Shown here in pieces: positions 1 through 41,257 of a DNA stretch of 41,257 bases (the first letter of the stretch is position 1; each line of letters opens with the position of its first letter). The stretch lies in the NCBI GenBank assembly GCA_029219885.1, contig JAQXUH010000089.1, forward strand, positions 1 to 41,257, written 5' to 3'. The notes beneath the pieces are model-generated. The model was not told the origin of the DNA. It made no database searches and worked only from the letters and a program-made list of their open reading frames with translations. Source of the DNA: Eubacteriales bacterium. GTDB taxonomy: Bacteria; Bacillota; Clostridia; Oscillospirales; Acutalibacteraceae. The position numbers and the translations under genes were made by a program.

Positions 1-91
1 TGATTTTACCGGTACCTGCGTAAACACGTACACGAGCTACAGATTCTTTTCTTCTGCCTGTACCGTAGAAATATGGATTAGTTTCATACAT
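1..91 (-). CDS. rpsI: 30S ribosomal protein S9 (partial, N-terminus only)
   Basis: The first 30 codons of small-subunit protein S9 are visible; the rest lies beyond the left edge. The N-terminus contains YGTGRRKESVARVRVYAGTG, the classic S9 start, whose family places a long basic tail in the ribosomal decoding centre. ATG at 91 is preceded by AGGAGGT (101-107, minus strand) at good spacing. It lies 17 nt after the rplM stop, so it is the second gene of the usual rplM-rpsI operon, transcribed from the rplM promoter. Confidence 0.95.
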   Translation of the reverse strand, partial: MYETNPYFYGTGRRKESVARVRVYAGTGKI

Positions 92-108
92 AACTCAGAT
101 ACCTCCTG

Positions 109-537
109 TTAAATTTCGTAAGCTTCAGGCTTCTGAGCCTCGTGCTTGTGGTCTGCGCCCTTATAGATGTGGCATCTTGTGAGCTGCTTTCTGCCGAGTG
201 TAGTATCAGGAATCATACCCTTTACTGCAAGCTTCATAGCAAAGTCGCTCTTCTCTGCCATAAGAGTTCCATACTTAACTTCCTTAAGGTTACCGATATA
301 ACCTGTGTGATGCTGATAAAGCTTCTTGTTAAGCTTGTCGCCTGTAAGAACAGCCTTGTCTGTGTTTACAATGATAACGAAATCACCGCAGTCTACGTTT
401 GGTGTGAAGATTGGCTTATGCTTACCTCTGAGAAGAACAGCAGCTTCAGCAGCTACACGTCCGAGAGGCTTGTCAGCAGCGTCAATAACATACCACTTAC
501 GCTCGATTTCGTCAGCTTTTGGCATAAATGTTGACAT
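109..537 (-). CDS. rplM: 50S ribosomal protein L13
   Basis: Large-subunit protein L13, 142 aa, which binds 23S rRNA early in assembly. Recognisable family segments are MSTFMPKADEIERKWYVIDA at the start, LGRVAAEAAVLLRGKHKP, and DCGDFVIIVN. The frame stays open upstream to position 612, but ATG 537 is chosen because it has a GGAGG site about 8 nt upstream (minus strand) and matches the family N-terminus; the extension would run through the promoter. First gene of the operon with rpsI. The leader of about 37 nt is too short for a structured L13 leader RNA. Confidence 0.97.
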   Translation of the reverse strand: MSTFMPKADEIERKWYVIDAADKPLGRVAAEAAVLLRGKHKPIFTPNVDCGDFVIIVNTDKAVLTGDKLNKKLYQHHTGYIGNLKEVKYGTLMAEKSDFAMKLAVKGMIPDTTLGRKQLTRCHIYKGADHKHEAQKPEAYEI

Positions 538-580
538 AATCAATATCCTCCGTAAATTATTCTTTTTCGTTTGCTCGAAT

Positions 581-609
581 ATAATAACATAGAGAAAAAG
601 GATAGTCAA
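581..609 (-). promoter_or_regulatory. Promoter of rplM-rpsI
   Basis: On the minus strand TTGACT (604-609), a 17-bp spacer and TATTAT (581-586). The start point would be near 574, about 37 nt before the rplM start. Confidence 0.8.
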
Positions 610-640
610 CAAAAATTTTCAATAATTTTTAAAAATCAAG

Positions 641-669
641 TTGCTTTCTCTCAAAAACTCACTTATTCT
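641..669 (+). promoter_or_regulatory. Possible promoter of the small gene at 722
   Basis: TTGCTT (641-646), 17-bp spacer, TATTCT (664-669) in an AT-rich stretch. A plausible but weak match; no other promoter is seen before the small gene. Confidence 0.4.
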
Positions 670-721
670 CACTTATTCTATCAATATTCTAATTTATTAT
701 TTACAAAAATGAGGTGGTTTT

Positions 722-919
722 TTGGACGGTTGTTCCTTGAATTTGACAGTTTCGGCTCTTGCCTGTGCCATTGCAAAGGGCAAAAGCGAAAAAGATATAT
801 CCCTTTTGGCAGTTTTGTTTACGCAGTTAGGGGACTCTCTTGCTACAATTGCCGCAGGTAATGCCATTTGCTGTGACGATAATTCCCATAAAGGCGAAGA
901 TACACTAAATATAACTTGA
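722..919 (+). CDS. Small conserved protein, DUF6774-like
   Basis: A 65-aa protein starting with TTG at 722, just after GAGGTGG (710-716). Residues include LACAIAKGKS, then LAVLFTQLGDSLATIAAGNA, then a short tail with two adjacent cysteines. The pattern of an ACAIA segment followed by LLA...QLGD.LATIA resembles the small Firmicutes family DUF6774; this is from memory, not a search. No signal peptide is apparent; the middle is hydrophobic but not a clear membrane span. Function is unknown. The stop overlaps the -35 box of the metF promoter, so the gene is probably transcribed separately and reads into the metF unit. Confidence 0.65.
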   Translation: MDGCSLNLTVSALACAIAKGKSEKDISLLAVLFTQLGDSLATIAAGNAICCDDNSHKGEDTLNIT

Positions 920-944
920 ATTCCTACTAAAACAGTAGTATAAT
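916..944 (+). promoter_or_regulatory. Promoter of the metF-metH operon
   Basis: TTGAAT (916-921), 17-bp spacer, TATAAT (939-944). Predicted start near 951 leaves a leader of about 28 nt, too short for an S-box (SAM) riboswitch or T-box. The -35 box overlaps the stop codon of the preceding small gene. Confidence 0.8.
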
Positions 945-978
945 ATTCCCTGTAAAAATTATAGGTGGTATAGATATT

Positions 979-1851
979 ATGAAAATAAGTGAAATATTAA
1001 ATAATAAAAAAGTAACAGTTTCCTTTGAAATTTTTCCTCCAAAGGAGTGGGCAAAAATTGCAGACACCAAGGCTGTTATAAAGGAAATGGTTAAGGATAA
1101 GCCTGCATTTATGAGCGTAACCTATGGTGCGGCAGGTACAAAAAGCGGTTATACAACAGAGATTGCAAACGCAGTTAAGGAGGGCGGAGTAACTCCTCTT
1201 TCCCACCTTACCTGCCTGACCTCTACTAAGGAAAAAATCAATTCCGTTCTTGACGAGTGGGAAGAAAACGGCATCGAAAATGTACTCGCTCTTCGCGGAG
1301 ATATTCCGAAAGATTTTGAAATGAGCGAAAATCAGTATTACCATAACGCTTACGAGCTTGTAAACGAGATTAAAGCAAGAGGTAAGTTCTGTGTAGGCGG
1401 TGCCTGCTATCCTGAAATTCATCCTGAGTCACCAAACAGGGTAGAGGATATTGCTCATCTTAAGGAAAAGGTTGACTGCGGTGTAGACTTCCTTACAACA
1501 CAGATGTTTTTTGACAACGAGAAGTTTTACGACTTCCGTGAAATGTGTGCTATTAAGGAAATCAACGTTCCTATTATTGCAGGTATAATGCCGATTACAA
1601 ACGCAAAGCAGATTAAGAGAAGTGTTGAGCTTTCCAACTGCTCACTTCCAAAGAAGTTTCAGAAGATTATGGAGCGTTTCGGCGATAATCCTGACGCAAT
1701 GAAGCAGGCAGGAATTATTTATGCTACCGAGCAGATTATAGATTTAATGGCAAACGGCGTAAATAATATTCATATCTACACTATGAACAAGCCTGATGTG
1801 GCACATAAAATTATGGAAGGACTTTCTTGCATTATAAATGAACAGGACTGA
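979..1851 (+). CDS. metF: 5,10-methylenetetrahydrofolate reductase
   Basis: Cytosolic flavoenzyme reducing 5,10-methylene-THF to 5-methyl-THF, the methyl donor for MetH. 290 aa, the normal length of the bacterial TIM-barrel enzyme. Family motifs: SFEIFPPKEW near the N-terminus, with Glu17 at the catalytic glutamate position; SVTYGAAGT; ALRGDIP; GGACYPEIHPE; TTQMFFDN; and GIMPITN. ATG 979 follows AGGTGG (963-968). First gene of a compact operon; its last 14 nt overlap the following reactivation-domain gene, and metH follows that, which fixes its role in methionine synthesis. No catalytic residue seems to be missing. Confidence 0.95.
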   Translation: MKISEILNNKKVTVSFEIFPPKEWAKIADTKAVIKEMVKDKPAFMSVTYGAAGTKSGYTTEIANAVKEGGVTPLSHLTCLTSTKEKINSVLDEWEENGIENVLALRGDIPKDFEMSENQYYHNAYELVNEIKARGKFCVGGACYPEIHPESPNRVEDIAHLKEKVDCGVDFLTTQMFFDNEKFYDFREMCAIKEINVPIIAGIMPITNAKQIKRSVELSNCSLPKKFQKIMERFGDNPDAMKQAGIIYATEQIIDLMANGVNNIHIYTMNKPDVAHKIMEGLSCIINEQD

Positions 1852-2395
1852 AATTCTCCATTATCTCAGAACATCGTCAAAAACAGATGACGAAAGGCTT
1901 TTGTCCCTTATTGATGAATGCTGTGACGAGGTAAACCGCTGTGTTAAGCCCAAAACCATACACAGAATTTTTGACTGTACTGTTACTGAAAATGAGCTGA
2001 TTATCGGCGATTATGTTTTCAGCAGCAAAAGACTTGCAAAAAATCTTGCAGGCTGTAAAAAAGTGTGCGTTTTCGGTGCAACTCTCGGTACTGAATGTGA
2101 CAGACTTTTGAGAACTTATTCGGCAACGGATATTACAAGGACTGCGGTGCTTCAGGCTTGCCTTGCATCTAAGATTGAAGAGGTATGCGACAGCCTTGAG
2201 GACACCTTGAAAGCACAGGGGATGACCTTGAGACAGCGTTATTCACCGGGATATTTTGACCTTGATATAACGGAAAACAAAAAAATATTTGAACTTATGG
2301 ATATAACAAAGCGTATCGGACTTACTCTGACAGACACCTGCCAGATGGTGCCTACCAAGTCGGTTACAGCTTTTATAGGAATTGAAAATGATTAG
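1838..2395 (+). CDS. Stand-alone methionine synthase reactivation (AdoMet-binding) domain protein
   Basis: 185-aa protein corresponding to the C-terminal activation domain of cobalamin-dependent MetH, which binds S-adenosylmethionine and allows oxidised cob(II)alamin to be reductively remethylated. The diagnostic stretch is RQRYSPGYFDL (Arg-x-x-x-Pro-Gly-Tyr AdoMet site), followed by KRIGLTLTDTCQMVPTKSVT, which matches the family pattern of a Pro-Ser/Thr-Lys-Ser segment near the end. It starts inside metF (14-nt overlap) and overlaps metH by 8 nt, so translation of the three is coupled. The MetH encoded next lacks this domain, so the two proteins together make a complete enzyme. Confidence 0.88.
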   Translation: MNRTEILHYLRTSSKTDDERLLSLIDECCDEVNRCVKPKTIHRIFDCTVTENELIIGDYVFSSKRLAKNLAGCKKVCVFGATLGTECDRLLRTYSATDITRTAVLQACLASKIEEVCDSLEDTLKAQGMTLRQRYSPGYFDLDITENKKIFELMDITKRIGLTLTDTCQMVPTKSVTAFIGIEND

Positions 2396-4697
2396 ATTTT
2401 TTGACGGCGGAATGGGCAGTATGCTCAATCTATCAGCAGGCGAACTGCCTGAAAAACTTAATATTACTCAGCCTGAAAGAGTTTTTGCAGTGCATAAAGC
2501 ATATGCCGAGGCAGGTGCAGAATTTATTACTGCAAATACTTTCGGTGCAAATTCTCTTAAGTATGATAATGTTGACGAAATTGTTAAGGCCGGCGTTTCT
2601 CTTGCTAAAAAGGCAGGCAAAAAGGTTGCTCTTGACTTAGGACCTACAGGCAAGCTTTTAAAGCCTATGGGCGACCTTGATTTTGAAAAGGCTGTAGAAC
2701 TTTACGCTGAGGTTGTAAACGCAGGCAAGGCCGACAGCGATGTAGTTATTATTGAAACTATGAGCGACACCTACGAGCTTAAGGCGGCAGTTCTTGCAGT
2801 TAAGGAAAACTGCGACCTGCCTGTTATTGCGTCAATGATTTTTGACGAAAAGGGCAGACTTCTTACAGGCGGTGACGTTCAGTCAGCGGCAGCAATGCTT
2901 GAGGGACTCGGCGTTGATGTTATCGGCTTTAACTGCGGTTTAGGACCAAAGCAGATGATACCGCTTTTGAAGGAACTCAGGGAGCATACCTCACTTCCTA
3001 TTATGGTAATGCCGAATGCAGGACTTCCTGAATCTGTTGACGGCAAAACCGTTTATAATGTTTCACCTGAGGAATTTGCACAGGATATGCTTGAGATTGC
3101 AAAAATCGGCGTGTCATATCTCGGCGGCTGCTGCGGTACTACTCCTGAGCATATTAAAAAAATGATAGAGTTTTGCGGTGATATTCCTGATTCTGTTCCT
3201 GAAAAGAAGAACAAAACTGTTGTTTCTTCCTATTCATCTGCCGTAGAAATCGGACAGGTGCCTGTAATTATCGGCGAAAGAATTAACCCGACAGGTAAAA
3301 AACTCTTCAAAGAGGCTCTCAGAAATAACGATATCGACTATATAATCAAAGAGGGAATTGCTCAAAAGGAAAAGGGTGCTCACATTCTTGATGTCAATGT
3401 GGGACTTCCTGAAATTGACGAGGTTGAAATGCTTTCAACCGCAGTATTTAACCTGCAAAGTGTTCTTTCTCTCCCTCTCCAGCTTGACTCATCAAATGCA
3501 CAGGCACTTGAAAAAGCAATGCGTATTTATAACGGCAAGGCAATGATTAACTCTGTAAATGGCAAGCAGAAATCAATGGACGAGATTTTCCCGCTTGTTA
3601 AAAAGTACGGCGGCGTAGTTGTCTGCCTTTGCCTTGACGAAAACGGTATTCCTGAAACGGCACAGGGCAGAATTGATATTGCAAAGAAGATTATCAAAAC
3701 CGCCGAGGAATACGGAATTGAGAAAAAAGATTTAGTTGTTGACGCACTTACAATGACTATTTCTACCGACAAGAACAACGCAATTGAAACCCTTAAGGCA
3801 GTAAATTATATAAGAAACGAGCTTGGCGTAGGTACTGTTTTGGGCGTGTCAAATATCAGCTTCGGTCTGCCGAAGAGAGAGGCAATCAATACTGCTTTCT
3901 TTACTTTAGCACTTCAAAACGGACTTTCAGCAGGTATCATAAATCCTCTCAGCGAGGGTATGATGAACGCTTATTACTCATTTAATGCACTTTCAGGCTT
4001 TGATGATAACTGCACCAAATATATTGAGTCGGTTACTGCAACTCAAACTGCAACTGCCGTATCTTCCGAGCTTGATTTGAAAAGTGCTATCATAAAGGGA
4101 CAGCGTAGTGACGCGGGAATTTGTGCAAAAAAGCTTCTTAATGACATTTCCGCTATGGAGGTTATAAATCAGTATATTATCCCTGCACTTGATGTTGTTG
4201 GCGACGGCTTTGAAAAAAATAAAATCTTTCTGCCGCAGCTTCTTATGAGTGCCGATTCCGCACAGGAGGCCTTTGACGTTATTAAGGCTCATATGACCGT
4301 AACAGGCGAAAAGGCTGAGAAAGGTCACAAGGTTGTTATCGCAACAGTTGAGGGCGATATTCATGATATCGGCAAGAACATAGTCAAGGTGCTGATGTCA
4401 AATTATGGCTTTGATATGATAGATTTGGGCAAGGATGTTAAGTGCGAAAAGGTACTTGAAGCTGTTATAGAAAACGACTGCAAGCTTGTCGGCCTTTCAG
4501 CACTTATGACAACAACTGTTCCTAATATGGAAAAAACTATTAAGCTTATCCACGATAATACAGACGCTAAGGTGTTTGTAGGCGGAGCAGTTCTTACAAA
4601 ATCGTATGCCCAAATGATAAATGCCGACTATTACGCAAAGGACGCTATGGAAAGTGTCAGAATTGCCAAAGAATTTTTCGGAGGTGACGGGCAATGA
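2388..4697 (+). CDS. metH: Cobalamin-dependent methionine synthase (lacking activation domain)
   Basis: Transfers the methyl group of 5-methyl-THF to homocysteine through methylcobalamin. 769 aa against about 1200 for the full-length enzyme. Domains in order: homocysteine/zinc barrel (about 1-270, zinc ligands Cys183 in GFNCG and Cys248/Cys249 in GGCCGTTP); pterin-binding barrel (about 290-550, starting IIGERINPTGKK); cobalamin cap helices (about 560-640); and B12-binding Rossmann domain with EGDIHDIGKNIV, His659 being the lower cobalt ligand. The C-terminal AdoMet domain is absent and is supplied by the gene just upstream. ATG 2388 is preferred to a TTG two codons earlier because the protein then begins MIRFFDGGMG like the family. 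Confidence 0.95.
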   Translation: MIRFFDGGMGSMLNLSAGELPEKLNITQPERVFAVHKAYAEAGAEFITANTFGANSLKYDNVDEIVKAGVSLAKKAGKKVALDLGPTGKLLKPMGDLDFEKAVELYAEVVNAGKADSDVVIIETMSDTYELKAAVLAVKENCDLPVIASMIFDEKGRLLTGGDVQSAAAMLEGLGVDVIGFNCGLGPKQMIPLLKELREHTSLPIMVMPNAGLPESVDGKTVYNVSPEEFAQDMLEIAKIGVSYLGGCCGTTPEHIKKMIEFCGDIPDSVPEKKNKTVVSSYSSAVEIGQVPVIIGERINPTGKKLFKEALRNNDIDYIIKEGIAQKEKGAHILDVNVGLPEIDEVEMLSTAVFNLQSVLSLPLQLDSSNAQALEKAMRIYNGKAMINSVNGKQKSMDEIFPLVKKYGGVVVCLCLDENGIPETAQGRIDIAKKIIKTAEEYGIEKKDLVVDALTMTISTDKNNAIETLKAVNYIRNELGVGTVLGVSNISFGLPKREAINTAFFTLALQNGLSAGIINPLSEGMMNAYYSFNALSGFDDNCTKYIESVTATQTATAVSSELDLKSAIIKGQRSDAGICAKKLLNDISAMEVINQYIIPALDVVGDGFEKNKIFLPQLLMSADSAQEAFDVIKAHMTVTGEKAEKGHKVVIATVEGDIHDIGKNIVKVLMSNYGFDMIDLGKDVKCEKVLEAVIENDCKLVGLSALMTTTVPNMEKTIKLIHDNTDAKVFVGGAVLTKSYAQMINADYYAKDAMESVRIAKEFFGGDGQ

Positions 4698-5086
4698 TGG
4701 TTTCCACAAAGGGCAGGTACGCTCTCAGAATTATGATTGACCTTGCCGAAAACGGACAGAACAGTCCTGTTTCTCTCAAGGATATTGCCGAGAGAGAGGA
4801 TATAGGAATTAAATATCTCGAAATCATTGTGGCGTCTCTTAATAAAAACGGACTTCTTGAAAGCGTAAGAGGTAAAAACGGCGGATATAAACTCAACAAG
4901 CGACCTGAGGAATATTCAATTTCTTCAATACTCAATGCAGCAGAGGGAAGTCTCGCTCCTGTTGCCTGTGTTGAAACTGACAGCTGTGAAAATGCTCATT
5001 GCTGTAAAACCTACACTCTGTGGAAAGAGCTTGATGATGTTATTGAAAATTTCCTTTCTTCCAAAACATTAGCTGATATAATTTGA
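4694..5086 (+). CDS. Rrf2/IscR-family transcriptional regulator
   Basis: 130-aa winged-helix regulator. The N-terminus MMVSTKGRYALRIMIDLAEN and the helix-turn-helix region SLKDIAEREDIGIKYLEIIV are typical of Rrf2 proteins. The C-terminal half carries Cys92, Cys98, Cys103 and Cys104; the first, second and last coincide with the Fe-S ligands of E. coli IscR (92, 98, 104), while the IscR histidine 107 is Tyr here. This suggests an iron-sulphur or redox sensor rather than a cysteine-free CymR type. ATG overlaps the metH stop by 4 nt (ATGA), with GAGGTGA (4681-4687) inside metH. Position in the methionine operon suggests control of sulphur or one-carbon genes, but targets are unknown. Confidence 0.88.
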   Translation: MMVSTKGRYALRIMIDLAENGQNSPVSLKDIAEREDIGIKYLEIIVASLNKNGLLESVRGKNGGYKLNKRPEEYSISSILNAAEGSLAPVACVETDSCENAHCCKTYTLWKELDDVIENFLSSKTLADII

Positions 5087-5095
5087 GGTATTTGT

Positions 5096-6118
5096 ATGGA
5101 ATATGATAATAAAAAATTCAAGGATGAATTTATAAGTATTATTAAAAGCGAAAGCCCTTCAAATATTCTTTTCGTTTCAAGCAAGGAATATGACCGATAC
5201 GGTTACAGACAGGCACTTGACGAAAACGGCTTTAAGTCAGTTGCTTTTACGGAATTTGAGCCTTGCCCTGAGGTGAGCTCTGTTAATAAAGGCATTGATG
5301 TTATGAAAGATGAAAACTGCGATTTTATCGTTGCAGTAGGCGGCGGAAGTGCTATGGATGTTGCCAAGGGAATTAAATATTATTCTCAGGCTGATATTAA
5401 AATTCTTGCCGTTCCCACAACTGCCGGCACAGGAGCAGAGGTAACTCGCTTTGCCGTTCTTTACAACAATGCCGACAAGCAGTCTGTAAGAAGCTTTGAC
5501 ATTATTCCCGAATATCAGGTGTTTGACTTCACCACGCTGAAATCTCTTCCTTTTAATCAAAGAGTAGTAACTGCTCTTGATGCGTTCTGCCACAGCGTCG
5601 AGGCGTATTGGTCAAAGAACGCAACAGACGAAAGCAGAGATTATTCAGCCGAGGCTCTTGAGCTTTTTGCTGATAATTTTGAGAGATTTTTAGATGATGA
5701 CGCAGATACATATGAGCCCATGATGAAATGCAGTGAGCTTGCAGGCAGAGCAATCAATATTGCACAGACAACCTCTCCTCACGCTTTCAGCTACAAGCTC
5801 CATAAGCTTAAGGGCTTTTATCACGGACAGGCGGTTGCTGTATGTCTTGCGTATATCTGGAAATATATGCTTGAAAATTGTCCCACAGCAGAGCTTGAAA
5901 TTCTCTTGGCGGAAACTGAAGTGATAACAGGCTTTACACCTGACAGCTTTATTTCACTTCTTGAAAAGTATCATCTGACCGACAATCTTAATATGACGGC
6001 GGCGGAATTTGACGAAACCGTAAACGGTGTAAATATCGACCGTATTGCAAATAATCCTATGCCGTTTACTGCCGAGGATATTAAAAATATTTACTCCTCA
6101 TTTATTACAGTAGAATAA
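5096..6118 (+). CDS. Iron-containing alcohol dehydrogenase, phosphonoacetaldehyde-reductase-like
   Basis: 340-aa group III (Fe-dependent) NAD(P)H alcohol dehydrogenase. Seen: cofactor loop VGGGSAMDVAKG (82-92), PTTAGTGAEVT (107-117), metal ligands Asp162 and His166 in DAFCHSVEAYW, and two further histidines in TTSPHAFSYKL and FYHGQAVAV. The combination FAVLYN, EAYWSKNATDESR and AINIAQTTSPHAFSYKL, plus short length, recalls the hydroxyethylphosphonate dehydrogenase (phosphonoacetaldehyde reductase) subgroup, but no PEP mutase or other phosphonate gene is in the window, so the substrate is open. Starts 9 nt after the rrf2 stop (SD TGAGGT); last gene of the metF operon, followed by a terminator. 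Confidence 0.85.
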   Translation: MEYDNKKFKDEFISIIKSESPSNILFVSSKEYDRYGYRQALDENGFKSVAFTEFEPCPEVSSVNKGIDVMKDENCDFIVAVGGGSAMDVAKGIKYYSQADIKILAVPTTAGTGAEVTRFAVLYNNADKQSVRSFDIIPEYQVFDFTTLKSLPFNQRVVTALDAFCHSVEAYWSKNATDESRDYSAEALELFADNFERFLDDDADTYEPMMKCSELAGRAINIAQTTSPHAFSYKLHKLKGFYHGQAVAVCLAYIWKYMLENCPTAELEILLAETEVITGFTPDSFISLLEKYHLTDNLNMTAAEFDETVNGVNIDRIANNPMPFTAEDIKNIYSSFITVE

Positions 6119-6124
6119 TTTTTT

Positions 6125-6154
6125 AAGCCTTCTCAATTCGGGAAGGCTTGTTTT
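6125..6154 (+). terminator. Intrinsic terminator after the metF-adh operon
   Basis: 8-bp stem AAGCCTTC/GAAGGCTT (6125-6132 with 6142-6149), 9-nt loop, then GTTTTG. Confidence 0.65.
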
Positions 6155-6184
6155 GTGTCATTATCTGTTTTTCATACATATAAT
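6155..6184 (+). promoter_or_regulatory. Possible asnB promoter with very short leader
   Basis: TATAAT at 6179-6184 with a partial -35 GTGTCA at 6155-6160 (18-bp spacer). The start would fall near 6191, inside the ribosome site, leaving only about 11 nt of leader. Confidence 0.4.
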
Positions 6185-6201
6185 ATTCAGAGGTGACTTA
6201 T

Positions 6202-8025
6202 ATGTGCGGAATAGCAGGAATTATATCAAGTGACATAGATTTAAGAGGCGAAAAGCCACTTGTAGAAAAAATCAGCGACACTCTTAAAATGCGAGGTCCT
6301 GACGCAAAGGGTGAGTATATCACCGCCGATACCGCTTTGATTCACAGACGGCTTTCTGTAATTGATGTTGAGCGAGGAGCCCAGCCAATGAGTTTCGGCA
6401 AATATGTAATTGTATACAATGGTGAGCTTTATAATACTGATGAGGTCAGGGATGAGCTTAAATCTTTCGGCTACACCTTTGAAACTCATTGCGATACAGA
6501 GGTTGTGCTGAAAGCCTATGACAAATGGAAAGAGGACAGCGTTAAAAAGCTCAACGGAATATTTGCCTACGCAGTCTATGATAAAAAGGAAAAAAGCCTT
6601 TTTGCCGTTCGTGACAGAATAGGCGTTAAGCCGTTATTTTACAGCCAAAAGAAAAGTCTTTTTGCCTTTGCAAGCAGAATAAAAAGTCTGCTTTGCATAC
6701 CGCAAATCAGGAGCGTTGTAGGTGAAGACGGACTTAACGAGATATTTATGCTCGGACCTTCAAAAACAATGGGCAATGCGATTTTTAAGGACATTAAGGA
6801 GCTTGAGCCGGCACATTACCTGACCTATAAAAACGGCAGGCTTGACATAAAGCAGTATTGGTGCCTTACCGCTCAGGAGAATAACGAAACTGTCAAAGAG
6901 GCAACTGAACATACTTATGCACTTGTTAAAGACTCAATTGAACGTCAGCTCGTTTCCGATGTACCGCTTTCTGCATTTTTAAGCGGCGGTCTTGATTCGT
7001 CAATTATTTCAAAGATTGCGGCAGATAAATATGCAGAAAAGGGAAAGGTTTTTGATACCTATTCTGTTGACTATACTGACAACGATAAGTATTTTAAGAA
7101 AAGCCTGTTTCAGCCAAATAAGGACTCAGACTATATCGGTATGATGTCCGATTATATCGGCTCAAATCACCACAATGTTATTCTTGATAATGTTGCCGTT
7201 GCCGACGCTTTGGAGCAGGCGACAGATGCAAGAGGTGTGCCGGGCTTTGCCGATATTGATTCCTCACTTCTGCTGTTTTGCAAAGAGGTGAAGAAAGATT
7301 TTACCGTCTGCCTTTCAGGTGAGTGTGCCGACGAAATTTTCGGCGGATATCCTTGGTATCACAGAAAAGAAATACTTTTTGAGGACTGCTTTCCTTGGTC
7401 GAGAAGTACCGATGTCAGACGCAGTATTCTTTCTCCCGGCTTTCTTCCGAAAGGTGAGGAATACGCAAGAAACGCCTACGAGCAAACGCTGAAACAGACC
7501 TCCTATCTTGACGGCGAAAGTAATCTTGACAGGCGAATGAGGGAAATGTTTATCCTCAATCTCAACTGGTTTATGCAGACTCTTTTGGTGCGTAAGGATG
7601 TAATGAGTATGGAAAGCTCGCTGGAGGTTCGAGTTCCTTTCTGCGATTACCGTCTTGTGGAGTACGCCTACAATATGCCTTGGAGCATTAAAGCACTTGA
7701 CGGCAGGGAAAAGGGAATAGTCCGTAAGGCCTTTGAAAATGATTTGCCATATGAAATTGCCTGGAGAAAGAAAAGTCCTTATCCTAAAACCCACAATCCT
7801 GCATATTTTAAACGTGTATGCGAGCTTGCACAGGCTGTGTTTTATGACAGATCAACGCCTCTTTACGATTGGCTTGACCGTACTGCCGTTGAAATTTTGA
7901 TGAAAAATCCCGACTCCTTAACAGAGCCGTGGTACGGTCAGCTTATGCGTACACCACAGGTAATTTCTTACATTTATCAAATATATGTGTGGATAAAAAA
8001 ATACAAGGTTGAGTTTGAACTGTAA
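6202..8025 (+). CDS. asnB: Asparagine synthetase (glutamine-hydrolysing)
   Basis: 607-aa cytosolic enzyme converting aspartate, glutamine and ATP to asparagine, glutamate, AMP and PPi. ATG 6202 is chosen because it places the class-II glutaminase nucleophile directly after Met (MCGIAGII, Cys2), with AGAGGTGA just upstream; a GTG three codons earlier would bury it. Glutaminase domain residues: RGPDAKGEY, HRRLSVID, YNGELYN. Synthetase domain: PPi loop AFLSGGLDSSI and SGECADEIFGGYPWY. The C-terminal region holds VRVPFCDYRLVEYAYNMPW, as in AsnB. Monocistronic, with a terminator directly after it. Confidence 0.93.
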   Translation: MCGIAGIISSDIDLRGEKPLVEKISDTLKMRGPDAKGEYITADTALIHRRLSVIDVERGAQPMSFGKYVIVYNGELYNTDEVRDELKSFGYTFETHCDTEVVLKAYDKWKEDSVKKLNGIFAYAVYDKKEKSLFAVRDRIGVKPLFYSQKKSLFAFASRIKSLLCIPQIRSVVGEDGLNEIFMLGPSKTMGNAIFKDIKELEPAHYLTYKNGRLDIKQYWCLTAQENNETVKEATEHTYALVKDSIERQLVSDVPLSAFLSGGLDSSIISKIAADKYAEKGKVFDTYSVDYTDNDKYFKKSLFQPNKDSDYIGMMSDYIGSNHHNVILDNVAVADALEQATDARGVPGFADIDSSLLLFCKEVKKDFTVCLSGECADEIFGGYPWYHRKEILFEDCFPWSRSTDVRRSILSPGFLPKGEEYARNAYEQTLKQTSYLDGESNLDRRMREMFILNLNWFMQTLLVRKDVMSMESSLEVRVPFCDYRLVEYAYNMPWSIKALDGREKGIVRKAFENDLPYEIAWRKKSPYPKTHNPAYFKRVCELAQAVFYDRSTPLYDWLDRTAVEILMKNPDSLTEPWYGQLMRTPQVISYIYQIYVWIKKYKVEFEL

Positions 8026-8037
8026 TTATGTTATACT
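8009..8037 (+). promoter_or_regulatory. Promoter of the nitroreductase-GDPD unit
   Basis: TTGAGT (8009-8014), 17-bp spacer, TATACT (8032-8037), overlapping the end of asnB. The start near 8044 falls inside the 5' arm of the next terminator hairpin. Confidence 0.65.
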
Positions 8038-8038
8038 G

Positions 8039-8072
8039 ATAGCGTTAGGTGTTATGCTTAACGCTATTTTTT
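8039..8072 (+). terminator. Intrinsic terminator of asnB
   Basis: Perfect 9-bp stem ATAGCGTTA/TAACGCTAT (8039-8047 with 8059-8067), 11-nt loop, six T. Confidence 0.85.
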
Positions 8073-8099
8073 CTGTAAATCGGAACAGGGTGTAGATTT

Positions 8100-8897
8100 A
8101 TGACTAACGAGGAATATATAAAAGCTATTGAACTTCGTCGTTCAAGGAGGACATATACGGCTAAAGGACTTGACGCTGACACGATAGAGGTTGTTAAAAA
8201 TCTCATTGATGTTGTAAATGAAAAGGCAGGACTTAATTTTCAGCTTATCGAAAACGGCACAAGACCTTTTACTATCGTTACCGGCAAGTTTTCCTATATT
8301 GCGGTATGCGGTCCTGATACTGAAAAAGCGAGAATTCAAAGCGGTTATTGGGGTGAAATGATAGTTCTCCAATGCGTTTATCACGGCTTGGGTACTTGCT
8401 GGATAACAGGCAGCTATGACGAGAATAAGGTATACGAGGACGCATCAATTCCCAAGGACCAAAGGCTTTACGGCGTTATCGTTATCGGACGTGTTAAAGA
8501 TAAACTCAGCACCAAAGAAAAGCTGATATATAATACAACTCACAAGCAGAATAAACCGTACCAAAAGATGTTTGACGTCTGCGACGAAAAGCTTCCGCCG
8601 TACTATGAGTACGCTATGAAACTTGTTGAAAAAGCACCGTCGGCAACTAACAGACGTCCTGTTCATTTCAAATATGAAAACGGCGTAATTTCGGCAAGCG
8701 TTGATGCTCCCTATTCCGACAAGAGCCTTGATTTTGGTATTGCACAGCTTCATTTTCAGCTTGGAGCGGCAGCGAAAGGACTTAAGGGCCAATGGGATTT
8801 CTCGGGCAGATTTTGTACTGAGGACGGCAAGGTAATTAAATTCCCTGAGTCTGAAAATAAAGAAAACACATCACAGGAGGGTGACGAAAATGAGTGA
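8100..8897 (+). CDS. Nitroreductase-family protein (TM1586 type)
   Basis: 265-aa FMN-dependent oxidoreductase of the nitroreductase fold. Seen: N-terminal RRSRRTYTAKGLD (flavin phosphate-binding arginines), YWGEMIVLQCVYHGLGTCWITGSY (family segment contacting flavin), YGVIVIGR, then a second half with LVEKAPSATNRRPVHFKYENG and DFGIAQLHFQLGAAAKGLKG. The order of these two halves, with the APSATNRRP motif late in the protein, fits the 'putative TM nitroreductase' subfamily rather than the usual 170-200 aa type. Physiological substrate unknown. ATG 8100 has only a modest AGGGTG site. Overlaps the next gene by 8 nt. Confidence 0.82.
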   Translation: MTNEEYIKAIELRRSRRTYTAKGLDADTIEVVKNLIDVVNEKAGLNFQLIENGTRPFTIVTGKFSYIAVCGPDTEKARIQSGYWGEMIVLQCVYHGLGTCWITGSYDENKVYEDASIPKDQRLYGVIVIGRVKDKLSTKEKLIYNTTHKQNKPYQKMFDVCDEKLPPYYEYAMKLVEKAPSATNRRPVHFKYENGVISASVDAPYSDKSLDFGIAQLHFQLGAAAKGLKGQWDFSGRFCTEDGKVIKFPESENKENTSQEGDENE

Positions 8898-9762
8898 TAC
8901 AGCAGTGAAAAGCGAAAAGAAAAAGTGGTCTAAAAAGAAAAAAGCAATAGTAATCGTTTTATGCGTGCTTTTGGCTTTGATTGTTCTTGTAGTTGCAGGC
9001 GGTATTTACGCACTTAACTGGTACTGCAAGACAGCAGATTACGAAGTGGTTTCCACCGACAAACAGGTAACTCTCGTTGCTCACAGAGGTATGAGAAGTG
9101 TTGCTCCCGAGAATACCACTGCGGCTTTTGAGCAGGCAGGCGAGCACGGATATTGGGGTGCAGAATGCGATATTTACAGAACTGCCGACGGTGTTTGGAT
9201 TGTTTCTCACGATACTCATACATACAGAATGATGGATAAATCTGCTTTTGTAGAGAAAAAAACTTATGACGAGCTGATGGAAATGACAGTTGACAACGGC
9301 TCTAACATTCAGGACTATCCTGATTTGAAATTCTGCTCTCTTGAGGAGTATCTGCAAATCTGCGTAAAGTATAATATGACTGCCGTTATTGAGCTTAAGG
9401 GCGAGAATAATACAGAATATTACAACGAGGTAGTTGACCTTGTAAATCAGTATAACGCAAAGGCAGTTTACATTTCTTTCCATTTTGAAAACTTGCAGAA
9501 AATCAGAGCGTTAACTGATGATCAGGTATATTATCTTGTTAAGGAAATTACCGATGAGGATATTGAACTTGCAAAATCTCTTGAAAACTGCGGTATAGAT
9601 TTTGACGGCAACAGAGACGAAAATTTTGAAACAGATATTATTTCAAAATGTCAGGACGAGGGACTTGCAATGGGTGCTTGGACAATTAATACCCTTGAGT
9701 CTATGGACCGACTTGTGGATAATGGCGTAACTCTTATCACTACCGACTGCATTACAAAATAA
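8890..9762 (+). CDS. Membrane-anchored glycerophosphodiester phosphodiesterase
   Basis: 290-aa GDPD-family enzyme expected to hydrolyse glycerophosphodiesters or polyglycerol-phosphate polymers to an alcohol and glycerol 3-phosphate. A Lys-rich N-terminus precedes one membrane span (about residues 19-43), so the catalytic domain faces the outside. Catalytic motifs: VAHRGMRSVAPENTTAAF (His-Arg...Glu-Asn), AECDIYRTADGVWIVSHD (metal-binding Glu, Asp and catalytic His), AVIELKGE. The C-terminus AWTINTLESMDRLVDNGVTL is also typical. ATG 8890 has CAGGAGG nine nucleotides upstream; an in-frame GTG at 8881 lies on the ribosome site and was rejected. Operon with the nitroreductase. Confidence 0.9.
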   Translation: MSDTAVKSEKKKWSKKKKAIVIVLCVLLALIVLVVAGGIYALNWYCKTADYEVVSTDKQVTLVAHRGMRSVAPENTTAAFEQAGEHGYWGAECDIYRTADGVWIVSHDTHTYRMMDKSAFVEKKTYDELMEMTVDNGSNIQDYPDLKFCSLEEYLQICVKYNMTAVIELKGENNTEYYNEVVDLVNQYNAKAVYISFHFENLQKIRALTDDQVYYLVKEITDEDIELAKSLENCGIDFDGNRDENFETDIISKCQDEGLAMGAWTINTLESMDRLVDNGVTLITTDCITK

Positions 9763-9800
9763 ACACTGTGTCTATTATCAGGTTTTCCAATAAAAAACAT

Positions 9801-9829
9801 TTGAAAATTTAAAACTTGTGAAGTATAAT
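9801..9829 (+). promoter_or_regulatory. Promoter of the MATE gene
   Basis: TTGAAA (9801-9806), 17-bp spacer, TATAAT (9824-9829). Predicted start near 9836, so the whole terminator hairpin at 9850 lies in the leader RNA. Confidence 0.8.
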
Positions 9830-9837
9830 ACTTTGCA

Positions 9838-9904
9838 GTGTGTAACCGAAAGGTGTAAGTCCAGCTAAGGACTTGCACCTTTTTTATTTTTTTTATTCGG
9901 AGGT
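9838..9904 (+). promoter_or_regulatory. Attenuator-like leader of the MATE gene
   Basis: Holds a 13-bp terminator stem with one G-U pair (9850-9862 with 9869-9881), loop AGCTAA, then a long T-tract, followed at once by the SD CGGAGGT (9898-9904). The 5' arm can alternatively pair in ACC-GAAA-GGT (9845-9854). A six-codon frame, GTG at 9838 to TAA at 9856, ends inside the 5' arm and could let a ribosome control the fold. No known riboswitch class was recognised. Confidence 0.55.
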
Positions 9905-9910
9905 ATTTTA

Positions 9911-11320
9911 ATGGAAAATGAAAATCAGTCCTATCTCGGCAGGGAAAAGATAGGTAAGCTTATGACAAAGTATGCGATACCCTGCATAATTTCTCTTTTG
10001 GTGGCAGCTCTCTATAATATCGTTGACCAGATATTTATTGCAAATGCCGATTATCTCGGCTCTTATGGTAATGCGGCTAATACAGTTGTGTTTCCTCTGA
10101 CAGTAATTGCTCTTGCCGTTGCTGTTATGATAGGCGACGGCTGCTGTGCTTTTGTTTCTCTCAGCTTGGGAATGAAAAAAGAGGACGACGCAAGCAAGAG
10201 TATGGGCAATGCAGTTTTGCTGACATTGATATCAAGTGTAGTTATTACGATTGTATATCTTGTATTTTCCGACCAAATCATCGCGATGTTCGGCGGAACA
10301 GTTAATGCCGAAACCTTTAAACATTCAAAGGAATATTTCTTTTGGATAACTGTGGGAATACCTTTTTATATGTTCGGTCAGGCAATGAATCCTGTAATCA
10401 GAGCCGACGGCAGCCCAAAATTTGCTATGGCGTCAACCTTGGCAGGTGCAGTAGTTAATATTATTCTCGACCCTGTTTTGATTTTCGGTGCAAAGTGGGG
10501 AATGAAAGGTGCGGCTATTGCCACAATTCTCGGTCAGCTTGTTACAGCTGTTCTCGCTGTATGGTATCTTTTCCATACCAAAACAGTAAAGATTACAAAG
10601 AAAGATTTCAAATTCAAATCAAGAGTTGTGGGCAAAACCTTAATGCTTGGTATTTGCAGCTTCCTGTCACAGATTTCACTTGTTGCCGCTATGGCTGCTA
10701 TTAACAATATGATTCGCAAATACGGTGCATTAGACGCAGTATTCTCACAGGAACAGTATGCACAGATTCCTATGGCAGTTGTGGGAATTGTAATGAAGTT
10801 CTTCCAAATCGTAATTTCAATCGTTGTGGGTATATCCGCAGGCTGTATTCCTATTGTGGGATATAATATGGGTGCAGGACTTAACGATAGAGTTAAAAAG
10901 CTTCTTTACCCGTCTTCTTATCTGCGAGGCGGCTGTGGCTTTGTGGCACTTATTATTGTTGAATTTTTCCCAACTCAACTTATCGGTATATTCGGTGCGT
11001 CAAACGAAAGTGCGTACTATACAGATTTTGCTGTTAAAGCCTTTCGTACCTATCTTTGTATGCTTCCTCTTGCCTGTATCAATAAAGCAGCGTTTATCTT
11101 TTTACAGGCGATGGGTAAAGCAGGTGCATCAACAATGCTTTCTATGGTCCGTGAAATCGTTTTCGGCGTAGGCTTTGCACTTCTTCTTCCTGTATTCTTC
11201 GGACTTGACGGCGTACTTTATTCAATGCCTGTGTCTGATTTCCTGACAGCAATCATTTCCGCAGTAGTAATCATAATCACCTACCGCAGCCTGTCAAAGA
11301 ATAATAAGGTTAAAAATTAA
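9911..11320 (+). CDS. MATE-family multidrug/cation antiporter
   Basis: 469-aa integral membrane exporter with about 12 hydrophobic helices in two homologous halves, coupling Na+ or H+ entry to export of cationic drugs or metabolites. MATE traits: MTKYAIPCIISLLVAALYNI followed by VDQIFIANA at the N-terminus, IRADGSPKFAMASTLAGAVVNIILDP after helix 4, and in the second half GISAGCIPIVGYNMGAG. It resembles the MepA/DinF-type branch of Firmicutes. ATG 9911 has CGGAGGT at ideal spacing. Single gene under a terminator-containing leader, suggesting induction by a ligand or by ribosome stalling. Substrate unknown. Confidence 0.92.
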   Translation: MENENQSYLGREKIGKLMTKYAIPCIISLLVAALYNIVDQIFIANADYLGSYGNAANTVVFPLTVIALAVAVMIGDGCCAFVSLSLGMKKEDDASKSMGNAVLLTLISSVVITIVYLVFSDQIIAMFGGTVNAETFKHSKEYFFWITVGIPFYMFGQAMNPVIRADGSPKFAMASTLAGAVVNIILDPVLIFGAKWGMKGAAIATILGQLVTAVLAVWYLFHTKTVKITKKDFKFKSRVVGKTLMLGICSFLSQISLVAAMAAINNMIRKYGALDAVFSQEQYAQIPMAVVGIVMKFFQIVISIVVGISAGCIPIVGYNMGAGLNDRVKKLLYPSSYLRGGCGFVALIIVEFFPTQLIGIFGASNESAYYTDFAVKAFRTYLCMLPLACINKAAFIFLQAMGKAGASTMLSMVREIVFGVGFALLLPVFFGLDGVLYSMPVSDFLTAIISAVVIIITYRSLSKNNKVKN

Positions 11321-11343
11321 ATACTGAAATTTGCATAAAACTA

Positions 11344-11367
11344 AAGGCGGTTCGTATGAACCGCCTT
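11344..11367. terminator. Bidirectional terminator between the MATE gene and galE
   Basis: 10-bp stem AAGGCGGTTC/GAACCGCCTT with GTAT loop. The T-run is weak on both strands (AATTCGTCTT on plus, TAGTTTT on minus). It sits between two converging genes. Confidence 0.6.
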
Positions 11368-11389
11368 AATTCGTCTTATATTAAGCTTA

Positions 11390-12406
11390 TCAATCAGGAT
11401 AGCCGTTTGGGTTTTGGCTCTGCCATCTCCAGGAGTCCTCGCACATTTCCTCGATTCCTCTTTCAGCTTTCCAACCAAGCTCGTTAAGTGCTTTGCTTGG
11501 GTCGGAATAGCAGGTGGCAATATCGCCGGCACGTCTTGGTACGATTTTGTACGGAATATTAACGCCTGATGCCTTTTCAAATGCGTGAACAACATCAAGA
11601 ACGGAATAACCGATACCTGTACCTAAGTTGTAGATAAACAGACCTGTTGTGCCCTCAACCTTATCAACAGCCTTAATATGACCGATAGCAAGGTCAACAA
11701 CGTGGATGTAATCTCTAACGCCTGTGCCGTCAGGAGTGTCATAGTCATCACCGAACACGTTAAGACATTCACGCTTGCCGATAGCAACCTGAGTGATGTA
11801 CGGCATAAGATTATTAGGAATACCGTTAGGGTCCTCACCCATAGTACCGCTCTTGTGAGCACCGATAGGGTTGAAGTAACGAAGGAGACAGATTGACCAT
11901 TCATTGTCGGAAGTGTATAAATCTTTAAGAATACACTCAATCATAAACTTAGTTCTGCCGTATGGATTTGTTACTCCACCAACTTCCATATCCTCTGTAA
12001 GCGGCGAAACGTTGTTCATACCGTATACTGTTGCAGATGATGAGAATACAATCTTCTTGCAATTATGCTTTCTCATAACGTCAAGGAGAACGAGAGTTCC
12101 GTTTACGTTATTGTCGAAATACTCAAGTGGCTTTTCAACGCTTTCGCCGACTGCCTTAAGACCTGCAAAGTGAATTACGGAATCAATGCTTTCACTTTCA
12201 AAAACCTTTGAAAGTCCCTCAGCGTCCCTGATGTCACACTCATAAAACTTAAAATCTTTACCTACAAGAGCCTTAATTCTGTCATAAGAGCTTTTTTTAC
12301 AATTGTAAAGATTATCAACTACAACAACTTCCTTGCCTGCGTTCATAAGCTCCACGCAAGTGTGGGAGCCGATATATCCTAAACCGCCTGTTACTAAAAC
12401 TGACAT
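11390..12406 (-). CDS. galE: UDP-glucose 4-epimerase
   Basis: 338-aa NAD-dependent short-chain dehydrogenase-fold epimerase interconverting UDP-glucose and UDP-galactose for the Leloir pathway and for surface glycans. Seen: VTGGLGYIGSHTCVELMNAG (Rossmann Gly motif), VVVDNLYN, HFAGLKAVGESVEKPL, catalytic FSSSATVYG (Ser/Thr) and NPYGRTKFMIE (Tyr-x-x-x-Lys), and LRYFNPIGAHKSG. Length is standard. ATG 12406 has GGAGG seven nt upstream on the minus strand. It follows proS by 49 nt with no terminator between, so the two may be cotranscribed; no other galactose gene is adjacent. Confidence 0.95.
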   Translation of the reverse strand: MSVLVTGGLGYIGSHTCVELMNAGKEVVVVDNLYNCKKSSYDRIKALVGKDFKFYECDIRDAEGLSKVFESESIDSVIHFAGLKAVGESVEKPLEYFDNNVNGTLVLLDVMRKHNCKKIVFSSSATVYGMNNVSPLTEDMEVGGVTNPYGRTKFMIECILKDLYTSDNEWSICLLRYFNPIGAHKSGTMGEDPNGIPNNLMPYITQVAIGKRECLNVFGDDYDTPDGTGVRDYIHVVDLAIGHIKAVDKVEGTTGLFIYNLGTGIGYSVLDVVHAFEKASGVNIPYKIVPRRAGDIATCYSDPSKALNELGWKAERGIEEMCEDSWRWQSQNPNGYPD

Positions 12407-12455
12407 ATCATTTCCTCCAATTAAAAATCATAGATTACGAATATTTAAAGGGTTA

Positions 12456-13898
12456 TTAATAAGCCTTTCCCCAATAAACCATATGCTTAGCAGGCTTTCC
12501 GCAGCACACACAGGTGTCGGAAATATGCTCCTGCTCGATAGGAATACAACGTGAGCCAACGCCTGTAAGCTCCTTAACCTTATCCTCACATTCCTCGTCG
12601 CCGCACCACATAGCCTTAACGAAACCGTCGCCGTTTTCCTCAAGAGCCTTTGTGATTTCGTCAAGAGTTTTGCAGACATAAGTTCTTCTCTCTCTGTTTT
12701 CCAAAGCAGCCTCGTAAAGTCCGTCACGAACCTCCTGAAGCTTTTCAACGATAACCTCGCTGATATTGTCAAGAGAAACAACTGTCTTTTCTCTGTTATG
12801 TCTTGTTACAACAACGCACTGATTGTTTTCGATATCTTTAGGGCCGATTTCAACGCGGACAGGAACGCCTTTCATTTCATACTCGGCAAATTTCCATCCC
12901 GGAGAATTTTCGGAATCATCAATCTTTGCTCTGCAAACCTTATTAAGTTCGTCGCAAAGTGCGTATGCTCTGTCAAGTACGCCTTCCTTATGCTGTGCAA
13001 CAGGAACAACGATAGCCTGAATAGGAGCAACTGCCGGCGGAAGAACAAGTCCGTTGTCATCGCCGTGAGTCATAATAATTGCACCGATAAGTCTTGTAGT
13101 CATACCCCAAGAGGTCTGATGAGGATAAACAAGCTGATTGTTCTTGTCGGAATACTGAATATCAAATGCCTTTGCAAAGCCGTCACCGAAGTAGTGGCTT
13201 GTACCTGCCTGAAGTGCCTTGCCGTCGTGCATAAGTGCCTCAATACAGTATGTTCTCTCTGCACCGGCAAACTTATCACTTTCTGTCTTCATACCCTGAA
13301 CAACAGGAATTGCCAAATCTTTCTGGCAGAACTCGGTGTAAACGCCGAGCATCTTCTCTGTTTCCTCAATAGCCTCTTCTGCTGTTGCGTGGAGAGTATG
13401 TCCCTCCTGCCACAAAAATTCTCTTGAACGCAGGAAAGGTCTTGTGGTCTTTTCCCATCTTACAACAGATACCCACTGATTATAGAGCTTAGGCAAATCT
13501 CTGTAAGAGTGAACTATATCCTTAAAGTGCTCGCAGAAAAGAGTTTCGGAAGTAGGTCTTACACAAAGTCTTTCCTCAAGCTTTTCGCTTCCGCCGTAGG
13601 TTACCCAAGCACATTCGGGAGCAAAGCCCTCAACGTGGTCTGCCTCTTTCTGGAGCAGGCTTTCAGGGATAAACATCGGCATATTGACATTCTCGTGTCC
13701 TGTTGCCTTGAACATTCCGTCAAGAATTCTCTGTATATTTTCCCAAATAGCATAGCCGTAAGGTCTTATTACCATACAGCCCTTGACGCTGGTGTATGAG
13801 ATAAGCTCTGCTTTTTTGCACACGTCTGTGTACCATTTAGCAAAATCTTCATCCATTGATGTGATAGCGTCTACCATTTTCTTTTGGTTGTTTGCCAT
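12456..13898 (-). CDS. proS: Prolyl-tRNA synthetase (short, archaeal/eukaryote-like form)
   Basis: 480-aa class II synthetase charging tRNA-Pro. It lacks the editing insertion of the long bacterial enzyme and carries the extra C-terminal domain of the ProS type 3 branch: [10 protein letters not shown]...[10 protein letters not shown], four or more cysteines that may bind zinc, ending in KAY. Class II motif 2 lies in [41 protein letters not shown] is also diagnostic. ATG 13898 (MANNQKK) is preferred over upstream codons because AGGAG lies at proper spacing. Promoter at 13933-13961. The leader is too short for a T-box. Possibly cotranscribed with galE. Confidence 0.95.
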
Positions 13899-13932
13899 AA
13901 AGTATCTCCTTTTCACAATTTTTCAATATAGT

Positions 13933-13961
13933 ATTATAAACTAATTTAAACCATATGTAAA
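13933..13961 (-). promoter_or_regulatory. Promoter of proS (galE)
   Basis: On the minus strand TTTACA (13956-13961), 17-bp spacer, TATAAT (13933-13938); start near 13926, 28 nt before the gene. Confidence 0.75.
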
Positions 13962-14108
13962 CAATAAGTTTTGCAAATTTTAAACCTTTTTGAATATGAG
14001 AGGTATAATACTGCACAATTTATTTTGACAAAGTTAAACAAAATTATAAAAGTCTACAAAATGTAATAAAATCAAAAAACAAATAGTATATTGGAAACTA
14101 TTTTCCTC

Positions 14109-14137
14109 TTGAATTATAGCGTCGATTGTAGTATAAT
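14109..14137 (+). promoter_or_regulatory. Promoter of the ATP synthase operon
   Basis: TTGAAT (14109-14114), 17-bp spacer, TATAAT (14132-14137). The stretch 13962-14108 between this and the proS promoter is AT-rich; it includes a second TATAAT (14004-14009) without a good -35 and a TTGACA (near 14034) without a good -10. Confidence 0.8.
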
Positions 14138-14157
14138 TCATATGATAACTAAAGGAG

Positions 14158-14946
14158 GTGTTTGCAACGTTTGGTCCTTTAACAATGAAACTCGATTTGC
14201 AGCAGGAAATTCAGGAACAGCTCAATATCGAGGAAGTATTCAGCTTTAATATCGGCGGTGTTAAAATCGGCATTGACGAATCTACTGTAGTATCGTGGAT
14301 AATTATGGCTGTACTGACTGTCCTTGCTATTATCCTTACTCGCAATTTTAAGGTGACAGGTGAGATTAGCAGACGGCAGGCATTTATGGAGATGATTTAC
14401 GAAAAGTCTGTTGACTTTTTCAAGGGCATTATGGGTCCTAAAGCATATAGGTATATACCGTGGCTTATGAGTATGGCTCTTTTTATCGGTACATCTAATA
14501 TTATCGGTATGTTCGGTCTCAAGCCTCCTACAAAAAGTATGCAGGTAACTGCCGTAATGGCGATAACAAGTATTGTTCTTGTGGAGTACGCTGCTATCAG
14601 AGAAAAGGGATTCGTGGGCAGACTGAAAGCCTTTACAAAGCCTATGGCTGCCATAACTCCTATTAACATTATGGAGATTATAACAAAACCGCTTTCACTT
14701 TGTATGCGACTTTTCGGTAATGTTATCGGTGCGTTTATCATTATGGAGCTTATCAAGGCGGTTGTCCCTGTATTTCTGCCGGTAGTTTTGAGCCTGTATT
14801 TTGATATTTTTGACGGACTTTTACAGGCGTATATTTTCGTTTTCCTGACAGCACTTTACATTCAGGAGGCTGTTGAAACGGAAGAGGAAACTAAGCAGAG
14901 AAAAAGCAAGAAAAAGATGAGGAAAAGAAAAGCGAAGGCAGAGTAA
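14158..14946 (+). CDS. atpB: F1Fo ATP synthase subunit a
   Basis: Membrane subunit forming the proton half-channels against the c-ring. About five to six membrane helices; the essential arginine lies in PLSLCMRLFGNVIGAFIIMELI-type sequence near the middle-to-end (helix 4 of the family), followed by LQAYIFVFLTALYIQEAV. A very basic tail with repeated Lys/Arg follows. The start is uncertain: coordinates give the longest frame, but GTG 14158 lies on the SD AGGAGG (14153-14158), the next in-frame ATG is 14185 (26 nt past the SD), and ACG 14167 has ideal spacing. Length is 253-262 aa depending on start. First gene of the operon; no atpI is seen. Confidence 0.92.
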   Translation: MFATFGPLTMKLDLQQEIQEQLNIEEVFSFNIGGVKIGIDESTVVSWIIMAVLTVLAIILTRNFKVTGEISRRQAFMEMIYEKSVDFFKGIMGPKAYRYIPWLMSMALFIGTSNIIGMFGLKPPTKSMQVTAVMAITSIVLVEYAAIREKGFVGRLKAFTKPMAAITPINIMEIITKPLSLCMRLFGNVIGAFIIMELIKAVVPVFLPVVLSLYFDIFDGLLQAYIFVFLTALYIQEAVETEEETKQRKSKKKMRKRKAKAE

Positions 14947-14991
14947 TCCGCTTTTGTGATATAAATTTTAAATCAATATCAAAGGAGATAA

Positions 14992-15225
<234 letters not shown>

Positions 15226-15270
15226 TTAAGCAGATTGTTGATATTTTTACTATGAAAGGAAATTCGGTAA

Positions 15271-15753
15271 ATGCTTAAATTTGACTGGAATATGCTTTGG
15301 ACTCTTATCAATTTGATAATTTTCTTTGTGCTGATGAAGGTATTCCTTTTTAAGCCTATAAAGAAAACTCTCGATAAGCGTAAGGAGCTCATTGATAATC
15401 AATTTAAAGAGGCTGACGATGCAAAGGCTGAGGCTGAAAATCTTAAAACGCAGTACGAGCAGCAGCTTGACGGCGTAGAGGACGAAAGGGCTCAGATTAT
15501 AGCCAAGGCACGAGAGGATGCAAAGGCAGAGTACGACAAGACTATTGACCGTGCCCGTGACGATGCACAGAAAATTAAGGATGAAGCGGCAAAGGCTGCC
15601 AAGCTTCAGACTGAAAAAGCAAAGCGTGCCGTTAAAGAAGAAATTGCTCAGGTTGCTATTCAGGCAGCTGAAAAGGTTGTGGGCAGAGAGGTTTCAGCTC
15701 AGACCGACAGCGATATCTTTGACGAATTTTTAAATGAAAGCAGTGATAAGTAA
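15271..15753 (+). CDS. atpF: F1Fo ATP synthase subunit b
   Basis: 160-aa peripheral stalk subunit. An N-terminal membrane helix (about 8-28, WTLINLIIFFVLMKVFLF) is followed by KPIKKTLDKRKELI and a long charged, Ala/Lys/Glu-rich helix that dimerises as a coiled coil and ends in a delta-binding segment. The stop codon overlaps the next ATG (TAATG, 1-nt overlap at 15753), so the fusion gene downstream depends on coupled translation; no SD is obvious there. Confidence 0.93.
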   Translation: MLKFDWNMLWTLINLIIFFVLMKVFLFKPIKKTLDKRKELIDNQFKEADDAKAEAENLKTQYEQQLDGVEDERAQIIAKAREDAKAEYDKTIDRARDDAQKIKDEAAKAAKLQTEKAKRAVKEEIAQVAIQAAEKVVGREVSAQTDSDIFDEFLNESSDK

Positions 15754-17783
15754 TGTTTGACATTGATGATTTAGTTAAAGCACTGCTTGCAAAGAAAGTC
15801 AGTGTTTCTGCTCTTGAGGAAGCAGAAAAGCTAATTCAATCTTCCGAGGACTTAAAGGAAGAACTTGACAGCCCATCTGTTTCGGAAATTGAAAAGGCGA
15901 GAGTTATTGACAGCCTTTTCTCCGAATCTGTTAAGGGCTTGATAAATACTATTGCCGACGATTGTAATACAGACGCTCTTGACGAGGTTTTAAAAGAATA
16001 CGTTAAGCGTATTGACGAAAAAAATAATGTAGTCAGGGCAACTGTTTTCTGCGTAACTCCGCCTACCGACGAACAGCTTGAGGGTATCAAGAAGTTTATC
16101 TGCAAAGAGAAAAAGGCGTCAACTGCCGAGGTTGAGGTAGTTAAAGATGAAAGCCTTATGGGCGGTTTTATTATTCAGGTCGGCAACAAGCAGTACGACA
16201 GAAGTATCAAATCAAAGCTTGAGCAGATTAAGGCTCAGGTTATTAAAAGTACAGAAAGCTCGGATGTTGATAACGATTCCGTTTTAGCTGTTCTCAAGCA
16301 GAATATTAACGATTTCAAGCCTGTAAGCGAAATGGACGAGATTGGCTCTGTTATTCGTGTAGGTGACGGTATTGCTGTAATTCACGGAATTTCACAGGCA
16401 ATGTACGGCGAAATTGTTGTGTTTGAAAACGGCGTCAAGGGTATGGTGCAGGATATTAAAAAGCACCAAATCGGCGTTATCCTTTTCGGCAGCGATGTGG
16501 GCATTCACGAGGGAACTAAGGTTTCCAGAACACATAAGAAAGCAGGCGTTCCTGTAGGCGAAGGCTTTATCGGCAGAGTAGTTAATGCTTTGGGTGAGCC
16601 GATTGACGGCAAGGGCGATATTAAAGCAGAAGGCTATCGTCCTGTTGAGCAGAAAGCTCCGTCTATCGTTGAGCGTAAAAGCGTTGATACGCCTATGGCT
16701 ACAGGTATTTTGTCTATCGACTCAATGTTCCCAATAGGCAGAGGACAGCGTGAGCTTATTATCGGCGACAGGCAGACAGGTAAAACTGCAATCGCTATTG
16801 ACACTATACTTAATCAAAAGGGAAACGGCGTTATTTGTATCTATAACGCTATCGGACAGAAAGCCTCAAGTGTTGCAAAGATTGTTAATACGCTTGAAAA
16901 GGCAGGTGCTATGGAATATACAGTTGTTGTATGCTCCACCGCCGCAGAGCCGTCATCACTTCAGTATATCTCGCCTTATTCTGCTACGGCAATTGCCGAG
17001 TATTTTATGCATCAGGGAAGAGATTGTCTTATTGTGTATGATGACCTCAGCAAGCACGCAGTAGCATATCGTGCCTTGTCACTTCTTCTTGAGAGAAGTC
17101 CCGGACGTGAGGCTTATCCTGGTGACGTATTCTATCTTCACTCAAGACTTCTTGAGCGTTCAAGCAAGCTTTCCGATGAATTAGGCGGCGGCTCAATAAC
17201 GGCACTTCCTATTATCGAAACACAGGCAGGCGACGTTTCCGCCTATATTCCTACTAACGTTATTTCAATTACCGACGGTCAGATTTTCCTTGAAAGCGAC
17301 CTGTTCTTCAGCGGTATGCGTCCTGCTGTTAATGTGGGACTTTCCGTTTCTCGTGTAGGCGGTGCCGCTCAGACAAAGGCTATGAAAAAGGCAGCAGGTA
17401 CTTTGAGAATTGACCTTGCACAGTATCGTGAGATGGAAGTGTTCACTCAATTTTCATCCGACCTTGACGATGAAACTAAAGAAGAGCTTGCTTACGGTAA
17501 GGGACTTATGGAGCTTTTGAAACAGCCCCAGGGCAGTCCTCTTTCACTTTCCGATATGGTAATTTCTCTTGTTGCCGCAACAGGAAGAAAGTTTGTTGAT
17601 GTTCCTGTTGAAAGCGTCAAGGACTGTCAGATGAAGCTTCTTGAATTTATCAACGAGAAATATCCGCAGATTCCGTCGGATATTGAAACCGAAAAGGTTT
17701 TAGAGGATGGTATGAGAGAGCAGATTCTCTCTGCGGCTGACGAATTTAAAAAGCAGTATAACAAAACAAAAGAGGCTGAATAA
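15753..17783 (+). CDS. atpHA: ATP synthase delta-alpha fusion protein
   Basis: 676-aa single frame joining two normally separate F1 subunits. Residues 1 to about 172 are delta (OSCP): a shortened N-terminal helical domain lacking the usual first helix, then the C-terminal domain with EVVKDESLMGGFIIQVGNKQ and DRSIKSKLEQIK. From about 175 to the end is a complete alpha subunit: VGDGIAVIHGI, Walker A GDRQTGKT (338-345), LLERSPGREAYPGDVFYLHS, and the C-terminal helical domain. No stop, frameshift or SD-linked start lies at the junction; the first in-frame Met on the alpha side is residue 194 (16332), without an SD. The gene overlaps its neighbours by 1 nt each side. Three alphas but one delta are needed per complex. 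Confidence 0.93.
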   Translation: MFDIDDLVKALLAKKVSVSALEEAEKLIQSSEDLKEELDSPSVSEIEKARVIDSLFSESVKGLINTIADDCNTDALDEVLKEYVKRIDEKNNVVRATVFCVTPPTDEQLEGIKKFICKEKKASTAEVEVVKDESLMGGFIIQVGNKQYDRSIKSKLEQIKAQVIKSTESSDVDNDSVLAVLKQNINDFKPVSEMDEIGSVIRVGDGIAVIHGISQAMYGEIVVFENGVKGMVQDIKKHQIGVILFGSDVGIHEGTKVSRTHKKAGVPVGEGFIGRVVNALGEPIDGKGDIKAEGYRPVEQKAPSIVERKSVDTPMATGILSIDSMFPIGRGQRELIIGDRQTGKTAIAIDTILNQKGNGVICIYNAIGQKASSVAKIVNTLEKAGAMEYTVVVCSTAAEPSSLQYISPYSATAIAEYFMHQGRDCLIVYDDLSKHAVAYRALSLLLERSPGREAYPGDVFYLHSRLLERSSKLSDELGGGSITALPIIETQAGDVSAYIPTNVISITDGQIFLESDLFFSGMRPAVNVGLSVSRVGGAAQTKAMKKAAGTLRIDLAQYREMEVFTQFSSDLDDETKEELAYGKGLMELLKQPQGSPLSLSDMVISLVAATGRKFVDVPVESVKDCQMKLLEFINEKYPQIPSDIETEKVLEDGMREQILSAADEFKKQYNKTKEAE

Positions 17784-18670
17784 TGGCTAATGCTCGTGAA
17801 ATTCAGGCAAGAATGAAGTCAATTAAGGACACTATGAAAATCACCAACGCTATGTGCTTGATTTCCTCCTCAAAGCTTCAGAAAGCCAGAAGAGACCTGA
17901 AAAATACCGAGCCTTATTTCTACGCAATTCAGGATGCACTTGCAAAAATTCTTGAGCTTTCTCCTGACGCAGGTAACATTTTCTTCGATGAAAGAGAGTA
18001 TTTACCGTCGCAGGAACGAAAGCAAGGATATATTGTAGTTACTGCCGATAAAGGTATGGCAGGTGCGTATAACCACAATGTTATCAAAATTGCGGAAAAA
18101 GAGGCTTTGTCCGATAACAAGAATATGCTTTTTGCTGTCGGTCAGGTCGGACGAAAATATTTTGAAAAAAAGAATATACCTATTGATATAAATTTTAAGT
18201 ACACGGCTCAGAATCCTAATATGAACAGAGCACGTATTATCAGCGAAAAGGTTGTAGAGCTTTTTAAAGAAAAAAAGCTTGACGAGGTGTATATCGTTTA
18301 CACCAGAATGGTAAATTCCGTAACCTTTGATGCGGAAATTGAACAGCTTCTTCCGCTGAAAAGAAATGTACTTCAAAATCAAAATGACCAGAACAACTAC
18401 GAATACTGTAATTTTGAGCCTGATATGAATACGGTGTTCAATCATATTGTACCCGATTATGTTGCGGGCTTCGTTTACGGTGCACTTGTAGAATCCTATT
18501 GCTCTGAGCACAACTCACGTATGATGGCAATGCAGACTGCCACCGACGCTGCAAAAGAAATGCTCAAGTCACTTGGGATTGAATATAATCGTGCAAGGCA
18601 GGCGGCAATCACTCAGGAAATTACCGAGGTAATTGCAGGTGCCAAGGCACAGAAAAACAAAAATGATTAG
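17783..18670 (+). CDS. atpG: F1Fo ATP synthase subunit gamma
   Basis: 295-aa central rotor shaft. The N-terminal helix MANAREIQARMKSIKDTMKI...SSSKLQKAR and the C-terminal helix with SRMMAMQTATDAAKEMLKSL and NRARQAAITQEITEVIAGA form the coiled coil inside the alpha-beta hexamer; a Rossmann-like middle domain contains VVTADKGMAGAYN. Start overlaps the fusion gene's stop by 1 nt (TAATG). Length is slightly above the usual 285-290 aa. Confidence 0.95.
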   Translation: MANAREIQARMKSIKDTMKITNAMCLISSSKLQKARRDLKNTEPYFYAIQDALAKILELSPDAGNIFFDEREYLPSQERKQGYIVVTADKGMAGAYNHNVIKIAEKEALSDNKNMLFAVGQVGRKYFEKKNIPIDINFKYTAQNPNMNRARIISEKVVELFKEKKLDEVYIVYTRMVNSVTFDAEIEQLLPLKRNVLQNQNDQNNYEYCNFEPDMNTVFNHIVPDYVAGFVYGALVESYCSEHNSRMMAMQTATDAAKEMLKSLGIEYNRARQAAITQEITEVIAGAKAQKNKND

Positions 18671-20071
<1,401 letters not shown>

Positions 20072-20080
20072 GGTGATTTT

Positions 20081-20494
20081 ATGAATACCTTTCAGCTAAA
20101 AGTAGTTGCGTCAAACAAAATCTTTTTTGACGGCAATGCACAAAAGCTCATTCTTCCGAATATTGACGGAGGATATGAGGGCTTCCTTTCACATCACGAA
20201 AACTGCGTTGTTCCTGTTGAAGCAGGCGGAATGAGAATTACAGATGAAGATGGCAAGGAAATCTTCGCTTTTATAGGCAGCGGATTCCTGGAGTTTTTTG
20301 ACAATTCTGCGTTAATCGTCTGCGTTTCTGCGGAACTTCCCGACGAAATTGACGAAAGGCGTGCAAGAGAGGCCAAGGAAAGAGCCGAGGAAGAAATGAG
20401 AGAAAAGCGTTCACAGCTTGAATATCATCATTCTCAGGCAAACCTTGCAAGAGCTATGGAGCGTCTTAAAGTCAAAAACCGTCATAAAATTTAA
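20081..20494 (+). CDS. atpC: F1Fo ATP synthase subunit epsilon
   Basis: 137-aa rotor subunit that couples gamma to the c-ring and can inhibit hydrolysis. N-terminal beta-sandwich with FQLKVVASNKIFFDG, EGFLSHHENCVVPVEAGG and FIGSGFLEF; complete C-terminal two-helix arm rich in Glu, Arg and Ala (about 88-137), so the inhibitory arm seems intact. Starts 9 nt after atpD with an AGGTGAT site; last gene of the operon. Confidence 0.93.
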   Translation: MNTFQLKVVASNKIFFDGNAQKLILPNIDGGYEGFLSHHENCVVPVEAGGMRITDEDGKEIFAFIGSGFLEFFDNSALIVCVSAELPDEIDERRAREAKERAEEEMREKRSQLEYHHSQANLARAMERLKVKNRHKI

Positions 20495-20526
20495 TCCTAT
20501 AAATAACAAAACCATATTCAATTTTG

Positions 20527-20572
20527 ATATGCACCCCAGAAGTTAGACACTTTTTGAGGTGCATATTTTTTA
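20527..20572 (+). terminator. Terminator-like hairpin after the ATP synthase operon, with an IS-like end
   Basis: 9-bp stem ATATGCACC/GGTGCATAT (20527-20535 with 20558-20566), extendable inward imperfectly (GAAGT with ACTTT), followed by a T-run. The sequence TGCACCCCAGAAGTTAGACA inside it resembles the terminal repeat of IS3-family elements (from memory). Confidence 0.6.
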
Positions 20573-20790
20573 TTCTTGTATAAATATTTAGTGCTCTGGT
20601 GATTGGTTCGGTTTTAAACATAGAGCAGAACACGTTATAGCGTTTTAACACGGTGCAATTAACAAAATGTTTTTTTAGAGTCTCAAAAATCGTGCTTACA
20701 AATTCATCGTATTGCTTTTTTGCTTTATTTGTAGTATTGTCATGGTAAAGACAAGTGCAATGAGCACGAGTAAAATATGAGGTGATAAAT
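20573..20790. other. Intergenic stretch, possible decayed coding remnant
   Basis: The minus strand stays open from 20876 to 20472 with plausible codon use between about 20750 and 20570 (residues such as KKQYDEFVSTIFETLKKHF), but it has no SD-linked start, runs through the hairpin at 20527 and is not recognised. It may be a gene fragment. The plus strand carries the promoter of the small gene at 20791. No RNA gene is seen. Confidence 0.3.
20712..20740 (+). promoter_or_regulatory. Possible promoter of the small membrane protein gene
   Basis: TTGCTT (20712-20717), 17-bp spacer, TATTGT (20735-20740); start near 20747. Confidence 0.45.
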
Positions 20791-20940
20791 ATGGATGAAA
20801 ATGAATTATTTGATATGGAAATACAAGACCCTATTGATTCAGGAGGCTCAGGCTGTTGTTTCCCTTTGTCAATCATTATTTCTATAGGAATATTAGTCTA
20901 TTTATTTATTGATTGTATTTGTTATTTTATAAGTAAATAA
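20791..20940 (+). CDS. Small single-span membrane protein of unknown function
   Basis: 49 aa, starting at ATG 20791 with TGAGGTGAT at 20778-20786. An acidic N-terminus (MDENELFDMEIQDPID) is followed by GGSGCC and one hydrophobic helix (about residues 24-46) that contains two more cysteines, ending in SK. No family recognised. The good ribosome site, its own candidate promoter and a strong terminator downstream suggest a real gene, but its size leaves room for chance. Confidence 0.5.
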   Translation: MDENELFDMEIQDPIDSGGSGCCFPLSIIISIGILVYLFIDCICYFISK

Positions 20941-21045
20941 CAAATGTATCAGAATAATCGTTATAACATTATAATCAGTGTGACTGTTTAAAATACAATC
21001 ACTACTTGAAACTTCAATAATTTATACAAGTTAATATCAGCAATA

Positions 21046-21086
21046 AAGTCCGATATTTTGAACTAAAAAAGCAAAATATCGGACTT
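21046..21086. terminator. Strong bidirectional terminator
   Basis: Perfect 15-bp stem AAGTCCGATATTTTG/CAAAATATCGGACTT (21046-21060 with 21072-21086), 11-nt loop. It separates the plus-strand small gene from the converging ttcA-like gene; the plus strand continues ATTTATTTT. Confidence 0.8.
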
Positions 21087-21103
21087 ATTTATTTTATCTG
21101 ACT

Positions 21104-21943
21104 TTATTCAAATTCTTCAAGGAAGGAATGTTCCACGCCGTGCTGTTTGTAGCCGATAAAGGTGTCGAGCTTAACGTTATGAATTGATTTGAAAATATTA
21201 TGCTCAATGTCGGGATTTATCTTTTTTAGTTGAGCGATAAGTGCTTTTATTTCCTGCCTTTTTGATTCTCCTATGCCGTCTTCTGAATGGCTGTATTCAT
21301 CCACAAATCTGCAAGCACACTGAATAAAAGTCAAATCGTTATAATCACGCCACTTTATTACAGCATTTTCGTTGACGCAGTAAAGAGGGCGGATAAGCTC
21401 CATTCCCTGAAAATTGGTGCTCTTAAGTTTCGGCAGCATTGCCTGGAGCTGTGAGCCGTAAAACATACCCATAAGCGTTGTTTCGATAACATCGCTGAGG
21501 TGATGACCGAGAGCAATTTTGTTGCATCCAAGCTCCTGTGCTTTAGCGTAAAGGTGACCTCTTCTCATTCTTGCACAAAGATAGCAGGGAGACCCGCCAA
21601 CAGAAGTTGTAATGTCAAATATGTCGGATTCAAAAATCGTTACGGGAATTTCAAGCTTTTTGCAGTTTTCCTCTATTTGACGGCGGTTAGCCTTATTGTA
21701 TCCGGGGTCCATACAGATAAATTCCAAGTCAAAATTCACATCGGAAATTCTTTTAAGATGCTTCATACACATTGCAAGAAGTACCGAATCTTTACCTCCG
21801 CTGATACATACGGCAATTTTGTCACCCTCATTTACCAGCTTGTAATTTTGACACGCCTCAACAAACGGATTCCATATCTCTTTTCTGTAAGTTTTAATAA
21901 TGCTTCGCTCAACTGACTGAGCGTATGTTAATTCTCTTGCCAT
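21104..21943 (-). CDS. TtcA-family tRNA thiolation protein (PP-loop ATPase)
   Basis: 279-aa cytosolic protein of the TtcA/TilS superfamily; relatives make 2-thiocytidine at tRNA position 32 using ATP to activate the base and a bound Fe-S cluster. Seen: PP-loop VCISGGKDSVLLAMCMKHL, the paired cysteines GGSPCYLCARMRRG, and LGHHLSDVIETTLMGMFYGSQ. A third cysteine is in FIQCACRF. ATG 21943 (MARELTYAQS) has AGAGGTAG at proper spacing; an upstream in-frame start has no site. Monocistronic. The exact tRNA target is not provable from sequence. Confidence 0.85.
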   Translation of the reverse strand: MARELTYAQSVERSIIKTYRKEIWNPFVEACQNYKLVNEGDKIAVCISGGKDSVLLAMCMKHLKRISDVNFDLEFICMDPGYNKANRRQIEENCKKLEIPVTIFESDIFDITTSVGGSPCYLCARMRRGHLYAKAQELGCNKIALGHHLSDVIETTLMGMFYGSQLQAMLPKLKSTNFQGMELIRPLYCVNENAVIKWRDYNDLTFIQCACRFVDEYSHSEDGIGESKRQEIKALIAQLKKINPDIEHNIFKSIHNVKLDTFIGYKQHGVEHSFLEEFE

Positions 21944-21992
21944 ATTTCTACCTCTTAAAGAATTATACAGCATTTGTGTAGGTTAATCAATA

Positions 21993-22024
21993 CAAAAAAA
22001 GACCGCCTCATGTGAAGCGGTCTT
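21993..22024 (-). terminator. Intrinsic terminator of the AICAR transformylase gene
   Basis: Stem AAGACCGCTTC with GAGGCGGTCTT on the minus strand (one G-U pair), ACAT loop, then seven T. Confidence 0.8.
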
Positions 22025-22034
22025 ATAAATTTTA

Positions 22035-23210
22035 TTAGTGGTGGAAAAGACGGATGCCTGTCATTGTCATTGCAATGCCGAAGTCGTCACAGCAGTCGAT
22101 AACTGCCTGGTCTCTTACTGAACCGCCCGGTTGAGCAATATACTTAACGCCTGAACGAACAGCTCTTTCGATATTATCCTCAAATGGGAAGAATGCGTCA
22201 GAGCCGAGAGCAACATTGTCCATCTTCTTGTGCCATTCTGCCTTTTCCTCTTTAGTGAATGGCTCAGGACATTCTGTGAAGTATCTCTGCCATACGCCGT
22301 CCTTAAGTAAATCTTCATACTCGTCTGAAATATAAAGGTCAATAGCGTTGTCTGCCTCACACTTACGGATACCCTCAATGAAAGGAAGATTAAGCACCTT
22401 TTCGTTGTGACGCAGCCAAAGGTTATCTGCCTTGTTACCTGCAAGTCTTGTACAATGAATTCTGCTCTGCTGACCTGCACCGACGCCGATTGTCTGTCCG
22501 CCCATAGCAAAGCAAACGGAATTTGACTGAGTATATTTAAGTGTAATCATAGAAATAAGCAGGTCAATCTTAGCGATTTCAGGAATGTCCTTAACCTTTG
22601 TAGGCATATCGCTGAAAAGGTCCATTGTCATTTTAGCGTTGTTTCTCTTCTGCTCAAACTTGATGCCGAATACCTGCTTTGTTTCCATTTCTTCAGGCTC
22701 GTAATCAGGATTTATTTTGATGATGAGGTAGTTTCCTCTTCTCTTAGCCTTGAGAATTTCAAGAGCCTCGTCTGTGTATGATGGAGCAATAATGCCGTCG
22801 CTTACCTCTTTAACAAGAAACTGTGCAACAGATGCATCACATTCGTCGCTGAGTGCTGCAAAGTCGCCGAAAGAAGAAACTCTGTCACATCCTCTTGCAC
22901 GAACATACGCTTGTGCGATAGGTGAAAGCTCCAAGCCGTCAGGAACCATACATACCTTTCTCTCAACCTCGTCAAGTGGCTGTGCAACTGCTGCACCTGC
23001 CGGTGAAACGTGCTTGAATGATGCGGCTGACGGAAGTCCTGTTGCTTCCTTAAGCTCCTTAACAAGCTGCCAGGAGTTGAAAGCGTCAAGCAGATTTATA
23101 TATCCTGCTGAGCCGTTGAGAATTTCAAATGGAAGTTCTTTGCCGTCCATATGAATTCTTGCAGGGTTTTGGTTTGGGTTACATCCGTACTTAAGCTTAT
23201 ACTCTGTCAT
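22035..23210 (-). CDS. Stand-alone AICAR formyltransferase (PurH transformylase part)
   Basis: 391-aa enzyme transferring a formyl group from 10-formyl-THF to AICAR, the ninth step of purine synthesis. It matches only the transformylase half of PurH: YGCNPNQNPARI, SFKHVSPAGAAVA (catalytic Lys-His segment), SNSVCFAMGGQTIGVGAGQQ, GSDAFFPFEDNIERA, YIAQPGGSVRDQ and a His-His C-terminus. The IMP cyclohydrolase domain (about 200 aa) of ordinary bifunctional PurH is absent and is not elsewhere in the window. ATG 23210 has CGGAGGT upstream; the frame remains open to 23285 but that part lacks a site and crosses the promoter. Confidence 0.9.
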   Translation of the reverse strand: MTEYKLKYGCNPNQNPARIHMDGKELPFEILNGSAGYINLLDAFNSWQLVKELKEATGLPSAASFKHVSPAGAAVAQPLDEVERKVCMVPDGLELSPIAQAYVRARGCDRVSSFGDFAALSDECDASVAQFLVKEVSDGIIAPSYTDEALEILKAKRRGNYLIIKINPDYEPEEMETKQVFGIKFEQKRNNAKMTMDLFSDMPTKVKDIPEIAKIDLLISMITLKYTQSNSVCFAMGGQTIGVGAGQQSRIHCTRLAGNKADNLWLRHNEKVLNLPFIEGIRKCEADNAIDLYISDEYEDLLKDGVWQRYFTECPEPFTKEEKAEWHKKMDNVALGSDAFFPFEDNIERAVRSGVKYIAQPGGSVRDQAVIDCCDDFGIAMTMTGIRLFHH

Positions 23211-23251
23211 AAAACTACCTCCGTTTAGCCGTAGCAAAAATTGATACAGAT

Positions 23252-23280
23252 ATTTTATACCATTGCGTTGAAAAATGCAA
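23252..23280 (-). promoter_or_regulatory. Promoter of the AICAR transformylase gene
   Basis: Minus strand TTGCAT (23275-23280), 17-bp spacer, TAAAAT (23252-23257). Overlaps the divergent promoter at 23268-23296. Confidence 0.6.
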
Positions 23281-23296
23281 GACAATTTGATAGAAT
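23268..23296 (+). promoter_or_regulatory. Promoter of the ATP-grasp pair
   Basis: TTGAAA (23268-23273), 17-bp spacer, TAGAAT (23291-23296). Start near 23303 leaves only about 9 nt before the ATG. Confidence 0.7.
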
Positions 23297-23311
23297 ATAT
23301 CAGGTGATTCT

Positions 23312-24136
23312 ATGAACGGAATTTTAGTTATAAATCATTTCCTCACAGGCGGAAAGTATAATGAGCTTCATTCTCACCTTGTAACCGCCGCCGAGAAAAT
23401 GAATATTGACCTTGAAATTAAAACAAATCTTCAGCTTTCTTATGAAGAAAATATATCCTGTGATTTTGTGCTTTTTTGGGACAAGGATATAAACCTTGCA
23501 AGACGGCTTGAAAACAGCGGACTGCCTGTTTTCAACAGTGCCGATGCTATTGAAAAGTGCGATGATAAGGCAAGAACATATATTGAGCTTGAGGGCATTG
23601 TGCCTCAGCCCAAAACTTTCATTTCTCCTAAATGCTATTTTCAGTCGGATATGGGCGAATTTGTTGACAACGCACTTGATGTGTTAGGCTTTCCTGTTGT
23701 GTTCAAGGAGTGCTTCGGCTCTTTTGGTGCACAGGTCTGGCTCTGCAAAAATAAAGAAGAGGTTTTATCTCACGTCAGCGAAAAGCCTTTTATTCTGCAA
23801 AAATTCATTAGCGAAAGTGCAGGGAAAGATAAACGTCTTGAGATTGTGGGCGGAAAATGTGTGTGTGCCGTTTCAAGAGAAAACGCAAATGACTTTCGTT
23901 CAAATGTTACAAACGGCGGTACTATGACTCCTTGCACTCCTACGCAAGACGAAATTTCTTCTGCCGTTAAGGCTTGTGAAAAATTAGGCTTGACTTTCGG
24001 CGGCGTTGATATTTTGGAAAACGGCGATATCTGCGAGGTAAATTCAAATGCCCATATTATAAACATTATGAATGCCGCAGGAGTTGATATTGCACCGCTT
24101 ATATTTGATGAAATAAAAAAACAGCTTGGTGTGTAA
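23312..24136 (+). CDS. RimK-like ATP-grasp ligase (first of pair)
   Basis: 274-aa carboxylate-amine/thiol ligase of the ATP-grasp fold, forming an acyl-phosphate then a peptide-like bond. Seen: N-terminal Rossmann-like part MNGILVINHFLTGGKYNELH; GFPVVFKECFGSFGAQVWLC (ATP-binding Lys and Gly loop); FILQKFISES and GKDKRLEIVGGK; NDFRSNVTNGGT; and the Mg-binding DILENGDICEVNSNAHI. The DFRSN..NGG motif is shared with RimK and LysX-type enzymes. Substrate unknown; the next gene is a second ATP-grasp ligase one nucleotide away, so the two probably act in one pathway. SD AGGTGAT at 23302. Confidence 0.85.
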   Translation: MNGILVINHFLTGGKYNELHSHLVTAAEKMNIDLEIKTNLQLSYEENISCDFVLFWDKDINLARRLENSGLPVFNSADAIEKCDDKARTYIELEGIVPQPKTFISPKCYFQSDMGEFVDNALDVLGFPVVFKECFGSFGAQVWLCKNKEEVLSHVSEKPFILQKFISESAGKDKRLEIVGGKCVCAVSRENANDFRSNVTNGGTMTPCTPTQDEISSAVKACEKLGLTFGGVDILENGDICEVNSNAHIINIMNAAGVDIAPLIFDEIKKQLGV

Positions 24137-24137
24137 T

Positions 24138-24863
24138 ATGAGTGGAATTTTAGTTTATACAAAGGAAGAGGCAGTACGAAACGCCTTTGCCGTTCGGAAG
24201 TTTACAGAAAATCTTGATGTAATTCTCGTGGACGAAAATTATGACGGCAACGCCGATTTTGTAATCAACAGGACAAACGATTACAGAGTAGGGGAGCGTT
24301 TTGAAAAAAGAGGGGTCAGAGTATTTAATTCCTCATCGCTGTCACGCCTTGCCAATGACAAACAGCTTTGCTATGAGTTTATGGAGCGTCACGGCGTGCC
24401 GATTATGCCTGTGAATTATGAGGAGGTTCCTGCTGTCAAAAAAAGTGTTGACGGTCACGGCGGCAAAGAGGTGTTTTGGCTGAACGAAAAAGAGCCATTT
24501 GAAAAAGGTTTTGTTTATCAAAAACCTTGCGACACTCTGGGCAAAGATTTGAGAGTGTGGGTGCTGGGCGGTAAAATCGTCTGCTCCATTCTCCGTGAAA
24601 GCAAAACCGACTTTCGTTCTAATTTCTGCCTTGGCGGAAGTGCCGTTTTGTACGAAATGAATGATGAGGAAAAAGCTCTCGTTCAAAAAATTATTTCTCT
24701 TGTCAACGCTGATTATATAGGTATAGATTTAATATTTAACGGCGGACATCCTGTGTTCAACGAAATTGAGGATACAGTAGGTGCAAGAATGGTTTATTCC
24801 AAAACCGATATTGACATAATTAAAATGTACTGCGACTATATAAAGAAAAATGCCGGACTGTAA
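24138..24863 (+). CDS. RimK-like ATP-grasp ligase (second of pair)
   Basis: 241-aa paralogue-like ATP-grasp protein. It begins MSGILVYTKEEA like its neighbour, then shows VKKSVDGHGGKEVFWL, KDLRVWVLGGKIVCSILRES, DFRSNFCLGGSA and the metal site GHPVFNEIEDTVGARM, where RimK usually has EVN; here it is NEIED. ATG 24138 lies 1 nt after the previous stop, indicating translational coupling. It ends exactly where the convergent DUF523 gene ends (TAA 24861-24863, opposite stop at 24864), with no terminator between. The shared ancestry of the pair and the modified metal motif suggest divided roles on one substrate; not identified. Confidence 0.83.
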   Translation: MSGILVYTKEEAVRNAFAVRKFTENLDVILVDENYDGNADFVINRTNDYRVGERFEKRGVRVFNSSSLSRLANDKQLCYEFMERHGVPIMPVNYEEVPAVKKSVDGHGGKEVFWLNEKEPFEKGFVYQKPCDTLGKDLRVWVLGGKIVCSILRESKTDFRSNFCLGGSAVLYEMNDEEKALVQKIISLVNADYIGIDLIFNGGHPVFNEIEDTVGARMVYSKTDIDIIKMYCDYIKKNAGL

Positions 24864-25304
24864 TCAGTCCGACAAATCTTCAAGCTTATCAAGTCTGCTT
24901 TCGCCCACAACGGTTATGCCGTTTTCCCAAAGTAACTGAGCGGCGATTCCGTTTCCGTTTGTGAGTGTTCCCGTAAATGTTCCGTCATAAATTTTACCGA
25001 AACCGCAGGACGGACTGCGTTCTTTCAGTACTGCCGCACGGCAGCCTGATTCTTCTGCAACATACAATGCTTTTTCAGCACCGTCCTCAAATGCGTCGGT
25101 AATATCCTCACCGAGCTTGTTATAAACTCTGCCGTCTTTGATTTCCGCAGGAGTTCTGGGAATAGGCAGACCTGCAAAGCATTCCGGGCAGATAGGAACT
25201 AAAGTGTGCTTTTCTCCAAGCTTAATAACATCTTCGCTTTTATTGTTGCCGCCGTTATATTTGCAGTTTTCACCTAAAAGGCAGGCACTTACGAGAATTT
25301 TCAT
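24864..25304 (-). CDS. DUF523 family protein, TudS-like thiouracil desulphurase candidate
   Basis: 146-aa cytosolic protein. Conserved cysteine motifs of DUF523 are present: VSACLLGENCKYNGG at the N-terminus, LVPICPECFAGLP, and LKERSPSCGFGKIYDG. Members of this family (TudS) bind a [4Fe-4S] cluster and can remove sulphur from 2-thiouracil; whether this one does is inference. Its ATG overlaps the upstream small membrane gene by 4 nt (ATGA), so the two are coupled. Confidence 0.85.
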   Translation of the reverse strand: MKILVSACLLGENCKYNGGNNKSEDVIKLGEKHTLVPICPECFAGLPIPRTPAEIKDGRVYNKLGEDITDAFEDGAEKALYVAEESGCRAAVLKERSPSCGFGKIYDGTFTGTLTNGNGIAAQLLWENGITVVGESRLDKLEDLSD

Positions 25305-25489
25305 TTCAGCCTCCTGAATGTAAGAATTGCAAAAAAGCCTGTAACAAATATTACAAGAATAATTGCAATAATAAATGTGAGGGGCTTGCTTAAAAGCGGA
25401 ATGTGACCTGCTATTCCCAATATTGCAGCGATAAAAATAAATGCTGTAACAAAAAGAATTACGATAACAGCAATTGTCTTGTTCTTCAT
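25301..25489 (-). CDS. Small two-span membrane protein
   Basis: 62 aa, two hydrophobic helices (about 6-28 and 36-57) joined by a short loop GHIPLLSKP, with a basic C-terminus FRRLK. No family recognised. ATG 25489 (MKNKTIAVIV) has AGGTGT on the minus strand at six nt; a GTG nine nt upstream overlaps that site. The gene is translationally coupled to the DUF523 gene. Confidence 0.7.
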   Translation of the reverse strand: MKNKTIAVIVILFVTAFIFIAAILGIAGHIPLLSKPLTFIIAIILVIFVTGFFAILTFRRLK

Positions 25490-25509
25490 AATAAACACCT
25501 CATATATTT

Positions 25510-25538
25510 ATTTTACCATATATTTTATGCTAAGTCCA
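25510..25538 (-). promoter_or_regulatory. Promoter of the small membrane protein-DUF523 unit
   Basis: Minus strand TGGACT (25533-25538), 17-bp spacer, TAAAAT (25510-25515). Confidence 0.6.
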
Positions 25539-25679
25539 CAGGCAGTTTTCTGCAAAGTAAAAATACTTTACATTATGCAAAATATACAAATAAACAAGAG
25601 AAAATTCATCAGTTATTCTCAACTATCATAAACAGTTTTTGTAAATTATTAAAATTTGGTGTCAAATTTCAAAGAAATG

Positions 25680-25708
25680 TTGCAAAATTTCTGCATTAGT
25701 AATAATAT
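25680..25708 (+). promoter_or_regulatory. Promoter of xpt
   Basis: TTGCAA (25680-25685), 17-bp spacer, TAATAT (25703-25708). Leader of about 37 nt, too short for a purine riboswitch aptamer with expression platform. The region 25539-25679 is AT-rich with nothing recognised. Confidence 0.65.
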
Positions 25709-25751
25709 ATACACGACTTAAATGATATTTAATTATTCGGCGGTATGTTTT

Positions 25752-26330
25752 ATGGATTTGTTAAAGCAGAAAATATTAGACGAAGGCGAAGTTTACGAAG
25801 GTAACATATTAAAGGTTGACGGCTTTCTTAACCACAGGATTGACATTCCTTTTATGCGTCAGGTGGGTAAGGAATTTCACAGACTTTTTAAGGATGACGG
25901 AGTAAACAAAATTCTCACTATCGAGTCATCAGGTATTGCAATCGGTGCACTTGTGGCTCAGGAATTTGAGTGTCCTCTCGTTTTCGCAAAAAAGACTAAG
26001 ACTAAGAATATTGCCGGTGATGTTTACACATCTAAGGTTGAGTCTTTCACTCACGGCAAGGTTTATGACGTTATGGTGTCAAAGAGATTTCTTGACGAAA
26101 ACGACAAGGTTCTTATTGTTGACGACTTCCTTGCAATAGGCAACGCTCTCAACGGACTTATTGATATCGTCAACGCCTCAGGTGCTCAGCTTGCAGGCTG
26201 CGGTGTAGTTATCGAAAAGGGCTTCCAGCACGGCGGCGACAAGCTTCGTGAAAAAGGCATTAAAGTAGAGTCCCTTGCAATAGTTGAAAAAATGGACCAC
26301 GAAACAGGTATGGTTTATTTTAGAGATTAA
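25752..26330 (+). CDS. xpt: Xanthine phosphoribosyltransferase
   Basis: 192-aa type I phosphoribosyltransferase making XMP from xanthine and PRPP; length equals B. subtilis Xpt. Seen: MDLLKQKILDEGEV, LNHRIDIPFM, ILTIESSGIAIGALVA, and the PRPP loop VLIVDDFLAIGNAL; C-terminal GGDKLREKGIKVESLAIVEK. ATG 25752 is chosen by family N-terminus; the SD is weak (GGCGGT). The next genes encode a nucleoside importer, consistent with purine salvage. Confidence 0.93.
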   Translation: MDLLKQKILDEGEVYEGNILKVDGFLNHRIDIPFMRQVGKEFHRLFKDDGVNKILTIESSGIAIGALVAQEFECPLVFAKKTKTKNIAGDVYTSKVESFTHGKVYDVMVSKRFLDENDKVLIVDDFLAIGNALNGLIDIVNASGAQLAGCGVVIEKGFQHGGDKLREKGIKVESLAIVEKMDHETGMVYFRD

Positions 26331-26390
26331 TTTGGTTATCGGGCGAAAGCCTTATAATAGAAAATCATTATTTTTTACGGAGGAAAACCA

Positions 26391-27665
26391 ATGAAACTCA
26401 CAAAGAAAATTCTTGCAGTTATTCTTTCAGTTCTTTTCGTTGTAGGCTGTTTTGCAGGCTGTTCTTCAAACGGCGACGCAGACACAACATCAGAACCTGA
26501 TGCATCAAACGCTGCAGGAGCAGACATCAAGGTAGGATTTATCTTCCTGCACGATGAAAACTCAACCTACGACAAGAACTTTATGACAGCTGCTGAAGAG
26601 GCTTGTCAGAAGATGGGCGTAGAAATCCTCAAGAAGACAAATATCCCTGAAGGTCAGGAGTGCTATGATGCAGCTGCTGAGCTTGTTGACGAGGGATGCG
26701 ACATCGTATTCGGTGACAGCTTCGGTCATGAGGACTATCTCATTCAGGCTGCAACAGAATTCCCAGAGGTTCAGTTCTTACACGCAACAGGTACAAAGGC
26801 TCACACAGAGGGTCTTGACAACTACCACAATGCTTTTGCATCAATCTATGAGGGCAGATATCTTGCAGGTGTTGCTGCTGGTATGAAGCTCAATGAAATG
26901 ATTGAAGCAGGCGACATTACTGCTGACCAGGCTAAGATGGGTTATGTAGGTGCTTACACATACGCAGAGGTTATCTCAGGTTACACATCATTCTATCTTG
27001 GTGCTAAGAGCATTTGCCCTTCAGTTACTATGGAAGTAACATTCACAGGTTCTTGGTATGATGAAACTGCTGAGAAGGAAGGCGCTCAGAAGCTTATTGA
27101 CAACGGTTGTGTTCTTATTTCACAGCACGCTGACTCAATGGGTGCTCCTACTGCTTGTGAAAACGCAGGCGTTCCTAACGTTTCTTACAACGGCTCAACA
27201 CTTTCAGCTTGTCCTAACACATTCATCGTTTCTTCAAGAATTGATTGGGCTCCTTACTTTGAGTATGCAATTCAGTGCGTAATGGACGGAACTCCAATTG
27301 ATGCTGACTGGACAGGCACAATCGAAAGTGGTTCAGTTGTTCTTACAGATGTAAACGATACAGCAGCTGCTGCTGATACTCAGGCTAAGATTGACGAGGT
27401 TAAGGCTCAGCTTGAGGACGGCTCACTTCACGTATTCGACACTTCTGCATTTACTGTAACTGTTACAGACGACAAGAACGTAAATGCTAAGGTTGATGCT
27501 GACGGTCACCTTACAAGCTATATGGCTGACGTTGACTCAGACGCTGCTTACACAGCAGATACTGAGGTTGTTTCTGACGGATATTTCCACGAGTCAGAGA
27601 TGCGTTCAGCTCCTTACTTCGATATCCAGATTGATGGTATCGACCTTCTTGATACTGCTTTCTAA
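26391..27665 (+). CDS. Bmp-family nucleoside-binding lipoprotein
   Basis: 424-aa substrate-binding protein of a nucleoside ABC importer. An N-terminal signal with lipobox FAGC (Cys24) is followed by a Ser/Asp/Thr-rich linker and the two-lobed Bmp/PnrA domain: IKVGFIFLHDENSTYDKNF, VDEGCDIVFGDSFGHEDYL, AGVAAGMKLNEMIEAGDITA and KMGYVGAYTYAEVISGYTSF. Acidic and Cys-containing. SD CGGAGGA at 26379. Codons are markedly more GCT/ACA biased than its neighbours, as in a highly expressed gene. A leaky terminator after it would keep it in excess over the transporter. Confidence 0.9.
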   Translation: MKLTKKILAVILSVLFVVGCFAGCSSNGDADTTSEPDASNAAGADIKVGFIFLHDENSTYDKNFMTAAEEACQKMGVEILKKTNIPEGQECYDAAAELVDEGCDIVFGDSFGHEDYLIQAATEFPEVQFLHATGTKAHTEGLDNYHNAFASIYEGRYLAGVAAGMKLNEMIEAGDITADQAKMGYVGAYTYAEVISGYTSFYLGAKSICPSVTMEVTFTGSWYDETAEKEGAQKLIDNGCVLISQHADSMGAPTACENAGVPNVSYNGSTLSACPNTFIVSSRIDWAPYFEYAIQCVMDGTPIDADWTGTIESGSVVLTDVNDTAAAADTQAKIDEVKAQLEDGSLHVFDTSAFTVTVTDDKNVNAKVDADGHLTSYMADVDSDAAYTADTEVVSDGYFHESEMRSAPYFDIQIDGIDLLDTAF

Positions 27666-27690
27666 GCAAACTCTATAAATTATTAAATAC

Positions 27691-27730
27691 CCGTGGCCGC
27701 TTTTTTGCGGTCACGGTGTAATTCTTTTTT
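27691..27730 (+). terminator. Partial terminator between binding protein and ABC genes
   Basis: 10-bp stem CCGTGGCCGC/GCGGTCACGG with one G-U pair (27691-27700 with 27707-27716), TTTTTT loop, then TGTAATTCTTTTTT. The T-run is displaced, fitting partial read-through. Confidence 0.55.
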
Positions 27731-27742
27731 CGGGAGATAAAA

Positions 27743-29278
27743 ATGAGCGAATCTTTTGCTATTGAATTAAAGGGTATAACTAAAAAGTTCGGTGAGGTTG
27801 TCGCAAATAGGGATATAAACCTTCACGTTAAGCGAGGAGAAATTCTTGCCATTTTAGGTGAAAACGGTTCAGGAAAGACAACTCTTATGAATATGCTTTC
27901 CGGTATTTACTTTCCGGATGAGGGGCAGATTTTTGTCAACGGGCAGGAAGTTGTAATAAAATCTCCCAAGGATGCTTTTAAGTACAAAATCGGTATGATT
28001 CATCAGCATTTTAAGCTGGTGGATGTTTTCACTGCAACAGAAAATATTGTTCTCGGCGTTGATGACAAAAAGAGATTTAATATTAAAGAATCAGAGAAAA
28101 AAGTTAAAGAAATAACAGATAAATACGGCTTTTCAGTCGATTTAGAGAAAAAAATTTATGAAATGTCTGTTTCGGAAAAGCAGACTGTTGAAATTATCAA
28201 GGTGCTTTACAGAGGTGCGGATATTCTTATTCTTGACGAGCCTACCGCTGTTTTAACACCTCAAGAAACTAAAAAATTATTTGACGTTCTCCGCAAAATG
28301 CGTGAGGACAATAAGTCTATTATCATAATTACACATAAGCTCCACGAGGTTCTTGAAATTTCCGACAGAGTTGTAACTCTCAGGAAAGGTGAGTATGCAG
28401 GCGAAATTGACACTAAAGATGCCAACGAGCAGATGCTTACTGAAATGATGATGGGTGAAAAGGTTGACCTTGATATCCATCGTGAAGAGCCTAAAAACAT
28501 TAAGGAGCGTTTGCTTGTTGAGGAGCTTACCGTTATTAAGAATGACGGAACAAAGGCTCTCGACAATGTTAATTTCAGTGCTTATGCAGGAGAAATTCTC
28601 GGCGTAGCAGGTATATCAGGCTGCGGACAGAAAGAGCTTTTGGAGTCAATTGCAGGTCTTCAGACTACTACTAAAAAGTCAAGCATTCTTTATAAGCCTG
28701 ACGATTTGGGACCACAGCAGCTTGTGGGCAAGTCACCGAGAGAGATTAGAAAGCTGGGTATCGCTCTTTCCTTTGTACCTGAGGACAGACTCGGTATGGG
28801 ACTTGTAGGCGATATGGATATTATCGACAATATGATGCTCCGTTCTTACAAGGAGGGCTCAACAGCGTTCCTTGACAGAAGAAAGCCTAAGGAGCTTGCC
28901 GACGATATTATAGACAAGCTTGAGGTTGTTACTCCAGGTGCAACAACTCCTGTAAGACGTCTTTCAGGCGGTAATGTGCAAAAGGTTCTTGTAGGCCGTG
29001 AAATTGCATCTAATCCTAAGGTGCTTATGGTTGCATATCCTGTAAGAGGACTTGACGTTAATTCATCATATACTATTTATAATCTTTTAAATGACCAGAA
29101 AAAGTCAGGCACAGCAGTAATTTTCGTCGGCGAGGATTTGGATGTTCTCATTGACCTCTGCGACAGAATTATGGTTATCAATTCCGGAAAGATTACGGGA
29201 ATTGTTGATGCCAGAAAGACAAATAAAGAAGAAATCGGTCTTCTTATGACAAAGAGTACAGAAGAGGAGGAAGCATAA
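27743..29278 (+). CDS. Nucleoside ABC importer ATP-binding protein (two domains)
   Basis: 511-aa cytosolic ATPase with two fused ABC domains as in sugar/nucleoside CUT2-like systems. The first has a full Walker A (GENGSGKTT) and Walker B (ADILILDEPTAVL) with a signature-like MSVSEKQ. The second has a degenerate Walker A GISGCGQKE, signature RLSGGNVQKV and AYPVRGLDV where Walker B would be, typical of this class. SD GGGAG at 27732. Overlaps the permease by 1 nt (TAATG). Confidence 0.93.
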   Translation: MSESFAIELKGITKKFGEVVANRDINLHVKRGEILAILGENGSGKTTLMNMLSGIYFPDEGQIFVNGQEVVIKSPKDAFKYKIGMIHQHFKLVDVFTATENIVLGVDDKKRFNIKESEKKVKEITDKYGFSVDLEKKIYEMSVSEKQTVEIIKVLYRGADILILDEPTAVLTPQETKKLFDVLRKMREDNKSIIIITHKLHEVLEISDRVVTLRKGEYAGEIDTKDANEQMLTEMMMGEKVDLDIHREEPKNIKERLLVEELTVIKNDGTKALDNVNFSAYAGEILGVAGISGCGQKELLESIAGLQTTTKKSSILYKPDDLGPQQLVGKSPREIRKLGIALSFVPEDRLGMGLVGDMDIIDNMMLRSYKEGSTAFLDRRKPKELADDIIDKLEVVTPGATTPVRRLSGGNVQKVLVGREIASNPKVLMVAYPVRGLDVNSSYTIYNLLNDQKKSGTAVIFVGEDLDVLIDLCDRIMVINSGKITGIVDARKTNKEEIGLLMTKSTEEEEA

Positions 29279-30384
29279 TGAGTGAAAAGAAAAAAGCACA
29301 CGAGCCCTTGTTTCACGTTGCAAAAAGAGCTTCTATCTCACGCGGTAAATCTTGGGCTATAAGAATAATTGCAATATTGATTGCTCTCGTTTTCTGTGCA
29401 GTTGTTACAATGCTCCTTACAGGTGAAAACCCTATAAAGGTATACGAAACAATGTTTGAGGGTGCTTTCGGCAGCGAAAGAAAGGTTTGGAATTTGCTCC
29501 AGAGTCTTGCAATGCTCCTTTGCGTATCACTTGCCGTAACTCCTGCATTTAAAATGCGATTTTGGAATATCGGTGCTGAGGGACAGGTGCTTATCGGCGG
29601 TCTTGCAACAACAGCCTGTATGATTTGCCTCGGCGGTAAAATTCCTAATGCACTTTTGATAATCATTATGATTATTGCAAGTGTTCTCGCAGGTGCTGTT
29701 TGGGCACTTATTCCTGCCGTTTTCAAGGCGAAGTTTAATACAAATGAAACGCTGTTTACCCTTATGATGAACTATGTAGGTATTCAGCTTGTATCATATT
29801 TCTGTATGTATTGGGAAAATCCTAAGGGCTCAGGTAAAATCGGTATTATCAACCGTACAACCCACGACGGATGGCTTCCAACCATCGGCGATTATGATTA
29901 TCTGCTTAACATTATTGTTGTTCTCGTTTTAACTGTTGCAATGTACATTTATCTTAAGTACAGCAAGCACGGCTACGAAATTGCCGTTGTAGGTGAAAGC
30001 GAGAATACTGCAAGATATATCGGTATCAATGTTAAAAAGGTTATTTTGAGAACAATGTTCCTTTCAGGTGCTGTCTGCGGTATTGCAGGTCTTCTCCTTG
30101 TAGGCGGTACAAACCATACAATCAGCACAACTACTGCCGACGGCAGAGGCTTTACCGCAATTATGGTATCCTGGCTTGCTAAATTTAACCCTATATATAT
30201 GATTTTGACAGCGTTCCTGCTTGTTTTCCTTGACGCAGGTGCAGGTCAGATTTCTATGGTATTCGGTCTTAATGAGTCATTCTCCGATATCATAACCGGT
30301 ATAATTCTCTTCTTCATTATCGGAAGTGAATTCTTTATTAACTATGAGCTTAAATTCCGTCATTCAAAAAAGGAGGTAAAGTGA
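29278..30384 (+). CDS. Nucleoside ABC importer permease 1
   Basis: 368-aa membrane protein of the BPD_transp_2 family, with about 9-10 hydrophobic helices. Family segments: FKMRFWNIGAEGQVLIGGLA, ALIPAVFKAKFNTNETLFTL (followed by MMN), and VVGESENTARYIGINVKK. A cytosolic basic N-terminus precedes helix 1. Translational coupling to the ATPase (1-nt overlap) and to permease 2 (1-nt gap) marks a heterodimeric transporter. Confidence 0.92.
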   Translation: MSEKKKAHEPLFHVAKRASISRGKSWAIRIIAILIALVFCAVVTMLLTGENPIKVYETMFEGAFGSERKVWNLLQSLAMLLCVSLAVTPAFKMRFWNIGAEGQVLIGGLATTACMICLGGKIPNALLIIIMIIASVLAGAVWALIPAVFKAKFNTNETLFTLMMNYVGIQLVSYFCMYWENPKGSGKIGIINRTTHDGWLPTIGDYDYLLNIIVVLVLTVAMYIYLKYSKHGYEIAVVGESENTARYIGINVKKVILRTMFLSGAVCGIAGLLLVGGTNHTISTTTADGRGFTAIMVSWLAKFNPIYMILTAFLLVFLDAGAGQISMVFGLNESFSDIITGIILFFIIGSEFFINYELKFRHSKKEVK

Positions 30385-30385
30385 T

Positions 30386-31378
30386 ATGTTTTCTACCTTA
30401 ATTACTTTTCTCCATAGAGCTATAATGCAGGGTATTCCTCTTCTTTACGGCTCCACAGGCGAAATTCTTACTGAAAAATCAGGTAACCTTAACCTTGGTA
30501 TTCCGGGTATTATGTACATCGGCGGTATGAGCGGTGTAATCGGTGCATTCATCTATGAGAATTCATTGGCGTCACCTGAGGACGCAAACGGCTTTTTGGC
30601 AGTTTTTATTCCTCTTATCTGCTGTATGTTAGGCTCTCTCCTTGCAGGTCTCATTTACTGCTTCCTGACAGTTACATTGAGAGCAAATCAGAACGTTACA
30701 GGTCTTGCACTTACAACCTTTGGTACAGGCTTCGGTAACTTCTTCGGCGGTTCTCTTATTAAAATTACAGGTGCAGACGTTCCGTCAGTTGCTTTGACAA
30801 CTACAAGTAATTTCTTCAGGACAACACTTCCCGGTGCAGAGTCTACTGGTTGGTTCGGAAAGCTGTTTTTGTCCTACGGATTTCTTGCATACGCTGCAAT
30901 TATAATTGCAATTCTTTGCTCTTATTTCCTTAACCGCACAAGAGGCGGACTTCATCTTCGTGCAGTAGGTGAAAGTCCTGCAACTGCCGACGCAGCCGGA
31001 ATTAATGTTGAAAGGTCAAAGTACCTTGCTACCTGTATCGGCTCAGTTATTGCCGGTTTAGGCGGCCTCTACTATGTAATGGACTATGCTTGCGGTGTAT
31101 GGTCAAATGACGGCTTCGGCGACAGAGGATGGCTTGCAATTGCCCTTGTTATCTTCGCAATTTGGAGACCAAACCTTGGTATCCTCGGCTCAATTGTTTT
31201 CGGCGGACTTTATATTGTTTATCTTTATGTTCCGGGTGCACTTCGTACTCAGGAGCTTTACAAGATGATTCCGTACCTTGTAACAATTATCGTTCTTGTG
31301 CTTGTCAGCGTAAGAAAGAAAAAGGAAAATCAAGGTCCTGCATCTCTCGGACTTTCCTATTTCCGAGAGGAAAGATAA
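30386..31378 (+). CDS. Nucleoside ABC importer permease 2
   Basis: 330-aa partner permease with about 8-9 hydrophobic helices. Typical: GEILTEKSGNLNLGIPGIMY, LRANQNVTGLALTTFGTGF, HLRAVGESPATADAAGINVE, and GDRGWLAIALVIFAIWRP. SD AAGGAGGT (30369-30376). Last gene of the importer operon, followed by a strong terminator. Confidence 0.92.
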   Translation: MFSTLITFLHRAIMQGIPLLYGSTGEILTEKSGNLNLGIPGIMYIGGMSGVIGAFIYENSLASPEDANGFLAVFIPLICCMLGSLLAGLIYCFLTVTLRANQNVTGLALTTFGTGFGNFFGGSLIKITGADVPSVALTTTSNFFRTTLPGAESTGWFGKLFLSYGFLAYAAIIIAILCSYFLNRTRGGLHLRAVGESPATADAAGINVERSKYLATCIGSVIAGLGGLYYVMDYACGVWSNDGFGDRGWLAIALVIFAIWRPNLGILGSIVFGGLYIVYLYVPGALRTQELYKMIPYLVTIIVLVLVSVRKKKENQGPASLGLSYFREER

Positions 31379-31385
31379 AACGATT

Positions 31386-31418
31386 AAAAGCGTACTGATT
31401 ATTTCGGTACGCTTTTTT
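31386..31418 (+). terminator. Intrinsic terminator of the nucleoside importer operon
   Basis: 13-bp stem with one G-U pair (31386-31398 with 31404-31416), 5-nt loop, T-run. Confidence 0.85.
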
Positions 31419-31455
31419 GTATACAGAAATTTTAAATGTTTTTATAACTTTAATA

Positions 31456-31484
31456 TTGTAAAGTTTTTGATAATATGATAATAT
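31456..31484 (+). promoter_or_regulatory. Promoter of the AGCS symporter gene
   Basis: TTGTAA (31456-31461), 17-bp spacer, TAATAT (31479-31484). Leader about 31 nt: no glycine riboswitch. Confidence 0.65.
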
Positions 31485-31521
31485 ATAGCAACTAATTTTA
31501 ACTGACGCAAAGGGTGATGAA

Positions 31522-32916
31522 ATGGAAAAATTGCAGTCTGTTTTAAATAGTATAAGCAACTTTGTTTGGGGACCTGTTATGCTGGCGTTTCTTGTCGGAA
31601 CAGGTATTTTTCTTACAATAAGGCTTGATTTTCTGCCTTGGCGAAATCTCGGCAGGTCACTTAAAACGCTTTTCAGCAAAGAGTCAAGAAGAACAGATAA
31701 CGGCGAAGGTGATATTTCTCCTTTTTCAGCGTTGATGACTGCTCTTGCCGCAACTGTCGGCACAGGCAATATTGTGGGCGTGGCTACTGCAATGGCGGCA
31801 GGCGGTCCGGGAGCACTTGTGTGGATGTGGATTTCTGCCGCTTTCGGTATATCTACTAAATACGCTGAATGTACTCTTGCACTGAAATACAGAACTGTCA
31901 ACGAAAAAGGCGAGATGTGCGGCGGCCCTATGTACACCCTTAAAAATGGCTTGAAAAATAAAAAGCTCGGCGGATTCCTTGCTGTTATGTTTGCAGTATT
32001 TACTGTTATTGCCTCTTTCGGTATCGGCAATTTTACTCAGGCAAATTCTATTGCGAGTGCAGTTAATTCCACCTTTTTCGTTTCACCAAAGCTTGTTGGC
32101 GTGATTCTTGTTGTGCTGATTATTCTAATCGTTTTAGGCGGTATTAAGTCAATTTCAAAGGTTTCAACATTCCTTGTGCCTGCTATGGCGGTATTTTATA
32201 TCGTTTCGGGCTTGGTTGTTGTGGCAATCAATTATAAAAATCTCCCTGAGGGAATTTCTCAGATATTCACTCTTGCATTTACTCCGAGAGCGGCAGCAGG
32301 AGGCGTGGCAGGTACTGTCCTTTCCTCAATGCGTTACGGCATAGCAAGAGGCGTTTTCTCCAACGAGGCAGGTTTGGGCAGTGCGGCAATTTCCGCTGCG
32401 TCAGCAACCTCTGACCATCACGTCAGACAAGGCTATATCAATATGTGCGGCACTTTTATTGACACTATTGTTGTCTGCACTATAACAGGCCTTGCAATTG
32501 CTTCAAGCGGTGTTTTGGGCAAAACCGATGCTCAGGGTGCTCAGCTTACTATTGTGGCATTTGAAACAGCCTTAGGTAAAGCAGGCGGTATTTTTGTAAC
32601 AATAGGAATTATTCTTTTTGCCTTTTCCACAATTTTAGGCTGGGAATATACAGGCGAAAAGGCACTTGAATTTATATTTAAAAAGCCTGTTTTCAGCTAT
32701 ATTTACAGAATTGTATTTGCACTTTTAACTTACGTGGGTGCAACCGTTTCTCTCGATATTGTGTGGTCGTTCTCTGATATTGCTAACGGACTTATGGCTG
32801 TTCCGAACTTAATAAGCCTTCTTGCACTTTCTTCTGTTCTTGCAAAGGACACAAAAGATTTTCAAAAGGTTTTGAAGAAAGAGAAAGAAAACGAAAAGCT
32901 CCTTAAAATGAAATAA
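31522..32916 (+). CDS. Sodium/alanine (glycine) symporter, AGCS family
   Basis: 464-aa membrane transporter importing alanine, glycine or related amino acids with Na+ or H+. About 10-11 helices. Hallmarks: ALMTALAATVGTGNIVGVAT (substrate site), GGPGALVWMWISAAFGISTK, YAECTLALKYR, GGPMYTLKNG, and SNEAGLGSAAISAASA. SD AAGGGTGA at 31510. Monocistronic between its own promoter and a shared terminator. Confidence 0.94.
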   Translation: MEKLQSVLNSISNFVWGPVMLAFLVGTGIFLTIRLDFLPWRNLGRSLKTLFSKESRRTDNGEGDISPFSALMTALAATVGTGNIVGVATAMAAGGPGALVWMWISAAFGISTKYAECTLALKYRTVNEKGEMCGGPMYTLKNGLKNKKLGGFLAVMFAVFTVIASFGIGNFTQANSIASAVNSTFFVSPKLVGVILVVLIILIVLGGIKSISKVSTFLVPAMAVFYIVSGLVVVAINYKNLPEGISQIFTLAFTPRAAAGGVAGTVLSSMRYGIARGVFSNEAGLGSAAISAASATSDHHVRQGYINMCGTFIDTIVVCTITGLAIASSGVLGKTDAQGAQLTIVAFETALGKAGGIFVTIGIILFAFSTILGWEYTGEKALEFIFKKPVFSYIYRIVFALLTYVGATVSLDIVWSFSDIANGLMAVPNLISLLALSSVLAKDTKDFQKVLKKEKENEKLLKMK

Positions 32917-32919
32917 AAC

Positions 32920-32956
32920 AAAATGACGCTGTCTTTGATTTGACAGCGTCATTTTT
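32920..32956. terminator. Bidirectional terminator
   Basis: 14-bp perfect stem AAAATGACGCTGTC/GACAGCGTCATTTT (32920-32933 with 32942-32955), 8-nt loop. T-runs exit on both strands; it serves the symporter gene and the converging kinase-like gene. Confidence 0.88.
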
Positions 32957-32963
32957 GTATAGC

Positions 32964-33575
32964 TTACTTAAATTTAATGTTCACATAAGATTCAATAAGG
33001 TCAATTGTGTTGTCTATTCCAAGCTTTGAAACATCAATTGACAAATCGTATGTGCAGGCGTCTCCCCATTTTTCATCGCTGTAAAAGTTGTGGAAACGTG
33101 CTCTCTTTTTATCAACAGCCTTAAGCTCCTTAGCGGCACTTTTGCTGTCAAGACCGTAAAGGTCAATAACTCTGTTCTTCCTGAAATCATTATCGGCGTG
33201 AAGAAAAACAGTGAGCAAATTAGGATAATCTTTAAGTATGTAGTCCGAGCATCTGCCGACAATAATACAGCTTCCTTCGCTTGCTACCTTTCTGATGGTT
33301 TCAAACTGATACTGAAAAACCTGGTCCTCAAGAGGAACACCGTTGCTCATAATTCCACCTGTGAAACCGTCTGTTGACATATTGTAGAGAAAGCTCCTTG
33401 TGGGCTTTTCGTCATAGAACATAAAAATGTTCTCGTCAAAACCGCTTTCCTTTGCGGCTCTTTTGATAATTTCCTTATCGTAATAAGGAACATTCAGCCT
33501 CTCGGAAAGCTTTGTTGCAATTTCGTGTGCACCGCAGCCGAACTGCCTGCCGATAGATATAACATAATTTTTCAT
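32964..33575 (-). CDS. Cytidylate kinase-like protein (AAA/P-loop)
   Basis: 203-aa member of the cytidylate-kinase-like family common in gut Firmicutes. N-terminal YVISIGRQFGCGAHEIATKL replaces the usual GxxGxGK P-loop with a GRxxGxGxxE variant, followed by NVPYYDKEIIKRAA, CIIVGRCSDYILKDYPNLL and LFHAD-like VFLHADNDFRKNRV, then DKKRARFHNFYSDEKWGD (arginine lid) and CTYDLSIDVSKLGID. True substrate unknown; a canonical Cmk is usually encoded elsewhere. ATG 33575 has AAGGAGGA. Divergent from the fucosidase gene. Confidence 0.85.
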   Translation of the reverse strand: MKNYVISIGRQFGCGAHEIATKLSERLNVPYYDKEIIKRAAKESGFDENIFMFYDEKPTRSFLYNMSTDGFTGGIMSNGVPLEDQVFQYQFETIRKVASEGSCIIVGRCSDYILKDYPNLLTVFLHADNDFRKNRVIDLYGLDSKSAAKELKAVDKKRARFHNFYSDEKWGDACTYDLSIDVSKLGIDNTIDLIESYVNIKFK

Positions 33576-33644
33576 AAGAAGTCCTCCTTACGGTATTGGA
33601 ATATTGAAAAAAACAGGTGAAAAATCACTCTTTTTTCTATATAT

Positions 33645-33673
33645 ATTATAACATAAATTTTTTATACTTGCAA
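33645..33673 (-). promoter_or_regulatory. Promoter of the cytidylate kinase-like gene
   Basis: Minus strand TTGCAA (33668-33673), 17-bp spacer, TATAAT (33645-33650). The palindromic -35 is shared with the divergent promoter. Confidence 0.75.
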
Positions 33674-33696
33674 TTTTATTATATATAAAGTACAAT
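33668..33696 (+). promoter_or_regulatory. Promoter of the fucosidase gene (leaderless)
   Basis: TTGCAA (33668-33673), 17-bp spacer, TACAAT (33691-33696). The start would be at or beside the A of the ATG at 33703; there is no SD. Confidence 0.65.
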
Positions 33697-33702
33697 CTAA
33701 AT

Positions 33703-35784
33703 ATGAAAAATTTTCTTTATTACACAAAAAAAGCAAAATATTTTGAGCAGTCATTACCTGTTGGTAACGGCCGTATCGGCGGTCTCGTATTCGGCAATCT
33801 GAAAAAGGAGAGAATTGCATTAAACGAGGACAGCTTATGGTCAGGATATCCAAGAGATTTTAACAATAAAGACGCTCACAAATATCTTGACAACGCAAGA
33901 AAAGCGGTTTTTGACAAGGATTACAAAAAAGCCAAGGACATTTTAAATAAAGATATGCACGGCCATTGGGTTGAGTCATATCTTCCTTTCGGCGATTTGA
34001 TAATTGAGTATAAGGGCATTTCAAAAAAAGGCTACAAGAGAACGCTTGACCTTGAAACAGGTATTGCCTGCACAGAGGCGGAGGGATTTAAGGAAACTGT
34101 TTTTGTATCTTTCCCTGCACAGCTTATGGTAGTTAATATCAAAAGCGACAAGCCTATCAGTTTTAAAGTCAGCTTTGACAGTCAGCTTGAGCATAAGTGC
34201 GAAACTGTTGAGGACAGCCTTGTGATGATGGGACAGGCACCTGAGGTTTGTATGCCTCCATATTACAATAAGGGCGAAAGCATTGTTCAGGGAAACAAGG
34301 GAATGAAATTCTGTGCTGTTCTTAAGGTTTTGGGAACGGCAGGATTTGATAACGGTGCAGTTTATGCCATTAATCAAAAAGAGGTAACTCTTCTTATTTC
34401 TCTTGCAACATCCTTTGTTGATTACAAAACTATGCCCACCGGCGACGCTTACGGCAAAGCATTGTCTTTCCTTGAAAATACTAAAAGCTACAACGCTCTT
34501 TGCAAGGAGCACGTTGCAGATTTCTCATCACTTTTCAATCGTGTGGAATTTGAGCTTGATGGCGGTTATGACGATTTGCCGACGGACAAGAGAATTAAAC
34601 GTATGAATAAAAAGAGTGACGACTATTCTCTCGTTTCTCTTCTTTTCCAGTACGGCAGATATCTTACTATTTCTGCCTCACGAGAGGGCACGTCGGCTAT
34701 GAATCTACAAGGTATCTGGAATACTAAAATGCGTGCTCCGTGGTCATCTAACTATACTATCAATATCAATACGCAGATGAACTATTGGTGTACCGATATT
34801 GCAAATCTGTCCGACTGCTTTTCTCCTCTTACGGACTTTGTTAAAAAGCTTGCAGACAACGGAAAGGTTACGGCTAAAGACCATTATAACTGTAAAGGCT
34901 TTTGCTCACACCACAACAGTGATATTTGGGGTGCATCATATCCGGCAGGATATCCTGACGGCGACGGCGACTCTCAGCAGTACGCTCCTTGGTGTACCAG
35001 CGGTCCGTGGCTTTTAAATCAGCTTTATGAGCATTATCTCTATATCGGCGACGAGGATTATAAGAAAGAAATTCTGCCTATGTTTGAGGAATGTCTGGCG
35101 TTTTATAATGACTTTTTGATTGAAAAGGACGGCGAGCTTGTAACCTGTCCGTCAATCAGCCCGGAAAATAATTTCCGAGACAACGGCTCGTCAATTGCTT
35201 TAACCTATATGCCGTCTATGGATAGAGAAATTCTTTTTGACTTCTTTGAAAACTGCCGAGAGCTTGGCCTTGACGCACCTGTAATCGGTCAGGTTAAACC
35301 TGCCTCTGACGGAAGAATACCTGAATGGGCAGAGGAGTTTGAGGAAACTGAGGTTGAGCACAGACACGTCAGCCACCTTTATTGCATCTATCCGTCAAGA
35401 TTTATTCAAAGTGATGAGCTTAACAAGGCTGCTGAAAAATCACTGAACAAGCGTGGCTTCGGCGGAACAGGCTGGTCACTTGGCTGGAAGGTTTGCCTTT
35501 GGGCAAGGCTTGGAAACGGCGAAAACGCTTACCGCCTTATAAAGCAGCAGCTTACATATATCAATCCTGCTGTTAAGCTTCATAAAGGCGGCGGCTCCTA
35601 TCCTAATCTTTTTGACGCTCATCCGCCGTTCCAGATTGACGGCAACTTCGGTGTAACTGCCGGTATTGCCGAGATGCTTAAAAATGAGGCTCTTCCAAAG
35701 GAATGGAGCGGTAAAATAAAAGGCATCAAAACCTATGGCAACAAAGAAATTTCTTATTCCTTTAAAAACGGAAAAAGAGTATAA
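33703..35784 (+). CDS. Glycoside hydrolase family 95 (alpha-L-fucosidase-like)
   Basis: 693-aa enzyme; GH95 members cleave terminal alpha-1,2-fucose (some alpha-L-galactose) by inversion. Family segments in order: SLPVGNGRIGGLVFGNL, IALNEDSLWSGYPRDFNN, NLQGIWNTKMRAPWSSNY, ININTQMNYWCTDIANLS (Asn-x-Asn), CPSISPENNF (acid Glu), EVEHRHVSHLYCIYP, GGTGWSLGWKVCLWARLGNG, and QIDGNFGVTAGIAEML (Asp). No signal peptide, so it acts in the cytosol on imported oligosaccharides. The C-terminal sandwich looks short (about 35 aa after the last motif). Start fixed by family alignment; no SD. Confidence 0.9.
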   Translation: MKNFLYYTKKAKYFEQSLPVGNGRIGGLVFGNLKKERIALNEDSLWSGYPRDFNNKDAHKYLDNARKAVFDKDYKKAKDILNKDMHGHWVESYLPFGDLIIEYKGISKKGYKRTLDLETGIACTEAEGFKETVFVSFPAQLMVVNIKSDKPISFKVSFDSQLEHKCETVEDSLVMMGQAPEVCMPPYYNKGESIVQGNKGMKFCAVLKVLGTAGFDNGAVYAINQKEVTLLISLATSFVDYKTMPTGDAYGKALSFLENTKSYNALCKEHVADFSSLFNRVEFELDGGYDDLPTDKRIKRMNKKSDDYSLVSLLFQYGRYLTISASREGTSAMNLQGIWNTKMRAPWSSNYTININTQMNYWCTDIANLSDCFSPLTDFVKKLADNGKVTAKDHYNCKGFCSHHNSDIWGASYPAGYPDGDGDSQQYAPWCTSGPWLLNQLYEHYLYIGDEDYKKEILPMFEECLAFYNDFLIEKDGELVTCPSISPENNFRDNGSSIALTYMPSMDREILFDFFENCRELGLDAPVIGQVKPASDGRIPEWAEEFEETEVEHRHVSHLYCIYPSRFIQSDELNKAAEKSLNKRGFGGTGWSLGWKVCLWARLGNGENAYRLIKQQLTYINPAVKLHKGGGSYPNLFDAHPPFQIDGNFGVTAGIAEMLKNEALPKEWSGKIKGIKTYGNKEISYSFKNGKRV

Positions 35785-35790
35785 ATAACA

Positions 35791-35839
35791 AAAACTGCTG
35801 TTTCACAGTCCGAAATTCGGATAGAAACAGCAGTTTTCT
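35791..35839. terminator. Bidirectional terminator
   Basis: 14-bp stem AAAACTGCTGTTTC/GAAACAGCAGTTTT (35791-35804 with 35824-35837); the loop holds a small inner hairpin TCCGAA/TTCGGA. Between the converging fucosidase and Xre genes. Confidence 0.85.
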
Positions 35840-35850
35840 TAGTTTGAAGA

Positions 35851-36231
35851 TTAGAACAATGTGTCAACAACATTTCTTCTCTGTTCAGCTGACATAATTC
35901 TCAGCTTAAGAACAACTGATTTCTCAAGAGGAGAGAGGTCATTGAATTTGTCGTCAAAAAGATTTTCTCCCTTAGTGACCTCTTGTTCATATTCAGCACG
36001 CTCAGTCATAAGAGTGTTGTAATCTTCTTCGTTGATGAGCTGGTCAACAGACACGTTGTAAAGCTTAGCAAGCTTTGAAAGAGTAGCAAGCTTAGGTGTG
36101 GTCTTGTTAATCTCGTAATAAGCGTATGCACTTCTTTGTACGCCTAAAGCGTCTGCCACCTGCTGCTGAGTAAGCTTTGCTGCTTTTCTATAAAACTTAA
36201 GTCTGTCTGACAATGTAGCCTTACTTCCCAT
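35851..36231 (-). CDS. Xre-family transcriptional regulator
   Basis: 126-aa cytosolic DNA-binding protein. The N-terminal Cro/C1 helix-turn-helix is clear: LSDRLKFYRKAAKLTQQQVADALGVQRSAYAYYEINKTTPKL-like sequence at about 7-48, recognition helix around RSAYAYYE. A C-terminal part (about 72-126) is acidic then helical (LSPLEKSVVLKLRIMSAEQR), possibly for dimerisation. SD AAAGGATG. An inverted repeat in its leader (36251-36266) may be an operator. It is divergent from the secreted glucosaminidase gene, which it may control. Confidence 0.9.
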   Translation of the reverse strand: MGSKATLSDRLKFYRKAAKLTQQQVADALGVQRSAYAYYEINKTTPKLATLSKLAKLYNVSVDQLINEEDYNTLMTERAEYEQEVTKGENLFDDKFNDLSPLEKSVVLKLRIMSAEQRRNVVDTLF

Positions 36232-36250
36232 ATTCTATCATCCTTTCTGT

Positions 36251-36266
36251 AATGTTAAAAAACATT
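36251..36266. promoter_or_regulatory. Candidate operator for the Xre regulator
   Basis: Perfect inverted repeat AATGTT-AAAA-AACATT between the start point and SD of the xre gene. The half-site AATGTT recurs twice over the -10 of the divergent promoter (36387-36392, 36395-36400). Confidence 0.4.
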
Positions 36267-36283
36267 CACCAAACTTTATGTAT

Positions 36284-36312
36284 ATAATAAACCAATTTCG
36301 ACACAATGTCAA
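36284..36312 (-). promoter_or_regulatory. Promoter of the xre gene
   Basis: Minus strand TTGACA (36307-36312), 17-bp spacer, TATTAT (36284-36289). Confidence 0.8.
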
Positions 36313-36368
36313 TATAAATCACAGAAAAATTATAAGTTTTTTTCGCATTTTCCAAATTTTTATACTTA

Positions 36369-36397
36369 TTGACATAAATATTACAAAATGTTACAAT
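36369..36397 (+). promoter_or_regulatory. Promoter of the glucosaminidase gene
   Basis: TTGACA (36369-36374), 17-bp spacer, TACAAT (36392-36397); start near 36404. Confidence 0.8.
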
Positions 36398-36427
36398 GTT
36401 GTCATATCCTATAAAGGTTGTGTTGAT

Positions 36428-38533
36428 TTGAAAAAGATATTATCCTTATTGCTTTCGGCAATAATTGCGGTTACGGGTATATTTGCAGTTCCTCAGCTTG
36501 CATTTGCATCAAGCTATGAGGATGAGCTCAGGGCAAAAGGCTTTCCCGACAGCTACATTACTAAGCTTACCGAGCTACATAAAAAGTATCCTAATTGGAT
36601 ATTTCAGCCGCTTATTACTAATTTGGACTGGCAGACGGCAGTAAACGGTGAGAGGTCATCTCATTCAAAACAGCTTATCGAGAAGTGCTCACTTTATGAC
36701 AGCACAATGTATTGCGACTGTTCAGGCTGTAAGAAAAACGGCAGCTATGTAATCAGGGAGGGAAGTAACTGGATTTCCGCCTCGGAGAAGGCAGTTAAGT
36801 ATTATATGGACCCGAGAAACTGGCTTGACGAAAAGCATATTTTTCAGTTTGAGTCTACTCTTTATGACGGAATGCAGACTAAAGAGGGCGTTGAGGCTAT
36901 TCTCAGCGGTACGTGGATGCACGATTCTCTTATAACATACAGAACCACAAGTGGCTCAGTTAAGCTTTATGACAGCACCACAAAGTATTCCGATGTTATT
37001 ATGAAAGCCGCTAATGACAGCGGTATGAACGCTTACTATCTTGCATCAAAGATTAAGCAGGAAAACGGCGGTGCTCAGGCGTCAGCGTCGGCAGTAAACG
37101 GACAGGTTAGTCCTTTCCAAGGAATATATAATTACTACAATATCGGTGCTTATACAGGTGCATCCGACGGACTTGCGTGGGCAGCAGGCTTTTTAAAGAC
37201 TAATAAAAAAACTACTCTTTATTCCGAATATGACAGCACCACAGGTCAGGCAGGCGGCACTAAAACTGCACTTTCCTCAAGTCAGTATATGACTTGGAGA
37301 GCCAACAAGGGCAACTACTATTATGTAAGGCTCTATACCGAATCAAACGGAAAATATATAGAGGGTGCCAGCGGATATGTTCTTAAAGCTGATTGCAGAA
37401 CAACCTATTTAGGAGATACCACATCAGGTCTCGGCAGACCTTGGTCAAATCCGTACAAGGCTATCTACTATGGTGCAAAATATATTGCAAGGAGCTTTAC
37501 AACTCAAACAAGCGGATATTTGCAGAAGTTTAATGTTAATCCGGCGTCATCAACCTTGTATACAAACGAGTATATGAAAAATGTTGCGGCGGCATCAAGC
37601 GAGGCGTTGACAACATATAACGGCTACTCAAAGGCAGGTATTCTTGGTGTTACAAAAACATTTGTAATTCCTGTGTTCAACAATATGCCAAGCGATTATA
37701 CTGTTTCGGGCTTAAGTGCTTACTGCTCTATTGACGGCTATGCGTCGCTGTCATGGAATGGTATTTACGGAGCATCATATCAGGTGCAGGTGCTTTCAAA
37801 CGGCAGTTGGGTAGACTGTGCTTATACTTCAACGCCGTCGGCAGTAGTATATGGTATTGTTCCGGGACAGACTTACAGCTTCAGAGTTCGTGCTGTGGCA
37901 CAGGAAAACGGCAAAACAGTATACGGCAATTACAGTAATACCGTATCAGCCTCCTGCTCGGTGGGTAAGGTGACGGGGGTTAAAGCAACCTCGGGAAATA
38001 ATTATGTTACTCTAACTTGGCAGCCAATTCCGGGAGCCTCCGGCTATTCAATATATTTGTACAATCCTACTACTAAAAAGTATAAGTACAAAAAGAATGT
38101 GAACGGCTCAAATACAATTACGTTTAAGTATACAGGTCTTAAATTTAATAATAGCTATAAATTTAAGGTTAGAGCATATAAGACTTTAAACGGAGTAAAA
38201 TATAACGGCATATGCAGTGACGGCGTGTCAATTAAAACGAAAAATAACGTCGTTAATCTGAAAAGTGCCAAGTCCTCAAAAACTAAAAAAATCACAGTAA
38301 AATGGGATAAGCTCAGCGGAGTTACAGGCTATCAGGTAATGTGGTCAACCTCAAGTAACTTTAAAAAGAATTACCTTTCAGTTAAGGTAAAAGGCTCATC
38401 TAAAACTTCAACAACTCTTACTACTTCACAAAGCAAAAAGACTTACTACGTGAGAGTGAGAGCCTACAAGACGTCGAAAGGGAAGACAACCTATTACGCT
38501 TGGAGCAAAACCATAAAGCTTAAAGTTAAATAA
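36428..38533 (+). CDS. Secreted endo-beta-N-acetylglucosaminidase-like protein with FN3 repeats
   Basis: 701 aa if read from TTG 36428, which is chosen because it begins a proper signal peptide (M-KKILSLLLSAIIAVTGIF, cleavage after AFA) behind AAAGG; an open frame back to 36278 contains no better start and overlaps the promoter. The catalytic part (about 30-430) shows YPNWIFQPLITNLDWQTAV, DPRNWLDEKHIFQFE, and AYYLASKIKQENGG...SPFQGIYNYYNIGA, as in GH73/LytG-type peptidoglycan glucosaminidases of Clostridia. The C-terminal third holds three FN3-like repeats (WQPIPGASGYSIYLY, VKWDKLSGVTGYQVMW), each ending in a FRVRA/VRVRAY strand. No LPXTG or dockerin. Likely a cell-wall remodelling enzyme. 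Confidence 0.83.
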   Translation: MKKILSLLLSAIIAVTGIFAVPQLAFASSYEDELRAKGFPDSYITKLTELHKKYPNWIFQPLITNLDWQTAVNGERSSHSKQLIEKCSLYDSTMYCDCSGCKKNGSYVIREGSNWISASEKAVKYYMDPRNWLDEKHIFQFESTLYDGMQTKEGVEAILSGTWMHDSLITYRTTSGSVKLYDSTTKYSDVIMKAANDSGMNAYYLASKIKQENGGAQASASAVNGQVSPFQGIYNYYNIGAYTGASDGLAWAAGFLKTNKKTTLYSEYDSTTGQAGGTKTALSSSQYMTWRANKGNYYYVRLYTESNGKYIEGASGYVLKADCRTTYLGDTTSGLGRPWSNPYKAIYYGAKYIARSFTTQTSGYLQKFNVNPASSTLYTNEYMKNVAAASSEALTTYNGYSKAGILGVTKTFVIPVFNNMPSDYTVSGLSAYCSIDGYASLSWNGIYGASYQVQVLSNGSWVDCAYTSTPSAVVYGIVPGQTYSFRVRAVAQENGKTVYGNYSNTVSASCSVGKVTGVKATSGNNYVTLTWQPIPGASGYSIYLYNPTTKKYKYKKNVNGSNTITFKYTGLKFNNSYKFKVRAYKTLNGVKYNGICSDGVSIKTKNNVVNLKSAKSSKTKKITVKWDKLSGVTGYQVMWSTSSNFKKNYLSVKVKGSSKTSTTLTTSQSKKTYYVRVRAYKTSKGKTTYYAWSKTIKLKVK

Positions 38534-38537
38534 TAAC

Positions 38538-38566
38538 AAAACCGTCGGAAGTGTCCGACGGTTTTT
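38538..38566. terminator. Bidirectional terminator between two surface protein genes
   Basis: 12-bp stem AAAACCGTCGGA/TCCGACGGTTTT with AGTG loop (38538-38549 with 38554-38565), one further T then G on the plus strand. Confidence 0.85.
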
Positions 38567-38578
38567 GCTTTAGGTAAA

Positions 38579-41257
38579 TTACTTTACTTTGACTTTAATT
38601 GTTTTAGTGTATGATGAGTAAACCTTTTTGCCGTTTACTGTTTGGTATGCTCTTACACGAACATAATAAGTCTTTTTAGATTTGAGATTCTTAATTTTAG
38701 AAGATGTTGTTGTGCCTTTTTTGATTGTTACAGTTTTCTTGTTCTTCTTAAATTTAGAATCTGTTGCATACTGAATTTCGTAGCCTGTGGCGTTTGTAAC
38801 CTTTTTCCAGGAAACAGTCATTGCCTTTTTACTGCTTTTAACCTTTGGTGATTTCGGAGTTGAAACCTTGGTTACTGCCGATATTTCTGTGTAACTGCCG
38901 TAATCGTTGTACATTACGCCGTTAAGTGTGTAGTTGCTGACAGCACGGATTTTGTACTTGTATTTTGTGTTTTCGGCAAACTTAGATTTCTTATTATTCT
39001 TAACGGCAAAGGTTGCTTTAAATTGATTGTCAGAAGTAATTGCCATCAATCTCCACTTTTTGCTTGCTGAATCATAGGTGTAAATCTCATAGCAAATGCC
39101 GTTTACCTGATTATTCCAACTGAGTGTAACAGATGATGTTGTTGTCTTAACCTTAACACCTGTTACCTTTTGAGGAGCCGGAGGCACAAATGTATTAACA
39201 GAGGAATTACTGCCTGAGGTATTACTGCCGTTTGAGCCGCCTGACGGTAACTGAGATGATGAACCGCCTGTACTCGAACTTCCGTTTTGATTGCCACCGG
39301 AAGAAGTACCGCCGGAAGAATTACCTCCACTTGTGCCGTTTCCTACAATCTCAAAGCTCAGTACCGATGTACCGCAGTAATTGCCTATAAACTGAAATGT
39401 GATATATCCTGTACCGGGATTGATGTTGTTGCTATATCCTGCAATATAGTAATCAATACCCTCAATAAGCTGCTTTCCGTTATAGCTCAGGTTGAATCCT
39501 GTCGGCCTTATTTCGTTTCCTGTATATGAAAATCTTGAGCCTGTTGAACCGCCGAAAGCGTTTGAAATATTCCTCTGATTGGCGATAATATAATGACGCC
39601 TGATTGAAGTGCCGTCCTTGAAATACTCACTTGTCGGAAGAGCGGTATAGATAATATATCCGTCATTACCGTAATTAACTGCATTGGGATTTTCAAGAGA
39701 TACAGTATAATCTTTTCCATTATAGAATGTGATATAGAATGTGATATCGCCTACCGCAAGAGAACCGCAGCCTGCAAGAATATCTTCGCCGTAAGTGATA
39801 TTATTCAGTTCTTCGATACCAATTTGGCTTAAGTCACCTTTAACAATTTCAAATGGTATTTTGAGTATGCCTACATAGTTATCATCTGCGATATTAAAGT
39901 TTATTTCAATAAAGTATTTTCCCGGAGTAACAGGAGCATCTATAGTGTTTCCGTTTGCATCCTTAAAGGTCATTGAATAATGCACGCCCTCTGTGAGAAG
40001 CATTGACGAAACGTCATAAATCTCGACTGTAAAGGTTACTGACGAACCTCTGAATTCAACCTGTGCATTTCTTGAATTGATATCGGAATTTTTCAATTCC
40101 TCATCGTTCCACAAAAGACTTGAATATCCGTCCCACTTACTCATATCAAGAGGTGCAATATCGAAATCAAGCCTGTAAAGCTCCTGTGTGCCGTCAATTG
40201 ATTTGGCAACGAACGAACAGCTTTGTGCGTCCTTTAAAATCTGGTCGTCACAGGTGTATTCAACACCATTTACAAAGTCCTGAATATTTATGTTGTAATA
40301 ATACTCGTTTCCATTATATGCAACATCATTTTCGCAGGGAACAAGCTCAAGGGTGTCAGGGTCGATTTTGTAATACTTATCTTCAGGACTTACAAGGAAG
40401 TAGTTTTCTACCTCAAGATATCTGTTAGGGTCGTTTCTTCTTGTGAGAATCGACCAAGCTTTAGAGCAGTCAATAGTCTTTGATTTGAACTTATAATCGT
40501 TTGTATCAAGGGCTCTCTTTATTGCATCTGTTTTATCTTTTTCGTATTTATTTTCTTCTTCTTTATAGTCATAAAGCTGTTGGTGGCTTTCGGCGTCAAA
40601 TGCTCTGTTAGCTGTTCCCCTGAGAAAATAACTGTAATCTATAATGGATATTTGCTGACCGTCACCGATATTAAGCTGTATTCCGATAGGGGAGGTAGCG
40701 GCAAAGGTTGCGTCAAAGTAATACCACTTTGCGTTTTCTGCGTTGTATTCCTTTTCGTCGCTGTCGCAAAGCTTGATTACATTCCACGCGTGAGGGTCGT
40801 AAATTCCGTTGGTGTAATTACCCTCAACGATTTGACAGTCAATGCCGTTTAATTGACAGAGGTAGTAGGCAACAAGAGCATAGCCGTCACAAACTGCAAG
40901 TCCCTGATTGTATTTTGCTATTTTGCAAAGTCCCATAGAGTCTTTTGCTAAAGTCCAATCATATTTGTTTACATCTACATTTCCGTCAGCGTCTGTTGTG
41001 TTGCCGAAAAGTGCACCGTAGGCAGAGTGGGAATTTTTATACTGACCTGTTTCAGGACCGAATTCACCGTTTGTATTTTCCTTTACATTAGTATCATAAA
41101 AAGTGTTGTCTGCAAGAAAGCTGTATATGGTTTTTACTATATAATAATTTCTCTCGTTTTCGGTTAAATCAGGATTTTGAATTACGCTGTTATTGTCAAT
41201 AAATTCAGTCTGCCACTTGGCAAGGAATTCGTCGACCTTGTTTTCCATAGCAGCGGT
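38579..41257 (-). CDS. Transglutaminase-like surface protein with FN3 repeats (partial, start beyond window)
   Basis: At least 892 codons; the frame is open to the right edge and no signal peptide is yet seen, so the true start lies beyond 41257. Counting from Met at 41248: a transglutaminase/cysteine-protease-like fold with Cys120 (LAVCDGYALVAYYL), His153 (DPHAWNVIKL) and Asp179 (WYYFDATFA). Then beta-rich regions, including an Ig-like repeat FSYTGNEIRPTGFNLSYNGK, a Gly/Ser-rich linker (about 39195-39340) and two FN3 domains. Its C-terminus (KKTYYVRVRAY...TIKVKVK) closely matches that of the converging glucosaminidase. Probably secreted and wall-associated; no LPXTG. Catalytic role inferred only. 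Confidence 0.82.
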   Translation of the reverse strand, partial: TAAMENKVDEFLAKWQTEFIDNNSVIQNPDLTENERNYYIVKTIYSFLADNTFYDTNVKENTNGEFGPETGQYKNSHSAYGALFGNTTDADGNVDVNKYDWTLAKDSMGLCKIAKYNQGLAVCDGYALVAYYLCQLNGIDCQIVEGNYTNGIYDPHAWNVIKLCDSDEKEYNAENAKWYYFDATFAATSPIGIQLNIGDGQQISIIDYSYFLRGTANRAFDAESHQQLYDYKEEENKYEKDKTDAIKRALDTNDYKFKSKTIDCSKAWSILTRRNDPNRYLEVENYFLVSPEDKYYKIDPDTLELVPCENDVAYNGNEYYYNINIQDFVNGVEYTCDDQILKDAQSCSFVAKSIDGTQELYRLDFDIAPLDMSKWDGYSSLLWNDEELKNSDINSRNAQVEFRGSSVTFTVEIYDVSSMLLTEGVHYSMTFKDANGNTIDAPVTPGKYFIEINFNIADDNYVGILKIPFEIVKGDLSQIGIEELNNITYGEDILAGCGSLAVGDITFYITFYNGKDYTVSLENPNAVNYGNDGYIIYTALPTSEYFKDGTSIRRHYIIANQRNISNAFGGSTGSRFSYTGNEIRPTGFNLSYNGKQLIEGIDYYIAGYSNNINPGTGYITFQFIGNYCGTSVLSFEIVGNGTSGGNSSGGTSSGGNQNGSSSTGGSSSQLPSGGSNGSNTSGSNSSVNTFVPPAPQKVTGVKVKTTTSSVTLSWNNQVNGICYEIYTYDSASKKWRLMAITSDNQFKATFAVKNNKKSKFAENTKYKYKIRAVSNYTLNGVMYNDYGSYTEISAVTKVSTPKSPKVKSSKKAMTVSWKKVTNATGYEIQYATDSKFKKNKKTVTIKKGTTTSSKIKNLKSKKTYYVRVRAYQTVNGKKVYSSYTKTIKVKVK

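Follow-up and report, generated by a model that had tools for sequence, protein, structure and literature searches.

Results

A delta-alpha fusion gene in an F-type ATP synthase operon

The DNA analysed here, called the window below, is a 41,257-nucleotide stretch of an Eubacteriales bacterium genome. It carries an ATP synthase operon in the order a-c-b-[delta-alpha]-gamma-beta-epsilon, with all genes on the plus strand:

14158..14946, + strand: atpB, a subunit (ORF, Pfam)
14998..15225, + strand: atpE, c subunit, 75 aa
15271..15753, + strand: atpF, b subunit, 160 aa (ORF, Pfam, NCBIfam)
15753..16028, + strand: delta N-terminal domain (NTD), residues 1-92, six helices, helix 1 short (PF00213, delta alignment, AlphaFold2)
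16029..16259, + strand: delta C-terminal domain (CTD), residues 93-169, b2-binding by homology (PF00213, collinearity with PDB 9jc1_I, AlphaFold2 strands and helices)
16260..16322, + strand: junction and alpha N-terminal helix, residues 170-190 (zone without in-frame ATG, GTG or TTG; helix 174-186 of low confidence)
16272..17783, + strand: complete F1 alpha, residues 174-676
17783..18670, + strand: atpG, gamma (ORF, Pfam)
18674..20071, + strand: atpD, beta (ORF, Pfam)
20081..20494, + strand: atpC, epsilon (ORF, Pfam)

Downstream of atpF, whose TAA stop overlaps the next gene's ATG, lies a 676-amino-acid ORF (15753-17783, plus strand) that begins with ATG and contains zero internal stops. Its first part matches the OSCP/delta family (Pfam PF00213) at residues 19-162 with 94.0 bits against a cut-off of 22.3 (profile positions 24-171 of 172), and both the NTD helices and the CTD of an F1 delta subunit are there. 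On the alpha side, three Pfam alpha domains at residues 195-665 all score above their curated cut-offs, and the NCBIfam atpA equivalog model TIGR00962 spans residues 174-669 (753 bits against 484.45, profile positions 4-501 of 503), identifying a full-length F1 alpha. ORF and family matches agree with an earlier sequence-only reading, which had seen delta and a complete alpha in a single unbroken frame between atpF and atpG; the delta-alpha fusion at 15753-17783 is real. The fusion ORF is also the sole PF00213 match in its own genome (1.89 Mb, about 86% complete). A search of that genome for Rnf found rnfC, which is compatible with an ion-motive anaerobe and proves nothing about stalks.

The fused delta subunit is modelled as whole

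The first helix of delta had been thought missing, and the Pfam delta match does begin at profile position 24. An AlphaFold2 model of the 676-residue chain (35 sequences; mean pLDDT 73.6, pTM 0.56) instead contains six NTD helices, at residues 4-13, 18-30, 32-39, 45-55, 61-69 and 75-90, with pLDDT of about 78-86. Across residues 1-160, where the NTD helices are modelled together with CTD strands and helices, pLDDT blocks range from 75 to 86. When 48 fused deltas were aligned with 32 separate ones, the helix-1 region of the window lineage proved shorter; separate deltas from the related clade (L131, L132, L148-L215) are likewise 7 residues shorter between helices 1 and 2, and the seven canonical separate deltas (L133-L139) are not. 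As modelled, then, the delta in the fusion is a whole subunit, with NTD and CTD. The junction is poorly ordered in the model (pLDDT below 50 at residues 170-172 and 177-194), and because of the low values at 177-194 the modelled placement of delta on alpha is uninformative. Fold comparison of the model aligned its alpha part, and PDB 9jc1, the engineered fusion discussed below, was not among the 50 matches listed.

The fusion is a clade trait

Among 36 other genomes of the genus, 28 carry the fusion: 23 have a near-full delta fused to alpha (three of these calls, G001, G006 and G009, being made from open-frame length alone), and 5 have only the delta CTD fused. The rest comprise 2 genomes with separate genes, 2 with cut or broken ones (G003, G012) and 4 with no delta match. 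In the order, at least 58 of the 394 genomes drawn, the window's own included, carry a delta-alpha fusion, with alpha above its cut-off in 204 of the 394; in the class, at least 36 of 391 genomes show a stop-free junction, a count in which G505 is scored as fused although its frame is 509 aa. The loci taken from the genus and order genomes leave out G019 and G020, places of G064, G003, G012 and G178, and a second place of G094. The sequence-only reading took almost all bacteria to keep the two genes separate, which may hold broadly but has these fused genomes of the order set against it. Eighty further loci were kept from sequence records, 57 fused and 23 separate. One fused record lies on a complete chromosome (AP018536, Lachnospiraceae bacterium GAM79), and others come from Butyrivibrio hungatei DSM 14810, Pseudobutyrivibrio xylanivorans DSM 14809, Agathobacter ruminis JK623, Oribacterium parvum ACB1, Shuttleworthella satelles DSM 14600, Faecalibacterium gallinarum JCM 17207 and Absicoccus porci. 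The earlier reading had asked whether the fusion is a clade trait or an artefact of assembly or sequencing; its recurrence in 28 of 36 genus genomes, in cultured strains and on a complete chromosome refutes the artefact and marks the fusion as a trait of the clade.

Operon architectures among relatives

Architectures were compared in 81 long loci (selected because their deltas are short or fused, 7 canonical controls included) and 20 loci of the genus. The fused operons comprise 42 with a delta CTD joined to alpha (in 4 of which gamma and beta share a frame), 24 with NTD and CTD, 14 with a b-deltaCTD-alpha triple fusion and 1 (L079, 5041-7068) in which two tandem delta CTDs, seen by Pfam as two delta stretches, are joined to one alpha. 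The separate ones comprise 10 with a CTD-only delta (including L130, placed here although its delta is 159 aa long with an NTD that goes unrecognised), 9 with a full delta and 1 (L118) in which Pfam finds b and a delta CTD in one chain.

The 14 triple fusions (L078, L081 at 4779-7010, L082, L087, L090-L092, L094, L096, L098, L099, L102, L106 and L108) form one branch (support 100) in a quick 180-row alpha+beta tree. In all 14 the N-terminus includes a hydrophobic segment (best 19-residue Kyte-Doolittle mean 2.0-2.8), and one other b gene, no more, lies alongside as a separate gene (b') of 138-152 aa. Pfam finds b, delta CTD and alpha domains in both of those examined (L081, L099).

These operons vary in other ways. 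Stand-alone CTD-only delta genes of 71-74 aa lie beside a separate alpha in L116, L119, L121, L124, L126, L129, L109 and L125; Pfam identifies the 72-aa gene of L116 as a delta CTD. One genome, G414, carries two F-ATPase operons of unlike fusion type, L071 (CTD-alpha) and L099 (b-CTD-alpha). Gamma and beta share one open frame of 645-802 aa in L110, L112, L115, L118 and L077, and all five genomes have a single gamma match. Translated literally as one chain, such a frame would link the rotor to the stator; by eye, all five ORFs have an SD-like stretch ahead of an in-frame start codon (ATG, GTG or TTG) where beta begins (weakly in L112 and L115), and the L077 beta has a frame break. In several CTD-only fusion operons (L061, L070, L076, L086, L107, L111 and others) the c subunit has a signal-peptide-like N-terminus and a spacer, often acidic, before the conserved part, and two adjoining c-subunit genes occur in the NTD-CTD-fusion operons L068, L205, L206 and L210, the last three titled Ruminococcus. 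In L151, L153, L171, L181 and L202 no standard start codon accompanied by a ribosome-binding site (RBS) is seen near the conserved N-terminus of the a subunit, whose gene may use an unusual start. The RBS strength of the a gene was considered as a sign of extra a-subunits, and fused operons did score higher, yet we dropped this reading because the a start is ill-defined in the separate-delta set, where several genes have no usable standard start.

Evolution of the fused delta

On the quick 180-row alpha+beta tree, which was built without L140 and has many weak branches, the fused or separate state changes at least 9 times, and the presence of the NTD among fused forms at least 11 times; fusion is thus a labile trait. 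A careful 37-row tree, built without L145, supports the genus (97/90) and places within it three NTD-less branches: L063 with L064 (100/100), L066 with L069 (96/88), and L065 beside L024 (89/94). We read these branches as losses, although the trees themselves give no direction of change and do not resolve whether fusion or NTD loss came first in the deep branches. Since all three are CTD-only yet fused, the NTD appears dispensable once fusion has taken place. Two genus genomes, L131 and L132, have separate delta and alpha genes, so fusion is not essential in the genus. They nest within the fused genus in the alpha+beta tree, and their delta falls outside the fused-genus deltas in the delta tree, which makes replacement of the upstream part as likely as a simple re-splitting of the fused gene.

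Where the NTD is kept, it appears to be maintained. At an alpha distance of 0.18-0.24, the NTD distance is 0.64 both in the fused genus and among separate deltas, which argues against faster drift of the fused NTD, while the CTD distance is 0.47 in the fused genus against 0.60 in separate deltas. These distances suggest that after fusion conservation is undiminished in the NTD and stricter in the CTD. The ratio of NTD to CTD distance is accordingly higher in the fused genus (1.36) than in other NTD-CTD fusions (1.12) or three sets of separate deltas (1.03, 1.10 and 1.06), because the CTD is more conserved. Ratios of dN/dS for the NTD are 0.05-0.29 in the 12 computable fused pairs of 15 listed, values that are rough since dS often exceeds 1, and they point to purifying selection on the NTD in the window lineage. 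An NTD that is under such selection and diverges no faster than separate deltas is no relic, and may well hold the enzyme at one stalk.

The junction offers few signals for making alpha alone

A Shine-Dalgarno (SD) match of at least 5 bases precedes 38 of 43 separate alpha starts against 10 of 138 fused junctions (NTD-CTD 4/48, CTD-only 4/75, b-CTD 2/14, tandem 0/1), the junction rows being related and their counts thus not independent trials. The junction rate (7%) somewhat exceeds the background of 2.8% in 1242 equal-sized zones within alpha. In-frame ATG, GTG and TTG are all missing from 62 of the 138 junction zones, the window's included. In 20 genus loci (L009-L030) the CTD was taken to end 4 residues before alpha; minus these, SD matches occur in 9 of 118 junctions and no start in 46 of 118. 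The zone scan bears out the earlier observation that the window has no SD-linked internal start and that methionine 194 comes first on the alpha side: the ATG at 16332 is the first in-frame start there, lies past the alpha N-terminal helix and has no SD match.

These counts bear on whether alpha is additionally made alone from an internal start, which would give fused and plain alphas in a ratio of roughly 1:2. The 10 junctions with an SD match speak for such starts, and in this operon family the in-frame gamma-beta ORFs show them by eye, but with no start codon in the window's own junction zone, a first ATG past the alpha N-terminal helix, and an SD signal that separate alphas regularly bear, we regard an internal start as very unlikely. 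Since start signals give separate alpha production no support, all three alphas should carry delta.

A protease might alternatively cut the precursor at the junction, releasing a normal alpha and a normal delta in excess. The junction has a variable sequence and low predicted order, as a cleavage site might, but its linkers are short: 4 residues in the window, with medians of 5 in 28 measured NTD-CTD fusions (range 2-22), 2 in 71 CTD-only fusions and 4 in 14 b-CTD fusions. The triple fusions would also have to be cut, and cleavage of NTD-less forms would free a mere fragment of about 80-110 aa, which could nevertheless function, since stand-alone CTD genes of 71-74 aa exist in other operons. 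On balance, we consider cleavage unlikely, if a little less so than an internal start.

Comparison with known systems

A search of solved structures with window residues 92-249 returned a sole chain at E 1e-20 or better, 9jc1_I, which is also the only junction-spanning chain among the matches listed. In the full-length search, residues 93-668 form one collinear stretch with it (E 2e-189), the linker differing by a gap of one residue. PDB 9jc1 is the deposit of Ueno et al. 2025 (PMC12229609) for an engineered Bacillus PS3 fusion of delta CTD to alpha, in which, as that paper describes it, every alpha is able to hold a b2 stalk and an a-subunit of its own, up to three. Reported values for this enzyme are 2.2-fold a and 1.8-fold b relative to wild type, an H+/ATP of 5.8 against 3.0, an equilibrium proton-motive force (pmf) of 68 against 133 mV in the condition shown, and cryo-EM particles with 0, 1, 2 and 3 stalks at 15, 51, 26 and 8% (PMC12229609). 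The same paper argues that the delta NTD, by its place on the symmetry axis, holds the enzyme to a single stalk, and names a natural NTD-less delta-alpha fusion in Acidaminococcus fermentans, with UniProt entries G4Q3K6 and A0A1I2C5T3. Judged by that description, the Acidaminococcus gene is likewise a natural delta-alpha fusion in Bacillota, but it is NTD-less and belongs to the class Negativicutes, whereas the window's fusion has an NTD.

The window shares with the engineered enzyme a delta CTD running straight and in frame onto the alpha N-terminus in one chain, and no separate delta gene is found in its genome, which is about 86% complete. The engineered chain is without delta residues 2-104, whereas the window retains the whole NTD; the NTD is absent in 5 other genus genomes. 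The multi-stalk build and H+/ATP are measured properties of the engineered enzyme.

In mycobacteria, delta is joined to b in one chain. The NCBIfam model NF009961 bears the name 'subunit B/delta'. That fusion resembles the window's in joining delta to a neighbouring stator subunit; because the partner is b, not alpha, it raises no 3:1 stoichiometry question. The window's b is a separate 160-aa gene, and the b-deltaCTD chain of L118 is of the general mycobacterial sort. N-ATPases are also F-type enzymes, described as having an operon without a canonical separate delta (Dibrova et al. 2010, as cited in PMC5709465). The window alpha scores 607.7 against a cut-off of 750.5 for the N-ATPase model TIGR03324, and beta-epsilon comes first in N-ATPase operons, in contrast to the order a-c-b-delta/alpha-gamma-beta-epsilon in the window.

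Among the matches listed from the open-licence PubMed Central literature, we found no paper on a delta-alpha fusion besides Ueno et al. 2025, and none treating b-delta-alpha triple fusions or a delta-alpha fusion with its NTD retained. The delta-alpha fusion is thus already known as a kind (Ueno et al. 2025), and a fusion that keeps the NTD differs from it.

Discussion

The copy-number problem raised by the sequence-only reading, that F1 needs three alphas and one delta, is a real 3:1 question, but a solution that it did not name is already known in the engineered three-stalk fusion. We propose that the window's product is an uncleaved delta-alpha chain giving each F1 three built-in clamps, a reading that we hold to be quite probable and keep apart from the number of stalks. 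As one polypeptide, the fusion would supply a delta with each of the three F1 alphas. Separated from the alpha N-terminal helix by about four residues, the delta CTD would dock on the alpha to which it is joined and form a b2-docking site, so that delta would act as a built-in stator clamp with no free delta subunit. By homology with the engineered PS3 enzyme, three clamps may permit more than one b2/a stalk per enzyme, and more stalks would mean more H+ per ATP and thus ATP synthesis at low pmf. We infer the lack of cleavage, the docking of a CTD on every alpha, the stalk number and the effect on H+/ATP; natural fusions are known from their genes.

How many stalks the window's enzyme would carry depends on its NTD. 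Only one NTD would fit the top axis of F1, making it a likely brake on stalk number, and NTD-less relatives would be set for two or three stalks; we know of nothing that would bar a multi-stalk enzyme in them. Since the window's NTD has been retained under selection, either one stalk or several would be possible, and we weigh the two about evenly. Within the fused product, a single-stalk enzyme would have one delta docked, its NTD on the central axis, and two deltas idle, with fusion acting as a nearly neutral tether. The axial restriction argued by Ueno et al. (PMC12229609) favours such an enzyme, as do a six-helix NTD that appears to be under purifying selection and its divergence at the pace of separate deltas; weighing against it, three genus branches drop the NTD yet keep the fusion, and two surplus delta domains per enzyme would probably be a standing cost. 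We give this form of the enzyme somewhat less than an even chance.

Judged from predicted domains, no natural form hints more strongly at an obligatory multi-stalk enzyme than the triple fusions, because in them b itself is bound to each alpha. More tentatively still, natural multi-stalk F-ATPases may be common in Clostridia, including those of gut and rumen. Delta-alpha fusion together with NTD loss would then be the genetic route from one stalk to three, with the window's genus as an intermediate, and the separate b-deltaCTD-alpha clade would be hard-wired, every F1 bearing three membrane-anchored b-b' stalks; we lean slightly against this broader picture.

F-type enzymes have been regarded as fixed at a single delta, stalk and a-subunit each, also by Ueno et al. 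(PMC12229609). If fused enzymes bear more stalks, H+/ATP and the lowest pmf at which ATP can be made would be set by the stator, and not by the c-ring alone. The operons described here form a series, comprising a separate full delta, a fused full delta, a fused CTD, a tandem CTD, a stand-alone CTD of 71-74 aa, b-CTD and b-CTD-alpha, that opens this question to direct testing in cultured Butyrivibrio, Pseudobutyrivibrio and Faecalibacterium.
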